The translations under genes were made by a program, and so were the position numbers. Positions 1 through 64,000 of a DNA stretch of 64,000 nt are shown here, piece after piece. Origin of the DNA: Collinsella sp. An268 (GTDB lineage Bacteria > Actinomycetota > Coriobacteriia > Coriobacteriales > Coriobacteriaceae). Numbering within the stretch: position 1 is the stretch's first letter; every line of letters begins with the position of its first letter. The stretch covers positions 124,001 to 188,000 of the forward strand of contig NZ_NFJH01000003.1 in the NCBI RefSeq assembly GCF_002159765.1. The letters run 5' to 3'. Below the pieces are notes generated by a model that was not told where the DNA came from, did no database searches, and saw only the letters and a program-made list of their open reading frames with translations.

Positions 1-2
1 CT

Positions 3-101
3 TTGGCGCTGATCGTTTCAACGGTTGTGACCTTCCTTACGGGTATGACCAAGGATGAAATCGCCCAAAGCGCTCTCGAGACCGAGGAGTCAGGGTTATA
101 A
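3..101 (+). CDS. C-terminal end of a PTS sugar permease (EIIC), partial
   Basis: The first 33 codons of the window are open and end in TAA. They encode a hydrophobic stretch followed by a short acidic tail (ALIVSTVVTFLTGM, then TKDEIAQSALETEE). This resembles the last membrane helix and cytoplasmic end of a PTS EIIC sugar transporter. The 5' part lies outside the window. The next gene on the same strand is a ChbG-type deacetylase, a usual partner of chitobiose or beta-glucoside PTS loci, which supports the reading. The family call rests on a short tail and on context, so it is tentative. Confidence 0.45.
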   Translation: MALIVSTVVTFLTGMTKDEIAQSALETEESGL

Positions 102-233
102 GGTTCGCGGCGCTCGATAACACCCGATACGGATAAGATTGATTTGGGCGCCGCCCGAGCGTCATCCATGGGGGAATTGCGCCAGATGACCCCTCACCTA
201 TCCGCTCTGTGCAGCTTTTGATGGAGGTTTCAC

Positions 234-998
234 ATGAAGCAATTGCTCATCCGCGCCGACGACATCGGCTACTCCTACGCCGTCAACGTTGGCATCGCCC
301 GCACCGTACACGAGGGCCTCGTGCGCTCCGTCGGCGTCATGCCCAACATGCCCGAGACGGAGCGCGGCGTCGCCTGGGTCAAGGATGCCGACATCGCCAT
401 CGGCCAGCACACCAACGTCTGCCTGGGGCGCCCCTGCGCCGACCCCGCGCGCATCCCGAGCCTTTTGGGGCCGGACGGCTGCTTTAAGAGCAGCCGCGAG
501 TACCGCGCCAAGTATAAAGAGGGTGTCGACTTTGTCGACTTCGACGAGGCGGTAATCGAGATCGAGGCACAGCTCGCGCGCTTCCTCGAGGTTGTGGGGA
601 GCGACCCCGACTACTTCGAGGCGCACGCCGTCACGAGCAACAACCTCAATCGCGCCATCGCCTACGTTGCCGAACGCCACGGCTACAAGAACCAGCCGGC
701 TTCGTTCGACCCCACTGCCGTGGTTACCTGCGGCTCCACACCGGTGCGCATGGTCCTGCGCTCGATGACGCCCGACTACGACCCCGCCGCGTGCATCCGC
801 GAGACGGTCGCGCAGATGGCCGACGGCGACACCACCGTGTTTGTGGCGCACCCCGGCTATCTGGACCAGTTCATCCTCAACAACTCGTCGCTCACCACCG
901 ACCGCACCAAGGAGGTCGACGCGCTCATCTCGCCTGAGCTGCGCACCTGGCTCGAGGCGCAGCCCGATCTTGCGCTTATCGACTACCGCGACCTGTAA
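234..998 (+). CDS. ChbG/YdjC-like carbohydrate deacetylase
   Basis: A 254-residue protein of the YdjC/ChbG family of metal-dependent deacetylases, which remove N-acetyl groups from chitooligosaccharides or related sugars in the cytoplasm. The N-terminus carries the family's metal-binding start (IRADDIG, Asp9-Asp10), GQHTN near residue 57 contributes a His, and HPGYLD near residue 205 is the second conserved His motif. The length is normal for the family. The ATG is preceded by GGAGG at 223-227. It follows a PTS permease end by about 130 bp, suggesting that it processes sugars imported by that PTS. The exact substrate cannot be told from the sequence. Confidence 0.85.
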   Translation: MKQLLIRADDIGYSYAVNVGIARTVHEGLVRSVGVMPNMPETERGVAWVKDADIAIGQHTNVCLGRPCADPARIPSLLGPDGCFKSSREYRAKYKEGVDFVDFDEAVIEIEAQLARFLEVVGSDPDYFEAHAVTSNNLNRAIAYVAERHGYKNQPASFDPTAVVTCGSTPVRMVLRSMTPDYDPAACIRETVAQMADGDTTVFVAHPGYLDQFILNNSSLTTDRTKEVDALISPELRTWLEAQPDLALIDYRDL

Positions 999-1074
999 GC
1001 AACGGCAAGGCACAGCCGCGACGGCACGTGATGGCGGGTGGAGCACAAGGCACCGCACGACCATGACGTAGCAT

Positions 1075-1120
1075 AACGTCGAGAACTCGACAGAAGTTTT
1101 GTCGAGTTCTCGACGTTTTT
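1075..1120 (+). terminator. Intrinsic terminator after the deacetylase gene
   Basis: A perfect 17-bp inverted repeat (1075-1091 and 1101-1117) with a 9-nt loop is followed by a T-rich run. It lies between the end of the deacetylase gene and the end of the convergent ABC transporter gene. The T-run lies on the + strand. Confidence 0.85.
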
Positions 1121-1182
1121 GTTTGTCGAGTTTATCGAGTTTGCCGAGGAGGCGCCCGAGGCCGCTCCCGGTGCTCCGCAGC

Positions 1183-3840
1183 CTACTCCGTGCGCAGCGC
1201 CGTAACCGGGTCCTTCTTCGCCGCCATGCGGCTCGGCGCCAAGCCCGCCGCGAGCGACAGCACCACCGAGATGACCACGAGCGCCACGCCCGCCCCCACA
1301 GGCACCGCCGCAAGGTTCTCCACCCCGGCGACCGCGTAGATGATGGCGTTGACCGGAATGTCCAAGAGCACCGTGACGCCCACGCCGAGCAAGCCCGAGA
1401 CCAACCCGATGATGAACGTCTCGGCGGTAAAGATGCGCGAAACGTCGCGCTTGCTCGCACCGATGGCACGCAGGATGCCGATCTCCTTCGTGCGCTCGAG
1501 CACCGAGATGTAGGTGATGATGCCGATCATGATGGAGCTCACCACGAGCGAGATGGCCACAAAGGCGATCAGGATGTAGGTGATGGCGTTCACGATATCG
1601 GTCACGCTCGACATGAGCATGCCCACGATATCGGTGTACTGGATCTCGGTTCCCTCGCCGTCGGCCCGAATCTGATCGTTGTACTCGTCAATGAGCTGGT
1701 CGACCTGCTCCTTCGCCTCAAAGTCTACGGGATAGATGCTGATGGTCGACGGATTGTCGAGGTCGCCTTTGCCCAGCAGCTCGAGATTTCCCTCGTAGGT
1801 CGCATTGTCCGTCTGGCTCGCCATCTGCTCTGAGAACGCCTCGGCTATCTCGTCGTCCGACAGGCCCTCAGCACGCAGTTCGTCGACATAGCTCTGGAGC
1901 TGCGAGCCCTGCTCGGCGGGCAGCTGGCCGATCAGCATCTCGATACCCTCCATCGTGAGGCCCGTCGAGCTCTCCTCAAACGGCAGCCCCGTGAAGATAT
2001 CCGTCGTCGGATCCGCCTCCTGCGCGGTCACCGCCGGGCTCGCGTCGCCCGCCTCAATCACGTGATCCACCAGCTCGGGCGTGTACAGAACGCTTCCCCA
2101 GTTGGTCTCGTCGTTGCCCTCGGCAGGCTGCACGATGCCCACCACGCGCAGGGTCTCCGCAGCGTTGATGACGTCGGTCATAAACGCGTCGTCCTCCGAC
2201 ATGTCGCTCCAGGTGCCGTCCGCCTGCTCGGCGTAGGTGTACGCCTCGGGCACAAGCTTGAAGGTAAGCCCCATGAGCTCGTCGTAGGTGTAGGAGGTTC
2301 CCTCGACCTGCTCGACCTCGCGCCCCGCGATCACATCCGCCATCATGCCGCGCAGGTCACTCTGGTCGAGAAGCCCGAGCGCGTAGAGGGTGTAGTCGGA
2401 GATGCGCCCGTTCTCGTCGATGTAGAGCACCACCTCGTCCCAACTCTCGGGCATGCGGCCCGCGACCACGGTGTAGTCGCGCTCCCACGTGTCGCGGTTG
2501 GGCAGAAGCTCGGTAAAGACATCGTAGGACGAGCCCATGCTCGAGAGCATCTCGGTCTGGGTCTGGCCCATCGAGATGCCGAGCGCGTCCATCACCGTCG
2601 CCGGATTTACCTGAACGGGGCCGTCGGCGGTGTCGGACGAGTAGATGTTGATCGGCACATCGTAGGTGTACTCGATCGCGGTGGTGATGTCCTCGATGTC
2701 GCCGGGATTGCTCTCGAGCCATTCCTTGATCGCGGGCATGTCGTTCTCGTTGGCGCCATCGGCCACACTGGTGACCATGTTGGTCACGAGGTCCCTCGAC
2801 GAGACGGTCCCTTCCTCGACCGTCTGGGCCGCCGTCTCAGCTGCCGACCCCATCATCGAGCCCATCATGCTCGCCATATTCACGCTCGTCGACTGGATGG
2901 TGAGCGGATAGCTCCCCATGGTCGACTCCTCGGTCTCGGCGATATAGTTCTGCGCGCCGTCCGAGAGCGACAGGATGAGCGCGATGCCGATGATGCCGAT
3001 GGATCCGGCGAACGCCGTCAGAAACGTACGCCCCTTCTTCGTCATGAGGTTGGTAAAAGAAAGACTGAGCGCCGAGCGGAAGCTCATCGAGCGCTTGCCC
3101 TTCTTCGCGTCCTCCACGGCGTGCGCCTGCACCTGCTCGGGCGTGAGGCGCTCACGCGTTGCATCGACCGGCGCGGAGTCGCTCGTGATAAGGCCGTCGG
3201 AGATGCGCACGATGCGGTCGGAGTAGCGCTCGGCAAGCTCGGGGTTGTGCGTGACCATGATGACCAGGCGGTCGCGGCTGAGCTCCTTTAGGATCTCCAT
3301 CACCTCGACGGAGGTCTCGGTGTCCAGCGCGCCCGTGGGCTCGTCAGCCAAAATGATCTCGGGATCGTTCACCAGCGCGCGAGCGATGGCCACGCGCTGC
3401 ATCTGTCCGCCCGACAGTTGGTTGGGCTTCTTTTTAAGGTGGTCGCCGAGGCCCACGCGCTTGAGCGCCTCCTCCGCACGGCGCCGCCGCTCCGCCGCCG
3501 GCGTACCCGAGAGCACGAGCGCCATCTCGACGTTGGCGATGACCGTCTGATGCGGGATGAGGTTGTAGCTCTGAAAGACGAAGCCCACCGAATGGTTGCG
3601 GTACGTATCCCAGTCCTGGTCGTGATAGCTCTTGGTCGAGCGGCCGTTGATGACGAGGTCGCCGCGCGTGTACTGGTCAAGACCGCCGATGATGTTCAGA
3701 AGCGTTGTCTTGCCGCAGCCGGACTGACCGAGGATGCTGACAAACTCCTGGTCGCGAAACGTGACCGAGATGCCCTTGAGGGCGTGGACGACGGTGTCGC
3801 CTGAAGGATAGTCTTTGGTGATGCCTTTGAGCTCAAGCAC
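1183..3840 (-). CDS. ABC transporter: ATPase fused to FtsX-type permease
   Basis: An 885-residue fusion of a LolD/MacB-type ATPase and an FtsX-type permease. The ATPase has Walker A GQSGCGKTT (38-46), Q-loop region FVFQSYNL, signature LSGGQMQR, Walker B with ILADEPTGALD and the switch His in VTHNP. The permease part starts after about residue 250 with one helix (near GSIGIIGIALILSL), has a large extracytoplasmic domain of about 400 residues, and ends with three helices containing the FtsX-type ERTKEIGILRAIGAS loop. Such transporters work as dimers and act on lipoproteins, peptides or antibiotics rather than on small nutrients. Start is GTG, with AGAAAGG upstream. It stands alone, with no adjacent two-component pair. 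Confidence 0.9.
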   Translation of the reverse strand: MLELKGITKDYPSGDTVVHALKGISVTFRDQEFVSILGQSGCGKTTLLNIIGGLDQYTRGDLVINGRSTKSYHDQDWDTYRNHSVGFVFQSYNLIPHQTVIANVEMALVLSGTPAAERRRRAEEALKRVGLGDHLKKKPNQLSGGQMQRVAIARALVNDPEIILADEPTGALDTETSVEVMEILKELSRDRLVIMVTHNPELAERYSDRIVRISDGLITSDSAPVDATRERLTPEQVQAHAVEDAKKGKRSMSFRSALSLSFTNLMTKKGRTFLTAFAGSIGIIGIALILSLSDGAQNYIAETEESTMGSYPLTIQSTSVNMASMMGSMMGSAAETAAQTVEEGTVSSRDLVTNMVTSVADGANENDMPAIKEWLESNPGDIEDITTAIEYTYDVPINIYSSDTADGPVQVNPATVMDALGISMGQTQTEMLSSMGSSYDVFTELLPNRDTWERDYTVVAGRMPESWDEVVLYIDENGRISDYTLYALGLLDQSDLRGMMADVIAGREVEQVEGTSYTYDELMGLTFKLVPEAYTYAEQADGTWSDMSEDDAFMTDVINAAETLRVVGIVQPAEGNDETNWGSVLYTPELVDHVIEAGDASPAVTAQEADPTTDIFTGLPFEESSTGLTMEGIEMLIGQLPAEQGSQLQSYVDELRAEGLSDDEIAEAFSEQMASQTDNATYEGNLELLGKGDLDNPSTISIYPVDFEAKEQVDQLIDEYNDQIRADGEGTEIQYTDIVGMLMSSVTDIVNAITYILIAFVAISLVVSSIMIGIITYISVLERTKEIGILRAIGASKRDVSRIFTAETFIIGLVSGLLGVGVTVLLDIPVNAIIYAVAGVENLAAVPVGAGVALVVISVVLSLAAGLAPSRMAAKKDPVTALRTE

Positions 3841-4319
3841 GGAAGTGCCTTTCTATCGTTGCGCACGGGTTGCCGGAATGGCGTGGGCGGGGCGGCGGGG
3901 CGGCCGCCGCGTGCCGCGCCCACGCGACACCGGGTTGCGATACATGGTGGTCATGGTACCCGTAACGCGCGATGCGAGACACCGAAGCCGCACGGCGTGC
4001 AGGACGCGGGGAGAAAACTCGCAGATTGTATAGGCAGATTGCATATCGCGCATTTTAGCCGGCATAACCCCAGCTCTGCGGCATGCAAAGAACCGGCGAT
4101 TTGTATAGAAAAATACAATCCGCCCGTTCTTTCCCCTGAGATACATACAATCCGCCATTTCTCTCCCCTTATTCCCTGGGCATACAATCTGGCAGGTTTG
4201 TCCCCCTTGCACCCCCGAGGGACGCGACCGCACAAACACGGCCGGGACGGCGCCGCTGGGCGGAGGGGTGACATTTTCGCGCAACGACGACGACGCTTGG
4301 CTGACAGGACCCTCAATCA
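3841..4319. other. Intergenic region with repeated TACAATC motifs
   Basis: No convincing gene lies here. At 4017-4206 the base composition becomes more AT-rich and the same short motif recurs: TACAATCCGCC or TACAATCTGGC three times on the + strand and the inverse AGATTGTAT at the left end. T/C-rich stretches (TTCTTTCCCC, TTCTCTCCCC) lie between copies. This looks like a small cluster of repeats or structured RNA signals. A comparable motif layout occurs at 52741-52980. Function is unknown. Confidence 0.4.
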
Positions 4320-4472
4320 GGGGGGTTATTTATTCTAGTGACTAGTTTACGATGGGTCCTGCGAGTAGCCGCGGAATCGCGCGGCCTTCTGACCAGCGCT
4401 TTTTCCAAACACGGCACACTTCTCTACTATGAGGGGGCGCTCTAAACCGTGCACTAGAATGAATAACCCCCC
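4320..4472. repeat. 153-bp MITE-like unit with 21-bp terminal inverted repeats
   Basis: The ends at 4320-4340 and 4452-4472 are inverted repeats of 21 bp with one mismatch. Both begin with six G's when read inward, followed by TTATT[T/C]ATTCTAGTG. A weaker similarity (TTTA block) continues inward for about ten bases. The core of about 110 bp has no ORF. Size, inverted ends and location between two genes fit a miniature non-autonomous transposable element; a regulatory dyad is the alternative. No clear target-site duplication is visible. Confidence 0.45.
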
Positions 4473-4632
4473 TCCCTCACCCGCCAAAAGCAGAGGCTCC
4501 CGAGCGAAAACGCTCCCGAGAGAGCGGCCTGAACGGCGCACGGGGCGCGCTTTGCGCTGATTTGCAGGGCAGCGCACCCGCCGCACGAGAACGTGAGACA
4601 ATCGAGGCGAACTACACGAGATAAGGGATGCC

Positions 4633-6078
4633 ATGCCATCGTCACGCCGTAAACGGCTCGCCGCCGCCAACCACCAGACCGACCCGCGCGCCAACAGCAC
4701 CCATACGCCCTCGGGCCGCAAGCGCGCGCGTACCGCGCGCAAAGGTACCGGCGCAGCAGATAAGCCCAAGACGCAGGCGGCGCCCTCCTCGCACCGCGCC
4801 CGCAAAGACGCCGCAGGCCCCTGCCCCCTTATGCACGAGTGCGGCGGCTGCCTGTGGCTCGGCATGCCGTACAAAAAGCAGCTCGCCCGCAAGCAGGAGA
4901 CCGTCGATGAGCTGACGGCACCGCTCCTGGTCGCACAGGGATGGGACGCCGCGCCCCTGCCTATCCTCGGAATGCGCACGGACATCGACGCCGCGATGCG
5001 CGCATCCGGCTACGACCCGCTCCGCAACGGCACCGTAACCGCGGCAGACGGTAAGCTGCCCGCGCCCCGCGCGTTTCGCTACAAGGCGGCGACGCCCTTC
5101 GCTCCGGGTCCCGACGGCGCGGTGCGCGCGGGCTTCTACGCGCGCGGCACGCACGACATCGTCGCCGTGCCGGCATGCGCTGTCGAGGCGCCCGGCGCGC
5201 GGCATCTCCTGAACGAAATCGCCCGCCTCGCCGCGGAGCTCGGTATTCCCGCCTATGACGAGGACCGTCGCCAGGGCACCCTCCGCTACGCCGTCCTCCG
5301 CTGCGGTTGGAGACGCAACGAGGCCATGCTCACGCTGGTGACCGCGCAGCGCGACGTGCCCACCCTGAGCGAGCTCGCCCGCGCGCTCACGCAGGTAGAG
5401 CCGCGCCTCGTCTCGATCGCGCAGAACATCAACGGCCGCGTGGGCAACGCCATCCTGGGTAGCGAGACGCACATCGTCTGGGGCGCGCCGTGCATGCGCG
5501 ACGAACTTTTGGGCTGCACGTTCGAGATCTCGCCCACGGCGTTTTACCAGACAAACCCCCAGCAGACCGAGGTGCTCTACCGCCTCGCCCTCGACGGCAT
5601 GGACCTGCGCGCCGGCGACACGCTCGTCGATGCGTACTGCGGCAGCGGCACCATCGGCATCACCGCCGCCCACGCCGCGCGACAAGCGGGCAGAAACATC
5701 TCGCTCATTGGTGTCGAGCGCAATCCCTCCGGCATCGCCGACGCCGCGCGCAACGCGGAGCTGAACGGGCTTTCCGACCGCTGCTCGTTTGTGGCAGAAG
5801 ATGCGACGAGCTACCTCAGGCGCGCCGCAGGCGAGGGGCTCGCGGCAGACGTCATCGTGCTCGACCCGCCGCGCGCCGGCTCGACGCCGGAGTTTCTCGC
5901 GGCGGCGGCCGCCATCGGCCCGCGCCGCATCGTGTACGTAAGCTGCAACCCCGCAACGCAGGTGCGTGATCTTGCCGAGCTGGGACGTGCGGGCTACCGG
6001 CTCATCCGCCTCACGCCCGTCGACATGTTCCCGCATACCGACCACATCGAGACGGTCGCCGTCCTGGAGCGCGCCTAG
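4633..6078 (+). CDS. 23S rRNA (uracil-5-)-methyltransferase, RlmC/RlmD family
   Basis: A 481-residue SAM-dependent RNA m5U methyltransferase. An iron-sulfur cluster motif sits at residues 64-73 (Cys64, Cys70, Cys73 in CPLMHECGGC). The SAM-binding DAYCGSGTIGI lies in the C-terminal half, LDPPRAG follows, and the catalytic Cys438 is in VSCNPAT. The usual end DMFPHTDHIETVAVL is present. In place of an N-terminal TRAM domain there is a basic, Ala/Arg/Lys-rich tail of about 60 residues that probably binds RNA, making the core more RlmC-like than RlmD-like. AAGGG at 4623-4627 supports the ATG at 4633. An ATG at 4628 is too close to the RBS. The gene converges on the lipase gene with a 2-bp gap. Confidence 0.85.
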   Translation: MPSSRRKRLAAANHQTDPRANSTHTPSGRKRARTARKGTGAADKPKTQAAPSSHRARKDAAGPCPLMHECGGCLWLGMPYKKQLARKQETVDELTAPLLVAQGWDAAPLPILGMRTDIDAAMRASGYDPLRNGTVTAADGKLPAPRAFRYKAATPFAPGPDGAVRAGFYARGTHDIVAVPACAVEAPGARHLLNEIARLAAELGIPAYDEDRRQGTLRYAVLRCGWRRNEAMLTLVTAQRDVPTLSELARALTQVEPRLVSIAQNINGRVGNAILGSETHIVWGAPCMRDELLGCTFEISPTAFYQTNPQQTEVLYRLALDGMDLRAGDTLVDAYCGSGTIGITAAHAARQAGRNISLIGVERNPSGIADAARNAELNGLSDRCSFVAEDATSYLRRAAGEGLAADVIVLDPPRAGSTPEFLAAAAAIGPRRIVYVSCNPATQVRDLAELGRAGYRLIRLTPVDMFPHTDHIETVAVLERA

Positions 6079-6080
6079 GC

Positions 6081-7412
6081 TCAGGCCGCCAGGCTCTCGA
6101 GCCACGCGATGTAGACGCTCGGGTAGTGCGCGTAGAGGATCTCCCACGGATTCACGCGCATGGCGACGGTCGAGACCACGGTGGCAACGCCCGCCGGCGT
6201 CATGAGGTCGTCGAGCGACCGCACCGCTCCGGAGATATCGGCGGTAAGGTCGGCAATCAGGAGCTCGTCTTCTGGGTTATAGGGCGAGGGCGCGCCCATG
6301 ACCTCGGCAAAGGCCTCCTCCATGGCGGCGTGGCGCGTCGCAAAATCGGCCGAGGTCACGCTCGGGAGCGCCACATCGACGCCGTAGCGCACATACCCCC
6401 AGGCCTCAAGCGGCAGGTGCGTCATGATGTCCGCGGGGTTGGCGATGTTGAAGATGCTCGCATACCGCGCGTCCGCGGCGTCGGCGGAGACCGTCGTCGC
6501 CGGTGAGGCGTACGTGTACGCGCGGACGCCGTCGCCGGCGGCGAGTCCGATGAGCGCTCGCGTGCCCTCGAGGCCGGCCAGCTCGTCGAGCGCGCCGGCT
6601 GCCACCAGATTGGCGATGGCGCCGCCCCGGCTGTGCCCGACCAGCAGCAGCTCGACCGAACGGCCCTCCTGGTGCGCACGCTTCACGCGGGGTGCAAGCG
6701 CCCGGGCCACCTCGGCCGCCGCCTCGCGGTATCCGGGGTGGTCGTCGTCGCTATCGACGGCCAAGTTGCTCAGCCACTCCGACCCGTAGCTGCCGCGCAC
6801 ACTCACCACCATGAGGTCACGCAGCGTGCCATCCGCGCCCACCATGCGCTTCTCGGCAATGCCGTAGGCCGCGCCGTCGGCTTCCTGCGTGACCAGGCTC
6901 AGCGCCTCGTCGATAACCTCGCTGCGATAGCGGTACGACGCGGTCGACACGTCGGTGAAACCGAGGGCGGAGAGGCCGAGCTCCATGTAGGGCAGGCACG
7001 TGTTGCCCGCCTGGTAGTAGCCCGACTCCGCGTAGGCGAGCGTGGCGATAACGGCGCCCGCGGCCGCAAGCTCGGGGTTGTAGACGGTGCGATCGGCGTC
7101 GAACCAAGCATCATCCCACGTAACGGCCATGGTGGTCTCGCCATCGTCCGGAACGGCGAAGTCGGTGAACGCGATATGCGCCTCAAAGCGGCCGGTGCGC
7201 GCGAACTCGTCGCCCCATGCGGGCGTCGCCGCAAGCACGGGGGCATCCACCGCACCGAGCCCGCGCTGGCGCAGGCAATGCCGGGCGTAGAGCGTCAGCG
7301 CGCCGATGAGCGCAAACACCACCAGCACAAACCCCACGGCCGCCGCGATGCGCGCGAGGGTCCGGCGCACGGGGTGCGCCGCTGGGGCGGCATGCTGGGG
7401 GCGATGGCGCAC
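6081..7412 (-). CDS. Membrane-anchored class 3 lipase-like serine hydrolase
   Basis: A 443-residue alpha/beta-hydrolase. One N-terminal membrane segment (about 22-42, after a basic Arg/His-rich stretch) should anchor it with the enzyme outside. The nucleophile elbow is VGHSRGGA with Ser261, typical of the lipase_3 (fungal lipase-like) group. An Asp and a His of the triad follow in the C-terminal third (HLPLEAWG is a candidate region for the His). It may cleave lipid or ester substrates at the cell surface. Start is GTG with GGGAGG a few bases upstream. The gene is monocistronic, convergent with the rRNA methyltransferase gene. The substrate is unknown. Confidence 0.75.
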   Translation of the reverse strand: MRHRPQHAAPAAHPVRRTLARIAAAVGFVLVVFALIGALTLYARHCLRQRGLGAVDAPVLAATPAWGDEFARTGRFEAHIAFTDFAVPDDGETTMAVTWDDAWFDADRTVYNPELAAAGAVIATLAYAESGYYQAGNTCLPYMELGLSALGFTDVSTASYRYRSEVIDEALSLVTQEADGAAYGIAEKRMVGADGTLRDLMVVSVRGSYGSEWLSNLAVDSDDDHPGYREAAAEVARALAPRVKRAHQEGRSVELLLVGHSRGGAIANLVAAGALDELAGLEGTRALIGLAAGDGVRAYTYASPATTVSADAADARYASIFNIANPADIMTHLPLEAWGYVRYGVDVALPSVTSADFATRHAAMEEAFAEVMGAPSPYNPEDELLIADLTADISGAVRSLDDLMTPAGVATVVSTVAMRVNPWEILYAHYPSVYIAWLESLAA

Positions 7413-7647
7413 GGGACCTCCCTGGGGGCTCGGATGCTTACACGGGGATACGCCGGCGGCGCGGGCAGACTGACGGCGCGAGAGGCACGCCGGGCCGCGC
7501 GGATGCGGGACGCTTTGCCCCGAGAGCTTACCAAGTCCGCATGAAGCCCCTGTGAGCGCGCGGCTTACCGTTTGGTAAGACAGGCGAGCGGTCGTTTTTG
7601 CACGGCGAACGGTTCACTACCCGTGCCGCCCCGCGGTGCGCGGCGCC

Positions 7648-8250
7648 TTATGCCGAGGGGCCCGCCGCGTACTCCTCCGGCGCGAGCTCGCGTCCCTCGA
7701 CGTAGTACACGTGCTCTCCCGCACACCGCCGGCAGTACACGCGGCCATCGCGCTCGATGGCGCGCCCGTCGTGCACGCGCTCGCCGCACCCGTCGCACAC
7801 GAGCGTCTTGCGCGAGCCGCTCGGCAAGTCCTCCGGGGCGAGGTCGGGCAGCTCAACCTCGTGCACGTGAAAGAGCATCGCGTCCGGAACCTCGGCAAAA
7901 AACGCCACCGGGTCCGTCCCGTGACCGCAATGCGGGGCGTCCGTGCGCTGCGAGATGCGGATAGCGCGCCCCGTGGCCATATCGTAGAAGCTCGCGGACA
8001 TGATGCCGTAGTCATACCATTTGAGGCGGCGGCGGCCAATGTGGCAGTTGGCCACCACGGTGACGGCATCGGCAAGGCACCGATCGCACTCCACAAAAGC
8101 CACGAGGTCGCGGTAGGTGTCCGCATCGTCGATACCAAAATAGGTGAGCGCAAGGCGCGCCATGCGCGTGCCGATGACCTGGCCTCCGCACAGGTGCCCG
8201 TGGAAGGCGACGGCGCGCTCGAGGTCCTCTTCAAACGTGCGCTTGAGCAT
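7648..8250 (-). CDS. FmdE-family protein with C-terminal zinc ribbon
   Basis: A 200-residue protein of the FmdE family, named after subunit E of formylmethanofuran dehydrogenase. The family start FHGHLCGGQVIGTRMA is at residues 16-31, and CDRC and CHIGRRR follow in the core. The last 60 residues form a treble-clef or zinc-ribbon unit (CDGCG ... YCRRC). Such bacterial proteins occur with molybdenum or tungsten cofactor enzymes, but their role is not established. A tungsten-type oxidoreductase is encoded 35 kb away. RBS AAAGGA precedes the ATG. It lies 88 bp downstream of the PHP phosphatase gene on the same strand. Confidence 0.8.
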   Translation of the reverse strand: MLKRTFEEDLERAVAFHGHLCGGQVIGTRMARLALTYFGIDDADTYRDLVAFVECDRCLADAVTVVANCHIGRRRLKWYDYGIMSASFYDMATGRAIRISQRTDAPHCGHGTDPVAFFAEVPDAMLFHVHEVELPDLAPEDLPSGSRKTLVCDGCGERVHDGRAIERDGRVYCRRCAGEHVYYVEGRELAPEEYAAGPSA

Positions 8251-8338
8251 GGGGGTCCTTTCTTACGGCAGCCGGGCGCAGGTGCCGGGGCTGCACCGAT
8301 GGATGACGGGATGGAGCGGGGGCGGGGGCGGGCCGAAG

Positions 8339-9133
8339 CTAGAGCTCGAAGCCGGCTGCGGCGAGCGCGCCCACGAGCGCCTCGCGGTTGCGGTTCATGA
8401 TGAGCTCCTCGGGGAAGTGGATCTCCTCGAGCAGGCGCTCGGCGTGAGGGAACTGCCCGATGGCGGGCGCGATGTGCGCATCGCTCGACACCACGATGCC
8501 CACGCCCAGCTCGGCGGCGCGCTCGGCGATGGCGCGGCACGCCCCGTGATGCCGGCGGCTCTCGAGGCTGTGGTTGTTGATCTCGATGAGCTTATGGTGC
8601 GCGCGGGCGCAGTTGAGAACCTCGTCGACGTCAAACGGCACGCCGGAGCGCCCCGCGTGACCGAGCACCAGCACGTCGGGACGCTCGAGCACAGCGGTGT
8701 ACATGCGCGTGGTCTGGGCGACGGTCGCGCCGTCGGCGAAGGAGCCGTTGTGCACGCTCGCGATGAGGTAATCGAGGTCGCCCACAACCCGCTCGAACAG
8801 GCTCTTGTCCGCCCGGTACGCGTGGCCGACGATGCTCTCGGGACAGGCGATATCCTCGGCAAAGAGGCCACCCTCGAGCGAAACGATATCGACCTCGGCG
8901 CCGCGCAGCAGCATGACGCCATCCCACACGCGCGGCCAGATGCCCTGGTTCAAGAAGAACTGGAAGTTGCGGATGTGCTGCTCGGGGTAGAGCATCACGC
9001 TGAAGTGATCGGCCGAGCCCAGAAGCTCGAGCCCGGCGGCGCGGGCGGCGGCAACGTTCTCGGCAATGGTCGAGTACGCGTGGCGCGACGCCAGCGTATG
9101 GGTGTGGATATCGGCGGCGATGGTATAGGGCAC
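8339..9133 (-). CDS. PHP-domain phosphatase, YcdX-like
   Basis: A 264-residue PHP-superfamily metallohydrolase close to E. coli YcdX. Metal-binding motifs can be followed: DIHTHTLASRHAYS near the N-terminus, GSADHF, HNGSF, LGHAGRSG, EINNHS and VVSSDAHI near the end, which supply the His/Asp/Glu ligands for a trinuclear metal centre. Likely a cytoplasmic phosphoesterase. The GTG start at 9133 has AGGGAGGTGG about 9 nt upstream; a longer reading frame upstream lacks family similarity. The FmdE-like gene follows on the same strand. Confidence 0.85.
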   Translation of the reverse strand: MPYTIAADIHTHTLASRHAYSTIAENVAAARAAGLELLGSADHFSVMLYPEQHIRNFQFFLNQGIWPRVWDGVMLLRGAEVDIVSLEGGLFAEDIACPESIVGHAYRADKSLFERVVGDLDYLIASVHNGSFADGATVAQTTRMYTAVLERPDVLVLGHAGRSGVPFDVDEVLNCARAHHKLIEINNHSLESRRHHGACRAIAERAAELGVGIVVSSDAHIAPAIGQFPHAERLLEEIHFPEELIMNRNREALVGALAAAGFEL

Positions 9134-9274
9134 GGGCGCCCACCTCCCTAACGGATGAGAACAGCCGGACGGCATGGGCCTATTGTCTCACGAACGCGGT
9201 GCGCGAAGGCCGCTCGCGCGAGGGCGCATGCCCGCGCTGCCGCCGCGGGCCCGGGGCGGGCGCGCCGCCGTGCT

Positions 9275-10474
9275 CTAGCGGTAGCTCTCTGCCAGGGCCT
9301 GCCAGGCCGGAAGCGACCGCTCGATGGTCTCGGGCGCGACGCAGTAGCCCACGCGCACCCAGCCGGGCACGCCGAAGCTGTCGCTCGGCACCGGCAGCAG
9401 CTCAAAACCGCGGGCGCGCTCGCAGAAGGCCTCCGCATCGGGCTCGAGCGCACGCACCCACAGGTAGAAGGCGCCATCGGGCTCCACAAAGGTGTAGCCG
9501 TACGCGCGCAGCGCATCGGTGAGCAGCTCGCGGTTGCGCGCATAGGCCGCCACATCGGTGGGCGTGTCCACGCAGTCGATCACGACGCGCTGGAAGAGCG
9601 CCGGCGCGCACACGAACCCGAGCGCCCGCGCCGCGCCCGCCACGGCGGCCATCATGCGGCGGGCGCCCTCGCTCACCTGCGGCACGAGAACCCAGCCCAC
9701 GCGCTCGCCCGGAAGCGACAGCGACTTGCTGTAGGAGTAGCACACCACCGTGTGCTCGTAGAGCGCCGGCACCCAGGGCACCTCGGCGCCGTAGGTGATC
9801 TCGCGATACGGCTCGTCGGAGATGAGCACGACGGGCTGCGGGTGGCCGAGCTCCTGCTCGCGCGCCGCGTTGACCTCCTCCAGAACCTCGGCGAGCTCGG
9901 AAAGCGTCTCGCGCGGGTAGATGGCCCCGGTGGGATTGTTGGGCGCGTTGATGATGACGGCGGCCGTGCGGGGCGTGATGGCCGCCGCAACCGCACCGGG
10001 CACCACCTGGAAGGTCTCCGGATCCGCCGGGACCTCGACGCAGACAGCGCCCGCCGTCTCTATCCACACCCGGTATTCGGGGAAGTACGGGGCGATGACG
10101 ATGACCTCCTCGCCCGGGCACACCGCCGCGTGCAGCGCGATGGAGACCGAGGCTGCCGCGCCTACGGTCATAAAGACGTCCGAGGCGGTATAGGTCGTCC
10201 CAAAGCGGCGGTTAAGCGACGAGGCCACGGCGGCACGGGCCGCCGGCAGGCCGGGCGCGGGCGTGTAACCGTGGAGCTCGGCGGCGGGCACCTCGGCAAG
10301 CGAGCGGGCTATGCTCTCTTGCACGGCCGCCGGTGCGGGGATGCTCGGGTTGCCCAAGCTGAAGTCGAAGACGTTCTCGGCGCCGATCTCCTCCTTGCGT
10401 GCGCACGCGTACGAAAAGATCTCGCGGATCTTGGAACTCTCCGCCCCAAAGGCATACATCTGCTCGTTGATCAT
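9275..10474 (-). CDS. Class I/II pyridoxal-phosphate aminotransferase
   Basis: A 399-residue fold-type I aminotransferase. Visible landmarks are GYTPAPGLPAAR (65-80), the cofactor-binding NAPNNPTG (177-183), SDEPY (219-223), the Schiff-base lysine Lys250 in SYSKSLSLPGERVGW, and the C-terminal substrate Arg in PGWVRVGYC. It probably transaminates aspartate, alanine or aromatic amino acids; specificity cannot be told. AAAGGAAGG precedes the ATG. It lies between the PHP gene and the flavodiiron gene, but a terminator at 10540-10576 separates it from the latter. Confidence 0.9.
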   Translation of the reverse strand: MINEQMYAFGAESSKIREIFSYACARKEEIGAENVFDFSLGNPSIPAPAAVQESIARSLAEVPAAELHGYTPAPGLPAARAAVASSLNRRFGTTYTASDVFMTVGAAASVSIALHAAVCPGEEVIVIAPYFPEYRVWIETAGAVCVEVPADPETFQVVPGAVAAAITPRTAAVIINAPNNPTGAIYPRETLSELAEVLEEVNAAREQELGHPQPVVLISDEPYREITYGAEVPWVPALYEHTVVCYSYSKSLSLPGERVGWVLVPQVSEGARRMMAAVAGAARALGFVCAPALFQRVVIDCVDTPTDVAAYARNRELLTDALRAYGYTFVEPDGAFYLWVRALEPDAEAFCERARGFELLPVPSDSFGVPGWVRVGYCVAPETIERSLPAWQALAESYR

Positions 10475-10539
10475 GGCTGGCCTTCCTTTCGCATGGCGGC
10501 GCGGGGCGCACCGGTCCTCAAAGCTCGCCCTCTATTGTA

Positions 10540-10576
10540 GAAAACGCAAAACGGGGCAGCCTGGGCTACCCCGTTT
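10540..10576 (-). terminator. Intrinsic terminator of the flavodiiron gene
   Basis: Hairpin with arms AAACGGGGYA and its complement (10548-10575), followed on the minus strand by TTTTGCGTTTTC. It lies just after the stop of the flavodiiron protein gene. Confidence 0.85.
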
Positions 10577-10600
10577 CGTAACGTGATGCGCGCGGGCGCG

Positions 10601-11785
10601 TTAGGCGCGCGCGTCCTCGATAGCCTTGACCACCGTTTCCTGCAGCGCCGCGAGGTTCTCCTCGGAGGGGATCCACTGCTGGGCGATCACGGGGCTCGCC
10701 ATCTGGAACTTCATGTTCTCCATCTCGGTAAAGACCTGCTTGGGGCCGAGCGGCGCCCAGCCGTAGCTGCCAAAGGCGATGCCCGTGCGCTGGCTGTTGT
10801 TGGGCGAGAGGCCGCGCATATAGGTGAGGAAGCTCGCCATGGTGGGCATCATGTTGGAATTGAGCGTGGGCGAGCCGCAGGCCACGTAGCGTGCGTCGCA
10901 CAGCTCGAGCATGATATCGGAGATGTGCGTGTGCTTGACGTCGATGAGCTTGGCGGGCACACCCTCGCGAATGAAGGCGTCGGTGATCTCGCGCGCCATG
11001 GCCTCGGTGGAATGCCACATGGAGTCGAAGACCACCACGGCCTTCTCCTCGGTCTGATAGGTGCTCCACGCCTGGTACTTCTCGAGGATCTCGGCGATGT
11101 GGCTGCGCCAGATCACACCGTGCGACGGGGCGATCATCTTGATGTCGAGCCCGCCGAGCGCCGCCATGGCCTTCTGCACCTGGGCGCCGTAGGGCCACAC
11201 GATGTTGGCATAGTACTTCTTAGCCTGCTTCATAACCTCGCAGAGGTCGCACTCGTCATCGAAGCGCTTGGTGGTGGCGTAGTGCTGGCCAAACGCGTCG
11301 TTGGAGAAGAGGATGCCGTCCTCCGGACACCAGGTGACCATGTTGTCCGGCCAGTGGACCATCGGCGTCTGCACGAAGTGGAGCGTGCGCGCGCCGATAG
11401 AGATGGAGTCGCCGGTCTTGACGCCCTCGACCTCGATGCCGTAGTGGGCGCGAATCTCGTTCACGCCGGCCGGGGCCGAGGCGACGATGCGCGCGTTGGG
11501 CGCGAGCTCGTGGATCTTGGGCAGGCTGCCGGAGTGGTCCATCTCGACGTGGTTCGTCACCACGAGCTCGATCTTGGCCGGGTCGACAACCTGGCTGATG
11601 CGCTGGACAAACTCGTCGGTAAACGTCGCCTTCGCCGTGTCGATGAGCGTGACGGTCTCGTCCATGATGAGGTAGGCGTTGTAGGTGATGCCCTGCTCGG
11701 TGGTGTAACCGTGGAACGAGCGCTCGTTCCAGTCGATGCCGCCGACCCACCAGATCTTGGGGGAAATCTCGATTGCGTTGAGCAT
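10601..11785 (-). CDS. Flavodiiron protein (FprA-type oxygen/NO reductase)
   Basis: A 394-residue A-type flavoprotein with an N-terminal metallo-beta-lactamase-like diiron domain and a C-terminal flavodoxin domain. Iron ligands are visible in HVEMDHSG (His79, Glu81, Asp83, His84) and MVHWPDNM; the second half starts at VVFDSMWHSTEAMAREI, the FMN phosphate loop. These enzymes reduce O2 to water, or NO to N2O, in the cytoplasm of anaerobes, as oxygen detoxification. No rubredoxin domain is fused, so an external donor is needed. The ATG at 11785 is preceded by AAAGGA. A 38-codon in-frame extension upstream is Arg-rich and not family-like. Confidence 0.92.
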   Translation of the reverse strand: MLNAIEISPKIWWVGGIDWNERSFHGYTTEQGITYNAYLIMDETVTLIDTAKATFTDEFVQRISQVVDPAKIELVVTNHVEMDHSGSLPKIHELAPNARIVASAPAGVNEIRAHYGIEVEGVKTGDSISIGARTLHFVQTPMVHWPDNMVTWCPEDGILFSNDAFGQHYATTKRFDDECDLCEVMKQAKKYYANIVWPYGAQVQKAMAALGGLDIKMIAPSHGVIWRSHIAEILEKYQAWSTYQTEEKAVVVFDSMWHSTEAMAREITDAFIREGVPAKLIDVKHTHISDIMLELCDARYVACGSPTLNSNMMPTMASFLTYMRGLSPNNSQRTGIAFGSYGWAPLGPKQVFTEMENMKFQMASPVIAQQWIPSEENLAALQETVVKAIEDARA

Positions 11786-11975
11786 AACGCGTCCTTTCTG
11801 CCGCCGCAGGCGGCGGCGCCGCCGATGACAGCCATGTTTTGCGGTTCGCGCTCCATCATAGCACGCGCTCAGAGGGGGCGTTTGCCATGGCTCGGGCAAC
11901 AGAGATTATGCGTAAATTGCTATCGTCATAGAGTCATTTACCGAGCGCCCCGGACGCCTCCCCACCGCTTTTTGC

Positions 11976-12425
11976 TCACGCCTGCGGCTTGCGGCCGCGC
12001 GGCTTGCTGACGAGTCCCTCGGCGCCGTCGGCGCGGTACTTGCGGCACCACATCTTGACGGAGGACTCGCTCGTCACGCCGTAGGCGATCATCACCTCGC
12101 GCACGGACCTGCCCTTTTCCACGCGGTCGCGCGCACAGGCGATCTTGGTGTCGAGGTCGTAGGACCGGTGCGTCGAGCCACCGTTGAGCACGGCATCGCG
12201 CCCGCCGGCCGCAAAGGCGCGCGCCCACTGTCGCGCCGTCGCCGCCGGTATGCCCAGCTGTGCCGCGAGCGCCCGCTGGCTGATCCCCTCTTCGAGCGCC
12301 TCGACGGCGCGCAGGCGCACCGCCTGGTTGTAGGTTGTCCGCTTGCCCTCTGCCATGCCATCACTCCCGTATCGAAACGCGAGAGTCATTCCGGGTCGCC
12401 CGCGTTTATTGCATGCTTCTGGCAT
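11976..12425 (-). CDS. Orphan double-HTH protein, transposase OrfA-like
   Basis: About 149 residues with two helix-turn-helix segments: one near EGISQRALAAQLGIPAATA and one near RSVREVMIAYGVTSESSVKMW, followed by a basic tail ending in KPRGRKPQA. This arrangement is that of OrfA of IS3/IS150-type elements, but no OrfB, inverted repeats or other IS parts are adjacent. It may be a domesticated transposase fragment acting as a DNA-binding protein. The ATG at 12425 has AAGGGGG directly upstream. A second possible start is at 12356 with GGGAGTG. Confidence 0.55.
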   Translation of the reverse strand: MPEACNKRGRPGMTLAFRYGSDGMAEGKRTTYNQAVRLRAVEALEEGISQRALAAQLGIPAATARQWARAFAAGGRDAVLNGGSTHRSYDLDTKIACARDRVEKGRSVREVMIAYGVTSESSVKMWCRKYRADGAEGLVSKPRGRKPQA

Positions 12426-12590
12426 CGTACCCCCTTGTAGTAAAGATTCAGTAAGGGGTGTTTGCAGTTTACGAGAAGATGACGTTCGCCGTGCACGCAT
12501 GCGGTATCGTCAACGGCGCCGCCGGGGGTCCCGGCGCGCGCACGCCAACACCCGCCGCCCGTCCGGGCGCTCGTCCGCGAGGAGGTACGT

Positions 12591-13562
12591 ATGATCACCT
12601 GCTACATGACCGACATCAACGGTGCGCTCGTCACCGTCGACACGCCAGAGGCCGGCGCTTGGATCAACGTGGTCTCCCCCACACCCGAGGAGAGCGCATG
12701 GCTCGAGCGAGAAATCGGCGTGCTGCCGGAGTTCGTCCGTTCCGCCCTCGACGAGGAGGAGACCTCGCACATCGACTACGACGACGACGTCAACCAGGCC
12801 CTCATCATCGTCGACTACCCCTGCGCCGAAGACGCCGAGGATATGCAGGACCCGGCGATGCTGCAGTACACCACGATGCCCATCTCGTTTTTCTCCCTTC
12901 CGGCGAAAAACCTCGTCGTCACGCTCAGCCTGCAGGACAACCCCATCGTGACCGACATGGCCGCAGGCCGCGTCCGCGGCCTCAACACCCGCCTACGCAC
13001 CCGCTTTTTGCTGCAGATGCTCCTGCGCGTATCGCAGAGCTACCTCATCGCACTGCGCCGCATCGACGCGCTCTCCACCAAAACCGAGCAGCGCCTGTAC
13101 GGCTCCATGCGCAACGAGGAGCTCCTGCAGATGCTCTCGCTCGAGAAGTCGCTCGTGTACTTCTCGACGTCGCTCAAATCCGCCGAAGTCACGCTCAACA
13201 AGATCATGCACGGCCACCTCATCACCCTGTATGAGGACGACCAGGATCTGATGGACGACGTTATGATCGAGGTCCATCAGGCGCAGGAGATGTGCAACAT
13301 CTATTCCAACATTCTCTCCGGCACCATGGACGCCTACGCGAGCGTCATCTCCAACAACCTCAACATCGTGATGAAGGTGCTGACGGTCCTCACCATCGTG
13401 ATGGCCATCCCCAACATGATCTTTGGCTTTTGGGGCATGAACGTCGATTTGCCCTTTGCTGCGTCGCCCCTGTTCAACACCTGGGTGTTCCCGCTGGTGC
13501 TCGCCGTTGTCCTCTGCCTTGTGTGCGCCTACATCTTTAAGCGTAAGGGACTCTGGCACTAG
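12591..13562 (+). CDS. corA: CorA-family magnesium/divalent cation transporter
   Basis: A 323-residue CorA-type channel: a large cytoplasmic N-terminal domain, then two C-terminal membrane helices. The GMN signature at residues 282-284 (FGFWGMNV) follows the first helix (VLTVLTIVMAIPNMIFGF), and the second helix ends in the basic tail KRKGLWH. Forms pentamers that import Mg2+ and related ions. A strong RBS (GAGGAGGT, 12579-12586) precedes the ATG. Convergent with the MBL-fold gene. Confidence 0.92.
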   Translation: MITCYMTDINGALVTVDTPEAGAWINVVSPTPEESAWLEREIGVLPEFVRSALDEEETSHIDYDDDVNQALIIVDYPCAEDAEDMQDPAMLQYTTMPISFFSLPAKNLVVTLSLQDNPIVTDMAAGRVRGLNTRLRTRFLLQMLLRVSQSYLIALRRIDALSTKTEQRLYGSMRNEELLQMLSLEKSLVYFSTSLKSAEVTLNKIMHGHLITLYEDDQDLMDDVMIEVHQAQEMCNIYSNILSGTMDAYASVISNNLNIVMKVLTVLTIVMAIPNMIFGFWGMNVDLPFAASPLFNTWVFPLVLAVVLCLVCAYIFKRKGLWH

Positions 13563-13595
13563 GCACCGACGCGAGGGCGCACGCGCCGCAAAACC

Positions 13596-14432
13596 CTACG
13601 GCAACGTGAGCGAACTGCCGCACGCCAGGTAGCGCACCCGCGGCCCGAGCTCGTCGCGCAGGTGCGCAAAGGCGTCGAGCCCCGTGCAGTGAAACGTGTA
13701 GTAGCACGCGGGGCGCCGTGCGAGCTCGCGGGCGAGTGCCGCCACCGTCTGAGCGTCTGCCGAGGTCCCCGCCGAGGGCGCCATCAGATGGAAGCCCGCC
13801 ACCACGGCGTCGAGCGGTGCGGCGGCGATGCGCTCCGCCTCCGTCATGATGTTCAAGATGCCGGCATGCGAGCACGCCGAGATGAGCACCCGGCGCCCGT
13901 CCTCCTGCACCAGCAGGCTCTGCTCGTGCGCAAAGTCATCGAGAACGAGGGAGCCGGTTGCGGCGCCCCGCATAAAGAGCCGGTTGTTTGAGGCGGGGGC
14001 CGGATAGGCGCGCGACGGGATCGCAAACAGCGTCAGGCCGGGGGCGATCCGGTGTCGGGCGCCCGTTGTCACGATGCGCGGGCTCGCAGCGAGACCCGCG
14101 TCGAGGCTGATGTCATGATGCGCCGCGACCGTACCCGAGAGATGCTCGTCAAAGGCATGCGGGCGCACGTACAGGGGAGTCGATGCCGCGCGCGTCGCCG
14201 CCAGATACGCGCCGAGGCCGCCGCCATGGTCGGCATGTCCGTGGGAGAGCACGGCCGCGTCCGCCGTCCCGACGTCGATCCCCAGCGCCGCCGCGTTGGC
14301 GAGCGCGCTCCCGTCAGGCCCCACGTCAAATAGCACGCGGCGCCCCGCGGCCTCGATCCAGAGTGCGAGACCATGGCGCGCCGCGAGGCGGCTGGAGGGC
14401 GTGGCATTCTCCACGAGCACCGTGATCCTCAT
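13596..14432 (-). CDS. MBL-fold metallohydrolase
   Basis: A 278-residue metallo-beta-lactamase-fold protein. The zinc motif is SHGHADHGGGL (about residues 63-73), followed by later His residues (RPHAFDEHLSG, SACSHAGILN, and the Cys/His-containing YYTFHCTG). The pattern resembles the group annotated as 7,8-dihydropterin-6-methyl-4-(ribofuranosyl)aminobenzene 5'-phosphate synthase, whose bacterial function is unclear. The ATG at 14432 has GGAGGG 7 nt upstream, favoured over an ATG five codons earlier. Ends 33 bp from the corA stop. Confidence 0.8.
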   Translation of the reverse strand: MRITVLVENATPSSRLAARHGLALWIEAAGRRVLFDVGPDGSALANAAALGIDVGTADAAVLSHGHADHGGGLGAYLAATRAASTPLYVRPHAFDEHLSGTVAAHHDISLDAGLAASPRIVTTGARHRIAPGLTLFAIPSRAYPAPASNNRLFMRGAATGSLVLDDFAHEQSLLVQEDGRRVLISACSHAGILNIMTEAERIAAAPLDAVVAGFHLMAPSAGTSADAQTVAALARELARRPACYYTFHCTGLDAFAHLRDELGPRVRYLACGSSLTLP

Positions 14433-14455
14433 GCGCTGCCCTCCCAACCGGGATT

Positions 14456-16294
<1,839 letters not shown>

Positions 16295-16327
16295 GTAGTG
16301 CTCCTTGCCTCGTTCTATCCTCAAGCT

Positions 16328-16405
16328 GCCCGGCCCGCGTCCCTCCGCTGCGCCCTCAGCTTCGTGCCTCAGAAATCGGGCGCAGCGGAGGGACGCGGGC
16401 CGGGC
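16328..16405. repeat. Perfect 28-bp inverted repeat upstream of typA
   Basis: Arms at 16328-16355 and 16378-16405 are perfect reverse complements, separated by 22 nt. The inner arm end lies 34 bp before the typA start codon, so the hairpin would sit in or next to the typA leader. There is no U-run, so it is not a standard terminator. It may be a repeat of the REP/palindrome type or a translational control element. Confidence 0.8.
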
Positions 16406-16754
16406 CATCCGGGTCGCAAACGGTACCCTATCATTTGCGCATCGGACCCTTCAGTGCCTGAAAAGAATGGCAGGTCGACCGCATCGAACCCTTTAGCGCA
16501 AACGGTTCTAATAGTAAACGATGTGCCGGTCAGCGGTTGTTTTCGTTCTGTAAGCGCAAATGCACTCCACACGCGCACATACAAGCCCAGGACCTCCGGA
16601 TTCGGCGCGGCCTCCTCAGCACAACGCCGCTCCAGTGCTTCCGCCAGCTTTCCATCGTCTTTCCAGCAGTTTTCCATCATGGAAAGCCAGATGGAATGTT
16701 GCTGGAAAGCTCTGGGAAGCCGACGGCACGGATGCCGGGCGCATGTTTGTTTTC
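16406..16754. other. Intergenic region with clustered TTTCCA/TGGAAA dyad
   Basis: No gene is supported here. At 16644-16715 the motif TTTCCA occurs three times followed by TGGAAA-type complements three times. A perfect dyad TTTCCAT-C-ATGGAAA (16671-16685) forms the centre, and CTTTCCAGCA (16659-16668) pairs with 16700-16709. Several alternative hairpins are possible. It lies after the small unknown gene and ahead of typA on the minus strand. Confidence 0.4.
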
Positions 16755-17204
16755 CTAGATGAGCGGGGGCTCCTCGCCCGCCGGCTCGGGGTCGGCCCAT
16801 CCGAAGGCATCGCCCGCACCGGGGTTCTCGTAGAGCACGTACGCCGAATATCCCACCGGTAGCGCCCGCTCGTAGAAGCTCACGAGCACCGCATCGTGGT
16901 AGGCGCCGTCGAGCTCGACCGCGCCGGTACAGGCGATGGCGTAGCGATCGATGGCTGCCAGGTGCTCCCCCGCGTTGCCGCGCGCGTTCTGCACGATGAA
17001 CGCCTGCGCCGCCTCCAGGCAGGCCTCCTCGCCGTCATCGGTGAACACGGCCTCGATGCGCCCCGAGCCCGCGTCCTCGGCACAGGCGGCCGTGCCCGGG
17101 TCGCGCCCCTCGGCCAGCTCGTCGAGCATATAGCCGATAAGATCGCAGACCATCTCGTCAAGCGCGGGCGACACGGCGCCAGAATTGTGCTGCTGATGAG
17201 CCAT
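16755..17204 (-). CDS. Small acidic protein of unknown function
   Basis: A 149-residue soluble acidic protein with no domain I recognise. It has an alpha-helical N-terminal part (DEMVCDLIGYMLDELAEG), a middle part rich in Glu/Ala, and a C-terminal half with short beta-like stretches (GAYHDAVLVSFYERALPVGYSAYVLYE). No membrane helix or signal peptide is seen. GAGGAGG lies directly before the upstream ATG, so the ATG three codons later (17204), 9 nt from the RBS, is the better start. The single gene is flanked by non-coding regions. Confidence 0.6.
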   Translation of the reverse strand: MAHQQHNSGAVSPALDEMVCDLIGYMLDELAEGRDPGTAACAEDAGSGRIEAVFTDDGEEACLEAAQAFIVQNARGNAGEHLAAIDRYAIACTGAVELDGAYHDAVLVSFYERALPVGYSAYVLYENPGAGDAFGWADPEPAGEEPPLI

Positions 17205-17348
17205 GTTGCGCATCCTCCTCGGGCGTCAGCGAGCGGGACGCCGGTGCGCGGCGCCGCCTAGTAGCAGGGCCATTCTAGCACGGCTGACACCGGCGCCACG
17301 GGAAAGACGGGCGAGCTCCGCACGCAGGGCAGCAGACCGCGATGCCCC

Positions 17349-17939
17349 CTACGCGCGGGCGCGGCGCGCGATATCTGCCGCGGCATCACGCTGACGCAAG
17401 AGGTTGCGGGCGCGACGCTCCAGCACGTTGATCTGGTTGGTGAGCATGACGACGTCGACGATCCCCCACACCACGAGCATGGACGCGACCGAAAAGACGA
17501 GGGTGCCGACGGTCCCGCGCATGCGCGACGTGACGAGCATCACGCCGCCCGCCACCGCCGCGAGCGAGCCCATGCCCCGGCGCCGCTCGCGCAGGGTGCG
17601 CGCCTGACCGACCACGGTGAGCCGGGCCGTCTCCGCCGCATGCGCGCGCGCCTCAGCCTCGAAGGCGATGTCCGCCGTCGTACGGGGGCGCGAGGCACCT
17701 GTTCCGGTACCGCCCCGCGCTCGCGATGCGGACCGGCCGCGGCCCGCGCCCTTGAGAAGGACGTCCCGCGCCTCGTTGACGGCGCGCATCTGCGCCTCAG
17801 CACGGGCGCGGAGCTTGGCGTTGTCGGGAAAACGGTCGGGGTGCAGCATCTGCGCAAGCTCGCGGTAGGCAATCTGAATCTCGTCGCGCGTGGTGCCCGG
17901 CTTGAGCCCGAGCACGCTGAGCGCCTCATCTTGCGTCAC
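17349..17939 (-). CDS. Membrane-anchored J-domain (DnaJ-like) protein
   Basis: A 196-residue protein. Residues 1-60 form a J domain with the HPD motif (AQMLHPDRFPDN) that stimulates DnaK-type ATPases. A basic Arg/Gly/Thr-rich linker follows, then one or two membrane segments (SLAAVAGGVMLVTS and GTLVFSVASMLVVWGIVDVVML) and an Arg-rich C-terminal helix. This J-domain plus C-terminal membrane layout suggests local recruitment of DnaK to the membrane. The GTG start at 17939 has GGGAGGG 8 nt upstream; an upstream in-frame ATG lacks a RBS and a J-domain match. Confidence 0.75.
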   Translation of the reverse strand: MTQDEALSVLGLKPGTTRDEIQIAYRELAQMLHPDRFPDNAKLRARAEAQMRAVNEARDVLLKGAGRGRSASRARGGTGTGASRPRTTADIAFEAEARAHAAETARLTVVGQARTLRERRRGMGSLAAVAGGVMLVTSRMRGTVGTLVFSVASMLVVWGIVDVVMLTNQINVLERRARNLLRQRDAAADIARRARA

Positions 17940-18147
17940 GGTGCACTCCCTCCCTTGTCGTATCTCGGATGCGCCCTCCCATAGTAGCAAAGCGGACGAC
18001 CAAGCCGGCAACGACGCGCGAGAGGCCGATCCCTATAGAGAAACGGACGCCCAGCACCGCATTCACGCAGCAGAGAGCGTCCGCTTCCACGTCCCTATGC
18101 GGTGTACCGCCAGACGCGCTCGGAAAAGTGCGCCTGCCGAGCACCGG

Positions 18148-18201
18148 CTTGCTCGCCCTAGCCATCGGGCGCCAGAGGGAAAACCGGCGCCCGAGAGCAA
18201 G
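18148..18201. repeat. Composite hairpin left of the insertion sequence
   Basis: Inner arms TCGGGCGCC (18165-18173) and its complement (18186-18194), with outer arms CTTGCTC (18148-18154) and GAGCAAG (18195-18201). The region 17940-18279 has no supported gene. The hairpin lies upstream of the J-domain gene and has no U-run. Confidence 0.5.
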
Positions 18202-18387
18202 GGTCGGTAAGCCCAGATAACCTTTGACGGGAGAGTCGAGCATCGGGCTCCGGTGAGACGAGGGCCCTAAACGCAGACGATATGAGCTGAACATTGGGCC
18301 CTCCCCCTGTCGCGGATCCGTGGGTCGGGCGACAATGGTCGTACCACCAACCGTGGCCGCGCGCCACATGCGACGGAGGAGGGCACC

Positions 18388-19494
18388 ATGTCCAATTATG
18401 TCACAGCCATCGGCCTCGACGTCCACGCCCGCAGCATCAAGGCCTTCGCCCTGAACCCCATGACCGGCGAGTGCGAGCGCGCCTCGTTCGGCTACGACCC
18501 CGCGGCGGTCGCCGAGTGGGCGCTCGGCTTCGATTCGCCCAGGGCGGTCTACGAGTCGGGCGTCACCGGCTTCCACCTCTGCCGCGCGCTCAGCGCGCTC
18601 GGCCTGGAGTGCGTCGTGGGCGCCGTCTCCAAGATGCAGCGGCCCGCCGCCGACCGGGGCAGGAAGAACGACCGGCGCGACGCCGAGTTCCTGGCGCGCC
18701 TGCTCGCCACCCGCAACGTCGTCGAGGTGTGGGTCCCCGACGGGCGCACCGAGGCCGCCCGCGACCTCTCGCGCGCCCTCGCCGACGCGCGCGACGACCT
18801 CCAGCGCGCCAAGCAGCGGATGTCCAAGTTCCTGCTGCGCCACGGGCACGTATTCGACGAGGCCACGCCGACGGGCGCGCGCAAGGGGAACTGGACGCGC
18901 GCCTACTGGAGGTGGGCCGACGCGATCGAGTTCGACGAGCCCGACGACGCCGCGGCCTACGAGCACTACCGCGACTGCGTGAGGCGCTGCCAGGAGGCGC
19001 GCGACGCGCTGGCGAGGAGGGTCGCCGAGGCGGCCGGGCGCCCGGGGTGGAAGCCGGTCGTCGACGCGCTCAGGCTCGTGAAGGGCATCGACGTCGCCAC
19101 CGCCTTCCTGCTCGCCTGCGAGGCGGGCGACTTCTCGAGGTTCCGAACGGCGCCCGAGTTCGCCTCGTGGTGCGGCCTCGTGCCCTCGGAGCACTCGAGC
19201 GGCGAGACGTCCTCGAGGGGAGGGATCACGCGCGCGGGCAACGCCCACGTGCGCTCCGCGCTCGTCGAGGCGGCCTGGCACGTGCCGATGTCGTCGCGCG
19301 AGCCCAAGCCCCTCGCGCCCGGCCAGGAGGCCGCGCCCGCGGTCAGGCGCCACGCGGCCAAGTGCAACCGCAGGCTCCAGGACCGCAGGGAGGCGATGGA
19401 GGCGGCCGGCAAGCGCCCCGTCGTCGCCAACTGCGCCACGGCGCGCGAGATGGCGTGCTGGGTCTGGGCGATAGCGGGGATGGCGTCCGCGTAG
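18388..19494 (+). CDS. IS110 family transposase (DEDD recombinase)
   Basis: A 368-residue IS110-type recombinase. The RuvC-like DEDD residues are readable as Asp11 (GLDVHARS), Glu56 (VYESGVTG), Asp96 and Asp99 (KNDRRDAEFL). A coiled, basic middle follows, then the Transposase_20 domain (VKGIDVATAFLL ... FASWCGLVPSEHSSGE) with the candidate nucleophilic Ser270/Ser271 and the helical GITRAGNAHVRSALVEAAW. Family members use an RNA transcribed from the element end as a bridge between donor and target. The gene is intact. Its GC content is high, like its surroundings, so transfer is likely from a related genome. GGAGGAGGG lies upstream of the ATG. Confidence 0.92.
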   Translation: MSNYVTAIGLDVHARSIKAFALNPMTGECERASFGYDPAAVAEWALGFDSPRAVYESGVTGFHLCRALSALGLECVVGAVSKMQRPAADRGRKNDRRDAEFLARLLATRNVVEVWVPDGRTEAARDLSRALADARDDLQRAKQRMSKFLLRHGHVFDEATPTGARKGNWTRAYWRWADAIEFDEPDDAAAYEHYRDCVRRCQEARDALARRVAEAAGRPGWKPVVDALRLVKGIDVATAFLLACEAGDFSRFRTAPEFASWCGLVPSEHSSGETSSRGGITRAGNAHVRSALVEAAWHVPMSSREPKPLAPGQEAAPAVRRHAAKCNRRLQDRREAMEAAGKRPVVANCATAREMACWVWAIAGMASA

Positions 19495-19671
19495 CGGCGC
19501 CGCCCGGACAACGGGGTCCGACCCCGGGAACCGCCGCCGTTCGAGGCCGTTGGGAGGCCACTCGAGTCCTTTTTTATGGGCAGCGGGAGACCGCCACGCC
19601 CGCCAGCAGACTTCGGCCGAGGCCCCCAGCCGTAGCAACGAAATGCGCAGCCGGAGAGGCCACGCGCGGAT

Positions 19672-19786
19672 ATTAGAATGCCGGACGTGCGTCGAACAGA
19701 CACGCCCTCAGGCGGCAGCCAGCCCGGGTGAAGATAGGTAGGCCCGACCGGTCGCGGTAGCTCCGCGGGCGGTCGGGCCGGTTTTG
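19672..19786 (+). ncRNA. Candidate bridge RNA of the insertion sequence
   Basis: In the right non-coding end, a TATTAGAAT element at about 19670-19680 could act as a -10 box. About 60 nt downstream a 10-bp hairpin (arms GGCCCGACCG at 19741-19750 and 19770-19779) is followed by GGTTTT. The transcript would be about 100 nt, and its place in the right end is that expected for IS1111-group bridge RNAs. Donor and target loops were not assigned, so the call is inferential. Confidence 0.35.
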
Positions 19787-19812
19787 CCTCTTGACAATGT
19801 TCAGCTCATATT

Positions 19813-19840
19813 AAAAAAGGGCCCCACGTACGTGAGACCC
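19813..19840 (-). terminator. Terminator of the tRNA-Ile/tRNA-Ala unit
   Basis: On the minus strand GGGTCTCAC pairs with CGTGGGGCCC around a GTAC-type loop and is followed by six T's. It lies 10 bp after the tRNA-Ala 3' end, immediately next to the insertion sequence. Confidence 0.8.
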
Positions 19841-19849
19841 TAGAATTCG

Positions 19850-19925
19850 TGGTGGAGGTTAGGGGGATCGAACCCCTGACCTCAGGCTTGCAAAGCCCGC
19901 GCTCTCCCAGCTGAGCTAAACCCCC
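19850..19925 (-). tRNA. tRNA-Ala (UGC)
   Basis: Cloverleaf is complete: acceptor GGGGGTT/AACCTCC, D-arm TAGCTCAGCTGGGAGAGC, anticodon loop with TGC (TTTGCAA), T-arm with GGTTCGATCCC, and an encoded CCA at 19850-19852. It follows tRNA-Ile on the same strand. Confidence 0.95.
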
Positions 19926-19930
19926 GTAGT

Positions 19931-19975
19931 AATAAACACCCCAGCGGCGACTCGGCTCTCGCTGGGGTGTTTATT
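19931..19975. terminator. 16-bp hairpin between tRNA-Ile and tRNA-Ala
   Basis: Perfect arms 19931-19946 and 19960-19975 (AATAAACACCCCAGCG and its complement). AT-rich bases lie at the stem base on both sides, so it could end transcription in either direction or serve as a processing site for a joint tRNA transcript. It occupies almost the whole spacer between the two tRNA genes. Confidence 0.6.
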
Positions 19976-19985
19976 GCGAAAGGAA

Positions 19986-20062
19986 TGGTGGACCTGACAA
20001 GATTCGAACTTGTGACCTCCCGGTTATCAGCCGGACGCTCTAACCAACTGAGCTACAGGTCC
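19986..20062 (-). tRNA. tRNA-Ile (GAU)
   Basis: Cloverleaf is complete: acceptor GGACCTG/CAGGTCC, D-arm TAGCTCAGTTGGTTAGAGC, anticodon loop CTGATAA (GAT), T-arm with AGTTCGAATCT, and encoded CCA at 19986-19988. Confidence 0.95.
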
Positions 20063-20075
20063 AACGCACTTGGAT

Positions 20076-20105
20076 ATACTAGCCCGTCCGGGTAAGGTAC
20101 GTCAA
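20076..20105 (-). promoter_or_regulatory. Promoter of tRNA-Ile
   Basis: On the minus strand TTGACG and TAGTAT are separated by 18 bp and placed about 14 bp before the tRNA 5' end. This is a good sigma70/SigA-type promoter. Confidence 0.7.
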
Positions 20106-20343
20106 CAACAAATTTGGGGCAGCGCCAACTTTTTTTCACTCGTAGAGTCTTCGTGGAGACGCGCGGTCGGGCACCGGGCGGCGGCACCGCAGAAGCGCCG
20201 CTTGCCACCGCGCTGAGCTGCACGGTCAGATGCCGCTGGATATCGGTTTGCCGCACCTTGGACGCACGTGGATTCCTCCTACCGTTTGGTTAGACACCCG
20301 GGCGTATGCTCTTCCGCCCTATTCACGGAGGGAAGGAGCGCCC

Positions 20344-23300
20344 ATGAGACCTCATCTGTTCCACCCCTATCGGCGAGCGCCGCGCGGGCCGCGCGACCAA
20401 GATGCCGGACTGTCGCCCAAACATCCCCGCAGTGTCGGTACGTCCCCGCACGGCACCCGGCGCCGCAGCGTGCGGCTCTTTCGCCTTGCGGGCATAACGG
20501 CCCTCGCCCTGAGCCTTGTCGCCACGCTGCAGGCCGCCCTTGCCGCCTACGCCGCGCCCGGGCAGACCATCGACCAGGCCCTCGGCTGCACCCGGTCGAT
20601 CCAATCGGTGCTCGAGAGCCATCTGAATGACGGCTACTACCTCGGCACGCCCTATGGCAACCAGGGACCGGGCATCTACGGAGACATCACTACCAGCGAC
20701 GCCTGGTGGCCCAACGGCAACCCCAAGCCGGGCGTGGGCGCGTACATGAACTGCGCCGGCTTTGTGACGGCGGTCGTGCGCGAAGCGGGCGGCGACACCT
20801 CGCCCGTGGCGGCGCACGTCTCGTCCATCGGGTACCACAAGGGCAACGAGTCCAATGCCAGCCAGTGGTACGGATTTGCCAACGATTGCGGCCTTTTGGC
20901 CGGCCAGTACAACACAAAGGAGGAGATGCTCGCCTCGGGCATCCTGGAGAAGGGCGACATCATCTACATTCACCCCACCACCTTTGGGGGCGATAACGAC
21001 TGCCATATCATGTTCTTCTGGGGCTCGAACCCCCATGAGGACCTCGCGTGGCACTCGGCGCTGCACGGAGACGGCGTGATCGCCGGGTCCTCGAGCAACG
21101 GCAACATGATCTCGCGCATCACGCCCAAAGGACCCGCCGCCTTCTACCAGGTCTTTAAGGTGCAGCATTCCGTTGAGGTGACGTTTCAGAAGGTGAGCTC
21201 GCGCGACGACATCGACGTCACGCTCGACGCCTATCAGCTCGAAGGCGCCACATACGAGATTCGCCGCGCCGCAGACGATGCCTTGGTCTCGACGATCACC
21301 ACCGATGCCGCGGGCACCGCGACGCTCGCCCTGGAGCCCTCGTGCGCCTACTACGCACAAGAGGTGACGGCGCCTCAGGGCTATGTGGTAAACCCCGAGC
21401 GCATCCCATTCAACACCGGTGAGACGACCTCGGTCGAGTTACCGGACGCGCCGGGCACCCTCACGCTGCGTATCCAGAAGAAGGATGCCGCCACCGGTGG
21501 GGAGGCGCAAGTGGGCGCGTCGCTCGAGGGCGCAACCTATCGGCTCGTCGACGCGGGAGGCGTCGCGCATACCGTCGTCACCGACGCTGACGGCGAGCTT
21601 ACGTTTGACAACCTGCCCTTGGGCGAGGTGCGCGTGACTGAGGAGGAGGCGCCCGTTGGATACCGTCTCGACCCCACGCCGCGCACCTACACCGTCGACC
21701 CGCGCGAGCTGCCCGAGACGGGCGTGATCGAGCTCACCCCGGCCGACGACTTTGTCGAGCTGCCCATCGCCTTCGACCTCGACCTTGTCAAATACCGCGA
21801 TACGGGCTCGGATGACTCGGGCCTGCAGCAGCCTGCCGAGGGGGTGCGCTTCGACATCATCTCGGGCACGACGGGCGAGGTCGTCGGCTCGATCACCACC
21901 GATGCCGACGGGCGGGCGTCCACCGCGGGCGCATGGCTTGGCGCGGGCGAGCGCGTCGAGGGAATCTCCGGCGCCCTCCCCTTTGACCGGGGCGGATACA
22001 CGGTGCGCGAGGCGCCCGAGACCGTACCCGAGGGGCATCGCCCCGCACCCGACTGGCACATCGCGCCCGAGGAGATGGTCGATGGCACCACCCTCAAGTA
22101 CACCATCGACAACGAGCGCGTCACCAGTCGCCTGCAGATCGTCAAGGCGGATACCGAGACCGGGCGCACCGTGCCGGCGGCAGGCTTTACATTCCAGCTG
22201 CTGGACACCGACCGCAATCCTATCTCCCAGGAGATCTGGTATCCCAACCACACCACGGTCGATCGGTTCACCACCGACGAGACGGGCTCGGTCACGCTGC
22301 CCGCCGCCCTTGAACCGGGTACGTACTACGTGCGCGAGATCGAGACGGTGCCGCCGTATCTGCTTGCCGACGAGGACCTCACGTTCACCATCTCGCCTGA
22401 CGCGTCGACTCCCGAGCTCACGGTAATCACGTTCGGAGACGAGCAGGCCTACGGCCGCGCCCACCTCCAAAAGACATGCGCCGCGGCCCCCGATAAGCCC
22501 GCGCCCGCACCCCAGACGCTCGACGGAGCCGCGCGCGAGACGGAGGGCGCCGGCGACACCTGCATCTGCCAGGGCATGGCGGGGGCGGAGTTTGACGTCG
22601 TCGCACTCGACGATGTGATAGGGCCCGACGGCACCGTATATGTCCTCGCGAACGAGGTCGTCGACCATGTCGTTGTTGATGAAAGCGGCGAGGCGTACAC
22701 CGGCGAGCTGCCGCTCGGATGCGGCGAGGCCCGCTATGCCCTGGTGGAGACCGTCGCGCCCGCGGGCCATGTGCTCGACCCGACACCCCATGAATTCACG
22801 CTGTCCTACCTCGACCCGTACACCTCCGTGGTGGAGGCCGGCATCACCGTGGAGAACGCCCCCACCGAGGTGACGCTCGACAAGTGCGCCCTCGGTGACG
22901 AAACACCCGTTCCCGGCGCCGTCTTTGAGCTGTGGCGCGCAGAAGACGATGTCTTAGCGCCGACGGAGGATGAAGGGGCCGCACCCGTCGTGACCGGTCC
23001 CGCCGAGGGCACCACGCGCGAGTTCACCACCGATGCGAACGGCCACCTCAGCATCACTCATCTGACGGAGGGCGCCTATCGCCTGCGCGAGAAAGATGCG
23101 CCGAAGGGCTATCTTGTCGATGACACCATCCGCTTCTTTACCGTCGACAGCGACGGCCTGGTAGAGGGACTGCCCCTGCTCGCTATGAGTGCGACCGACG
23201 ATTACACCAAGGTCGACATCTCCAAACGCGACGTGACGGACGAGAGCGAGGTCCCCGGTGCGCACCTCGCCGTCTACGACGCGAACGACGAGCTTGTCGA

Positions 23301-24447
23301 ATCATGGGTCTCCACGGAGGAGGAGCACCGCCTGACGCGTTTGGAGCCCGGCACCTACACGTTGGTTGAGGAGCTCACGCCCCACCACTACGACCAGGCG
23401 ACCTCCGTCACGTTTACCGTAGAGCCGACCGGCAGCGTCCAGCGCGTCGTGATGTACGACGAGCCCATCAGCGTTTCCGGCGAGATAGACAAGCGCCAGC
23501 AGATAGCCCGGCCCGTGCATGAGGGCACCGAACCGGACGCGCTCGTGGACGAGGGCGGGACCAACCGCGCGCCGGCGCAGGAGGACGTTGCGGGGGCGTA
23601 TGCGTACGCCGTCGACTTCCGCTCCACCAGCAGCACGTGGGTAGACGAGCTTACCGTCACCGACCATCTCGATGCGGTGACAGAGGGTCTTGCAGAGCTG
23701 ACGGCGATCACCACGCCCATCGCGTTTGAGGACTACGACGGCCTCTGCAACGTCTGGTATCAGACCGATCAGACCCCGGTGGACTATATCGACCCCTCCA
23801 GCGCCAATGCGACGCGCTCGGACGGACACGTGAACCCCTGGCTTGACGACGAGACGACGGCGGCGCTCCTCGGTGATGACGCTCGCGCGCTCGATTACAC
23901 CGGATGGCGTATGTGGGCAGGGGATGTCCCCACCAACGAGGCGCGCGACCTCGCCGTCGCCGACCTCGGTCTGGCAGAGGGAGAGCGCGTTACCGCGGTG
24001 CGCATCGAGTTCGGACGCGTTGAGGAGGGCTTCACCTCGCGCAGTGACGGGTGGGACCGCGAGCTCATCGATGATGAGCACGACGACCTTGCAGTGTGGG
24101 AAGAAAGCGAAAACGAAGCTCCCCTCGTCTTGCGCATGCGCGCGACGGACGCCTACCGGGAGGGAAGCGTTCTAGAGAACAGCGCTCAGGTAGACCTGTA
24201 TCGCAATGGCGGCAACACCGCCGACTTTGAGGAGCTGGAAGACCATGACAGCGATCGGGTGGTCCAGCAACCGCGAGGCGCACTTTCGCTGCTGCCCCAG
24301 ACGGGCCTTTCTTCGCCGGTACCGGCCCTGCTCGTAACGGCGCTGGGCGCCGGTGCCCTCTGGACATGGGCGCAGCACCGGACGGTCGGCGGGCCGAAAC
24401 CGCATCCGCGTGCGGGCCGCACCACCCCGCACAGAAGGCGCCACTGA
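20344..24447 (+). CDS. LPxTG surface adhesin: peptidase-like head plus SpaA/Cna-B repeats
   Basis: A 1367-residue cell-wall protein. A long basic n-region and a hydrophobic segment (about 44-70, ending AAYA) form the signal peptide. Residues about 75-315 look like an NlpC/P60 or CHAP-type papain-fold domain, with Cys137 in YMNCAGFV and His221 in NDCHIMFFWGS. A series of SpaA/Cna-B domains follows (repeated patterns such as GATYEIR, TDADGELTF, YYVREIETVPP, YRLREKDAPKGYLVDD). These usually carry internal Lys-Asn isopeptide bonds. The sorting signal LPQTG starts at residue 1317, followed by a helix and a basic tail. GGAGGGAAGGAG supports the ATG at 20344. It overlaps the sortase gene by one base. 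Confidence 0.85.
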   Translation: MRPHLFHPYRRAPRGPRDQDAGLSPKHPRSVGTSPHGTRRRSVRLFRLAGITALALSLVATLQAALAAYAAPGQTIDQALGCTRSIQSVLESHLNDGYYLGTPYGNQGPGIYGDITTSDAWWPNGNPKPGVGAYMNCAGFVTAVVREAGGDTSPVAAHVSSIGYHKGNESNASQWYGFANDCGLLAGQYNTKEEMLASGILEKGDIIYIHPTTFGGDNDCHIMFFWGSNPHEDLAWHSALHGDGVIAGSSSNGNMISRITPKGPAAFYQVFKVQHSVEVTFQKVSSRDDIDVTLDAYQLEGATYEIRRAADDALVSTITTDAAGTATLALEPSCAYYAQEVTAPQGYVVNPERIPFNTGETTSVELPDAPGTLTLRIQKKDAATGGEAQVGASLEGATYRLVDAGGVAHTVVTDADGELTFDNLPLGEVRVTEEEAPVGYRLDPTPRTYTVDPRELPETGVIELTPADDFVELPIAFDLDLVKYRDTGSDDSGLQQPAEGVRFDIISGTTGEVVGSITTDADGRASTAGAWLGAGERVEGISGALPFDRGGYTVREAPETVPEGHRPAPDWHIAPEEMVDGTTLKYTIDNERVTSRLQIVKADTETGRTVPAAGFTFQLLDTDRNPISQEIWYPNHTTVDRFTTDETGSVTLPAALEPGTYYVREIETVPPYLLADEDLTFTISPDASTPELTVITFGDEQAYGRAHLQKTCAAAPDKPAPAPQTLDGAARETEGAGDTCICQGMAGAEFDVVALDDVIGPDGTVYVLANEVVDHVVVDESGEAYTGELPLGCGEARYALVETVAPAGHVLDPTPHEFTLSYLDPYTSVVEAGITVENAPTEVTLDKCALGDETPVPGAVFELWRAEDDVLAPTEDEGAAPVVTGPAEGTTREFTTDANGHLSITHLTEGAYRLREKDAPKGYLVDDTIRFFTVDSDGLVEGLPLLAMSATDDYTKVDISKRDVTDESEVPGAHLAVYDANDELVESWVSTEEEHRLTRLEPGTYTLVEELTPHHYDQATSVTFTVEPTGSVQRVVMYDEPISVSGEIDKRQQIARPVHEGTEPDALVDEGGTNRAPAQEDVAGAYAYAVDFRSTSSTWVDELTVTDHLDAVTEGLAELTAITTPIAFEDYDGLCNVWYQTDQTPVDYIDPSSANATRSDGHVNPWLDDETTAALLGDDARALDYTGWRMWAGDVPTNEARDLAVADLGLAEGERVTAVRIEFGRVEEGFTSRSDGWDRELIDDEHDDLAVWEESENEAPLVLRMRATDAYREGSVLENSAQVDLYRNGGNTADFEELEDHDSDRVVQQPRGALSLLPQTGLSSPVPALLVTALGAGALWTWAQHRTVGGPKPHPRAGRTTPHRRRH

Positions 24448-25193
24448 TGCGCAGCGGTTCCGGCCGGCAGCGTCTCACCACGGGCCTTCGTCTTGCCGCT
24501 GGGGCCGCCTGCGTGGTCTGCGTCTGCGCGCTCGGTTCGCTGAGCGCGCAGGCCGGGCTCGCCGCGGATGCTTACCGCGACCTCGCCCCGCGCGTCGGTA
24601 GCGGCCCCGCTTCTGCGGGGCCCGCCCGCTCCTGGCAAGATGACCTCCCGCGCGCAATCGCTTGGCTCGAGGTGGAGGGGACGCCTATCTCGTATCCCGT
24701 TATGATGCCCGATGAGGGCGAGGCCGCTCATTTCTACCTCGATCACGACGCGTGGGGCTCGCCCTCGCCTTGGGGATGCCCGTATCTGGACACGCGCTGC
24801 GAGCCGCAGGCCGCGCATCGGCTGGTCTATGGCCATAGCACGGGCTTCGACTCCCTCATGTTCGAGCCCCTGAGGCGCGCGTACACCACCGCCGTGTTCA
24901 ACGGGATAGGTTCTGCGCGATGGACAGACCGCACGGGGGCCTCCGTTGCATACGAGCCACTCTGTGCGCGGCGCGTGCCCGCCGACTTCGCTCCCATCCA
25001 GCAGTTCTCCCTCTCCGAGGACGAGGCAGGGCCCTTCGCGCTCGCCCTTGCCGGCGAGGCGTCTGTACGAGCGGAGGGCTGGCGCGAGCAGGCGATGCGT
25101 GCCGGCAGGGTCCTCACCCTTGCAACTTGCGCCGGCGCGCAAACGGGGACCGACGAACGGACGCTCGTCATCTTCACGGCCACCGATGCGTGA
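24447..25193 (+). CDS. Class B sortase
   Basis: A 248-residue sortase with an N-terminal membrane segment (about 14-38). Catalytic residues are His130 (VYGHST), Cys228 (LATCAG) and Arg238 (DERTLVIF). The YGH ... MFEPLRRAY region matches class B enzymes. It should cleave the LPQTG site of the adhesin encoded just upstream and attach it to peptidoglycan or polymerise it. The start codon overlaps the adhesin stop (TGATG), which points to translational coupling and a dedicated enzyme-substrate pair. Confidence 0.88.
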   Translation: MRSGSGRQRLTTGLRLAAGAACVVCVCALGSLSAQAGLAADAYRDLAPRVGSGPASAGPARSWQDDLPRAIAWLEVEGTPISYPVMMPDEGEAAHFYLDHDAWGSPSPWGCPYLDTRCEPQAAHRLVYGHSTGFDSLMFEPLRRAYTTAVFNGIGSARWTDRTGASVAYEPLCARRVPADFAPIQQFSLSEDEAGPFALALAGEASVRAEGWREQAMRAGRVLTLATCAGAQTGTDERTLVIFTATDA

Positions 25194-25348
25194 GCGCTCC
25201 TCTTAACCCCGTGGACCACGCCGCAGAACACCGCATCGGTATACCGTAGCCCCGTTCCCAACAGGGGTATAAAGGCGACAACTGGACGCGGCGGGGACAG
25301 GCTGTAGTCCCCACCATGTCCGAGCGGCGCGGGGAGGAAGGACCGATC

Positions 25349-26263
25349 ATGACGACGCATGCAAAGGCGCAGCCTGATGCGCGCAAAGACGCACTCGATG
25401 CGCTGGGCTCATCCGGCTATGGCCTCTGCATCGTACTTCTGCTCAGTGGAGAATTCCTCATCCTATCCATGTTGGACGAGCTCGTCTTCCACTCGCAGCC
25501 ACCTTATCTGCCGGGCTGGATACTGTGGATAGTCCTTGAAGTTGTGATGACCGTGCTCATCTGCCGCGTCATCTGGATCGTGCGCCACGGTGGCCGGGTC
25601 GGTGCGTTTCAGGAATCAGCTGCGGGGCGCGCCCGCGCCAGAAAGACCCGCATCGTGTTTGCCGTCGGTCTAAGCGCCGTGCTCATTGCGGCATACGGCG
25701 TCCACTTTGTCGACCGCAAGCAGGTCATGGCGGGCGAGAAGGAGCGCGCGGCCGCCACCCTCTCTGCCATCGAGACCGCGTTTGAGGATGCGGGCTTCTA
25801 CGCGTACGGCGACCTCCCCATTGCGGTATACGACCCCGCCGGCTACAGCATGAACGGCGCCTTGTATATGGATGAGGGCGACCAGAACACCCAGGTGCGC
25901 GTGAACGTCGACAACGAGGGTGTGGTGACCGAAGTCATCTACGACATGGATGTCGACCCCGCGCTCCCGCTCGAGGAGAACCTCGTGCGGGCCGAAGCGA
26001 GCCTAGATGCCATGCACGAGGTCGTATCCAACCTCGACGTACCCTTCGAGCAGCCGGGCCTCGCCTCGTACGGCGCCCTTCCCGAGCCGTTTTGCCAAGC
26101 CTTCTTAGCCGGCTCCCCTTATGAGGAGATCATTATGCATCCATCCGACCTTGGGAGCTCCGAAGGCGCCTATATCCACGCCGCCTTCTGGACCTTCTCT
26201 GAGGAAGACTGGATAGATAACCTCGGCGCGAGCATCCAATTGCAGCTCGAATGCGATGGGTAA
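25349..26263 (+). CDS. Membrane protein of unknown function next to the sortase
   Basis: A 304-residue protein with three predicted membrane helices (GLCIVLLLSGEFLILSML, WILWIVLEVVMTVLICRVIW and FAVGLSAVLIAAYGV) and an extracytoplasmic C-terminal domain of about 170 residues rich in acidic residues and aromatic clusters. I do not recognise the family. The ATG at 25349 is preceded by GGAGGAAGGA. It follows the sortase gene by 155 bp on the same strand and may belong to the same surface-protein locus. A role there is inferred only from position. Confidence 0.6.
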   Translation: MTTHAKAQPDARKDALDALGSSGYGLCIVLLLSGEFLILSMLDELVFHSQPPYLPGWILWIVLEVVMTVLICRVIWIVRHGGRVGAFQESAAGRARARKTRIVFAVGLSAVLIAAYGVHFVDRKQVMAGEKERAAATLSAIETAFEDAGFYAYGDLPIAVYDPAGYSMNGALYMDEGDQNTQVRVNVDNEGVVTEVIYDMDVDPALPLEENLVRAEASLDAMHEVVSNLDVPFEQPGLASYGALPEPFCQAFLAGSPYEEIIMHPSDLGSSEGAYIHAAFWTFSEEDWIDNLGASIQLQLECDG

Positions 26264-26390
26264 CCGCGCGAGCACAGCCCCATCGTTTGCGCGGCAACAA
26301 GCCGGTACCGCATCGGCGCCCCTGCCCGCGGCATCGCGGGCACATTCCCGTGCAACGTTGCGCTAAGGATGTTGCACCAAGGTATCGGGA

Positions 26391-26429
26391 AGAAAAACGG
26401 CGGAGCGCTCGCAGGGGCACTCCGCCGTT
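26391..26429 (-). terminator. Terminator of the M28-like/small membrane protein operon
   Basis: Arms AACGGCGGAG (26396-26405) and its complement (26420-26429); on the minus strand the hairpin is followed by TTTTTCTT. It lies just after the stop of the small membrane protein. Confidence 0.85.
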
Positions 26430-26459
26430 ATCGTATCTGGGCAGCCGTTGCGCTACGCG

Positions 26460-26717
26460 TTATTGAGTAGTCGCTCCATCAGTCGCCGCGGCATCGGCAG
26501 CGCCCTCGTCTGTCGCCGCCGCATCGCCCGAGAGGTCCGCATCGATGCTGTTCATATCGTCGGCATGCTCCTCCTCGCTGGCGACGCGCTCTTCACGCAC
26601 CGAGTCGGGCGTAGAGCCTATGACGCCGACCACATACGAGGCGCCCAGACCCAAGGCGATGGCAAGCGCCGTGAGGATGAGATACAAAAGCCAATGCCTT
26701 CTCAGATACGACAGCAC
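26460..26717 (-). CDS. Small single-pass membrane protein
   Basis: An 85-residue protein: a short basic N-terminus (MLSYLRRH), one hydrophobic helix (WLLYLILTALAIALGLGASYVVGVIG), and a 45-residue acidic, Ala/Asp-rich tail that is probably disordered. It starts with GTG 14 bp after the stop of the large M28-like gene, with AAGGGGG as RBS, so the two are cotranscribed. It may be an accessory subunit of that protein. No family is recognised. Confidence 0.65.
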   Translation of the reverse strand: MLSYLRRHWLLYLILTALAIALGLGASYVVGVIGSTPDSVREERVASEEEHADDMNSIDADLSGDAAATDEGAADAAATDGATTQ

Positions 26718-26731
26718 GCTGGGCCCCCTTG

Positions 26732-29700
26732 TTACGAACGGCGGATGACCTCGGTCACCACGTCCGCCACGCGGTTGATGTTATCGACGTCGACGGAGAG
26801 CGGCAGGTCCTCCTCGCTATGCGAGCAGGCGAGGCACGGCCCGTCCACGCCGGCGATGGTGAGCGAACGCAGGCTCATGTTCATGGCCACGTAGGCATCG
26901 GTCGCAAGATAGGGCATGTCGACAGCGCCGAACTCATGATGGAACGCGCCGGACACCTTGCGGACGAGGTTCATGATGCGCTTATCGCCCTTGAGTACGC
27001 GGTGGTCGCCCTCGGTGGAGAGCATAGCGATCTGGCCGGCGCCCACGCACTCGAGGTTGATGAGGAAGACGCCGCGCAGCTTGTCGCGGTGCGTCGCCAG
27101 GAACGCCTCGATGCCGGCGTTGCCGTACTCGGAGGCACCGGTCGCCACGAACCAGATATCGTGACCGAGCAGCTCGTCGTCACCGAGCGAGGTGACGGCA
27201 TCGCGCAGCTCGTCGGCGCTCACGCCGGCAGCCCCGGTGGCGCCGCCCTTCCAGTCATCGTTCTCGAAGTTATCCCACGAGCCGATGTCGCGGCCGGAGC
27301 TCTTCGCGTCGAAGTCGTCGCCGAGGCCCAGGTACTCGCCCATCGAGGGCTCCTGCTGCTTCTTGCGGCGGAAGAGGCCGCGGCGCTTCTCCTCCTGCGG
27401 ACGGGAGATGGCGGGCGCATCGGCGCTCAGCACCTCAAAGGGGCTTGCCGCCGGCTCCGGAGCCGCGGGGGCAGCGGGCGCGGCAGGTGCCACCGGTTGA
27501 GCGGGGTCGATGACCGAGAAGCTGCGGCCCGCGCCGGACTGCTGCGCCGGAGCAGGCGCCTGAGCGGTCTGACGCGACGCCGTCGCCCCGCCAGAGCCAG
27601 ACGCGCTCTGCGGCGCGAAGGGATCGGCCTCGGGCGCCGAGGGATCGGGCAGATCGAAGAGGGACGCGCGGCTCGCCGCGCTCGGCTGGTTGAGCGAAGG
27701 CTGCTGCGGGTCGGGCACCGTCAGCGGCATACGGCGACCGGCGGCGGGACGCGGCGGGTTGATCTCCGCCATCAGCGAGTCGACCGTCTCGTCCGGGCGC
27801 TGAGCCTCCGAAACCGCCGTGGCGTCTGCCGTGCCGGCAACCGGCTGAACCGTAAAGGCAACCGTCGCGCCCGTCAGCGGCACGTCTCCGCCCGCAACGG
27901 GAGCGACGGCAGGCTCTGCCGGCGTGCTCTCGTCCGCCGCGGCCTCCGCGGCATCCGCCCCGCCGGCGGGCGCGTCCGCCACGGGCTCGTCGCCCTCGCC
28001 GGGCGCCTCGGTCCCATCGGAGGGCACCTCGTCTACCGGCGCGGGCGCACCGGCAACCGTCTTCTCGAGCGAGGCCGCGACCGCCTCGTCGTCAATCGGC
28101 GCGTAGGCGACCGTCGGCTCGTCGACCGCGGGCTCGGCGGTCTCCTCCGACGCACCTGCACCGTCGGTGACAGGGCTCTCGACTTCGTCCGCCGGCATCT
28201 GCTCGTCGACAGTGGACTCGGGCGCCTCCTCATCCGCAGAAGACCCAATGCGCCCGGCGACGTCGTGCGCGACGCCCTCGAGATGCGACAGCGCGCTCTT
28301 GCCGCGGCTCAGAGCCTCACCAAAGAAGCGCGCCGCGGTGGCGCCCACCTGCGAGAGCGTCTCGACCACGTTGCCGCCGCGGCCGCCAAAGCGCGCAAGG
28401 CCGGTCGCCTCGTAGGCGGAAGGCTGGTAGTCGAACGCGTAGTCCTCATCGTCGTAGGCGGCTTCCCCGTCGTAGTCGAAGTCGTCGTCCTCGTCGTAAT
28501 CATCTTCGTCGTAGTCGTCTTCGGCAAAATCCTCATCGCCGTAGGCGTCGTCATCTTCCGCGTAGGCGTCTTCGTCGTCGAGACCGCCCTCGGCATCATC
28601 CTGCTCCGTCGGCGCGGCGGGCGCAGGCTCATTCTCGACTGCCTCGGGCGTCACGGCGGAGACGGGCTCCTCCGCGGCGATCGGGGCAGCTTCGACGACC
28701 GGGGCGGGCTCCGCGGCGGGCTCGACAGGCTCAGGCTCGTCGTATTCGATCACGCAGCTCGCCGGCACCATGCCGAGGGAGCGCAGGGTATCCACACCGT
28801 AACGATAGTTGCCCTCAGCGTTTACCAGAACCGGCTCCGGGGCGGACGGCGCCTCTGCGACGGCATCCTCGGAAACCTCCGCGGCACAAGCATCGGCCGG
28901 AGCCTCCTCGGGAGCGTCTGCAACCTCATCGGCACCCGACGCGTCGGCGGAAGCCTCGGCGACCCGCCCCTCGTCCGCGGGCTCCTCTTCCACCTCGATG
29001 AGCTCTGCCGGAGCGGGGGCCGCTTCCTCCTCAGCCGCAAACGAGGCCGTCTCGCCGGTCGGCTGCATCTCCATCGCCTGCGTGGCGCCCAGGTCGACCA
29101 CGGGCTCGGCGGCGTCGGCGGCAGTTCCGGCAGCAGCACCGGCGGCAAGAGCCGCGCCCGCGCCTGCCGCTGCAGCACCGGCTGCGGCGGCAAGAGCCTC
29201 GCCCGCATCCGGCGCGGGCACCGCCGCGCCCTCCGCGCCCTCCGCGGGCTGGGCGGCTGCATCGGCATCAGCCGGCACCTCGGCGTCTGCCACCGTCCCG
29301 GCGCGCTTGGCGGCGCGGGCGGCCTCGGCCTCGGCGGCGGCGCGTGCGGCGGCGGCTGCGAGGCGGCGCTGCTCGCGCATGTACTTGCCAAACGGGACGT
29401 CCTCGGGGAACTCGCGCTCGCCGCGGAACGGAGCGACGGCGTTCATGACGCCGAGCATCGCCGCGACGGACGACTTGTTGCACACGGCGCCCGTCGTATA
29501 CGGGAGCACGAAACGGTTGAGAATCGTCGCGACGGCAGACGCGAGCGGCACCAGCGCCACCAAGATGGCGAGAATCCACAGGACCACCTTGGCTGCGCCC
29601 GGCAGCGGGAGCAGGCGCACGATGGCAATCACGGCCGGCACGAGCATCGCGTACGGCAGCGCCTTGACGATGATGGGGCGGTACGCCGCATAGGGCATCT

Positions 29701-30145
29701 GCGACAAGAGGTCCGCGCGCGGCGAGTCGTAATGGGCAACGACCACCACGGGACGGTTGCGCGGCGAGGCGAGCGGGCCGGACGCCTGATGGTAGGCGAT
29801 GACGTTTTGCGAGAGCCCCGCGCCGCCCATGCGCGAGAGCGACGTCTTGCCCACGCGCTCGAGCGTAAACAGCACGCCGCCGGCAAGCGCGAGCAAAAGC
29901 CCCACCACACCGACAATCCCGCCGATGCCCATGAGCACTGCACCCACAAAGACCGCGATGCCGAGCACGGCGTTCACCATCTTCTTGGACCCGGATGCGC
30001 TGAACTCCTGCACCTCGGGCTCAAAGCCGTGCTTGCGGAAGATCTGCGCCAGATCCTCGGCGGCCAGACGCTCCTCTTCGCTGCAAGCGGGCGTGATACC
30101 CGAGCTCTGGAGCAGGTGGTTGATATAAGGGCGGACGTTTGCCAT
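26732..30145 (-). CDS. Giant M28-type metallopeptidase-like membrane protein with acidic insert
   Basis: A 1137-residue protein whose two ends together form an M28 (aminopeptidase Y/Q-like) fold. The first 245 residues contain helices at about 57-96 and 163-210 and the motif HYDSP (His138, Asp140). The last 160 residues carry the second half (DIWFVATGASEYG, INLECVG, CSHSEEDLP with His1109). Between them lie about 700 residues of low-complexity Ala/Glu/Pro sequence, with a strongly acidic Asp/Glu/Tyr block. Expected catalytic positions are altered: the bridging Asp appears as Cys222, the general-base Glu as Ser1005, and a third ligand Asp as Glu1032. It may be an inactive or changed enzyme. 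ATG 30145 has GGAG 6 nt upstream; an upstream GTG at 30178 is less likely. Confidence 0.7.
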   Translation of the reverse strand: MANVRPYINHLLQSSGITPACSEEERLAAEDLAQIFRKHGFEPEVQEFSASGSKKMVNAVLGIAVFVGAVLMGIGGIVGVVGLLLALAGGVLFTLERVGKTSLSRMGGAGLSQNVIAYHQASGPLASPRNRPVVVVAHYDSPRADLLSQMPYAAYRPIIVKALPYAMLVPAVIAIVRLLPLPGAAKVVLWILAILVALVPLASAVATILNRFVLPYTTGAVCNKSSVAAMLGVMNAVAPFRGEREFPEDVPFGKYMREQRRLAAAAARAAAEAEAARAAKRAGTVADAEVPADADAAAQPAEGAEGAAVPAPDAGEALAAAAGAAAAGAGAALAAGAAAGTAADAAEPVVDLGATQAMEMQPTGETASFAAEEEAAPAPAELIEVEEEPADEGRVAEASADASGADEVADAPEEAPADACAAEVSEDAVAEAPSAPEPVLVNAEGNYRYGVDTLRSLGMVPASCVIEYDEPEPVEPAAEPAPVVEAAPIAAEEPVSAVTPEAVENEPAPAAPTEQDDAEGGLDDEDAYAEDDDAYGDEDFAEDDYDEDDYDEDDDFDYDGEAAYDDEDYAFDYQPSAYEATGLARFGGRGGNVVETLSQVGATAARFFGEALSRGKSALSHLEGVAHDVAGRIGSSADEEAPESTVDEQMPADEVESPVTDGAGASEETAEPAVDEPTVAYAPIDDEAVAASLEKTVAGAPAPVDEVPSDGTEAPGEGDEPVADAPAGGADAAEAAADESTPAEPAVAPVAGGDVPLTGATVAFTVQPVAGTADATAVSEAQRPDETVDSLMAEINPPRPAAGRRMPLTVPDPQQPSLNQPSAASRASLFDLPDPSAPEADPFAPQSASGSGGATASRQTAQAPAPAQQSGAGRSFSVIDPAQPVAPAAPAAPAAPEPAASPFEVLSADAPAISRPQEEKRRGLFRRKKQQEPSMGEYLGLGDDFDAKSSGRDIGSWDNFENDDWKGGATGAAGVSADELRDAVTSLGDDELLGHDIWFVATGASEYGNAGIEAFLATHRDKLRGVFLINLECVGAGQIAMLSTEGDHRVLKGDKRIMNLVRKVSGAFHHEFGAVDMPYLATDAYVAMNMSLRSLTIAGVDGPCLACSHSEEDLPLSVDVDNINRVADVVTEVIRRS

Positions 30146-30372
30146 AGGGGACTCCGCATCGCTGGGTTGCAAGGCCACCCGCGCCCAAGGGCACGGGCAT
30201 GGTTCGTATATAGTCGAAAGTATACCGCGAGTTAGCCATTTCGGCAGCTATCGACCGCAAGCCACAAGGCTTGTGCAGAAGAGCCCCAGGGATGCATCGT
30301 CTACAATGGACACACAAGCGCCGCCTACGGGCGGCCCGACGGTAAACGCGCACCATGCTGAGGGGAGGACCC

Positions 30373-31434
30373 ATGACCGAACGCAGGCGCCAGCCTGATG
30401 ACGGGACGGCCGACGCGCCGCTTGACGAGACCGCTCAGCGCCTCCTCAACCTGCTGTTTATCTTCAACGCCGCCGAGCGGCCCCTCACCACCGACGAGAT
30501 CGTCTCCGATGCCGACTTGGGCTACGGGTCCCCAAACCGCGCCTCCGACCTCCGCAAATTTAGGCGCGACCGCGAGAAGCTCGCCGAGCGGGGTGTCTTT
30601 ATCGCCGAGGTCCGCGCCACCGACGCGGCCGAAACCGAGCAGAGCTCCTGGGCCATCGACCGTGCCCGCACCTTTGCGGGCGGCGGCATAGTGCGCGAGG
30701 GCGACGTGCACCTCTTGGTCAAGGCCATCGACGCCTATCTCGCCGGCCCCGCGCACCCGCTCGCCCCGCCGCTCAACGCCGTGCGCATCCGCGCGCGCGA
30801 GGAGCTCGCCCGTCTCGCAGGCGAACTCCCGCCCGAAGACCCCCAGCGCGTCGCGTCCCCTACCGCCTCGCAACAAAACCGTGCGCGCCAAAACGGCACG
30901 GCCGACGCCCTCTGGACGGCTTTCTCGCTCCGCCGCACCGTACCCCTTACGTACCGCAACGCGCGCGGCGCGAGCTCCCAGCGCACCGTGGCCGTCTACG
31001 GCATCTTTGCCCACGGTGCCACGGGCTACGTCGTGGGGCTCGACAGCGCGACACAGGCAGTGCGCACCTTTCGTATCGACCGCATCGAGCGGGTAGGCGT
31101 GCTCGGCGATTCCTACGAGGTCCCCGCCGACTTTGACGTGCGCCCCTATCTCTTCTTGCCGTTCGACTTGGGCGAAGGCGAACCCGTTGCGGCCACGTTC
31201 TCGCTGCCTGCCGAGCGCACCCGTGCCGAGCTGGCGGCGCTTACCTATGGGCGCGGGACGAGTGAGCGCGCGGGCGACGGCTCATGGCGCTGGCACATCA
31301 CCGTGCGCGACCTCAACGCAGCGGCGGCCTTCGCCCTCGAGCACGCGCGCGACGGCATGCGCCCCGTGGCGCCCGCCGCCCTAGTCGATACCTGGCGTGA
31401 CACCATCTCCAAGGCGGTGAGCGCCCATGCCTAG
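30373..31434 (+). CDS. WYL-domain regulator, PafB-like
   Basis: A 353-residue WYL-type transcription regulator. A winged HTH lies at about 25-80 (RLLNLLFIFNAAERPLTTDE, DADLGYGSPNRASDLRKFRRDREKL), followed by the WYL domain (about 175-260, RTVPLTYRNARG ... RTFRIDRIERV) and a C-terminal WCX extension. Such proteins sense nucleic acids or small ligands; in actinobacteria the PafB-PafC pair controls a DNA-damage response. RBS GGGGAGG lies before the ATG. It overlaps the next gene by 8 bp and probably forms a heterodimer with its product. Confidence 0.8.
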   Translation: MTERRRQPDDGTADAPLDETAQRLLNLLFIFNAAERPLTTDEIVSDADLGYGSPNRASDLRKFRRDREKLAERGVFIAEVRATDAAETEQSSWAIDRARTFAGGGIVREGDVHLLVKAIDAYLAGPAHPLAPPLNAVRIRAREELARLAGELPPEDPQRVASPTASQQNRARQNGTADALWTAFSLRRTVPLTYRNARGASSQRTVAVYGIFAHGATGYVVGLDSATQAVRTFRIDRIERVGVLGDSYEVPADFDVRPYLFLPFDLGEGEPVAATFSLPAERTRAELAALTYGRGTSERAGDGSWRWHITVRDLNAAAAFALEHARDGMRPVAPAALVDTWRDTISKAVSAHA

Positions 31435-32380
31435 ACCGCGCCCCTCGCGCCGCAAAAGCATCCTCACCGGTTCAGACCGCCGCGTCGAGCGGGCCATCCG
31501 CCTGCTCGAGCTCCTGTCATCGGTCGAGGGAACCATCGTGACCGCCGATGAGGCACGCACCTATCTGGAGGCCACCGACGCAGAGATCGACGAGGCCATC
31601 GCCCTTATCGCCACGCTCGCCGATCGCGAGAGCGGCGCCCGCGCCGTCATCTTCCGCGACCACGACGATATCGTGCTCGCCGGCGAGGGCTCTGAGCTCA
31701 TGCCCCTCCGACTCAGCTTGGGCGAAGGCGCCGCCCTCGCCTGCGTGATGGGCGAACTCCATTTGCCAAACGATGTGCGCGACCGGCTCTCGCGCGCTCT
31801 TCTTCCCGACGGCTGGCGCCCGGACGCGACGCCGCTCGTCGCCGGTACCGTCTCCTTTGGAGCGTGGTATCCCGCCTTGCAGCAGGCGATAGCCGAGCGG
31901 GCCCGCATCCGCATAGCCTATCGCGCGCACGGCGACACCGAGGCCCGCGAGCGCCTCGTCGACCCCCTTGCGCTCGAGGTCACCGCAGACGCCGCGTATC
32001 TTAGGGCGCGCGACGTGCTCAAGCGGGGTGAGCGCCGCTATAGGCTCGAGCGCATCGCGGCCGTTACGAACCTCGGCGCGCACACGGCAGCCGCCGCCCC
32101 GTCTGACAGCGCGGCGCACGCGGCCGTTGCCGAGAGCCTGCGTGCAACGGCGCCGTTAGTGGAGCTCGCCCTCGCCCCTGGCGCTGCCGTCCCCACATGG
32201 GACGGAATCGAAGAGATGAGTCCCGCCCCCGACGGTGCCGGCGAGACCCGCCTCAAGGTGCGCGTCGCCGCCGAGCCCTGGCTCTTCGACCACGTGCTCG
32301 CCGCAGGCGGCGCCCTCCGCATCGTCGCGCCCGCCGCCACCGTCGACGCGTTTCTCACCTACGCGGCGACGCTAACCTAG
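31427..32380 (+). CDS. WYL-domain regulator, PafC-like
   Basis: A 317-residue partner of the upstream WYL protein. It has an N-terminal HTH-like segment (about 15-75, ERAIRLLELLSSVEGTIVTADEA), a middle linker, a WYL core (RIRIAYRAHGDTEARERLVDPLALEVT ... AYLRARDVLKRGERRYRLERIAAV) and a C-terminal WCX domain. Its ATG lies inside the last codons of the first gene, so translation is coupled. The pair resembles PafB/PafC of actinobacteria, here without the proteasome-linked genes. Confidence 0.78.
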   Translation: MPRPRPSRRKSILTGSDRRVERAIRLLELLSSVEGTIVTADEARTYLEATDAEIDEAIALIATLADRESGARAVIFRDHDDIVLAGEGSELMPLRLSLGEGAALACVMGELHLPNDVRDRLSRALLPDGWRPDATPLVAGTVSFGAWYPALQQAIAERARIRIAYRAHGDTEARERLVDPLALEVTADAAYLRARDVLKRGERRYRLERIAAVTNLGAHTAAAAPSDSAAHAAVAESLRATAPLVELALAPGAAVPTWDGIEEMSPAPDGAGETRLKVRVAAEPWLFDHVLAAGGALRIVAPAATVDAFLTYAATLT

Positions 32381-32420
32381 CGCCGAGTGATGCCGCCATC
32401 CCCTCCCCGCCCATCAGCTC

Positions 32421-32481
32421 AAGGAAATCGCGCTTAGGCCCGTATTCTGCCCCCTTTTGGGGGCCTGAACGCGATTTTCTT
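32421..32481. repeat. Intergenic palindrome, copy A
   Basis: Arms AAGGAAATCGCGCTTAGG (32421-32438) and 32464-32481 pair with three mismatches or wobbles around a 25-nt C/T-rich loop that includes a CCCCCTTTTGGGGG hairpin. The arm sequence AAGGAAATCGCG recurs at 58441-58452, so this is a dispersed repeat. It lies between the WYL pair and the rplI operon terminator and has no U-run. Confidence 0.75.
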
Positions 32482-32597
32482 CACGGGTGGGACGATGAGG
32501 GCCGATTGAACGGAAGCATCAAAGGCCCGATTGGACCGCTGCGCGGGACGCCGCGCGCCCCTCCGGATCGGGGCGGCACCCGCATCCCTCAGGAGAC

Positions 32598-32634
32598 AAA
32601 AAACGGGGCCGCAGCCTCAAAGCTGCAGCCCCGC
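32598..32634 (-). terminator. Terminator of the rpsF-ssb-rpsR-rplI operon
   Basis: GC-rich hairpin of about 11 bp with one bulge (arms around 32604-32615 and 32622-32633), followed on the minus strand by GTTTTTTGTC. It lies 34 bp after the rplI stop. Confidence 0.88.
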
Positions 32635-32667
32635 TCATCACGCAGAATTGGTGCCGGTAACCTATGG

Positions 32668-33195
32668 TTACTCAGCAGCCTCCTCGGTAGCCTCGGCAAC
32701 CTCGGTCTCGGCCTCAGCCTCAACCTCGGTCTCCTCAGCGGCCTCCTCGGCGTCCACGCCCACGAGCACCGTAACGGTGGCGCGCACCTCGCGGTAGAGC
32801 GAGATGTCGACCTGGTGGGCGCCGGCGACCTTGATCGGCTTGCCGAGCTCGACGCGCTTGCGGTCGATCTCGACGTTGAGCTGATCCTTGACCGCGTCGG
32901 CGATCATGGCGGCCGTCACCGAGCCAAACAGGATGCCCTCGTCGCCCACCTTGGCGTCGACGGTGACCTGCTTGCCCTCGAGGGTCTCCTTGAGCGCGTT
33001 GGCGTCCGCCATGCGGACGGCCTCGCGCTTAGCGATGTTGTTGCGACGCTCCTCGAGCTGCTTGAGGTTGCCCTTGGTAGCCGCAACGGCGAGCTTCTTC
33101 GGGAAGAGGTAGTTCTCGGCGTAGCCCTGGGCCACGTCAATGACGTCGCCTTCGCCACCCTTGCCCTTGATCTCACCAAGAAGAATGACTTTCAT
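32668..33195 (-). CDS. rplI: 50S ribosomal protein L9
   Basis: 175 residues. The N-terminal L9 domain has the signature GEGDVIDVAQGYAENYLFPKKLA (about 13-35), then the long helix and the C-terminal RNA-binding domain (VGDEGILFGSVTAAMIADA). An extra acidic C-terminal tail of about 25 residues (EEAAEETEVEAEAE...) is longer than in most bacteria. It binds 23S rRNA near L1. RBS AAAGGAGA supports the ATG at 33195. Last gene of a four-gene operon. Confidence 0.97.
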   Translation of the reverse strand: MKVILLGEIKGKGGEGDVIDVAQGYAENYLFPKKLAVAATKGNLKQLEERRNNIAKREAVRMADANALKETLEGKQVTVDAKVGDEGILFGSVTAAMIADAVKDQLNVEIDRKRVELGKPIKVAGAHQVDISLYREVRATVTVLVGVDAEEAAEETEVEAEAETEVAEATEEAAE

Positions 33196-33219
33196 GAGAT
33201 CTCCTTTAGTCAAGCGCCA

Positions 33220-33492
33220 CTAGCCGCGACGACGCTCACCGCGGGAAGAAACCACGGGAACGGTGTACGGCAGCAGGGCCATCTCGCGGGCGCGCTTGAT
33301 GGCGTTCGCGATGTCGTGCTGATGCTGCGTGCAAGCGCCGGTGACGCGACGCGGCTTGATCTTGCCGCGGTCGGTCATGTACTTACGGAGGAGCTGAGTA
33401 TCCTTGTAGTCGATGTACTCAGTGCCCTCCTTGCAGAACTGGCAGTACTTACGACGCGGCTGACGTGCTGCAAAATCATTAGCCTTAGCCAT
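33220..33492 (-). CDS. rpsR: 30S ribosomal protein S18
   Basis: 90 residues with the S18 core ([58 protein letters not shown]). It has Cys-containing motifs (CQFC and C in TGAC) that suggest a zinc-binding form. It binds S6 in the 30S platform. The ATG at 33492 is in the family position; an in-frame extension upstream is not family-like. Confidence 0.97.
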
Positions 33493-33588
33493 GTCAAAAT
33501 ACCTTTCTTCTGGCGATGCCGGGGGCACCGCCTGCGACCGAGCCGGTAGCCGGCCGCCTTACCTTACCGACATACCGTCCCGCACGTG

Positions 33589-34053
33589 CTAGAACGGAAT
33601 GTCCTCATCGTAGACATCCACCGCAGGCGGGGCCTGGACGGGTGCCTGGGGCTGCGGGGCCTGAGGCGCCGTGGCGTATCCGCCCTGCTGCGGAGCCGGG
33701 GCGTAGCCGCCCTGACCCTGCTGCTGGCCGCGGCTCATAAACTCGATCTCATCGACGATGACCTCGAGCTTGCTGCGGCGCTGGCCGTCGCGCTCCCACG
33801 AGGAGTAGCGGAGCTTCCCCTCGATGGCGACCTTCGAGCCCTTGGAGAGATAGCGGCTCACGGCCTCGGCGCGAGAACCGAACATGGTGCAGTCGACAAA
33901 GTTGGGGTAGTCCTCCCACTCGCCGGTCTGCGGGTTGCGGCGACGGTCGTTGACCGCCACGCCAAAGGACAGTACCTGCGTGCCGCCGGACGTCATGCGG
34001 ACCTCCGGGTCACGGGTGAGGTTGCCTGAGATGTTCACTCGGTTGATGCTCAT
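33589..34053 (-). CDS. ssb: Single-stranded DNA-binding protein
   Basis: 154 residues: an OB fold (about 1-110, SINRVNISGNLTRDPEVRMT ... FVDCTMFGSRAEAVSRYLSKGSKVAIEGKLRYSSW), a Gly/Gln/Pro-rich linker, and the acidic tip DEDIPF that recruits replication and repair partners. It is placed between rpsF and rpsR as in most bacteria. The family start is the ATG at 34053. A GTG two codons upstream (34059) has the better distance (6 nt) to AGAGG, so the protein may start there. Confidence 0.97.
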   Translation of the reverse strand: MSINRVNISGNLTRDPEVRMTSGGTQVLSFGVAVNDRRRNPQTGEWEDYPNFVDCTMFGSRAEAVSRYLSKGSKVAIEGKLRYSSWERDGQRRSKLEVIVDEIEFMSRGQQQGQGGYAPAPQQGGYATAPQAPQPQAPVQAPPAVDVYDEDIPF

Positions 34054-34141
34054 GTGCACTCACTACCTCTCGGTGATGGGCCGCGCCCTACGTTGCACAG
34101 CCCGGTGGCCGCGCGCGGACGCGCGACCGGTTCCAACGCAT

Positions 34142-34435
34142 TTACTCCATGTCGTCGCGACGAACGATCATGTGACGCTCCACCGCATCGGTGATGCGGA
34201 GAACGCGGTCGAGCTCGGCGATCTGCGCCGGGTCTGCGTGGAAGTTGATGAGGGTGTAATCACCTTCGGTGAGGTCGTTGATCTCGTAGGCGAGCTTGCG
34301 CTTGCCCCACTCGTCAACCTTGTCAACCGTGCCGTTGCCCTCAGCGATCGTGGTGTCGATGCGCTTCATCACCGCGAGACGAGTCTCGGGGTCGAGTGCG
34401 GGATTGACAAAAAACAGCAGTTCATAAGCCTTCAT
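34142..34435 (-). CDS. rpsF: 30S ribosomal protein S6
   Basis: 97 residues with the S6 fold (KAYELLFFVNPALDPETRLAVMKRI ... GKRKLAYEINDLTEGDYTLINFHADPAQIAELDRVLRITD). First gene of the rpsF-ssb-rpsR-rplI operon. The strong RBS GAGGAGGT supports the ATG at 34435. The operon promoter should lie in the next 300 bp, but no confident -35/-10 pair stands out. Confidence 0.97.
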   Translation of the reverse strand: MKAYELLFFVNPALDPETRLAVMKRIDTTIAEGNGTVDKVDEWGKRKLAYEINDLTEGDYTLINFHADPAQIAELDRVLRITDAVERHMIVRRDDME

Positions 34436-34872
34436 GTGGTCACCTCCTCTGGGCATAAGGCCCCGGGTCGTGAAGGTGCGCTCGGGGCAGGAAAGGACTC
34501 AGCTACTATAGCCGCTTCCTGCCGTTTTCTCAAGCTGGATGGCAACACCCTTCATGACCTCCACATCTGGTACCGGCGCGTACCGGCGCACGCCTCCTGT
34601 CGCATCCTGTTGTCGCCGCACAAACGCCTGTCTGCACGGCGGCAACTGTTGCCATAAGCATGCACCCGGCATCTCACTCACAACCAACCGGTTTCCACGC
34701 CCATCGCACGTGAGGCAGACAGATGTGTGACCGAATTTCCAAATCAGCAGGTCACACGGCGTGTGTTTCACTCGGTTGTGCACAGCCCCGTGCGGGCAGC
34801 GCCAGAACATGTTCCACAGAGAGTCCACACGAGGAGCGCCTTTGCGGCGCGGGCGCACCTTGTGCGCCGCTC
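34436..34872. other. Non-coding region upstream of rpsF
   Basis: About 440 bp without a supportable gene. Reading frames here lack ribosome sites and recognisable domains. A short direct repeat (TACCGGCGCG/TACCGGCGCA near 34570-34590) is the only pattern noticed. Confidence 0.5.
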
Positions 34873-34916
34873 TCATACACAAAGCCTCCCGCCGGCAATA
34901 ACGCCGACGGGAGGCT
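34873..34916 (-). terminator. Terminator of tRNA-Lys
   Basis: 14-bp stem with one G-U pair (arms 34883-34896 and 34903-34916) and a 6-nt loop. The minus strand continues TTTGTGTATG. It lies 15 bp after the tRNA. Confidence 0.75.
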
Positions 34917-34931
34917 CTCGTATACCTTGGG

Positions 34932-35004
34932 TGGGCCGTTAGGGGTTCGAACCCTAGACCTTGGGATTAAAAGTCCCCTGCTCTGCCAGCTGAGCTAACG
35001 GCCC
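34932..35004 (-). tRNA. tRNA-Lys (UUU)
   Basis: Complete cloverleaf: acceptor GGGCCGT/ACGGCCC, D-arm TAGCTCAGCTGGCAGAGC, anticodon loop CTTTTAA (TTT), T-arm with GGGTTCGAACCC. The following bases are CCC, so CCA is not encoded. A TACAAT box lies about 10 bp upstream. Confidence 0.95.
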
Positions 35005-35025
35005 GCGCGCATCATTGTAACACGT

Positions 35026-36306
35026 CTACTCCCAGCACCACTGCCCGTTGGTGAAAACGGGCACCTCCGTGCCGTCGGCCATGATGCCCACAATATCGAG
35101 GTCATCGGTACCGATCATAAAGTCCACGTGCGTCGTCGACGTATTGACGCCGTGCGCGGCGAGCGTCGCGGCATCCATGTCGTACCCGCCCTCGTAGCAC
35201 TCCGGGAACCCGATCCCGAGGGCCAAGTGGCAGCTCGCGTTCTCGTCGTAGAGCGTGTCGTAGAACAGGATGTCGCTCTCGCGAATCGGGGTGTTCTTGG
35301 AGATAAGGGCGACCTCGCCCAAACGGCACGAGCCCTCGTCGGTCTCGATGATCGAGCGCAGCGTCTCCAGCCCTTGCTCGGCACCGTAATCCACCACGCG
35401 GCCCGCCTCAAAGCGCAGCCAGAAGCGGTCGACCTTGTTGCCGTGATGGATGAGCGGCAGGGCGGAGTGGACGATACCGTCTGCCCGCATGCGATCGGGA
35501 GAGGTGAAGACCTCCTCGGTGGGAATGTTGGGGAAAAACACGTGCCCGTCCGGCGTCTCGCTCTTGCCGCCCGCCCACACGTGGTGGTCCGTCATGCCGA
35601 TGGTGAGGTTAGTGCCGTTGTCGGCCGTATAGCGGAGCGCGTCGAAGTGATGCTCGTTTAAGAAGCGGAGGTTCTTGTCGAACGTCGCGTCGTGGAGCTC
35701 CCAATCGCTCTCGGGGTCCCCCCCGTCGGCACGCGCCGCCGCAAGGATGGCACACCAGAGCTTGTAGATGGCAATCTCCTCGTCGAGCGCGGGGAACACG
35801 TGGCGCGCCCAAGCGGCCACGGGGGCGCCGGCGATGCACCAGGGGTTGATGTTGAAATCGAGGCCGTGGCGGAAGATCTTGCACTGGGCGTTGCGCGCCT
35901 TGGAGGCCGCCGCGGGCTTGGCCGGGTCGATGCCCTTCAGGGCCTCCGGGTCGGCTCCCTCCACAAAGATGAAGCACGCACCGGCGCGGGCAAGCGAATC
36001 GAGCTGCTCGATCTGCCACGAGGGCGTCTGCTCGAAGTAGGCGGCATCGACATGCTCGTAGGTGAGGCGCGACACCACGTCATCGTTCCAGATAACCGTC
36101 ACGTGGCCCGCGTGGGCGGCGTAGGCCTCGCGCACGAGCACGTGCACAAACGACCGCGTCTCCACCGGTGCCTGGACCACCATCTCTTGCCCGGGCGTGA
36201 CGTGCACCCCCTGCCGCACGATGAGGCGCGCATAGCGCTCGATCTTGGGCGCCAGATTGCGCATGCCCAGACGGGCGTCTTCCACGGTGAGTGCAGCTCG
36301 GATCAT
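35026..36306 (-). CDS. M29-family metalloaminopeptidase
   Basis: A 426-residue thermophilic-type (M29) aminopeptidase that releases N-terminal residues from peptides in the cytoplasm. Family landmarks are the N-terminal fold with PGQEMVVQAPVE, TIGMTDHHVWAGG, FFPNIPTEEVFTSPDRMRADG with the first metal Glu, a second Glu in GEVALIS, and the C-terminal HLALGIGFPECYEGG and THVDFMIGTDDLDIVGI with His/Asp ligands. The length is normal. The ATG at 36306 has AGGGG upstream. It is 22 bp from the tRNA-Lys gene on the same strand. Confidence 0.92.
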   Translation of the reverse strand: MIRAALTVEDARLGMRNLAPKIERYARLIVRQGVHVTPGQEMVVQAPVETRSFVHVLVREAYAAHAGHVTVIWNDDVVSRLTYEHVDAAYFEQTPSWQIEQLDSLARAGACFIFVEGADPEALKGIDPAKPAAASKARNAQCKIFRHGLDFNINPWCIAGAPVAAWARHVFPALDEEIAIYKLWCAILAAARADGGDPESDWELHDATFDKNLRFLNEHHFDALRYTADNGTNLTIGMTDHHVWAGGKSETPDGHVFFPNIPTEEVFTSPDRMRADGIVHSALPLIHHGNKVDRFWLRFEAGRVVDYGAEQGLETLRSIIETDEGSCRLGEVALISKNTPIRESDILFYDTLYDENASCHLALGIGFPECYEGGYDMDAATLAAHGVNTSTTHVDFMIGTDDLDIVGIMADGTEVPVFTNGQWCWE

Positions 36307-36409
36307 GAGGTACCCCTAACTGGCGGGATATGGGATGGACAGACACAGCAGCAGCCCCTGGCGCGCGACCGAGCGGGCGCGGCTGCCAAGGGCTGCCATG
36401 GTACACAGC

Positions 36410-37075
36410 TTAGCGACGGGAACGCTGGTTCTTCTTGGGGCGCTTCTGCGCGGGGGCGACCTTCGTGCCCGAGGAGCCGGCGCTCGGCGCCTCGGCATCG
36501 CCCTTGCCCTTTGCGTCCTTCTTGGTGGCAGCCGCTTCGAGCACCTCGACGAGCTTGCGCTCGGACATGCCCTCGACCACCGAGCGGTAGTAGTTGCGGA
36601 TGGGGCGGATCTTCACCAGGTCGAAGATGAAGGCGCCGATGATGGCGGCGTACGCGAGCACGATGCCCACGATCTCGAGCGGGTTGCCGCTCTGACCCAC
36701 GTGCGACTGCTGACCGCCCAGAAGGACGTACCAGGTCGCCACGATGGCGGCCATGCCCACACCGAGAATCACCCAGAAGATCTTACGGTACTTATTGTAG
36801 TCCTCGTCCTCCTTGAGCATGATGTTCGACGCGTCGTACAGACGGTCCTCGCGGGCGCGCTCCTCGCGCTTGCGGGCGCGCTTCTCCTCCTTGGAGAGGC
36901 CCTCGAGGCTCTCGCCGCGCTCGGCCGCCTTGCGGCGGGCCTTCGACGAGGCGGGGACGACGCGCACCGAGCCCGCCGCGGCGCGGGCGGGCTTGGCGGA
37001 ACCGGCGCCCTTGCGGGTCGCGCCGGTGTACTCCTGCTCCAGCGTGCGCTTATTGGTGGCGCTGCGCATACTCAT
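36410..37075 (-). CDS. Two-helix membrane protein with charged ends, unknown function
   Basis: 221 residues. A long, highly basic N-terminal half (Lys/Arg/Ala/Glu, including KAAERGESLEGLSKEEKRARKREERAR) precedes two membrane helices (IFWVILGVGMAAIVATWYVLL and IVGIVLAYAAIIGAFIFDLV). A region RPIRNYYRSVVEGMSERKLVEVLE follows, then a basic tail. The start at 37075 lies 2 bp beyond the purC stop, with AAGGAG before that stop, so translation is coupled to purC. It resembles actinobacterial conserved membrane proteins, but I cannot name a family. Confidence 0.65.
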   Translation of the reverse strand: MSMRSATNKRTLEQEYTGATRKGAGSAKPARAAAGSVRVVPASSKARRKAAERGESLEGLSKEEKRARKREERAREDRLYDASNIMLKEDEDYNKYRKIFWVILGVGMAAIVATWYVLLGGQQSHVGQSGNPLEIVGIVLAYAAIIGAFIFDLVKIRPIRNYYRSVVEGMSERKLVEVLEAAATKKDAKGKGDAEAPSAGSSGTKVAPAQKRPKKNQRSRR

Positions 37076-37077
37076 GG

Positions 37078-37965
37078 TTACTGGTTCTCCTTCATGCTCA
37101 CAAAATCGGCGCCGGTGATGATCTGGTACGCCTCGCGGTAGCGCGCCGACGTGCCCTCGACGACCTCGGCGGGAAGGTGCGGCGGCTCGCCGGTCATATC
37201 CCAGTTGGCGCGCAGCCAGTCGCGCACGTACTGCTTGTCGTAGCTCGGCTGGACCTTGCCCTCCTCGTAGGAGGCGGCGGGCCAGAAACGGCTCGAGTCG
37301 GGGGTGAGGCACTCGTCGATGAGCGTCACGCGACCGTCGATAATGCCAAACTCAAACTTGGTGTCGGCGATGATGATGCCGCGGGTCGCCGCGTACTCGG
37401 CCGCGGCGGTGTAGATCTTGAGCGACAGGTCGCGCAGCTGCTCGGCGATGTCGGCGCCCACGATCTCGACCGTGCGATCGAACGAGATGTTCTCGTCGTG
37501 GTCGCCGATGGCCGCCTTGGTGGACGGCGTGAAGAGCGGCTCGGGGAGCTTGGACGCCTCGGTCAGGCCCTGGGGCAGCTTGATGCCGCAGACGGTGCCG
37601 TCCTCGTCATAGGTCTTCTTGCCCGAACCGGTGAGGTAACCGCGGACGATGCACTCGATGGGCAGCGTCTCGGCGCGGCGCACGAGCATGGCGCGACCGG
37701 CGAGGTAATCGCGGTACTCCGCAAACTCCGCCGGAAAGGCGTCCACGTCGATGGAGACGAGATGGTTGGGCACGAGCTCGGCAAACTTGTTGAACCAAAA
37801 CGCCGAGATGCGGTTCAGGACCTCGCCCTTGAACGGGATCTCATCGGGCAGGATGAAGTCGTACGCCGAGATACGGTCGGTTGCCACCATGAGCAGGTTG
37901 TCGCCTGCCTGGTAGATGTCGCGGACCTTGCCGCGCGAATCGGGACGGCGCTCAAGCGTAGTCAC
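37078..37965 (-). CDS. purC: Phosphoribosylaminoimidazole-succinocarboxamide synthase
   Basis: 295 residues of SAICAR synthetase, which joins CAIR and aspartate in purine synthesis. Signatures are RGKVRDIYQ (11-19), ATDRISAYDF, the family motif near LPIECIVRGYLTGSGKK, and IIADTKFEFG followed by IDECLTPDSSRFWP. The length is of the long (yeast/plant-like) type. It starts with GTG, with AAGGAG upstream. The next purine gene in the window (purB) is 12 kb away. Confidence 0.95.
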   Translation of the reverse strand: MTTLERRPDSRGKVRDIYQAGDNLLMVATDRISAYDFILPDEIPFKGEVLNRISAFWFNKFAELVPNHLVSIDVDAFPAEFAEYRDYLAGRAMLVRRAETLPIECIVRGYLTGSGKKTYDEDGTVCGIKLPQGLTEASKLPEPLFTPSTKAAIGDHDENISFDRTVEIVGADIAEQLRDLSLKIYTAAAEYAATRGIIIADTKFEFGIIDGRVTLIDECLTPDSSRFWPAASYEEGKVQPSYDKQYVRDWLRANWDMTGEPPHLPAEVVEGTSARYREAYQIITGADFVSMKENQ

Positions 37966-38055
37966 GTGGAATCACTCCTTAGGAACGAGCCGGGTAAGAG
38001 GGCGCGCCCTCGGTGCGCCCCGCCGCGCCGTTGCCCAAGCCCGAGCGAAACAGCG

Positions 38056-39570
38056 CTAGTTTTCCATTGTAGTAGACGGCGTCTCGGGCGTGTGCTCGCG
38101 CGGCAGATGAATCGTAAAAGTCGTACCTTTTTCAAGCTCGGAATCGACCGCGATGTAGCCGTGATGCCGCTCGATGATCTGCTGCGTGAGGGAGAGGCCC
38201 ACGCCCAAGCCGCCCGCCTCGCGCGCGCGGCTCGCGTCGGCGCGCCAGAAGCGGCTGAAGATGCGGGGCAGGTCCTCTTTGGCGATGCCGATGCCGGTGT
38301 CGCTCACCGATATGAGCACGTCGCGCTTGCCCGTCTTGACCGACACGACGACCCAGCCGCCCTCGGGCGTATAGCGCATCGCGTTGCTCATGATGTTGAT
38401 GATGGCCTGCGTGATCATATCGGGATCGCACTCCACCACCGCGTCGCGCCCCTGCGTCTCGTCGTTGAAGCGCAGGCGCAGGTCGTGATCGTGGAACAGC
38501 TGGTGTTGGCCCGCCACAATCTGCTGCACAAACGGCACCATATCGACCTCTTCGATATTGAGCGGTGCGCTCTTGGCCTCCATACGCGAGAGGTCGAGCA
38601 TCTGCTGCACGAGGCGCGCCAAGCGGCGGGTCTCGGTCGCCACGGTCTCCAGATGCTCATCGTCTGCCGGCATGACGCCGTCTTGCATCGCCTCGACGGT
38701 GGCGAGCATGCCCATGAGCGGCGTGCGGAGCTCATGCGCCACGTCGGAGGTGATGCGACGCTCGTGCTTGAGGTCGCGCTCGAGCGAGGTGGCCATCTCG
38801 TCAAACGTCTCGCCCAACCGATCGATCTCGTCATCGCCCCGCATGTTGGTGCGGGCCGAGAGGTCGCCGTCGCGCACCTGCTTGGCCGTCGAGGTGATGC
38901 GGCGGAGCGGTGAGGTGAGCATGTGTGACACGAGGAAACCGATGATGATAGAGATGCACACGGCTATGAGCGCGGCGAGCGCCATGGCGTTGAACGTGCG
39001 GTCGCGGAAGGCGTTGTCCGCCTTGCTCAGCAGCACATCCGAGCCGAGCACCCACACGCGCACCGATCCGACCGTCGTCCCGCCCGTCGTGATGATGGGC
39101 GTGGTAACCGAGCCCTCGGCATCGGTCGGCGCCGTGGAGGTGAGGCTGTGGCCGCGCTTGGCGGATGCCGCCGGCCACGTATCGTCGTACACGATCTCGC
39201 CGCGCGCATCGGTAACCTGGATGCCGATATCGCTCGAAAGCGTGGTCTCGGCAACCGACGAGAGGTACTCGGCCGTCCACGCCCCGTCCTCCTCGTAGGC
39301 CACGGCCAGGCGCTGCGCCGTCACCTCGGCGATATCCTTCATATTGGTGCGGGTGTAATCCGAGAAGACGCCGCCCCAGACCACGCTCACGACCCCCACC
39401 ATGATGAGCACCGTCATGACGGAGGTGGCCGCAAACGTAAAGGCCATGCGCGTGGCATAGCTGATGCCGGGGCGATTGTCCTTGCGCGGCGTGTTCCAGC
39501 TCGCCCGCGAAGAGCTCTTCTCGGGCGATGATTTATGCCGTTTGCCTATCTCGAACCGCTCGGAGGGCAT
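38056..39570 (-). CDS. Membrane sensor histidine kinase
   Basis: A 504-residue sensor kinase. It has helix 1 (about 42-67), an extracytoplasmic sensor of about 130 residues, helix 2 (about 196-217), HAMP, the dimerisation box SDVAHELRTPLMG with His279, N-box (IINIMSNAMRYTP), G1 box DTGIGIA, F-box and G2 GGLGVGLSLTQQII. It autophosphorylates and passes phosphate to the response regulator encoded 3 bp upstream. Gene pairs of this type often respond to envelope stress, but nothing here reveals the signal. Confidence 0.92.
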   Translation of the reverse strand: MPSERFEIGKRHKSSPEKSSSRASWNTPRKDNRPGISYATRMAFTFAATSVMTVLIMVGVVSVVWGGVFSDYTRTNMKDIAEVTAQRLAVAYEEDGAWTAEYLSSVAETTLSSDIGIQVTDARGEIVYDDTWPAASAKRGHSLTSTAPTDAEGSVTTPIITTGGTTVGSVRVWVLGSDVLLSKADNAFRDRTFNAMALAALIAVCISIIIGFLVSHMLTSPLRRITSTAKQVRDGDLSARTNMRGDDEIDRLGETFDEMATSLERDLKHERRITSDVAHELRTPLMGMLATVEAMQDGVMPADDEHLETVATETRRLARLVQQMLDLSRMEAKSAPLNIEEVDMVPFVQQIVAGQHQLFHDHDLRLRFNDETQGRDAVVECDPDMITQAIINIMSNAMRYTPEGGWVVVSVKTGKRDVLISVSDTGIGIAKEDLPRIFSRFWRADASRAREAGGLGVGLSLTQQIIERHHGYIAVDSELEKGTTFTIHLPREHTPETPSTTMEN

Positions 39571-39573
39571 GGG

Positions 39574-40293
39574 TTACTTCTCGTCTGCCTTCTTTTCCTG
39601 AGCGGGCGCCTCAAAGCGGTAGCCCACGCCGTGCACGGTAAAGAGCCACTTGGGATGGCGCGGGTCGTCGCCGAGCTTGGCGCGCAAGTTCTTAACGTGG
39701 CTGTCGATGGTGCGCTCGTATCCCTCGAAGTCGTAGCCGAGCACCTTCTCGACCAGCTCCATACGGTTGTACACGCGGCCCGGGTGACGGGCGAGCGTAG
39801 CCAGGAGCTTGAACTCGGAGGCGGTGAGGTCGACGTCCTTGCCGTCCACCAGGATCTTGTGACCGGAGATGTCAATCACGAGCTCGCCAAAATCGAGCAC
39901 GTCGACCTCGGGCTCGGTATGCGCGCGGCGGAAGATGGCGCGCACGCGGGCCACGAGCTCGCGCGGGGAGAACGGCTTGACGATATAGTCATCGGCGCCG
40001 AGCTCGAGACCGATGATGCGGTCCTCCACCTCGCCCTTGGCGGTCAGCATGATGATGGGCACCGACGAGCCCTTGTCGCGGATGATCTTGCAGACGCGCT
40101 CGCCCGAGAGCTTGGGGAGCATGAGGTCGAGGATCACGAGGTCGAACTTGTGCTTCTCAAACTCGTCGACGGCGGCCTTGCCGTCGCCCACGCCCACAAC
40201 CCAATACCCCTCGCGGTCGAGATATGCCGCAACGGCGTCACGGATGGCCTTTTCGTCTTCAACTAAAAGGATACGCTTCGCATCTGAAGCCAT
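39574..40293 (-). CDS. OmpR/PhoB-family response regulator
   Basis: 239 residues: receiver domain (about 5-120) with the phospho-acceptor Asp56 (LVILDLMLP), the Thr in MLTAKG and Lys in DDYIVKPF, and a C-terminal winged HTH (TASEFKLLATLARHPGRVYNRMELVEKV ... ERTIDSHVKNLRAKLG). The ATG at 40293 has AGGAGG 6 nt upstream. It is the first gene of a two-gene unit with the histidine kinase. Confidence 0.93.
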   Translation of the reverse strand: MASDAKRILLVEDEKAIRDAVAAYLDREGYWVVGVGDGKAAVDEFEKHKFDLVILDLMLPKLSGERVCKIIRDKGSSVPIIMLTAKGEVEDRIIGLELGADDYIVKPFSPRELVARVRAIFRRAHTEPEVDVLDFGELVIDISGHKILVDGKDVDLTASEFKLLATLARHPGRVYNRMELVEKVLGYDFEGYERTIDSHVKNLRAKLGDDPRHPKWLFTVHGVGYRFEAPAQEKKADEK

Positions 40294-40479
40294 GGTCGGC
40301 CTCCTGTCTTTTCGTCGTACCTGCCCGGTCCATTGTAACGTACCGAACACGCTCTATAGACAAGGAGCCAACTGCGGGCGCCGAGCGTGCGAGGGCATCG
40401 GCGAGCGCGAGCATGCTCCTACTTGTCCATTATGCCCAACGCTATGCAAATGTATCCCTACGGAAGCAATATGCGTATG

Positions 40480-41754
40480 CTACAAGCTGAAGACGCGGGC
40501 CGTCACGTGATCGGGGATGCCCTGCTCGTTGCGGATGGTCGCGTAGCTTAAGAACTGGCTCGTGGCACCCTCGCTCGCCGGCCAGTCGCCGTAATCGACC
40601 GAGCGGTCGGGGGCGGAGAGGGTCGCGTAGGTCTGCGCCTCGGTGTCAACCACAAAGTGAGAGGTCTGCGCCTTGATAAGATAGCGCGAGCCCCACGCCG
40701 CCACGCACGCGAGCGGCTCGCGGCGCACATATATATAAGGACCGCCCTCGCGGCCGATGAACGTGCCCATGTTGCCCAGGCTACCGCGCCCGTCGTAGCT
40801 CGCCTCAATGGAAAACGCGAACTGCTCGTTCACGTACACCGCCTCAAACGGCGCAACGCCCGAGGGCAGCACGAGCTGGTCGCGCTGGGTGTGGTTGCCG
40901 TCCGTCAAATCGATCGCCGTCATGCCGTAATAGGTGCCCTCGTCGACGTTGACGCGCGGCGCGATCGTCAAGATGCCGTCTGCCACGTGGGGCGAGGCAG
41001 CAAAGCGCCCGTGCGAGGTCCAGAGCTCGCGCCCCTCGGTATCGCCGAGCGTCCACTGGTAGCAATGCGAGTCCTTCGTGCTGGCGCCTCCGGTGGCGAG
41101 CGGCATCTTCTGCCAGATAACGCTCGTGTTCCACGTGGTGAAGCGCGGGGGCTCCCAATCGATATCGCCTGAGTCGAGCTGGACGGGGTCGCCGTTCAGC
41201 TGCCCGTTGTAGAGACCCTGGCCAATGAGCGTCCAGGCGCGGGTCGCGTAATCGATCTCCACCCAGGCAAAGACGTCGTCGGTGCAGCGGACGTCAAAGA
41301 ACTCGTACGCCGCGCCCTGGGTGGGCGTCTCGATGAGCGTGTTCAAGACACCGGTCGAGAGGCTCATCGTCCCCAAGGTGTTGACGTGCTGCGAGGATTC
41401 CGGCGCCATGAGCGCCGCCGCCCACGAGCCGCCGCTATGGAACAGCAGCGTGCCCAGCGGCAGCGTAAACTCCTGCACCGCGGTGTACGGGCTGTCGGCG
41501 CTCTCGTAGTCGCCGTCGAGCACGCCGACCAGCTGCGAATCATCTACCACCTGCGGTTCGCCCGACGTCTCCTTTACGTCGCTCGACCCACAGGACGAAA
41601 GCGAGATGGCCACCATGCCCGCACCCACCGCGGCGATGCTGCCGAGGGTGAAGCTGCGTCGCGTGACCCCGCGCCGGTCGGCGGGCGGGGCAGCGGCCTC
41701 GCGGCTATCGCACGCAAGGCCAAACATATGGGCAAGGCGGTCTCTCACGCTCAT
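40480..41754 (-). CDS. Tat-exported lipoprotein, unknown function
   Basis: A 424-residue exported protein. The N-terminus carries a twin-arginine signal (VTRRSFTLGSIAAVGAGM) that ends in a lipobox (SLSSC), so it should be folded, exported and lipid-anchored. The rest is rich in beta-type segments with Trp and Asp-containing repeats (TTWNTSVIWQKMPL, YGMTAIDLTDGNHTQRDQLVLP), suggesting a beta-propeller-like fold. No domain is recognised. The start ATGAG overlaps the stop of the TSCPD-domain gene by 4 bp, so the two are translated together. Confidence 0.7.
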   Translation of the reverse strand: MSVRDRLAHMFGLACDSREAAAPPADRRGVTRRSFTLGSIAAVGAGMVAISLSSCGSSDVKETSGEPQVVDDSQLVGVLDGDYESADSPYTAVQEFTLPLGTLLFHSGGSWAAALMAPESSQHVNTLGTMSLSTGVLNTLIETPTQGAAYEFFDVRCTDDVFAWVEIDYATRAWTLIGQGLYNGQLNGDPVQLDSGDIDWEPPRFTTWNTSVIWQKMPLATGGASTKDSHCYQWTLGDTEGRELWTSHGRFAASPHVADGILTIAPRVNVDEGTYYGMTAIDLTDGNHTQRDQLVLPSGVAPFEAVYVNEQFAFSIEASYDGRGSLGNMGTFIGREGGPYIYVRREPLACVAAWGSRYLIKAQTSHFVVDTEAQTYATLSAPDRSVDYGDWPASEGATSQFLSYATIRNEQGIPDHVTARVFSL

Positions 41755-42017
41755 GCGCGCGCCTGCTCCTGAGCGGCGTCGAGCGCGCAGCACAGCTGAT
41801 CGGCGCAGGAGGTGGGCTTGGACCCGCAGGTGTTGCCGCGCAGGATGTCCGTCACCTCGGATACCGGGCACCCCGAGACAAGCTTGGAGATCGCCTTGAG
41901 GTTGCCGTTGCAGCCGCCCACAAAGGAAACGCCCTCGATGGTCTGGCCGTCGTCGGCGAGGTCGACGTGGATGTTGCGCGAGCAGACGCCGCGGGGCGTG
42001 AAGTCGATGGAGATCAT
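41751..42017 (-). CDS. TSCPD-domain small protein
   Basis: 88 residues matching the TSCPD domain (TIGR03905-like): SRNIHVDLADDGQTIEGVSFVGGCNGNLKAISKLVSGCPVSEV, with conserved Cys residues (VCSRN, GGCNGN, GCP, TCGSKPTSCADQL). Similar domains are found at the C-terminus of some ribonucleotide reductases, and stand-alone members are of unknown function. The ATG at 42017 has GGGGAGGG 4 nt upstream. Coupled to the Tat lipoprotein gene downstream. Confidence 0.8.
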   Translation of the reverse strand: MISIDFTPRGVCSRNIHVDLADDGQTIEGVSFVGGCNGNLKAISKLVSGCPVSEVTDILRGNTCGSKPTSCADQLCCALDAAQEQARA

Positions 42018-42199
42018 TGAACCCTCCCCTGGTCCGAGTGAGACAGTCGCTAGGGCCGAGGGCCCCTTGGTGCCCCGTGTCTTTTGGTGGGGCGCTTCTA
42101 TCGCAGCCATTATCCCCGTTTCGGGACGCAAGCGCACCGGTGGCACAGGGTTTCCACGTCGACGGCGCCGGGCGGGCCTGCGTCCTTACGCGTGGATAC

Positions 42200-42238
42200 G
42201 AAAACGCCCCCGAGAGGCATCGAGCCGTCTCGGGGGCG
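42200..42238 (-). terminator. Terminator of the AOR-cytochrome operon
   Basis: Perfect 11-bp stem (42205-42215 and 42228-42238) with TTTTCG following on the minus strand, 21 bp after the cytochrome gene stop. Confidence 0.88.
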
Positions 42239-42259
42239 CGCATGTGGCGTCAGCCAGCG

Positions 42260-42940
42260 TTACTGGGTGACCGTGGCCTCAAACAGGTCGGGGGTCGTCC
42301 AACCGTCGGGCACCGCACCGGTCTTTCCGTCGTAACCGAGGTCCTGGACCGTCCAGCCCTCGGGCACGCCGCCCTCGCCTTCCCAAGCGCCAACCTGGTG
42401 GCAGGTCGCGCAGGTGAAGACGCTCTGGTCGTGCATGCGGTGGCAGGTGTTGCACTGCTGCACGCCGTGGTAGTCGCTGTGCGGATCAAAGCTGAAGTCG
42501 GCCGTGGAGGACTCGGTCGCACCGGGCATCACACCCGCCCCGGAGTGGCAGCCGCTCTGCAGGCAGAACTCGTTGGAGTAGCTCTCCTTGGCGAGCGGGG
42601 TGTCATAGCTGCCGGAGAGCTGCGCCTGGATCTGCGAGCCCATCTGGCCGAGCGTCTGCTCGTGGCAGCCAAGGCACTGGTTGTCCACCACGCCCTTGTG
42701 GGCGTACGCGAGCGACGTGGTGTCGTTCTCGAAGCTCTGATAGTACTTGCCCATGGTGTTGTGGCAAAGCTGATCGCAGAACTCCGGGGTGGAACGCCAG
42801 GCCCAACCGGCCACGCCGAGCACCGTGACCACCACGACGGCGGCAATCACGATGGGCAGGCGCTTGGCCTTCCAGTTGATCTTCTTCTTAGGAGCCTGAG
42901 CGGTCTCAGCCGCCGTGGTCTCCTGCTTCTCGTCAGCCAT
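42260..42940 (-). CDS. Membrane-anchored multihaem cytochrome c (NapC/NirT-like)
   Basis: 226 residues: a basic cytoplasmic N-terminus, one helix (27-48), and an exported domain with five haem-type motifs. Three are canonical CXXCH (residues 89-93, 163-167, 177-181). The first is CX3CH (55-60) and another is CX4CH (126-132). This resembles NapC/NirT-type quinol-linked cytochromes. It should pass electrons between the quinone pool and the ferredoxin/AOR partners encoded upstream. It lies 21 bp after the AOR gene, in the same operon. Confidence 0.85.
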   Translation of the reverse strand: MADEKQETTAAETAQAPKKKINWKAKRLPIVIAAVVVVTVLGVAGWAWRSTPEFCDQLCHNTMGKYYQSFENDTTSLAYAHKGVVDNQCLGCHEQTLGQMGSQIQAQLSGSYDTPLAKESYSNEFCLQSGCHSGAGVMPGATESSTADFSFDPHSDYHGVQQCNTCHRMHDQSVFTCATCHQVGAWEGEGGVPEGWTVQDLGYDGKTGAVPDGWTTPDLFEATVTQ

Positions 42941-42961
42941 CGGTATCTCCTCTCAGGCAGC

Positions 42962-45217
42962 TTAGGCCAGCGCCGGGTTGTCGCCGCAGTAATCGGCGAG
43001 CACGCCGGCGTACTTGCGGGTGCGCTCGTCATAGGACTTGCCGCCCTCGGTAAGGAGACCAAGCTCCTCGAGGTCGGAGGCAACGTCGTCGAGGCCGAGG
43101 TCCTCGAGGCACTCCTTGGTCGGGCAGCCGAGCTCGGCGTCCCAGCCAAAGCGCTCGTACATCATGGTAAGAGCGGTCTGCCAGTCTTCCTTCTCCATCT
43201 TGTCGGTGCCCGGGGTGAAGGGCTCGATGTCCGGGTCCTTCGTGAACGGCCACTCGGTGATGGTGTCGTGGACGTTGCGGAAGTCGTTGCAGCCCATGTT
43301 GCCGTCGGCATCGGTCATGCCGCGGGCGGTGTTGGCGCGCTGGAGGGTCATGACGCGCTCGGCGGCCTTGTAAAGGTCGTCGATGGTGATCTCCTGGCCG
43401 GTGACCGCGGTGTAGAACTGAGCCTCGAGGTCAAGGTCGCCGCGGTAGCTGCGCTCCTTGGCGGGCGCCATAGCCATCGGCCACACCCAGTTGCAGAGCG
43501 TCAGACAGTCATGCAGCACGTCGGTGACGATGCTCCACCAAGCGAACTCCGCCTTGTACTCGTTCATGGGCGTGTAGTCCTTGTTGGGGTCGATCGCGTC
43601 CTCGGAACCCCACATCTCGGCCGCCATCTCCTTCTTGAGGTCGATGGGAAGACCGCAGCCCTGGAAGTTCACCGCGGAGTGAATCATGTCGTCGCGGTTG
43701 AACACCATGTTGTAGAGGCCGCCGGTCTGGCCGAAGCACTCGATGGCGTGGTGGACGGGCCAGCCACGGTAGTTGATGAGGCAGGAGGTCGCGTTGTCGA
43801 ACCACTCCATGTGGTCCCACTCCTTGCACCACACGATCGGGCCGTGGCCAAGAAGCGCGATCGGCTTGTTCTCCACGTCGTTCTCGGCGATGTCGCAGAG
43901 GATCTTGATGAAGGACGTCGGGTCGCCGTCGTTCACGATGGCGTCGAAGTTGTACTCGGCCATCTGCTCGGGCGTGCAGTGCTCAGCGAGGATGCCCTTG
44001 GTGTAGGTCCAGGCGATGTCGCGGTAGAGCTGCGCGTAGTTGCACCACAGACCGAGGTCGTCGACCGTGTTGGAGATGAGCTGATCGTAGAAGACGGAGG
44101 TGTCGGTGTTGGTGCCCTCCTCCGTCTTGATGCCCTGGGCCTTCATGATGGGCTGCATGTAGCTCGAGAACGGGAAGTTGGGCACGCAGGTGTTGCCCGA
44201 GGACTGGTAGCCCGTCGCCTCGTACACGCGCGGATCTTGGATCTGCGAGTAGCAACGCACCGGGCAGCCGTGGCAACCGGCCATCTTGACGGTGTACTTC
44301 TCCGCCTCGGGGCCGAGGTCCTTGGTGGACTTCATGCAGCGGTAGCCCATGGTGTTGGGCTCAAAGGGCTTGGGCTCGCCGGTCTCGATGGGGCCGCCCT
44401 CGGCAGCTGCCCAGTAGAGGCCCTTGCGTGCGGTCCAACGCGAGCCGGAGTCGTAGTACTCGGCCCAGGACTGCTGGGTCGACGGCACGACGTGGTTGTT
44501 GTTGGAGCCGAGGACCTGGGCGATCATGTAGTCGGAGAGGTCGGCGACCATCTGCGGGTCGGCGACGTTCACGGCCTTGGTGCCCTTGACGACGACGGCC
44601 TTGCACTTCTTGGAACCGAGCACCGCGCCCAGACCCGCGCCCGCGGAGTGGCTACGGGAGTTCATGACGCACGCGTAGGGCAGCAGGTTCTCGCCGGCCG
44701 GGCCGATGGTGGCGACGCAGGCCTCGAGACCGTGCTTCTTGCAGAGCGCCTCGGTGGTCTCGCGGGTACCCTTGCCCCACACGGCGGAGGCGTCCTCGAT
44801 CGAGATCTTGTCATCGTCGATCAAGATGTAGACCGGCTTCTCGGAAGCGCCCTCGATGATGAGGCCGTCGTGGCCGGAGAACTTGAGGGTGGCACCGAGC
44901 TGGCCGCCGCAGTGCGCGTCGACCACGAGGTAGTCCTTGGTGAACGTGGAGAGCGTCGCCCACGTGGAGCGGCCGCCCAGGGGCACACCGGAGCCGGTCA
45001 GCGGGCCGACGGCGAGAACGGCCTTGTTCTCGGGCGCGTCCCATGCGGTGCCGGCGGGCACCTCGTCATACATGATCTTGTTGGCAAAGCCCATGCCGCC
45101 GATGTAATCGGCCTGCATGGCCTCGTCAGACTCGACGGAGATATCACCCGTCGTGAGGTTGACGCGCGCGATCTGGCCCGCCCAACCGTAAGAACCATAG
45201 GTGGCAGTATCAGCCAT
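42962..45217 (-). CDS. AOR-family (tungsten-type) oxidoreductase
   Basis: A 751-residue aldehyde ferredoxin oxidoreductase-family protein. The N-terminal domain has the pterin-binding start (VNLTTGDISVES ... YIGGMGFANKIMYDE), and a cluster motif C-x2-C-x3-C lies at 315-322 (CHGCPVRC). The length is greater than that of classical AOR (about 605), like the YdhV/BamB branch. The enzyme holds a bis-pterin W or Mo centre and oxidises or reduces an aldehyde- or carboxylate-type substrate. It has no own export signal, while the upstream ferredoxin does. The next gene encodes a multihaem cytochrome. This resembles the E. coli ydhYVWXUT arrangement. Confidence 0.88.
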   Translation of the reverse strand: MADTATYGSYGWAGQIARVNLTTGDISVESDEAMQADYIGGMGFANKIMYDEVPAGTAWDAPENKAVLAVGPLTGSGVPLGGRSTWATLSTFTKDYLVVDAHCGGQLGATLKFSGHDGLIIEGASEKPVYILIDDDKISIEDASAVWGKGTRETTEALCKKHGLEACVATIGPAGENLLPYACVMNSRSHSAGAGLGAVLGSKKCKAVVVKGTKAVNVADPQMVADLSDYMIAQVLGSNNNHVVPSTQQSWAEYYDSGSRWTARKGLYWAAAEGGPIETGEPKPFEPNTMGYRCMKSTKDLGPEAEKYTVKMAGCHGCPVRCYSQIQDPRVYEATGYQSSGNTCVPNFPFSSYMQPIMKAQGIKTEEGTNTDTSVFYDQLISNTVDDLGLWCNYAQLYRDIAWTYTKGILAEHCTPEQMAEYNFDAIVNDGDPTSFIKILCDIAENDVENKPIALLGHGPIVWCKEWDHMEWFDNATSCLINYRGWPVHHAIECFGQTGGLYNMVFNRDDMIHSAVNFQGCGLPIDLKKEMAAEMWGSEDAIDPNKDYTPMNEYKAEFAWWSIVTDVLHDCLTLCNWVWPMAMAPAKERSYRGDLDLEAQFYTAVTGQEITIDDLYKAAERVMTLQRANTARGMTDADGNMGCNDFRNVHDTITEWPFTKDPDIEPFTPGTDKMEKEDWQTALTMMYERFGWDAELGCPTKECLEDLGLDDVASDLEELGLLTEGGKSYDERTRKYAGVLADYCGDNPALA

Positions 45218-45233
45218 TGCGTATCTCCAATCT

Positions 45234-45956
45234 TTAAGCGACGTGGCCGCCGCCGACGAAGTCCTGCTGCTCGCCTACGAGCGGGTACGGATTCTCCTGA
45301 CGGGTCGGGCCAGACGAATGGCTGACGTCCTCCCACTCGATGAGCTCGATGGCGCCGTTGGGGCACTGCGCGGCGCAGCGGCCGCAGGCAACGCACTTGC
45401 GGGACTTACCGGTAACGGTGTTCACGCGCGGCATGTCGTACGGGCAGGCGGCGACGCAGGCACCGCAGCCGACGCACTTGTCCTCGTCCACCACGCGGAC
45501 GCCGTTGTCGTTGGTGATGATGGCGCCGTGCGGGCACGCGGTCTGGCACAGGGCGGTCTTGCACATGTAGCAGGTGCGGATGGTCCACTCCATGGAGTAG
45601 AAGATGCCGTCGCCGCTACCGAGCTCCTTGCCGTACTGGTAGCCGTCGTGCACGTGGATGCGCGCGGCAGCCGGCTGGCTCACGCCGTCGAGGGCGAGCG
45701 TGCAGGCCATCTCGCAGCGCTGGCATCCGGTGCAGCGAGCGCGGTTCACCTTGAGCACGTGGGACGGCGTGGCGTAGTAATCCAGGTCGCCCATGGAGCT
45801 CGTCGGCGTCGCAGCCGCCTCCTCCGGGAGCAGGCCGAGCGCCACCATGCTCGCCACGAACGCGCCCGAGACCTTCACAAACCCGCGACGGGTGAAGAAG
45901 GATTCGAGGCGATCCGCGCCCGAGCCCACCAGCTCTGTGGTGGTGTTCTCTTTCAT
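45234..45956 (-). CDS. Tat-exported four-cluster ferredoxin subunit (YdhY/DmsB-like)
   Basis: 240 residues. A twin-arginine signal starts at about residue 22 (FTRRGFVKVSGAFVASMVALG). The mature part holds four sets of cysteines for [4Fe-4S] clusters: CTGCQRCEMAC, CYMCKTALCQTACP, CVGCGACVAACP and CVACGRCAAQCP. This is the electron-transfer subunit of a molybdo/tungsto-oxidoreductase. Because the AOR gene follows by 16 bp and has no signal, the two may be exported together as a folded complex. The dyad site at 46128-46144 lies about 170 bp upstream of this gene. Confidence 0.9.
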   Translation of the reverse strand: MKENTTTELVGSGADRLESFFTRRGFVKVSGAFVASMVALGLLPEEAAATPTSSMGDLDYYATPSHVLKVNRARCTGCQRCEMACTLALDGVSQPAAARIHVHDGYQYGKELGSGDGIFYSMEWTIRTCYMCKTALCQTACPHGAIITNDNGVRVVDEDKCVGCGACVAACPYDMPRVNTVTGKSRKCVACGRCAAQCPNGAIELIEWEDVSHSSGPTRQENPYPLVGEQQDFVGGGHVA

Positions 45957-46049
45957 AGTTCCCTCCCCTACTGGTTACGGCGGTTCCCCGCCGTGGATCG
46001 ATATGACGCGCGCGCCTGGCGATGGCGCGCAATTCGCCGTGTACCATTG

Positions 46050-46144
46050 TCACCTATGCATCGCGCCGGGCTTCACCTTGTTACGGGTAATTTGCGCGTT
46101 TTGGTGCAGAATTACCGCCGGCGCTTGTCACCTGTTTGGGGTGA
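46050..46144 (-). promoter_or_regulatory. Candidate operator region of the AOR operon (TCACC-N7-GGTGA)
   Basis: A 17-bp dyad TCACC-N7-GGTGA is at 46128-46144. Additional TCACC half-sites are at 46050-46054 and 46073-46077 (the latter with a degenerate GGGTA partner). The same dyad occurs at 47826-47842 in front of the LuxR gene. The rest of the 314-bp gap 45957-46270 holds no gene. Confidence 0.55.
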
Positions 46145-46270
46145 CCTCTCGCATTTTGGCATGGTATGGGCCACAAAACGGCGCCGGGCATAACCGGCAC
46201 CCGCATCGCAGCGAGCCTCTCGTTGCCGCCCGGCGGCGCGTGGGACACGTAGACGTCTGGATGCTCGGCC

Positions 46271-46864
46271 CTAGACGATCTCCCCCGCCTCGCGGAGCTC
46301 CTGATCCACGCGACTGTCGCGCAGCGAGCAATTCTCGGTAATCATGCACGGCACCGAGAGGCGCGTGCACGGCAGGTCCCGGTCGAGCTCGGCGAGCGTA
46401 TAGTGGCAGACGCGCAAGTAGTAGTCTCCCACCAGCGCGCGCACCGCCTCGAGCGCAAAGATGAGGGTGTAATTGCGGCTCGTCGGCAGAGGGCCGGTAA
46501 GCCCCTCGATGTCTTCCCGCGTGATAGCGAGCGCCTGCTCGACGGTCTTGCCGCGCAGAAGCGAGGCGAGGGCCGTCGCGCACGCGATCGCCGCCAAGCA
46601 GCCGTGACTGCGGAAACCGACCTCGCCAAACGTCGCGGTCTCGGGATCGATCTGGGCAAAGAGCTGCATCTGCACGGTGCCGCGCTTCTCTTTGCCCACG
46701 CTGCAGAAGACGTTGGCGCCGTCGGGAATGCCCCCGTTGGCGGCGTCGGCGATAAGGTCGATGGTCTTCTTATCGTACTCAGAGATGGGCGCGTCCTTCT
46801 CTATCTGGTACATATCGGGCGTCCGCAGAAACGGCGTGTCCTCGGTAAGGCGGTTCCTAGCCAT
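46271..46864 (-). CDS. NifU/IscU-like iron-sulfur scaffold protein
   Basis: A 197-residue protein related to the NifU N-terminal/IscU fold: GFRSHGCLAAIACATALASLLRGKTVEQALAI matches the family helix with the cluster Cys, and the core continues with LEAVRALVGDYY. Further Cys residues (VFCSVGKEKRG, DLPCTR, VPCMITENCS) offer extra ligands. It may load clusters into the Fe-S proteins of this operon or be a locus-specific scaffold. The ATG at 46864 has GAAAGGGG upstream. It lies between the 282-aa unknown protein and the ferredoxin gene, all on the minus strand. Confidence 0.7.
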   Translation of the reverse strand: MARNRLTEDTPFLRTPDMYQIEKDAPISEYDKKTIDLIADAANGGIPDGANVFCSVGKEKRGTVQMQLFAQIDPETATFGEVGFRSHGCLAAIACATALASLLRGKTVEQALAITREDIEGLTGPLPTSRNYTLIFALEAVRALVGDYYLRVCHYTLAELDRDLPCTRLSVPCMITENCSLRDSRVDQELREAGEIV

Positions 46865-46916
46865 GGGGCCCCTTTCTCGTATGGGCAGGTAGTCAGGGTA
46901 ACAAACGGTGCGGGCA

Positions 46917-47765
46917 TTACGGATTGCGCTGCTGCTCGACGCCGTACCACTCGGCAAGAGAGCGCGCCTGCGCCTCGGAGAGATACATATCGGAGTAGTA
47001 ATAGGTGCGCCCGTTGCTTGCATGCGTCTCGTGTATGTCCTTGAAGGAGGACGTCGCGATGGTCTTCTGGTAGACCTCGCGCGTGCGCGAGGGGGCCCAG
47101 AGATACGGCGGGTTCATAAAGCTGTCGATGCCCACGGGGCGCGGATACGTGCTCGATTCGGTGCGCACCACGTCGACAAACGTGGCGACGTCGTTATCCT
47201 CGGCGGTATGGTAGAGCGCCTTGGCAAAGCTGTGCGAGAGAAGAGCGGCCGAGTAGAGATACGTGGCCTTCTTGCCCTGCATGAGCGCGATGTCGACCAC
47301 CGAGGGCTCGGGCAGCGGCTCGTCCTCGGGGACCTCGCGGCCCTCGAGCTCAACCGCGAGCGGCTTGGGTGCCGCCAAGCGCCCCATAACCGGCTTGGCC
47401 TCGGCGTGCTCATGCTCGTCGAGATAGGCGGCGAACTTCTGCTCGAATTCCTGGGCGCTCATGCCCTCGGGTGCGACCGAGCGCTTGCGCCACCGCGCCA
47501 TCGTGGTGAGTTTTCCCTCGTAGGAGCGCTGGCGGATGTCGGTGAGCGCCGCGTCGAGCGCGCGCACCCACGCGTTGTGTGCGTGAATCTCGGCGAGCTC
47601 CTCGGGCGTGGGCTCCTCGGGATCACACGCATCGGGCACCTGAGGCGACGGCGCGCCCGCGGCTTCAACCCCAGACGCCGCCGCGAGGAGCGTCCCCTCT
47701 GAACCGGTTGAAACCGCCGCCGCATCACTTAGCGCGGCCAAGCCGACCTCCGCTGTATCGGTCAT
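46917..47765 (-). CDS. Unknown protein of the AOR module
   Basis: 282 residues. The first about 75 are Ala/Pro/Glu-rich and probably unstructured. The rest appears folded, with SYEGKLTTMARWRKRSVAPEG, DIALMQGKKATYLYSAALLSHSFAKALYHTAEDNDVATFVDVVRT and PYLWAPSRTREVYQKTI. No signal peptide, helix pair or cofactor motif is visible and I do not recognise a family. It is the first gene of the minus-strand run next to the divergent LuxR gene, so it is likely co-regulated with the oxidoreductase and may be its maturation factor. RBS GGAGGGG precedes the ATG. Confidence 0.6.
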   Translation of the reverse strand: MTDTAEVGLAALSDAAAVSTGSEGTLLAAASGVEAAGAPSPQVPDACDPEEPTPEELAEIHAHNAWVRALDAALTDIRQRSYEGKLTTMARWRKRSVAPEGMSAQEFEQKFAAYLDEHEHAEAKPVMGRLAAPKPLAVELEGREVPEDEPLPEPSVVDIALMQGKKATYLYSAALLSHSFAKALYHTAEDNDVATFVDVVRTESSTYPRPVGIDSFMNPPYLWAPSRTREVYQKTIATSSFKDIHETHASNGRTYYYSDMYLSEAQARSLAEWYGVEQQRNP

Positions 47766-47825
47766 AGCTCCCCTCCCGCTCTTTCGTACTCGTGCAACAC
47801 AGTTTAGTACAAGGTATACTTCCTA

Positions 47826-47855
47826 TCACCCAAAAGAGGTGACCCGTACGGGTGA
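47826..47855 (+). promoter_or_regulatory. Candidate operator before the LuxR gene (TCACC-N7-GGTGA)
   Basis: A 17-bp dyad TCACC-N7-GGTGA (47826-47842) is followed by a third GGTGA copy at 47851-47855, inside a CCCGTACGGG palindrome. The site lies 35-50 bp before the LuxR start codon and in the divergent intergenic region, so it could serve both directions. Confidence 0.55.
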
Positions 47856-47876
47856 CACGTCGAGAGGAGGCAGGAC

Positions 47877-49442
47877 ATGGCGCAAGCGTCATCGGATGAG
47901 TCCGTGAGCACTGAGGCCCGGAGCGCGCTCGCACCCGCCCTTGCCGGCCTCGCGCTCGCCCTCGCGAGCTTCTCGCTCACCGTGCAGCAGGGTCACCTTG
48001 CCGGCCTATCGCCAACGTTCGATGGCGCCGCGACGCTCGTCACCTGTGTCGCCGCGCTTGCCGTAGGCGCCGCGGCACTGCACCTCAAGCGCCTGCCCAA
48101 GCGCGCCATCTTTCTCATCACGTTTATCGCCATCCATGTTGCGGGCATCGGGGCGCTCGGTCTCGCCTTTCTCGATGCGACGCAGGCAGACGCGCACGGC
48201 CTCGTGGAGCTCGCCTTGCAGGCGGCAAGCGGATCGGGCAGCGCGCTCTTGGCGTTCTTTTGGCTCCGCAAACTGCGCGCCACGGCTGCCACGCATGTCT
48301 CGCTCGTCGTATTTGGCGCCGTAGCCGCCGCCACCCTGCTGGTGTTTTTCCTCGGTATAGCCGGCCCTCTTGTGCGCCATATCGCTACGTTTGCCTTCTC
48401 GTTCGCGCAATTTGCGACGACGCGCGCCTCGCGCAAGACCGCCGCCCCTGGCGAGGCGCTGCCCGCCCTGCCCGAACTGTACTTTGGCACCAGTGTCGAG
48501 CGGTTCTCCGACCGCGGGTATCTCGCCGCCGCGCTCACCGGCGTCTGCGGCATGGCGCTTGCCGGCGGTCTCGCGGGCACCCTCACCCTTTCGGTTGAGG
48601 GCTCGGCCGGGCTCACGGTAGCGGCGCGCATCATCACCGCCCTCACGGCCGGGGCGGCGAGCCTCCTCATCGCCCGCTACGCACTTGCCGAGCGCGAGCG
48701 CTCTCTCGTCGCCACCATCTGGATCGCCCTCGGCCTCATGATGGGCACCGGTACGGTGCTGCTCGCCCTCGGCGCGGGATGCACGTACGTCGGCGGGGCG
48801 CTCTGCGCCGCCGTGCTTCTGCTGCTCCAAGCCCACGTGTGCTATCTTGCGGTCGCCTTCGCGAGCTACGGCGAGCGCGACCCCTACGTATACGCAGCCG
48901 GTGCATGGATCGCGCTCTTTGGTTTCCAAGTGCTCGGCGCCGCCCTCGGCACCCTCATCGGCGCCGCCGCGCCGGGCGACCGCGCGCCCGTTATCGCCCT
49001 GATGGGCCTCTGCACACTCGCTGCCACCCAGCTCGTGTTTACGCAGCTGCTATCCGACCCTGCGCGCAGCGGCAACTACGTGCCCATGGGCGTGTTTCGC
49101 TTCTCGCAAGCGCAGGCATCGGCGGATGACGCCGGCGAGCCGGATACGAGCACGGTACCCGAGGTCGCAACGACCGCGCCGGTACCCGAGGCGGCGCCGG
49201 CACCCTCGCCCGAGGTGTACATCGCGACCTCGGTCATTGCCATGGGGCAGCGCTTTGGCCTCACCGGGCGCGAGGTCGAGGTCCTCACGCTCTACGCCCT
49301 CGGCCATACGCAGGCCCGCGTGAGCGAGGAGCTCCACCTTTCGCAGAACACCGTGCACACGCACATCAAGCGCATCTACGACAAGACCGACCTGCACTCG
49401 CGCCAGGAGATCCTCGATTACCTCAACGAATACGGCGGGTAG
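47877..49442 (+). CDS. Membrane LuxR-type transcription regulator
   Basis: A 521-residue protein: about 10-12 hydrophobic helices in the first 390 residues, then a Pro/Ala linker and a C-terminal LuxR HTH (LTGREVEVLTLYALGHTQARVSEELHLSQNTVHTHIKRIYDKTDLHSRQEIL). Such membrane LuxR proteins are highly expanded in Coriobacteriia and usually sit next to respiratory or Tat-substrate operons. It is divergent from the AOR module, with shared dyad sites, so a role in its control is likely. RBS AGAGGAGG is in place before the ATG. Confidence 0.88.
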   Translation: MAQASSDESVSTEARSALAPALAGLALALASFSLTVQQGHLAGLSPTFDGAATLVTCVAALAVGAAALHLKRLPKRAIFLITFIAIHVAGIGALGLAFLDATQADAHGLVELALQAASGSGSALLAFFWLRKLRATAATHVSLVVFGAVAAATLLVFFLGIAGPLVRHIATFAFSFAQFATTRASRKTAAPGEALPALPELYFGTSVERFSDRGYLAAALTGVCGMALAGGLAGTLTLSVEGSAGLTVAARIITALTAGAASLLIARYALAERERSLVATIWIALGLMMGTGTVLLALGAGCTYVGGALCAAVLLLLQAHVCYLAVAFASYGERDPYVYAAGAWIALFGFQVLGAALGTLIGAAAPGDRAPVIALMGLCTLAATQLVFTQLLSDPARSGNYVPMGVFRFSQAQASADDAGEPDTSTVPEVATTAPVPEAAPAPSPEVYIATSVIAMGQRFGLTGREVEVLTLYALGHTQARVSEELHLSQNTVHTHIKRIYDKTDLHSRQEILDYLNEYGG

Positions 49443-49577
49443 CGGCGCCCCCACCAACTAAAGATTCCCTTTTGGCGGCAGACACGACAGACCGCAGGGG
49501 ACGCCCGCGCAGCGCGTTGCTGCACCTGTAGATTTTCATCGGTTGAAGCAATATGGTTTACTTCAACTCTGTTAAGC

Positions 49578-49605
49578 CGACGGCCAGCATTTCAGCTGGC
49601 CGTCG
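49578..49605. terminator. Hairpin between convergent LuxR and purB genes
   Basis: Perfect 11-bp arms (CGACGGCCAGC at 49578-49588 and 49595-49605) with a 6-nt loop. A weak T-run lies on the + side (GGTTTC). It could terminate either gene. Confidence 0.55.
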
Positions 49606-49639
49606 AAATGGTTTCTTGCACAGAAGCGAACCCAACGCG

Positions 49640-50986
49640 CTACGCGAAGTCAAGCTCCTCCAGACGATCGAAGACGCGGTCGATGCGCGTGAGGAAGTCC
49701 CACGGATCGAAGATCTCGTCGAGCTTCTCGGGCGCGACCGTGCAGCGCGGGTCCGCCTCGAGCTTCTCGCGGAAGGTCGTGCCGCCGGCGCACTGCTGCA
49801 CCTCGCGCCACGTGGCCATGGCGTTCTCCTGCACGATGGCGTAGGCCTCCTCGCGCGTGATGCCCGTCTCCACGAGGGCGAGCAGCACCTTGGACGAGAA
49901 GATGAGGCCGCGGGTCTTGTTGAGGTTCGCGAGCATCTGCTCGGGGTAGAGGATGAGGCCGTCCACCACGCGGATGAGGCACTGGAACATGTGGTCGAGC
50001 GCGATGAAGCTATCGGCCTGCGCCACGCGCTCGGCGGAGGAGTGGCTGATGTCACGCTCATGCCAGAGGGCGACGTTGTCAAAGGCGACCTGCGCGTTGG
50101 CCTTCACCACGCGCGAGAGGCCGCAGACCTTCTCCATGGTGATCGGGTTGCGCTTGTGCGGCATGGCGCTCGACCCCTTCTGGCCCTTCTTGAAGGGCTC
50201 CTCGGCCTCAAGGGTATCGGTCTTCTGCAGGTTGCGGATCTCGGTGGCGATGCGCTCGCACGTAGCGGCCGTGGTGGCGAGCACGCCGGCAAGATAGGCG
50301 TGATGGTCGCGGCTGATGACCTGCGTGGACAGCGGGTCGTGCACCAGACCGAGGTGCTCGCAGACGTACTCCTCCACAAACGGATCGATGGAGGAGTAAG
50401 TGCCCACCGCACCGGAGATGGCACCAAAGGCGACGTTGGCGCGGGCGTCGCGCAGGCGGTCGAGGTCGCGCTTGAGCTCCCAGGCCCAGCTGCCAAACTT
50501 CATGCCAAACGTCATGGGCTCGGCATGGATGCCGTGCGTGCGGCCAGCGCAGAGCGTGTTGCGCTCCTCAAACGCGCGGCGCTTGCAGATGGCGCCGAGC
50601 TTCTGCACGTCCTCGATGAGGATATCGGTCGCCTGCACGAGCTGATAGCAGAGCGCCGTGTCACCGAGGTCGGAGCTCGTCATGCCAAAGTGGACCCAGC
50701 GGCTGGGCTTGGGCTCGCCCTCGGGAACCTCGGCGTCGATGTACTCTCCCATGTTGGTGAGAAACGCGATGACGTCGTGATTGGTGACAGCCTCGATGGC
50801 GTCGACCTCGTCCTTATTGAAGCGGGCGTGGTCGCGGATCCACTGGGCTTCCTCGCGCGTGATGCCGATGTTGCCGAGCTCGGCTTGCGCCTCGCACGCG
50901 AGCACCTCGATTTCCTGCCAGATGGCGTACTTGTTCTCGAGCGAGAAGATGTGGCCCATCTCGGGACGGGTGTAGCGATCGATCAT
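49640..50986 (-). CDS. purB: Adenylosuccinate lyase
   Basis: 448 residues of the fumarase/aspartase superfamily lyase that acts twice in purine synthesis (SAICAR to AICAR and adenylosuccinate to AMP). The signature SSAMPHKRNPITMEKVCGL holds the catalytic Ser loop, and TSSDLGDTA and GRTHGIHAEPMTFG are the other conserved active-site regions. Length is normal. Start ATG with AAAGGAG upstream. Single gene, convergent with the LuxR gene. Confidence 0.96.
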   Translation of the reverse strand: MIDRYTRPEMGHIFSLENKYAIWQEIEVLACEAQAELGNIGITREEAQWIRDHARFNKDEVDAIEAVTNHDVIAFLTNMGEYIDAEVPEGEPKPSRWVHFGMTSSDLGDTALCYQLVQATDILIEDVQKLGAICKRRAFEERNTLCAGRTHGIHAEPMTFGMKFGSWAWELKRDLDRLRDARANVAFGAISGAVGTYSSIDPFVEEYVCEHLGLVHDPLSTQVISRDHHAYLAGVLATTAATCERIATEIRNLQKTDTLEAEEPFKKGQKGSSAMPHKRNPITMEKVCGLSRVVKANAQVAFDNVALWHERDISHSSAERVAQADSFIALDHMFQCLIRVVDGLILYPEQMLANLNKTRGLIFSSKVLLALVETGITREEAYAIVQENAMATWREVQQCAGGTTFREKLEADPRCTVAPEKLDEIFDPWDFLTRIDRVFDRLEELDFA

Positions 50987-51182
50987 GGCGAGCTCCTTTG
51001 CGCATCGGCCAGGGCGCGCACCAGCAGGTCGCGCCGCGCGTTCGTTGAACCCGTTTATTGTACGGCATGCTCACCGCACGCAGAACCCCGGGGGCGCAGG
51101 CGCACAAGCAGCGCAAACAAGCGCTGTGCCCATACGCGCGCCAACCTGCGTTCCGACCTGCGCCACCACACGAGCCGCTTCT

Positions 51183-52217
51183 CTATACGTTTACCGGCGT
51201 ATCGTCATCCCAGTAGGAGGTGGCCGCATCGTTTGACCCCGTCCCGGAAGATGCGTCGCTCCGCGCAGGCTCAGACGATGGCGGCACCGGGGTGACCGGC
51301 GACGTGGGCCGCGCAGAGCCACCCGTCCCGCCTGCGGGCACGCCCTCGGGCAGCGGGTCGGCCGAGGCGCCCCAGCGCCCCACCTCAAAGCGGCAGAACC
51401 ATTGCCCCACGGCGTTGACCGAGACCAGCTGCATGGCGACCGAGATCACCCCGTAAAAGAAGAGCGCCGCCACAAACAACAGGAGCGCAAAGATGATGGG
51501 GCCGGCACCCCATGAGGCGAGCTGCTCGAGTGCAAAGAGGTCGTGACCGCCGTATACTATGATGCCGCCGTGGCGCGCGTATGAGAGAACGCCGCCAAAG
51601 GCGAGCGAGCCAAACACCGCCGCGCAAACAAGGGTGTACGCGATACTGAGGGCACTGCCGATAAGCGAGATGAGCCATACCTTGCAAAACCCTGCCGGGT
51701 CGCGCGCAATCATCTGGCAGAGGCGATCGACGCGCCAGCCGGCGGCAAACCCGTCGTAGAGCGTGGCGCGCATCATGGCCGCCATCAGAAACGTCCCCAA
51801 AAAGAGCCCGACAACAAGGGCGACGATACCCCAGAGGGAGAGGTCGGCCACACCCTCCACCAGCGCCGAGACCGAGAGGCCCGAGCCCAAGGGCAAGAAG
51901 TGCAGCACGTGACCGAGGCGGGCGAACCCCATGAACGCGAGCACGGCACGTACCGTGAGCCCCATCATAAGCAAGATGAGAAACGCGCGGCCGCCCGTGG
52001 CAAACAACTTGCCGTAATCGATGTTATGCCGGCGCGGAGCGGTATCGACCCCCCATGCGGTAAAGCGCGCCCATTCATAGGCGTAGCCCAAGACCACGAT
52101 CTGTCCCAAGATGGGAATCCACCCCACCAAGGCAAGAAGACACAGAGGAACAATCCACCCGCGCTCGTGCGTGAGCATTTTCCACGAGGTCGCAAAACCC
52201 AGTTCATGTGAAAGCAT
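51183..52217 (-). CDS. DUF4013-like multi-helix membrane protein
   Basis: A 344-residue membrane protein with about six helices (GWIVPLCLLALVGWIPILGQIVVLGYA, FLILLMMGLTVRAVLAFMGF, LWGIVALVVGLFLGTFLMAAMM, VWLISLIGSALSIAYTLVCAAVFGSLA, IIFALLLFVAALFFYGVISVAMQLVS) and a disordered Pro/Ser/Thr-rich C-terminal tail of about 70 residues. The pattern resembles DUF4013 proteins; function is unknown. Strong RBS GGGGAGG before the ATG. No operon partner. Confidence 0.65.
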   Translation of the reverse strand: MLSHELGFATSWKMLTHERGWIVPLCLLALVGWIPILGQIVVLGYAYEWARFTAWGVDTAPRRHNIDYGKLFATGGRAFLILLMMGLTVRAVLAFMGFARLGHVLHFLPLGSGLSVSALVEGVADLSLWGIVALVVGLFLGTFLMAAMMRATLYDGFAAGWRVDRLCQMIARDPAGFCKVWLISLIGSALSIAYTLVCAAVFGSLAFGGVLSYARHGGIIVYGGHDLFALEQLASWGAGPIIFALLLFVAALFFYGVISVAMQLVSVNAVGQWFCRFEVGRWGASADPLPEGVPAGGTGGSARPTSPVTPVPPSSEPARSDASSGTGSNDAATSYWDDDTPVNV

Positions 52218-52392
52218 GACGCATCCTCCCCACTGCCCGGCGCAGGCGCAGGTGGCGCCGCGTCGGCGAAGTCACGCTTGCAGTGTACCCGCAGCGTGCC
52301 GTGCCATAGGTATTCGTTTGGTCCTTTAAGCGCTACTTTTGCCTGAGCTAAGTATTTATTAAGCTCTCAGCCGCTCTTCAAAAAAAGCGCAT

Positions 52393-52420
52393 TTGCAACG
52401 CGCGGGGTTTACGGTACAAT
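52393..52420 (+). promoter_or_regulatory. Promoter of the tRNA-Ser pair
   Basis: TTGCAA (52393-52398) and TACAAT (52415-52420) with a 16-bp spacer, placed about 15 bp before the first tRNA-Ser gene. Confidence 0.65.
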
Positions 52421-52435
52421 TGCCTGTGCTTGAAC

Positions 52436-52526
52436 GGAGAGTTGTCCGAGTGGCCGAAGGAGCACGATTGGAAATCGTGTAGGCGGCAAAACCGTCTCCA
52501 GGGTTCAAATCCCTGACTCTCCGCCA
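52436..52526 (+). tRNA. tRNA-Ser (GGA)
   Basis: Class II tRNA with a long variable arm. Acceptor GGAGAGT/ACTCTCC, anticodon loop TTGGAAA (GGA), T-loop GGTTCAAATCC, encoded CCA at 52524-52526. Confidence 0.95.
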
Positions 52527-52576
52527 GTTGCTTACCGCGCGGCGTACCCCACCGGGTGCGCCGTTTCACCCCATGC

Positions 52577-52667
52577 GGAGGGGTGGCAGAGTGGTTGAAT
52601 GCGGCGGTCTCGAAAACCGTTTGGCCTGTATAAGGTCACGAGGGTTCGAATCCCTCCTCCTCCGCCA
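52577..52667 (+). tRNA. tRNA-Ser (CGA)
   Basis: Class II tRNA with a long variable arm. Acceptor GGAGGGG/CTCCTCC, anticodon loop CTCGAAA (CGA), T-arm GAGGGTTCGAATCCCTC, encoded CCA at 52665-52667. It follows tRNA-Ser (GGA) by 50 bp. Confidence 0.95.
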
Positions 52668-52685
52668 TTTTATATGCTCAGTACA

Positions 52686-52710
52686 CCCGACCCGCCGCGG
52701 TCGGGTTTTT
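52686..52710 (+). terminator. Terminator of the tRNA-Ser pair
   Basis: 7-bp GC stem CCCGACC/GGTCGGG with a 6-nt loop, followed by five T's, 18 bp after the second tRNA. Confidence 0.85.
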
Positions 52711-52740
52711 CATGCGCCGCCGCCCTGCACGGGTGCACAT

Positions 52741-52980
52741 CCCCGTACATTGCAGAGCCTTTTGCCGGGGCGCCTGTACATAATCCCGCGCAATGAACCC
52801 GGATGTGCGCTGCGGGGGCCGAAACCGGCGGACGGGTACATTGCGACGAGAATTGTACGCCTCGCTACCTGCGATTTTACCGACCGTACATTCGCGCGCA
52901 CATTGCCGGGTTCTTTGCCCGAGAAATGTCCCGCGGCTCGGGCAAAATGCGCGGCAATGTACGCCCTAATGTACGGTCGG
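52741..52980. repeat. GTACATT-rich intergenic element with nested hairpin
   Basis: The motif GTACATT or its inverse AATGTAC recurs in this stretch (about 52745, 52836, 52853, 52885, 52957, 52968). The last 101 bp (52880-52980) fold as three nested stems: 13 bp perfect (52880-52892 / 52968-52980), 9 bp (52900-52908 / 52952-52960) and 10 bp perfect (52914-52923 / 52937-52946). No ORF is supported. The region 52981-53234 beyond it shows nothing recognisable apart from the promoter area of the next gene. Confidence 0.6.
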
Positions 52981-53234
52981 GGCGTGATGACTCGCTCACC
53001 GGGGAGCAAAGCGCGGTGGCGCGCCGGAGATGCGGGGTGCGGCCGGCTGTCCCGCAGCCGCTAACTGGAAGGCGACGCGCAGGGTGCGGGGCCCGCGACG
53101 GGCGGGCCTCTCATCTGAACATTTTTCAGATTCAAACCGCTGCGCTCCATCTGCCCGCACAATCTCACCCGCGGCGTCCTCGTCGCTCGCTAAGATATAC
53201 GGGGCCCATCACCTCTGACTGGTAAGGAACGCGC

Positions 53235-54200
53235 GTGTCCTCACTGTTCGCCAACGCTTGTGCACCGGCTCTGCTCGCCGATGCCTGTGCCCCCGCCCTG
53301 CTCGCCGTTCCGGTGGTCAGCGGCGCCCTTGAGGCCCCTGTCGCCGTGCCCGTGTGGATCGAGCTGATCGCCATCGTCGTCGCCTCGGTGTCGGGTGCGC
53401 TCACCGCACGCGAGAAGAAACTCGACCTCGTGGGCGCCGTCTGCCTTGCCGCCCTCTGCAGCCTGGGCGGCGGCCTTCTGCGCGACATGACCCTCCAGGT
53501 GGGCGACGTCTACATCCTCAACCAGCCCCTCGCCATGCCCGCTGCCATCCTCACCGCGGCCATCGTGTTCATCGCGCCCTCCGTGGTGGCCAAGCAGGAC
53601 CGCCTCATCGCCGTGCTCGACATCTTTGCCGTGGGCCTCTATGCCGCGACGGGCGCCGACAAGGCCCTCGTCTACGGATTTAACCCCATCATCTGCATCA
53701 CCATGGGCTTCTTTACCGGTGTGGGCGGCGGCATGCTGCGCGACGTCTTCTTGGGCGAGGTGCCCTACATCTTTCAGCGCAGCAACCTCTACGCCCTCGC
53801 CGCCATCGCGGGCGCCGGCGTATACGTGGCGCTTGCCGCACTCGGCGTCTCGCACACCGTAGGCGTTGTGGTCTGCGTCGCCGTGACCATGGGCCTGCGC
53901 TGGCTATCGCTCCGCTACAACATCATGAGCCCCACCGAGGTCGACCTGAGCCACATGGTGCCGCGACGCCACGGCCGTCGCCGCACCGCGGACGCCGCCG
54001 AGGACGCGGCCCGTGCGGAGGCGCCCGCCGCCAAGCCCCGCATCGACCGTCCCGACCGCTCCGCCGCGGAGCTCGCCCGCCGTCGGCATCGCACGCTCGA
54101 CGATATCGACCGCCGCCGCGAGCTCGAGCGCCGCCAAGCCGCCCTCGACCGCCTGAAGCGACATCGGCGCAAGCGCGCCCAGCGCAAGCTCGACATCTAG
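53235..54200 (+). CDS. TRIC/YadS-type trimeric cation channel protein
   Basis: 321 residues. The core (about 40-230) has two repeats of three helices with the family motif GGGxxRD in both (GGGLLRDM and GGGMLRDV), as in TRIC channels formerly named UPF0126. A long, strongly basic C-terminal tail (RRHGRRR ... RHRRKRAQRKLDI) of about 80 residues is unusual. Likely a K+ or general cation channel. It starts with GTG, with TAAGGAA as RBS. Confidence 0.85.
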   Translation: MSSLFANACAPALLADACAPALLAVPVVSGALEAPVAVPVWIELIAIVVASVSGALTAREKKLDLVGAVCLAALCSLGGGLLRDMTLQVGDVYILNQPLAMPAAILTAAIVFIAPSVVAKQDRLIAVLDIFAVGLYAATGADKALVYGFNPIICITMGFFTGVGGGMLRDVFLGEVPYIFQRSNLYALAAIAGAGVYVALAALGVSHTVGVVVCVAVTMGLRWLSLRYNIMSPTEVDLSHMVPRRHGRRRTADAAEDAARAEAPAAKPRIDRPDRSAAELARRRHRTLDDIDRRRELERRQAALDRLKRHRRKRAQRKLDI

Positions 54201-54292
54201 CCGACCATGCCGCAAAACACGAACATCTGTGCGTTTCTTTGTCCGCACGAGACGGTATCCTATGTGGTGCACGCACCGCAGAAGGGATCTCT

Positions 54293-55516
54293 ATGGGTCA
54301 CAAACTAACGGAAGAGGAGCAGCGGCTGGTGACCACCACCGCCAAGGTGATCGCCAAGACGCTGCCGGACGAACACCGCGGCAAGGCAAGTGGGATAGCG
54401 AGCGCGCTCGTGCGCCTGCGCAGCAAAACGGTCGAGGCCGACGAGCTCCTGCAGGCCGTTGTGGAGCGCGGGGGCGATGCCGGCTGCTGCGACGCGCTGA
54501 AGGCGGCGCAGGTGGTGGTCGCCCAAGACGAGGGAGGGTACCGCATCAACCTCTCCTCCGCCCCGGACTCGGACAGGCAAAAGACTTCCGCCCCGCAAAA
54601 GCAGATTGCAAAGACCGGCCCCACCACCATCGCGCGCGCCAAGCGTCCCGACCGGTCGCTCGGCCGCCTCAGCTGCGTGCGCCGTCAGACCCCCGAGCTC
54701 ACGCAGGTGCGCAGCCACATCATCGGCCTCGATCCGCGCTTGTGGCTGAATGGCTGGCTCCTCAGCACGCCCGACGCCTTTGTGCGTTACGAGACAGAGC
54801 TGCGGGCGCTTGACGCGGCGCTCGCCGGCAAGCCCGCCCTCGGCGACGGCACCCTGAGCCTGCGCGAGCTCTCGTATCGCATCTTTGGGGACGAGAAGTT
54901 TTTGGCACCCGAGTCCGACGGCCGCAAGCTGCTGCGCCTTATGGGGCTGACCGACCTGCTCAACGTGCGTCCCTCTCTGAGGTTTGACATGCAGTGCTTT
55001 ATGCCCAAACACCACCGGCACGCGCGCTTGGTGGTGAGCGAGAACCTCGACCCCTGGGTCAACATGCGCAACGCCCTCTTTCTGGACGGGCGCAAGCGCA
55101 TCCTCGGCGAGCGCGTGCACGGGGTGGTGTTTGGCAACGGCACGCTCGCGCGGGAGCCGAGCCATCTCGAGCGGCTCGTCGACACCCTTGCCGCCGAGGA
55201 CCTGCACGTTATGTACTGGGGCGACATCGATCGGGCGGGGCTCGAGATTCTGGCGAGCCTTGCGGCGAGCGCGGGGGAGGACGGGCGCGTGACGGTCGAG
55301 CCCTTTATGCCCGCCTACCGGCTCATGCTCAAACGAGCGCAGAAGCGCTACCCCGACCCGCTCTCAAACGAGGAGACCGATCAAGTCAACGTGCCCATCA
55401 CCGGCACCGAGCTGCTCGCCCCCTACCTGACTGAGAGCGAGCTCGCCTATCTTGAGGCCGTCCTCGAAGGGGCGCGCCTCATCCCGCAGGAGTCGGTGAC
55501 CGCAGAGGACCTGTAG
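54293..55516 (+). CDS. JetD-like (Wadjet/DUF2220) TOPRIM protein, orphan
   Basis: A 407-residue protein. The C-terminal 165 residues look like the TOPRIM-type domain of Wadjet JetD (DUF2220): VVSENLDPWV with Glu250, VMYWGDIDRAGLEIL with the acidic pair Asp311/Asp313, and the terminal RLIPQESV, where JetD proteins have a Q-E motif. The N-terminal half is alpha-helical with a winged-helix-like segment (GKASGIASALVRLRSKTVEADELLQ) and SLRELSYRIFGDEKFL, as in JetD. JetA, JetB and JetC partners are absent from the flanks, which encode a cation channel and a beta-lactamase-fold protein. It may cut DNA alone or with distant partners. ATG at 54293 has AAGGGA upstream. Confidence 0.6.
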   Translation: MGHKLTEEEQRLVTTTAKVIAKTLPDEHRGKASGIASALVRLRSKTVEADELLQAVVERGGDAGCCDALKAAQVVVAQDEGGYRINLSSAPDSDRQKTSAPQKQIAKTGPTTIARAKRPDRSLGRLSCVRRQTPELTQVRSHIIGLDPRLWLNGWLLSTPDAFVRYETELRALDAALAGKPALGDGTLSLRELSYRIFGDEKFLAPESDGRKLLRLMGLTDLLNVRPSLRFDMQCFMPKHHRHARLVVSENLDPWVNMRNALFLDGRKRILGERVHGVVFGNGTLAREPSHLERLVDTLAAEDLHVMYWGDIDRAGLEILASLAASAGEDGRVTVEPFMPAYRLMLKRAQKRYPDPLSNEETDQVNVPITGTELLAPYLTESELAYLEAVLEGARLIPQESVTAEDL

Positions 55517-55605
55517 CGCAGCGGGCGCACGGGGTTTCGCCAACTAGCACCGCTCGACAACCCGCGCCCACACGCGCCAGCCGGCTGGAATCAATCGCTG
55601 TTTTC

Positions 55606-56805
55606 CTAGCCCGCTGCAACCAATCCGGCGAGCGCCGACGAGATAACGGCCTCGAGCGCCGCGGCCGACGCGTCCCCATAGGACATGTTCGACATGGCGC
55701 AGACAAGATACGGCGTGCTCCCCACCTGCACCACGCCTGCATCCGAGGTGGAGTTGTAGAGGACGTCGCCCCCGACCCAACCCGCTTTGTTCCACACGCG
55801 CACAGAGCCCAACGGCGTTTCGGTTTGAACGGTAGCGTCAAGCGTGACGGCGTCGGCTGCGGGCGTGGCGGCGTCGAGGGGCGCCGTCGGCGCCACCCCG
55901 GCCGGAACGCCCAGCGCGTCGCGTATAAACGAGTGGTTCGTCGCCGCGAGCATTTGGGCAAGCCAGGTGGCAAGCACGCTCTCCGTCTCGATATACGTCC
56001 AGATATAGCTCCATGCCCGCACCATCGTGCGCGCCGACACGTTTTGGAACGGCGTGATGGGGTCTATCACCCCCGCACCAAACAGACTATCGGCCCACGA
56101 AAGGTACCCCAGACCGTCCAGGTTGTCGTGCAGAATGCGGAAGGCGTCGTTATCCGAGTCGAGCACCAGCGCCTGGATGAGCTCGCGCACCGTAAACGTG
56201 GCGCCCACGATGCCGTACGTCCCGTCGTACCAGCTGTTGGGAGACACGATGCAGCCCGTGTCGAGCGATACGGTACCGGGCTCTACCAGCTCGCGCAACA
56301 CGTAGGCGGCATAGGGCGCCTTAAAGGAGCTCGCCCCATACACCACGGTATCGGTACCGTAGGACGCGCCCGCACCCGTCACCGTATCGAGAAGCACCAG
56401 ACTCAGGCTGCCCATCGTCTGGACGGTGGCGATGGCGGCGCCGATAGAAGCCGTCGCATCCGCGGTAAGCGAGGGCGCGCCCGTTGCATGCGCGCCCCCT
56501 TCGAGGGCAAACGCGGCAAGCTCGGGCGCAGCGGGAATCGCGGCCAGGTCGAAATGCGCCAGACGCGAAGACGCACGCCTGGCGCCCTCTTCCTCTTCTG
56601 CCGCTGCCTCCGTCTCTGCCGAGCCGCTTGCGCGGCGCGCTGCCGAACCGTATGCGAGCGAGCCCGATCCGCCGGCTTGCGCCCGGGGCGTGCACCCCGT
56701 CGCAAGACCCACGCCGGCGAGCGCCGAGAATCCCAGCGCGCCCACAAACCCGCGCCGGCTCATACAGCGCGAGCCGTCCGTCTCCCGACGGCTCAGCGCG
56801 CGCAT
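55606..56805 (-). CDS. Tat-exported class A beta-lactamase-fold serine hydrolase lipoprotein
   Basis: About 399 residues. N-terminus with twin arginine (SRRGFVGALGFSALAGVG) and lipobox (ATGC, Cys38), so it should be exported folded and lipidated. The serine-hydrolase fold of the beta-lactamase/PBP type is shown by SSFK (159-162; SxxK), SDN (217-219) and a KAG triad in NKAGWVGG near residue 335, instead of KTG. Possibly a penicillin-binding or peptidase-type enzyme rather than a true beta-lactamase. The chosen ATG (56805) overlaps the C1 peptidase gene by 13 bp; a later ATG at 56763 would remove the overlap. Confidence 0.75.
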   Translation of the reverse strand: MRALSRRETDGSRCMSRRGFVGALGFSALAGVGLATGCTPRAQAGGSGSLAYGSAARRASGSAETEAAAEEEEGARRASSRLAHFDLAAIPAAPELAAFALEGGAHATGAPSLTADATASIGAAIATVQTMGSLSLVLLDTVTGAGASYGTDTVVYGASSFKAPYAAYVLRELVEPGTVSLDTGCIVSPNSWYDGTYGIVGATFTVRELIQALVLDSDNDAFRILHDNLDGLGYLSWADSLFGAGVIDPITPFQNVSARTMVRAWSYIWTYIETESVLATWLAQMLAATNHSFIRDALGVPAGVAPTAPLDAATPAADAVTLDATVQTETPLGSVRVWNKAGWVGGDVLYNSTSDAGVVQVGSTPYLVCAMSNMSYGDASAAALEAVISSALAGLVAAG

Positions 56806-58151
56806 GCGAGCGACCCCATGGGATCCCACGGCGCGAGCACGCGCGGCTCCTCGGCCTCAAACGCGGCGCGCTCCTCGTCCGTCAGATACTTCTTGTCGAC
56901 CACCACCTGGTAGACGTATTCGTCAAACCATGCATCGGACAAGGTGTCAAACCCGTCGCGCCCATGATCGGCACCCCAGCTGTTCTCGACCTTCCAGAGC
57001 GTCGGGCGCCCGTCGGCGTCGAGGTTCACGCCCTCGAGCACCATCGCGTGCGTCATGAGTGACTCGCCGTACGCGAGGCGCGCGGCGCGGTCCATGCAGC
57101 CTTCGACCGCAAAGCCAAACAGCGCATCCACATCGAGCGCCGCCGTGTCCATCATTCCCTCGTCACGCAGGTAACTCTGCCCCACATCGCATCCAAACCA
57201 CACCGGCGCGTTGTCGCGCAGCTGGGCTATCGCCACCTGCTTGAGGCGCTCGAGCGGCAGGTTGAGATACCGGACACCGCCGTCTTCCACCACGTTGCCC
57301 AAACGGCTTACCGTGTAGACGTGCCCAAACGGCTTGTCTGCCGTTGGCGCCGAGATGAGCGAGACATAGTCGTCGAGGCGCATGCCCACCGCGCGGTCGA
57401 AGAACTCCCTCGGCGTAAAGGTGCCGGAAAGCACGAGCGCATGCTCCTTATCGCGCAGGCGCACGTCGAAGGTCGCCGGCGGCTCGCCCAGGCACGTGAC
57501 GAGCAGCCGGTAGACCTCGCCCACCATCGTGCGCTTGAGCGCGGCGAGGTCCTCGGCATCCACGCCCGCCGCAGCGCTCTCGCGCAGGCGCTTGGCCGCG
57601 CCGCGGAGATACCGCGTGAGGTAGGAATCGAGCTCGCGGGTGTTGCGCGAGCAGGCGGTCTCCGGCATGGCCTCCTTGGGCACCACGCCGTATTTCTTGA
57701 CGAGGCTCTTGAACATATCCCACTGGCCGCCGTCGCCCACCGGATCGGCAAGCAGATAGCTCACCAGCCGCCCGTCGAGCGGCTCGTCGAGCGTATCGAG
57801 AATGCTCTCCAAAAACCAGTTGCTCTTCTCGAGTTTGTCCCAAAAGAGCGGGTAGGCCTGGCTGAGCTCGAATGTCTCGAGGTGGTACGTCTGGATGATG
57901 CGGTAGCGCATGGTGTTGAGGCTCGCAAACATCCAGCAACGGCCGGAGCGCTCCTGGTCGCAGCGTTTGCCCTGCTTGACCTCGATATCAAACGTGAGCG
58001 GGTTGGCGGCGACGCCCTCGGGCACGCGCGCGGCGGCGCGGATCCCCACGGAGCTGACGGCGTTCTTGGCAACGATGTTGGCACGGTCGGCGTGAAAGGC
58101 CGTGCGGGCGGCGTCGATGTCCGCAGGCGTGACGGGTTGCGGATGAGACAT
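56793..58151 (-). CDS. pepC: C1-family aminopeptidase (PepC/bleomycin hydrolase)
   Basis: 452 residues, the size of aminopeptidase C. Catalytic Cys72 (SGRCWMFASLN), His368 (MTHAMVLEGV) and Asn390 (VENSWGADHG) are all present. The C-terminus ends in a short arm (VLAPWDPMGSLACAR) that in PepC reaches the active site. A cytoplasmic hexameric peptidase that removes N-terminal residues. RBS GGAAGG before the ATG. Overlaps the following serine hydrolase gene, so the two are cotranscribed. Confidence 0.92.
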   Translation of the reverse strand: MSHPQPVTPADIDAARTAFHADRANIVAKNAVSSVGIRAAARVPEGVAANPLTFDIEVKQGKRCDQERSGRCWMFASLNTMRYRIIQTYHLETFELSQAYPLFWDKLEKSNWFLESILDTLDEPLDGRLVSYLLADPVGDGGQWDMFKSLVKKYGVVPKEAMPETACSRNTRELDSYLTRYLRGAAKRLRESAAAGVDAEDLAALKRTMVGEVYRLLVTCLGEPPATFDVRLRDKEHALVLSGTFTPREFFDRAVGMRLDDYVSLISAPTADKPFGHVYTVSRLGNVVEDGGVRYLNLPLERLKQVAIAQLRDNAPVWFGCDVGQSYLRDEGMMDTAALDVDALFGFAVEGCMDRAARLAYGESLMTHAMVLEGVNLDADGRPTLWKVENSWGADHGRDGFDTLSDAWFDEYVYQVVVDKKYLTDEERAAFEAEEPRVLAPWDPMGSLACAR

Positions 58152-58435
58152 GGCAGGTCCTTCCTGACGGGATGCGAATCGGTTGATGCACCGCGGGCTT
58201 ATGGCCGGGCGCAGGGCGCTCAGGGCAGCGGGCGGGGCGGCCAACCACCATGAGCATGGTGAGGGCTGCCGCCACAGGACCGACGCAAGGGCCGGGCGTC
58301 AGGCTCCATTCTCTCATGTTGACGGGACGAGCAGGCTGGCTGCCCGGCTCGGCGCCCAGTTTGTTACCAAATGCGCACGGCGCGGGCGAGCTCTGGCACC
58401 CCGCTCGATGCCAGGCCTTGCGGCCTTACCCCCCT

Positions 58436-58504
58436 CCTGCAAGGAAATCGCGTTTAGCCCCCTTTTCTCTCCTCTAGGGGGTCTAAACGCGATTTCCTTG
58501 CAGG
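58436..58504. repeat. Intergenic palindrome, copy B
   Basis: Arms CCTGCAAGGAAATCGCG... (58436-58462) and 58477-58504 pair over about 27 bp with a single base bulge around a 14-nt T/C-rich loop. The arm core AAGGAAATCGCG[T/C]TTAG is shared with copy A at 32421-32481. The gap 58152-58569 otherwise holds no gene. Confidence 0.8.
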
Positions 58505-58569
58505 CGTGCCGGCGGGCGCAACCCCCAAGCCTCTTTGCGCCCAGGACTCGCATACAAAAATGTGAGGCG

Positions 58570-58701
58570 CTACAGCTTCAGGTTCAGCTCGAAGCGCTCG
58601 AAAAACCCGATCCATGAGCCGTCAGCGTCGCGGACGCCCTGCATGTAGATGCGCTGATTGCGCGCCGACACGCCCACGAGCACCTCCTCGCTCGTTGCCA
58701 T
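58570..58701 (-). pseudogene. Remnant of an unidentified gene
   Basis: A 43-codon open stretch ends in a complete stop; the translation (MATSEEVLVGVSARNQRIYM ... IGFFERFELNLKL) looks protein-like, with alternating hydrophobic residues. It has no RBS and is blocked upstream by a stop, so it looks like the C-terminal leftover of a larger gene. The origin is not recognised. Confidence 0.25.
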
Positions 58702-58811
58702 GCGCCCGGCCAAACACTCGGCCGTGTTTCATGTCGAAGGAGAGCATGACACCATCTGCCCACGCTCCACGAGCTGCGCGCGTTTGGCCAGACGCATATC
58801 GCGCATTTGCA

Positions 58812-58858
58812 TGGTCGGTAGGAGCAGGGTTCGAGCCTATTGCCTCCGGATCACAAGC
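58812..58858 (-). other. tRNA-like 3'-end remnant (GTG anticodon-type)
   Basis: Read on the minus strand, the segment begins with CTTGTGA (anticodon-like GTG), continues through a variable part and a T-arm-like GGCTCGAACCC, and ends CCTACCG-A-CCA. The T-stem and the 5' half are lost. It overlaps the 3' end of the following AlbA_2-type gene, whose last codons lie inside it. This pattern fits an attachment-site scar. Confidence 0.35.
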
Positions 58859-60321
58859 CTATCGGCGGTGGTAAAGCGCTGGCGAGATGACCGCGGCGTT
58901 TCCGGCAGGCTCAGGATGAGCATCCCCGATTCGACCATCGGATTTACATAGCGGCGCATCACATAGGGCGCCTGAGCACCAAGCAGTTCGGCCAGCTCGG
59001 ACCGTGAGCGCGGCTTCTCGGCGCAAAACTCCGCGATCTTGCGCTGCTGCTCGGTAAGCCCCGTATCATCGATTACCGCGATGCATCTCTCCTCCCGAGC
59101 TTGCCTTCCCATCACCGTTACGCGGAACTGCCCGCGCGAGCTCTCGAACACCGGCGCCGGCATCCCCGCCTCCGCCAGCAACCTGCGCACGGTCGGGATA
59201 CCCGAATACCGGTTCTCGGTCTTTCCGAGCGCCTCCATGGCGGTCGCGATCACGGGGTTCCTCGTGTCGGGTTGCATCTTGCCCAAATCATCGACCGTGA
59301 GACGGCCGTAGAGACCGCCCGGATTCACAATCTCCAGTCTTCCGCGATACATCAGGATCTGAATGGGCATGCCCTGCGTATGAACGCTATAATCGCGGTG
59401 GATGAGAGCGTTGAGGATGAGCTCGCGCACAGCTTCGACAGGATACTCGTCCCGGTCGATGCGCTTTCCCGTCCTCGGGTCGACGCGGGTAGCAACCTTC
59501 ATGTTCGACCGCACGAAAGCGAGGGCCTCCGTCAGTTGCTCGTCGAGCGTCCCCTCGATTCTCTTATTGTCGAGGAATCGATTGCCCTCTCCGTCCACAA
59601 CGCCAGGCTCCGTCCCCGGAATAACGGTCGCGACAATACTAAGCTGCGGGAAATAAGCTTGAGGATAGAGCGAAAACAGCATGACGCCCGCTAACGTTGG
59701 AACGCCATCACGCGTGATGCTCATGAGCTCTAGCACGGTATCATCGTCGAGCTGAGCGAGATTGGGTTTAGACGAGGTTATGTTGCTGAGGTAGTGCCCC
59801 AGCTTCTGGGCATCGAGCGTCGATTTCGTCGCACGGTCGACCGGCTCGATCTCGTCGCGGTACTTCTTGCGAAATGCCCCGTAGCTATACACCTCGTATT
59901 CCGTCATGGGCTCGTCGGCATCACCCACACGGACGAACGAGCCCTTGAGCCTGCCCCTTCCCCGGTAGTAGCAAGGCCTATCTGACATATCAATCCCGGG
60001 AATCTCTGCCGAGACGATCATCTTGTCATCCACTGACGCGACCGTAAACACGGCACGGACTGAGGGCTGCATCTGGCTGCATTGCTCCGCGACGTGCTTT
60101 TGAAGATCCTGCGCATCATAGACGCCGACCACCTCAAACCCCTGCCGCTCATCAAGACCGAACACGATGACCCCACCGTCATCCTGGTTCGAGAAGCTTG
60201 ACAGCGTATCGTACAGACGAGACGGACAGCCCTCCTTCGCCGCCTTTACCTCAACAGTCTGCATCTCGCATCGCCGCTCCTGAATCTGATGCACCAGATC
60301 AATAAGGCCCTCGGCCAGCAT
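58837..60321 (-). CDS. AlbA_2/Schlafen-type ATP-binding protein (first copy)
   Basis: A 494-residue protein of the COG2865 type: an N-terminal AlbA_2 (Schlafen-like) domain (about 10-150, TVEVKAAKEGCPSRLYDTLSSFSNQDDGGVIVFGLDE), a GHKL-type ATPase-like part (AVRELILNALIHRDYSVHTQGMPIQILMYRGRLEIVNPGGL) and a C-terminal winged helix. Such proteins act as regulators or are linked to phage defence; biochemistry is limited. GAGAGGAG 7 nt upstream favours the ATG at 60321 over one seven codons earlier. The 55 to 130 bp upstream of this start (60376-60448) carry GTACAA-type operators. Confidence 0.75.
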   Translation of the reverse strand: MLAEGLIDLVHQIQERRCEMQTVEVKAAKEGCPSRLYDTLSSFSNQDDGGVIVFGLDERQGFEVVGVYDAQDLQKHVAEQCSQMQPSVRAVFTVASVDDKMIVSAEIPGIDMSDRPCYYRGRGRLKGSFVRVGDADEPMTEYEVYSYGAFRKKYRDEIEPVDRATKSTLDAQKLGHYLSNITSSKPNLAQLDDDTVLELMSITRDGVPTLAGVMLFSLYPQAYFPQLSIVATVIPGTEPGVVDGEGNRFLDNKRIEGTLDEQLTEALAFVRSNMKVATRVDPRTGKRIDRDEYPVEAVRELILNALIHRDYSVHTQGMPIQILMYRGRLEIVNPGGLYGRLTVDDLGKMQPDTRNPVIATAMEALGKTENRYSGIPTVRRLLAEAGMPAPVFESSRGQFRVTVMGRQAREERCIAVIDDTGLTEQQRKIAEFCAEKPRSRSELAELLGAQAPYVMRRYVNPMVESGMLILSLPETPRSSRQRFTTADRLVIRRQ

Positions 60322-60375
60322 AGCCAGCTCCTCTCGACGCATTCAAACTGATAAGGGTCACTGAGACTATCGTAG

Positions 60376-60448
60376 TTTGTACAAATACTAGCGCTTTCAG
60401 GTACAATCTTTTGTACTTATTCACAAAGTTTTCTAACTGAGTACAAAA
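60376..60448 (-). promoter_or_regulatory. GTACAA operator cluster upstream of the first AlbA_2 gene
   Basis: Three GTACAA-type sites in an AT-rich stretch: TTTGTACAAA (60376-60385), GTACAA-N4-TTGTAC (60401-60416, perfect dyad) and GTACAAAA (60441-60448). They lie 55-127 bp before the start of the AlbA_2-type gene. The AT-rich segment 60343-60540 holds no gene. Confidence 0.5.
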
Positions 60449-60573
60449 ATTTATCTATTATTCACTGTTTTCTGTAACTCTGTAACAAAGTTTTTGTAAT
60501 TTCTCGCAATCTTGCGGGACTGCTACGGTAACAAATAACTCGAAGGTCGTTAAACCTCCGAGCTCCAAGTTCA

Positions 60574-60618
60574 TGGTCGCGGGGACAGGATTTGAATCTA
60601 AAACCCCCGAGTTATGAG
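60574..60618 (-). other. tRNA-Met-like 3'-end remnant
   Basis: Read on the minus strand: an anticodon-loop-like CTCATAA (CAT), then a GGGGG stretch, a T-loop ATTCAAATC, and the acceptor end CCCCGCG-A-CCA. The 5' half is missing and the T-stem has mismatches, so it is not a functional tRNA. It looks like the 3' end of a tRNA left by an integrative element. Confidence 0.5.
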
Positions 60619-60936
60619 CGCGTCGGATGTAGCACAGCGCCGATAAGGTAGCCACGCCGTCTCCGGCATAATTTATATCGCCGGAGCGTGAATAGAACGC
60701 GACCAATTCCCGAGCCACGTAGGTCTCTTCCAGGTCGCACCACGTGGTGTCCGCAGGGCGCACATGCCGCCCGCGTTGCTCTTCTCGACTCCTCTGGAAG
60801 TATGTCAGAACGATGCGCGTAGGCAACGTGTGATGTGCCGCGGGGTCGATTCCACACCTCAATACATCCAGCTTGTTGGATAGATTTACCATCTATCAGA
60901 TATTCGTCCAGACAAATGGATACAGCTCACGTATAG

Positions 60937-61197
60937 CTGCTGCGGCGCTACCACACGGTGCGCGTAGGGCGGGTGGGAGATTTGGAGATCGACTTCGTTG
61001 CCGGGCGCGGGGGCAAACCGCATTACTACCAGGTCGCGCTGTCCGTACTGGACGAAGCGACGCTGCGCCGCGAACTGCGTCCACTCGAGCTGCTGGGGGA
61101 CGCCTACCCCAAGACGTTGCTCACCTTGGACCGCATCGGCGCGACGGACCATAACGGCATTGAGCAGCGCAGCCTCGTTGATTGGCTGCTGACATAG
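60937..61197 (+). pseudogene. C-terminal remnant of a DUF4143 AAA ATPase
   Basis: About 86 codons from a TAG at 60934 to the stop at 61197. The translation (LLRRYHTVRVGRVGDLEIDF, HYYQVALSVLDEATLRRE, GDAYPKTLLTLD, LVDWLL) matches the last part of DUF4143 AAA+ ATPases, where the motif EIDFV is characteristic. The ATPase domain and the start are lost, so it is a remnant. It shows that a related gene once stood here. No other gene is supported from 60619 to 61517. Confidence 0.7.
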
Positions 61198-61517
61198 GTT
61201 GGGAGGGCGCTCCTCGACAGCACGCCGCAGCGTCGTACGAAACGTGCGCCGGTGCAGGCTCGTGAAACTTGAGACGTGAGTGAAGAGACGCGGTGCTCGC
61301 GCTTCGCACATCGATACGATTATGGTGGTACAGGAAAAAACGCCGCGCGGCTCACCTCGACACGGCGCCTCATATTGGACAGGCCGCCTCAATCCGGATA
61401 CGAGAGGAAGACTTCTGGAGAAGGGTGCGTAGTCTCGGAAAACCCGCCGCACGGATTGAACTAACATTGCCCCTTCTGATGGTATTAGTCCAATAGGAAG
61501 TCTAATAAAGCCCTGCC

Positions 61518-61588
61518 TAGTCGTAAAATAGAGCTAAATCATTCCCCGGCAGCCCTTTTTAGTCGTAAATAGAACTCACTTACGACTA
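61518..61588 (+). promoter_or_regulatory. TAGTCGTAA operator repeats before the second AlbA_2 gene
   Basis: TAGTCGTAA occurs at 61518-61526 and 61560-61568 on the + strand and inverted as TTACGACTA at 61580-61588. The last two form a perfect dyad with an 11-bp spacer, just before the start of the downstream gene. The two + copies share about 16 bp (TAGTCGTAAA(A)TAGA). Confidence 0.6.
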
Positions 61589-61609
61589 TCGGAACCAATT
61601 GGAGTGACC

Positions 61610-63280
61610 TTGTACTACAGCGACTCCGACGTGATAGAGCTTATCAACAGAATCGAGAAACCGTACGAGACCGAGGTCGTCGAGCTCAAAGAGGCCAAGC
61701 ACGATTTCAGCTTCAAGGACCTCGGAAAGTACTTCTCGGCCCTGAGCAACGAGGCGATCCTGAGGGACAAGCAGGACGCATGGCTCCTCTTCGGCATAGA
61801 CAACGACAAGGCCGTCTGCGGCACCGCATATCGCAGGAACAGCCCCACGAAGCTTCAGTCGCTCAAGCGGGAGGTCGCCGGGCACACCAACAATCGCATG
61901 ACGTTCAGGGAGATCCATGAGCTCGAGATCGAGGGGAAGCGGGTTCTCGCCTTCCAGATCCCCGCGGCGACGCCGGGCATGCCGACCGCCTTCAACAACG
62001 CCGCCTGGGCGAGAGAGGGCGAGTCGCTCGTGCCCCTGCCCATCGACAAGTATGAGCAGATACGGCAGATGCACCGCCCCGACTGGAGCGCCTCGGAGGT
62101 CGAAGGGGCGACGTACGACGACCTCGACCCGGAGGCGGTGAGCCGCGCAGTTGAGCTGTTCCTCTCCAAGCACGACCGCCACAGGGACGCGTTCGCGGGA
62201 ATGGACGAGCGGGCGATACTCGACAAGGCGAGCCTGACCCGGGACGGAAAAATCACCCCGACCACCCTCATCCTTGCCGGAAGGCCCGAGTCGATCCATC
62301 TCCTCGGCGACATCTCGCCACGCATCACCTGGACGCTCTACGCCTCGGACGGCTCCGTGACCACCTACGAGCACTTCAAGCCGCCGTTCCTGCTCGCCGT
62401 GGACCGGGTCCTCGGCAAGATCAGGAACGAGAGGTACCGGTTCAACGCGAACGGCGCAAGCCTCTTCCCCGTCGAGGTCAGCCAGTACGAACCCGAGATA
62501 ATCAGGGAGCTCCTCAACAACTGCATCGCACACCAGGACTACTCCATGCAGGGGCGCGTGAACGTCGAGGAGTTCGAGGACCACCTTGTGTTCCTCAATG
62601 AGGGGGCGTTCATCCCCGAGACCATCGAGAAGGCGATGCGGCCCGGCTTCAAGCCGAGCTACTACCGCAACCCCTTCCTCTGTGAGGCCATGGTCCAGAT
62701 GGACATGATCGACACCATCGCCATGGGAATCCCCAAGGTCTTCCAGATGCAGAGGGGCAGGTACTTCCCGCTGCCCACATATGACCTCAGCGACCCGAAC
62801 CGCGTCGAGGTCACCATCTACGGCAAGTCGATCAACGAGAGCTACAGCCGCCTGCTCTACGCCCGCCCCGACCTCCCCATGGATGTCGTCTACCTCCTCG
62901 ACAAGGTCCAGAAGCACGAGGAGGTCACACGGGAGCAGGCGGCGAGGCTCCACGAGCTCAAGCTCGTGGAGGGGAGGTACCCCCAGCTCTCGATCACGAA
63001 CTCCCTCGCCGCCAAGACGGGGCAGGAGGTCACGTACACGAGGAGCAAGGGGCTCAACGAGGAGGCGTGCAAGTCGCTCATCGTCCAGATGCTCTCCGAG
63101 ACCGGTCCAGCGCCGCGCGCGAAGATCGTGGCGCTCCTAGATGACCTGCTCCCGGCTGGCCTCAGCGACCAGCAAAAGTCGAAGCGAGTCTCCAACCTGC
63201 TCACCAAGATGAAGAACGTCGACAGGACGGTCGACAACGACGGCGTCGTCGGGAAGGCAGCGCGCTGGAGGGCGGTATAG
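61610..63280 (+). CDS. AlbA_2/Schlafen-type ATP-binding protein (second copy)
   Basis: A 556-residue protein with an N-terminal AlbA_2 domain (about 15-130, ETEVVELKEAKHDFSFKDLGKYFSALSNEA ... DAWLLFGIDNDKAVCG), a GHKL-ATPase-like centre (EIIRELLNNCIAHQDYSMQGRVNVEEFEDHLVFLNEGAF) and a C-terminal helical/winged region. Sequence use differs from the first copy at 58837, so it is a distant paralogue. It stands upstream of a type I restriction subunit (convergent), a common place for such genes. A GTG at 61604 is possible; the TTG at 61610 has GGAG 5 nt upstream. The preceding dyad suggests autoregulation. Confidence 0.72.
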   Translation: MYYSDSDVIELINRIEKPYETEVVELKEAKHDFSFKDLGKYFSALSNEAILRDKQDAWLLFGIDNDKAVCGTAYRRNSPTKLQSLKREVAGHTNNRMTFREIHELEIEGKRVLAFQIPAATPGMPTAFNNAAWAREGESLVPLPIDKYEQIRQMHRPDWSASEVEGATYDDLDPEAVSRAVELFLSKHDRHRDAFAGMDERAILDKASLTRDGKITPTTLILAGRPESIHLLGDISPRITWTLYASDGSVTTYEHFKPPFLLAVDRVLGKIRNERYRFNANGASLFPVEVSQYEPEIIRELLNNCIAHQDYSMQGRVNVEEFEDHLVFLNEGAFIPETIEKAMRPGFKPSYYRNPFLCEAMVQMDMIDTIAMGIPKVFQMQRGRYFPLPTYDLSDPNRVEVTIYGKSINESYSRLLYARPDLPMDVVYLLDKVQKHEEVTREQAARLHELKLVEGRYPQLSITNSLAAKTGQEVTYTRSKGLNEEACKSLIVQMLSETGPAPRAKIVALLDDLLPAGLSDQQKSKRVSNLLTKMKNVDRTVDNDGVVGKAARWRAV

Positions 63281-63296
63281 CCCGCCCTCCCTACGG

Positions 63297-63998
63297 CTAT
63301 GCAGCCAAATCACGCGAGTAGAAGTATCCATAGATCTGCTTGATGCACCCGTCTAGAACATCATCGGGGTAGCTCGACTCCGGCAGCTTGTATGCTTCGT
63401 TCCGCACGATGGTCCACACCTGGCTGCGTGTCTCCTCCTTCTCGGTCCAATGCACCATCTGGCCCAAGCGCTCTTCGATGGCTGACACCATTTCGATGCA
63501 CACGCTCTTGACCTTGCGAATCTCGGACGGCGAAAGTGTGTCTTTGAAGAGCATCTCGAACACCGTCATCTGCTGCTGGTTTTGGAATCCCTCGCGCACC
63601 CACTCGCGCTGTTTCTCATCTAGGTCCTGTGACAACCTCATCAGCTCGTTGAACGTCTTCTCGATGAGGGCCTTGTCCTGCTCCTTGTTGTAGCTTTCGA
63701 TAATCCGCTCGTAGCGCTCGTAGAAATCGATTCGCAGCGGGTTATTCTTCAATGCCAGTTCGAGCCTCTCCTCTATGACTCCGCGAATATCGTCGATAAT
63801 CAGGTGCTTCCGCTTTGCTCTGGCGAATTCTTGGCTCAAGCGCCCGAAGTCGATGCCGCTTATGTCGAAGCGGGTTCCCTCCTTCGCCTGCTCGGTGGCC
63901 TCGCTCACCTCAACGTGTTCACTTACGATGTCGCGTACCCGTCGCATAAGCTCAGTGGTGTCTGAGGCTGCACGGCGCTGGTTTATCTGGTTATACAC
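63297..63998 (-). CDS. hsdR: Type I restriction endonuclease R subunit (HsdR), C-terminal part
   Basis: A reading frame enters from the right edge and ends in TAG at 63297, so this is the C-terminal part of a longer gene. The 234 visible residues match the HsdR C-terminal (DUF3387-like) helical domain: REGFQNQQQMTVFEMLFKDTLSPSEIRKVKSVCIEMVSAIEERL. HsdR is the ATP-dependent translocase/nuclease of a type I system; HsdM and HsdS should lie outside the window. It faces the AlbA_2-type gene, with a small GC hairpin (about 63265-63290) between the two stops. Confidence 0.82.
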   Translation of the reverse strand: MYNQINQRRAASDTTELMRRVRDIVSEHVEVSEATEQAKEGTRFDISGIDFGRLSQEFARAKRKHLIIDDIRGVIEERLELALKNNPLRIDFYERYERIIESYNKEQDKALIEKTFNELMRLSQDLDEKQREWVREGFQNQQQMTVFEMLFKDTLSPSEIRKVKSVCIEMVSAIEERLGQMVHWTEKEETRSQVWTIVRNEAYKLPESSYPDDVLDGCIKQIYGYFYSRDLAA

Positions 63999-64000
63999 CG

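What the first reader, a model, noticed from the sequence alone, without database searches (positions are those of the whole stretch)
54293..55516. Orphan JetD-like TOPRIM protein without JetA, JetB or JetC
The C-terminal third follows the JetD/DUF2220 pattern (Glu in SENLD, YWGDID, terminal PQES), and the helical N-terminal half is also of JetD type. In Wadjet systems JetD is the nuclease that works with an SMC-like JetABC. Here the neighbours are a TRIC channel gene and a beta-lactamase-fold gene. An isolated JetD could be a stand-alone nuclease, a regulator, or part of an unrecognised system. JetD assignment is inference from motifs.
Basis: partly seen in the sequence, partly recalled or inferred. 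Interest (0 to 1): 0.7.

Follow-up and report, generated by a model that had tools for sequence, protein, structure and literature searches.

The report
Stand-alone JetD nuclease gene lineage
A gut actinobacterium carries the DNA-cutting part of the Wadjet anti-plasmid machine without the loop-extruding motor that normally controls it, and dozens of related species keep the same lone, apparently active gene, so it probably does a job of its own.

Summary
Window 54293-55516(+) encodes a 407-aa type III JetD (PADLOC JetD3 E=2.3e-33; Pfam JetD_C 28 bits, cut-off 22). No JetABC lies beside it. The genome (99.96% complete) has no JetC of type III or type I. It is not a one-off. Of 301 Coriobacteriales genomes, 89 carry a strong JetD3, and only 2 of those carry a JetC3. 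Those two (one complete D-A-B-C operon, one split over contigs) and every readable JetD3 from outside the order (7 of 7) are part of, or sit against, JetABC(D) operons. The lone genes sit next to different housekeeping genes in different genera. The putative catalytic residues E250, D311, D313 and E400 are intact in all lone copies aligned, and dN/dS against a near relative is 0.16. Most lone copies also differ in shape: a private ~95-aa winged-helix-like N-domain and a 34-370-aa disordered linker that Wadjet JetD3 proteins lack. Best reading: a catalytically competent, SMC-independent nuclease of the Top6A/JetD kind that has become a separate lineage, most likely acting on foreign or abnormal DNA. 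Activity, substrate and trigger are untested. Whether all lone clades share one origin is unresolved. Novelty: new variant of a known kind.

The parts
54293..55516 (+). Lone JetD (type III) gene, 407 aa
   Evidence: PADLOC JetD3 2.3e-33, Pfam JetD_C 28.2 bits
54280..54285 (+). AGAAGG, probable ribosome-binding site
   Evidence: read from sequence
54293..54562 (+). N-domain (aa 1-90), predicted winged-helix-like (H-H-H-H-beta-beta), private to this JetD lineage
   Evidence: model; profile hits at the lone JetD loci of the window's clade in 67 family genomes plus three marginal hits; no hit in Wadjet JetD3 except E=8.5 in L060
54563..54646 (+). Disordered linker (aa 91-118, pLDDT<50)
   Evidence: 34-374 aa in lone relatives
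54653..54697 (+). Motif before the helical domain (aa 121-135, SLGRLSCVRRQTPEL), conserved in close relatives
54692..54982 (+). Helical CAP-like domain (aa 134-230) with invariant E201-K202 (GDEK)
55019..55492 (+). TOPRIM nuclease domain (aa 243-400)
   Evidence: Foldseek best hit topoisomerase VI A subunit
55040..55042 (+). E250, catalytic Glu (ExN motif)
   Evidence: invariant in 47/47
55220..55231 (+). GDID, D311 and D313, metal-binding Asp pair
   Evidence: invariant in 47/47
55487..55492 (+). Q399-E400 (PQE), C-terminal Glu motif
   Evidence: Q 45/47, E 46/47, exceptions only in Wadjet proteins

Best explanation
The gene encodes a catalytically competent nuclease of the JetD / topoisomerase VI-A kind that works without the JetABC loop extruder. 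By analogy with solved JetD and MksG structures, two copies would pair through the TOPRIM domains, bind metal through E250, D311, D313 and E400, and cut DNA bent into the cleft. In place of JetABC, a private winged-helix-like N-domain on a flexible linker would select the DNA or hold the enzyme in check. The most likely role is a self-contained defence against foreign or abnormal DNA. SHOWN: JetD3 identity, no JetC3 or type I JetC found, conserved acidic residues, purifying selection, distinct N-terminal architecture, recurrence in 88 genomes. INFERRED: dimerisation, cleavage, the control role of the N-domain and linker, and the defence role.
For: JetD3 profile match. JetC3 head present in only 2 of 301 order genomes, both found at E<1e-90, and absent in the window's genome. 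PF13558 absent and no type I JetC match. JetD3 genes outside the order sit in or against JetABC(D) operons, so the search method does see real systems. Catalytic E/D/D intact in 47/47 and E400 intact in every lone copy. dN/dS 0.16 overall and 0.11 in the C-terminal two-thirds. Private N-domain plus 34-374-aa low-complexity linker in lone copies, against 127-144 aa in total upstream of the core in most Wadjet JetD3. Varied housekeeping neighbours with no recurrent partner. Faster divergence than neighbours: about 55% identity to G002, against PepC 88% and PurB 96%. Patchy presence: 4 of 9 genomes in the genus. Published: MksG alone cuts DNA at high concentration (PMC10123090; PMC10586767), so the fold can act without SMC.
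Against: No activity data. Published Pseudomonas and E. coli JetD strictly need JetABC and ATP (discussed in PMC10123090). Not in a defence island; the position is fixed next to housekeeping genes in Collinsella, which fits a cellular role as well. An unlinked partner too divergent for the profiles cannot be excluded, and type II JetC was not searched separately. The Foldseek hit to Top6A is significant but with low overall TM-score.
Confidence: 0.55

Rival explanations
1. JetD with a swapped motor: the nuclease is activated by the cell's own Smc-ScpAB or another unlinked, divergent SMC complex.
For: All characterised JetD need an SMC motor for specific activity (PMC10586767). The JetC3 profile's weak hit in the own genome (E=2e-4) is at the level of the coiled-coil matches seen in many genomes, so some SMC-like coiled-coil protein is present.
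Against: No linked SMC in any lone neighbourhood. Orthologous neighbours stay while JetD is lost in sister species. The N-domain and linker suggest a different control.
Confidence: 0.22
2. A chromosomal housekeeping nuclease or topology factor (Top6A/Spo11-like) for repair or segregation rather than defence.
For: Single copy at a stable place in Collinsella (CstA side) and between pcrA and the str operon in another genus. Coriobacteriaceae largely lack the SbcC family.
Against: Absent in many sister species (5 of 9 in the genus). Presence does not track SbcC: genus g5 has both, most others lack SbcC with or without JetD. Diverges faster than its neighbours.
Confidence: 0.15
3. A DNA-binding regulator that no longer cuts.
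For: Winged-helix-like N-domain; nuclease-derived regulators exist in general (own knowledge).
Against: All four acidic catalytic positions are intact in every lone copy aligned, which a pure binder would not need.
Confidence: 0.06
4. A decaying relic of a lost Wadjet operon.
For: Lacks JetABC.
Against: dN/dS 0.16, intact frame and catalytic residues, retention in 88 genomes.
Confidence: 0.02

Closest known systems
JetD of type III Wadjet (PADLOC JetD3)
   Same: TOPRIM core, GDEK, ExN, GDxD and PQE motifs, helical domain before TOPRIM
   Different: No JetA, JetB or JetC; private N-domain and long disordered linker; stable chromosomal places
JetD/MksG of type I Wadjet/MksBEFG (solved: 7til, 8b7f, 8q72)
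   Same: Best solved-structure profile hits, over the GDxD region, but weak, E 0.13-0.99; same acidic residues by motif
   Different: Sequence too far for significance; N-terminal half different; no SMC core
Topoisomerase VI A subunit / Spo11
   Same: Best fold match, 9o7o_A, E=4e-4, probability 1.0
   Different: No Top6B partner seen among neighbours; low overall TM-score because domain positions differ; catalytic Tyr of the CAP domain not identified
MksBEF without JetD (P. aeruginosa)
   Same: The mirror case: the SMC core survives without its nuclease (PMC10586767)
   Different: Here the nuclease survives without the SMC core

Membership tests
JetD protein family (type III) | Match to JetD3 / JetD_C profiles | tested here: met
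   PDLC00592 2.3e-33; PF09983 28.2 bits against cut-off 22
JetD protein family (type III) | TOPRIM acidic residues E..DxD and C-terminal Glu | tested here: met
   E250, D311, D313, E400 present and conserved
JetD protein family (type III) | N-terminal DNA-binding/CAP half of JetD type | tested here: inconclusive
   Helical aa 134-230 follow JetD3; aa 1-95 have no sequence match to Wadjet JetD3 (hhalign probability 9%) but a similar predicted order of elements
Wadjet system (JetABCD) | JetA, JetB and JetC in one operon with JetD | tested here: not met
   None among neighbours; no JetC3 or type I JetC in the genome; type II JetC not searched separately
Wadjet system (JetABCD) | Restriction of small circular plasmids by loop extrusion and cleavage | not testable with these tools
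   needs a transformation assay
Topoisomerase VI / Spo11 | Catalytic tyrosine in the CAP domain and Top6B-type partner | not tested
   no Top6B search was run; the tyrosine was not mapped structurally
OLD / Gabija nuclease | ABC ATPase domain fused to TOPRIM | tested here: not met
   No ATPase domain in Pfam scan

The most novel reading that the evidence does not exclude
A lineage of SMC-independent JetD/Top6A-like nucleases in Coriobacteriales in which a private winged-helix-like N-domain on a disordered tether replaced the SMC motor as sensor, giving a one-gene anti-DNA defence.
Probability: 0.3. Interest if true: 0.72.

Novelty: new variant of a known kind. Interest (0 to 1): 0.52.

Why it matters
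Characterised JetD is thought to be kept inactive until a loop-extruding SMC complex delivers it to a small circular DNA. A JetD lineage kept for long periods without any such motor, with its active site intact and extra N-terminal sequence, means either that the nuclease can sense its target by itself or that it has found another controller. That makes the open question of how JetD is switched on testable in a one-gene system. It also flags a likely plasmid or phage barrier in gut Collinsella and relatives that finders requiring JetABC should pass over; in one C. aerofaciens record the gene is annotated as a hypothetical protein. In 5.39 million open papers I found no description of a lone JetD; subscription papers and preprints were not searchable.

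Tried and rejected
Single versus multiple origin of the lone copies: a first test with 36 rows rejected one clade (p 0.0005), but that left out two further lone copies (L045, L070); with them the data do not reject one clade (p 0.21), so no claim is made. Replacement of SbcCD: no co-variation in the family. JetC3 model PDLC00581 on whole genomes rings on coiled coils in 185 of 301 genomes; replaced by a head-domain profile. L045 (Collinsella) looked like a JetD beside a 1222-aa SMC-like protein, but that protein has no Walker motifs and looks like a surface protein. Plasmid and phage collections: no relative of the window protein; viral fold library: nothing significant. Basic-linker idea: net charge of linkers varies from +12 to -40, so dropped. 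Sigma-70 promoter scan: none found. Three further actinomycete hits (L106-L108) were too weak to assign.

Full report
Observation. The gene lies exactly at 54293-55516 (+): ATG at 54293, AGAAGG ribosome-binding site just upstream, 407 codons and a stop. The window is positions 124001-188000 of contig C20 of a 2.37-Mb genome that is 99.96% complete. The nearest genome holding the gene (97% identity) is Candidatus Coprousia avicola, Coriobacteriaceae.

What the protein is. PADLOC's JetD3 model matches residues 141-407 with E=2.3e-33. All 16 PADLOC families that match are JetD models. Pfam JetD_C scores 28.2 bits, above its 22-bit cut-off. The AlphaFold model is confident (mean pLDDT 87.5) except for residues 91-118, which are disordered. 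Its only significant PDB match is a topoisomerase VI A subunit. A profile search of PDB sequences puts JetD and MksG first, but below significance.

Is it really alone? The only JetD_C match in the genome is this one. PF13558, which rings in 12 of 14 control genomes, gives nothing. A type I JetC gives nothing. A profile of type III JetC heads finds the two genuine type III genomes of the order at E=4e-110 and 3e-92, and nothing in this genome. A type II JetC search was not run separately. The neighbours are a PF03458 membrane protein and a beta-lactamase-fold protein, then DUF4013 and C1-peptidase proteins.

It is a lineage, not an accident. Of 301 Coriobacteriales genomes, 100 match JetD3; 11 of these match only weakly, leaving 89 strong (my count). 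All 89 are in two families: f1, the window's family (Coriobacteriaceae), and f5, which includes Thermophilibacter and Olsenella (Atopobiaceae), matched through contig lengths. Only G191 and G266 have JetC3. G191 has a complete D-A-B-C operon (L060). In G266 the D-A end is on one contig (L059) and JetC on another; the same genome also has a second, lone JetD. So 88 genomes hold at least one lone copy. Outside the order JetD3 is rare (6 of about 380 other actinomycete genomes). The ones that could be read sit in or against JetABC(D) operons: L103 and L105 are confirmed by JetA3/JetC3 models, and L104 has a 1531-aa neighbour. Pontibacillus, Rhodococcus, Polaromonas and Streptomyces plasmids show the same gene set by size and order.

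Neighbourhoods. Among about 40 loci the flanks differ between genera and are housekeeping genes: CstA in Collinsella, phosphoketolase or TetR in others, UvrD/PcrA and the EF-G operon in g68, a kinase in g19. No gene recurs as a partner across clades. In sister species that lack the gene, synteny is kept up to the TRIC gene and then changes (L122).

Constraint and divergence. In 47 aligned proteins E201, K202, E250, N251, D311 and D313 are invariant; E400 is missing only in one Wadjet protein. Against the closest relative dN/dS is 0.16, and 0.11 in the C-terminal two-thirds. At greater distance it diverges faster than its neighbours: window versus G002 gives about 55% for JetD, 88% for the peptidase, 96% for PurB, 78% for TRIC. 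In Collinsella the JetD core averages 67% while CstA averages 83% and the phosphoribosyltransferase 90%. Presence is patchy: 4 of 9 genomes of the genus. This looks more like defence than core metabolism, but it is indirect.

A different front end. Wadjet JetD3 proteins have 127-144 residues before the core, apart from L059, whose open frame gives 178 with an uncertain start. Lone copies of clades A and B mostly have 180-570; L050 (125) is cut at its start in my gene calls. Lone copies of the window's clade begin with a ~95-aa domain that no Wadjet JetD3 matches, except one non-significant hit, and then a 34-339-aa linker made mostly of disorder-promoting residues. Collinsella copies share the layout with a weak N-domain match (E 0.02-2) and linkers up to 374 aa. 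A RefSeq entry for C. aerofaciens has the same long start, 723 aa, named hypothetical protein. Clade C (g68) does not match the N-domain. In 67 family genomes the N-domain profile finds the lone JetD genes of the window's clade and three marginal hits. Predicted element order is winged-helix-like both here and in a Wadjet JetD3, so the two N-domains may be distant homologues; profile comparison is inconclusive.

Phylogeny. The lone copies form three well-supported clades (A with the window, B Collinsella, C g68). Whether these descend from one lone ancestor is unresolved: one clade of all non-Wadjet copies is not rejected (p 0.21).

Mechanism proposed. A TOPRIM dimer with a metal site of E250, D311, D313 and E400 cuts bent DNA. 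The tethered winged-helix domain would choose the DNA or restrain the enzyme, replacing JetABC. The residues and architecture are shown; dimerisation, cutting, control and defence are inferred. Published work shows that MksG alone can cut DNA at high concentration, while other JetD need JetABC and ATP (PMC10123090, PMC10586767), so either outcome is possible.

Verdict. It belongs to the JetD protein family (core features met) but is not a Wadjet system (JetABC tested and not found). It works, most likely, like JetD with a different trigger.

Noticed in passing
L060 9209-17125 (G191) and L059/L109 (G266): Divergent type III Wadjet in Coriobacteriales with gene order D-A-B-C (complete in L060, split over contigs in G266); JetA and JetB of L060 match no PADLOC model, JetC matches only weakly.
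   Followed up: partly
L045 3827-18037 (G242): A JetD lies between a gene with type I specificity-like similarity plus a coiled-coil surface protein and a pPIWI-RE island.
   Followed up: partly
L061, L064 (g68): Lone JetD is fixed between a UvrD/PcrA helicase gene and the EF-G (str) operon.
   Followed up: partly
family-wide: Most Coriobacteriaceae genomes, the window's included, lack a clear SbcC-type Walker-B match, unusual among the control genomes.
   Followed up: partly
window 58837-60342: Schlafen/AlbA_2 plus RecG-like HATPase gene a few genes downstream, possible DNA-related regulator.
   Followed up: no
L133 (NZ_OY725717.1): A 900-kb Collinsella aerofaciens record labelled plasmid carries alr and tsaD, so it is probably a chromosome piece; its JetD is called hypothetical protein.
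   Followed up: no
window 55490-55495: The window's C-terminal motif is PQES, whereas nearly all lone relatives have PQEI, PQEV or PQEA.
   Followed up: no
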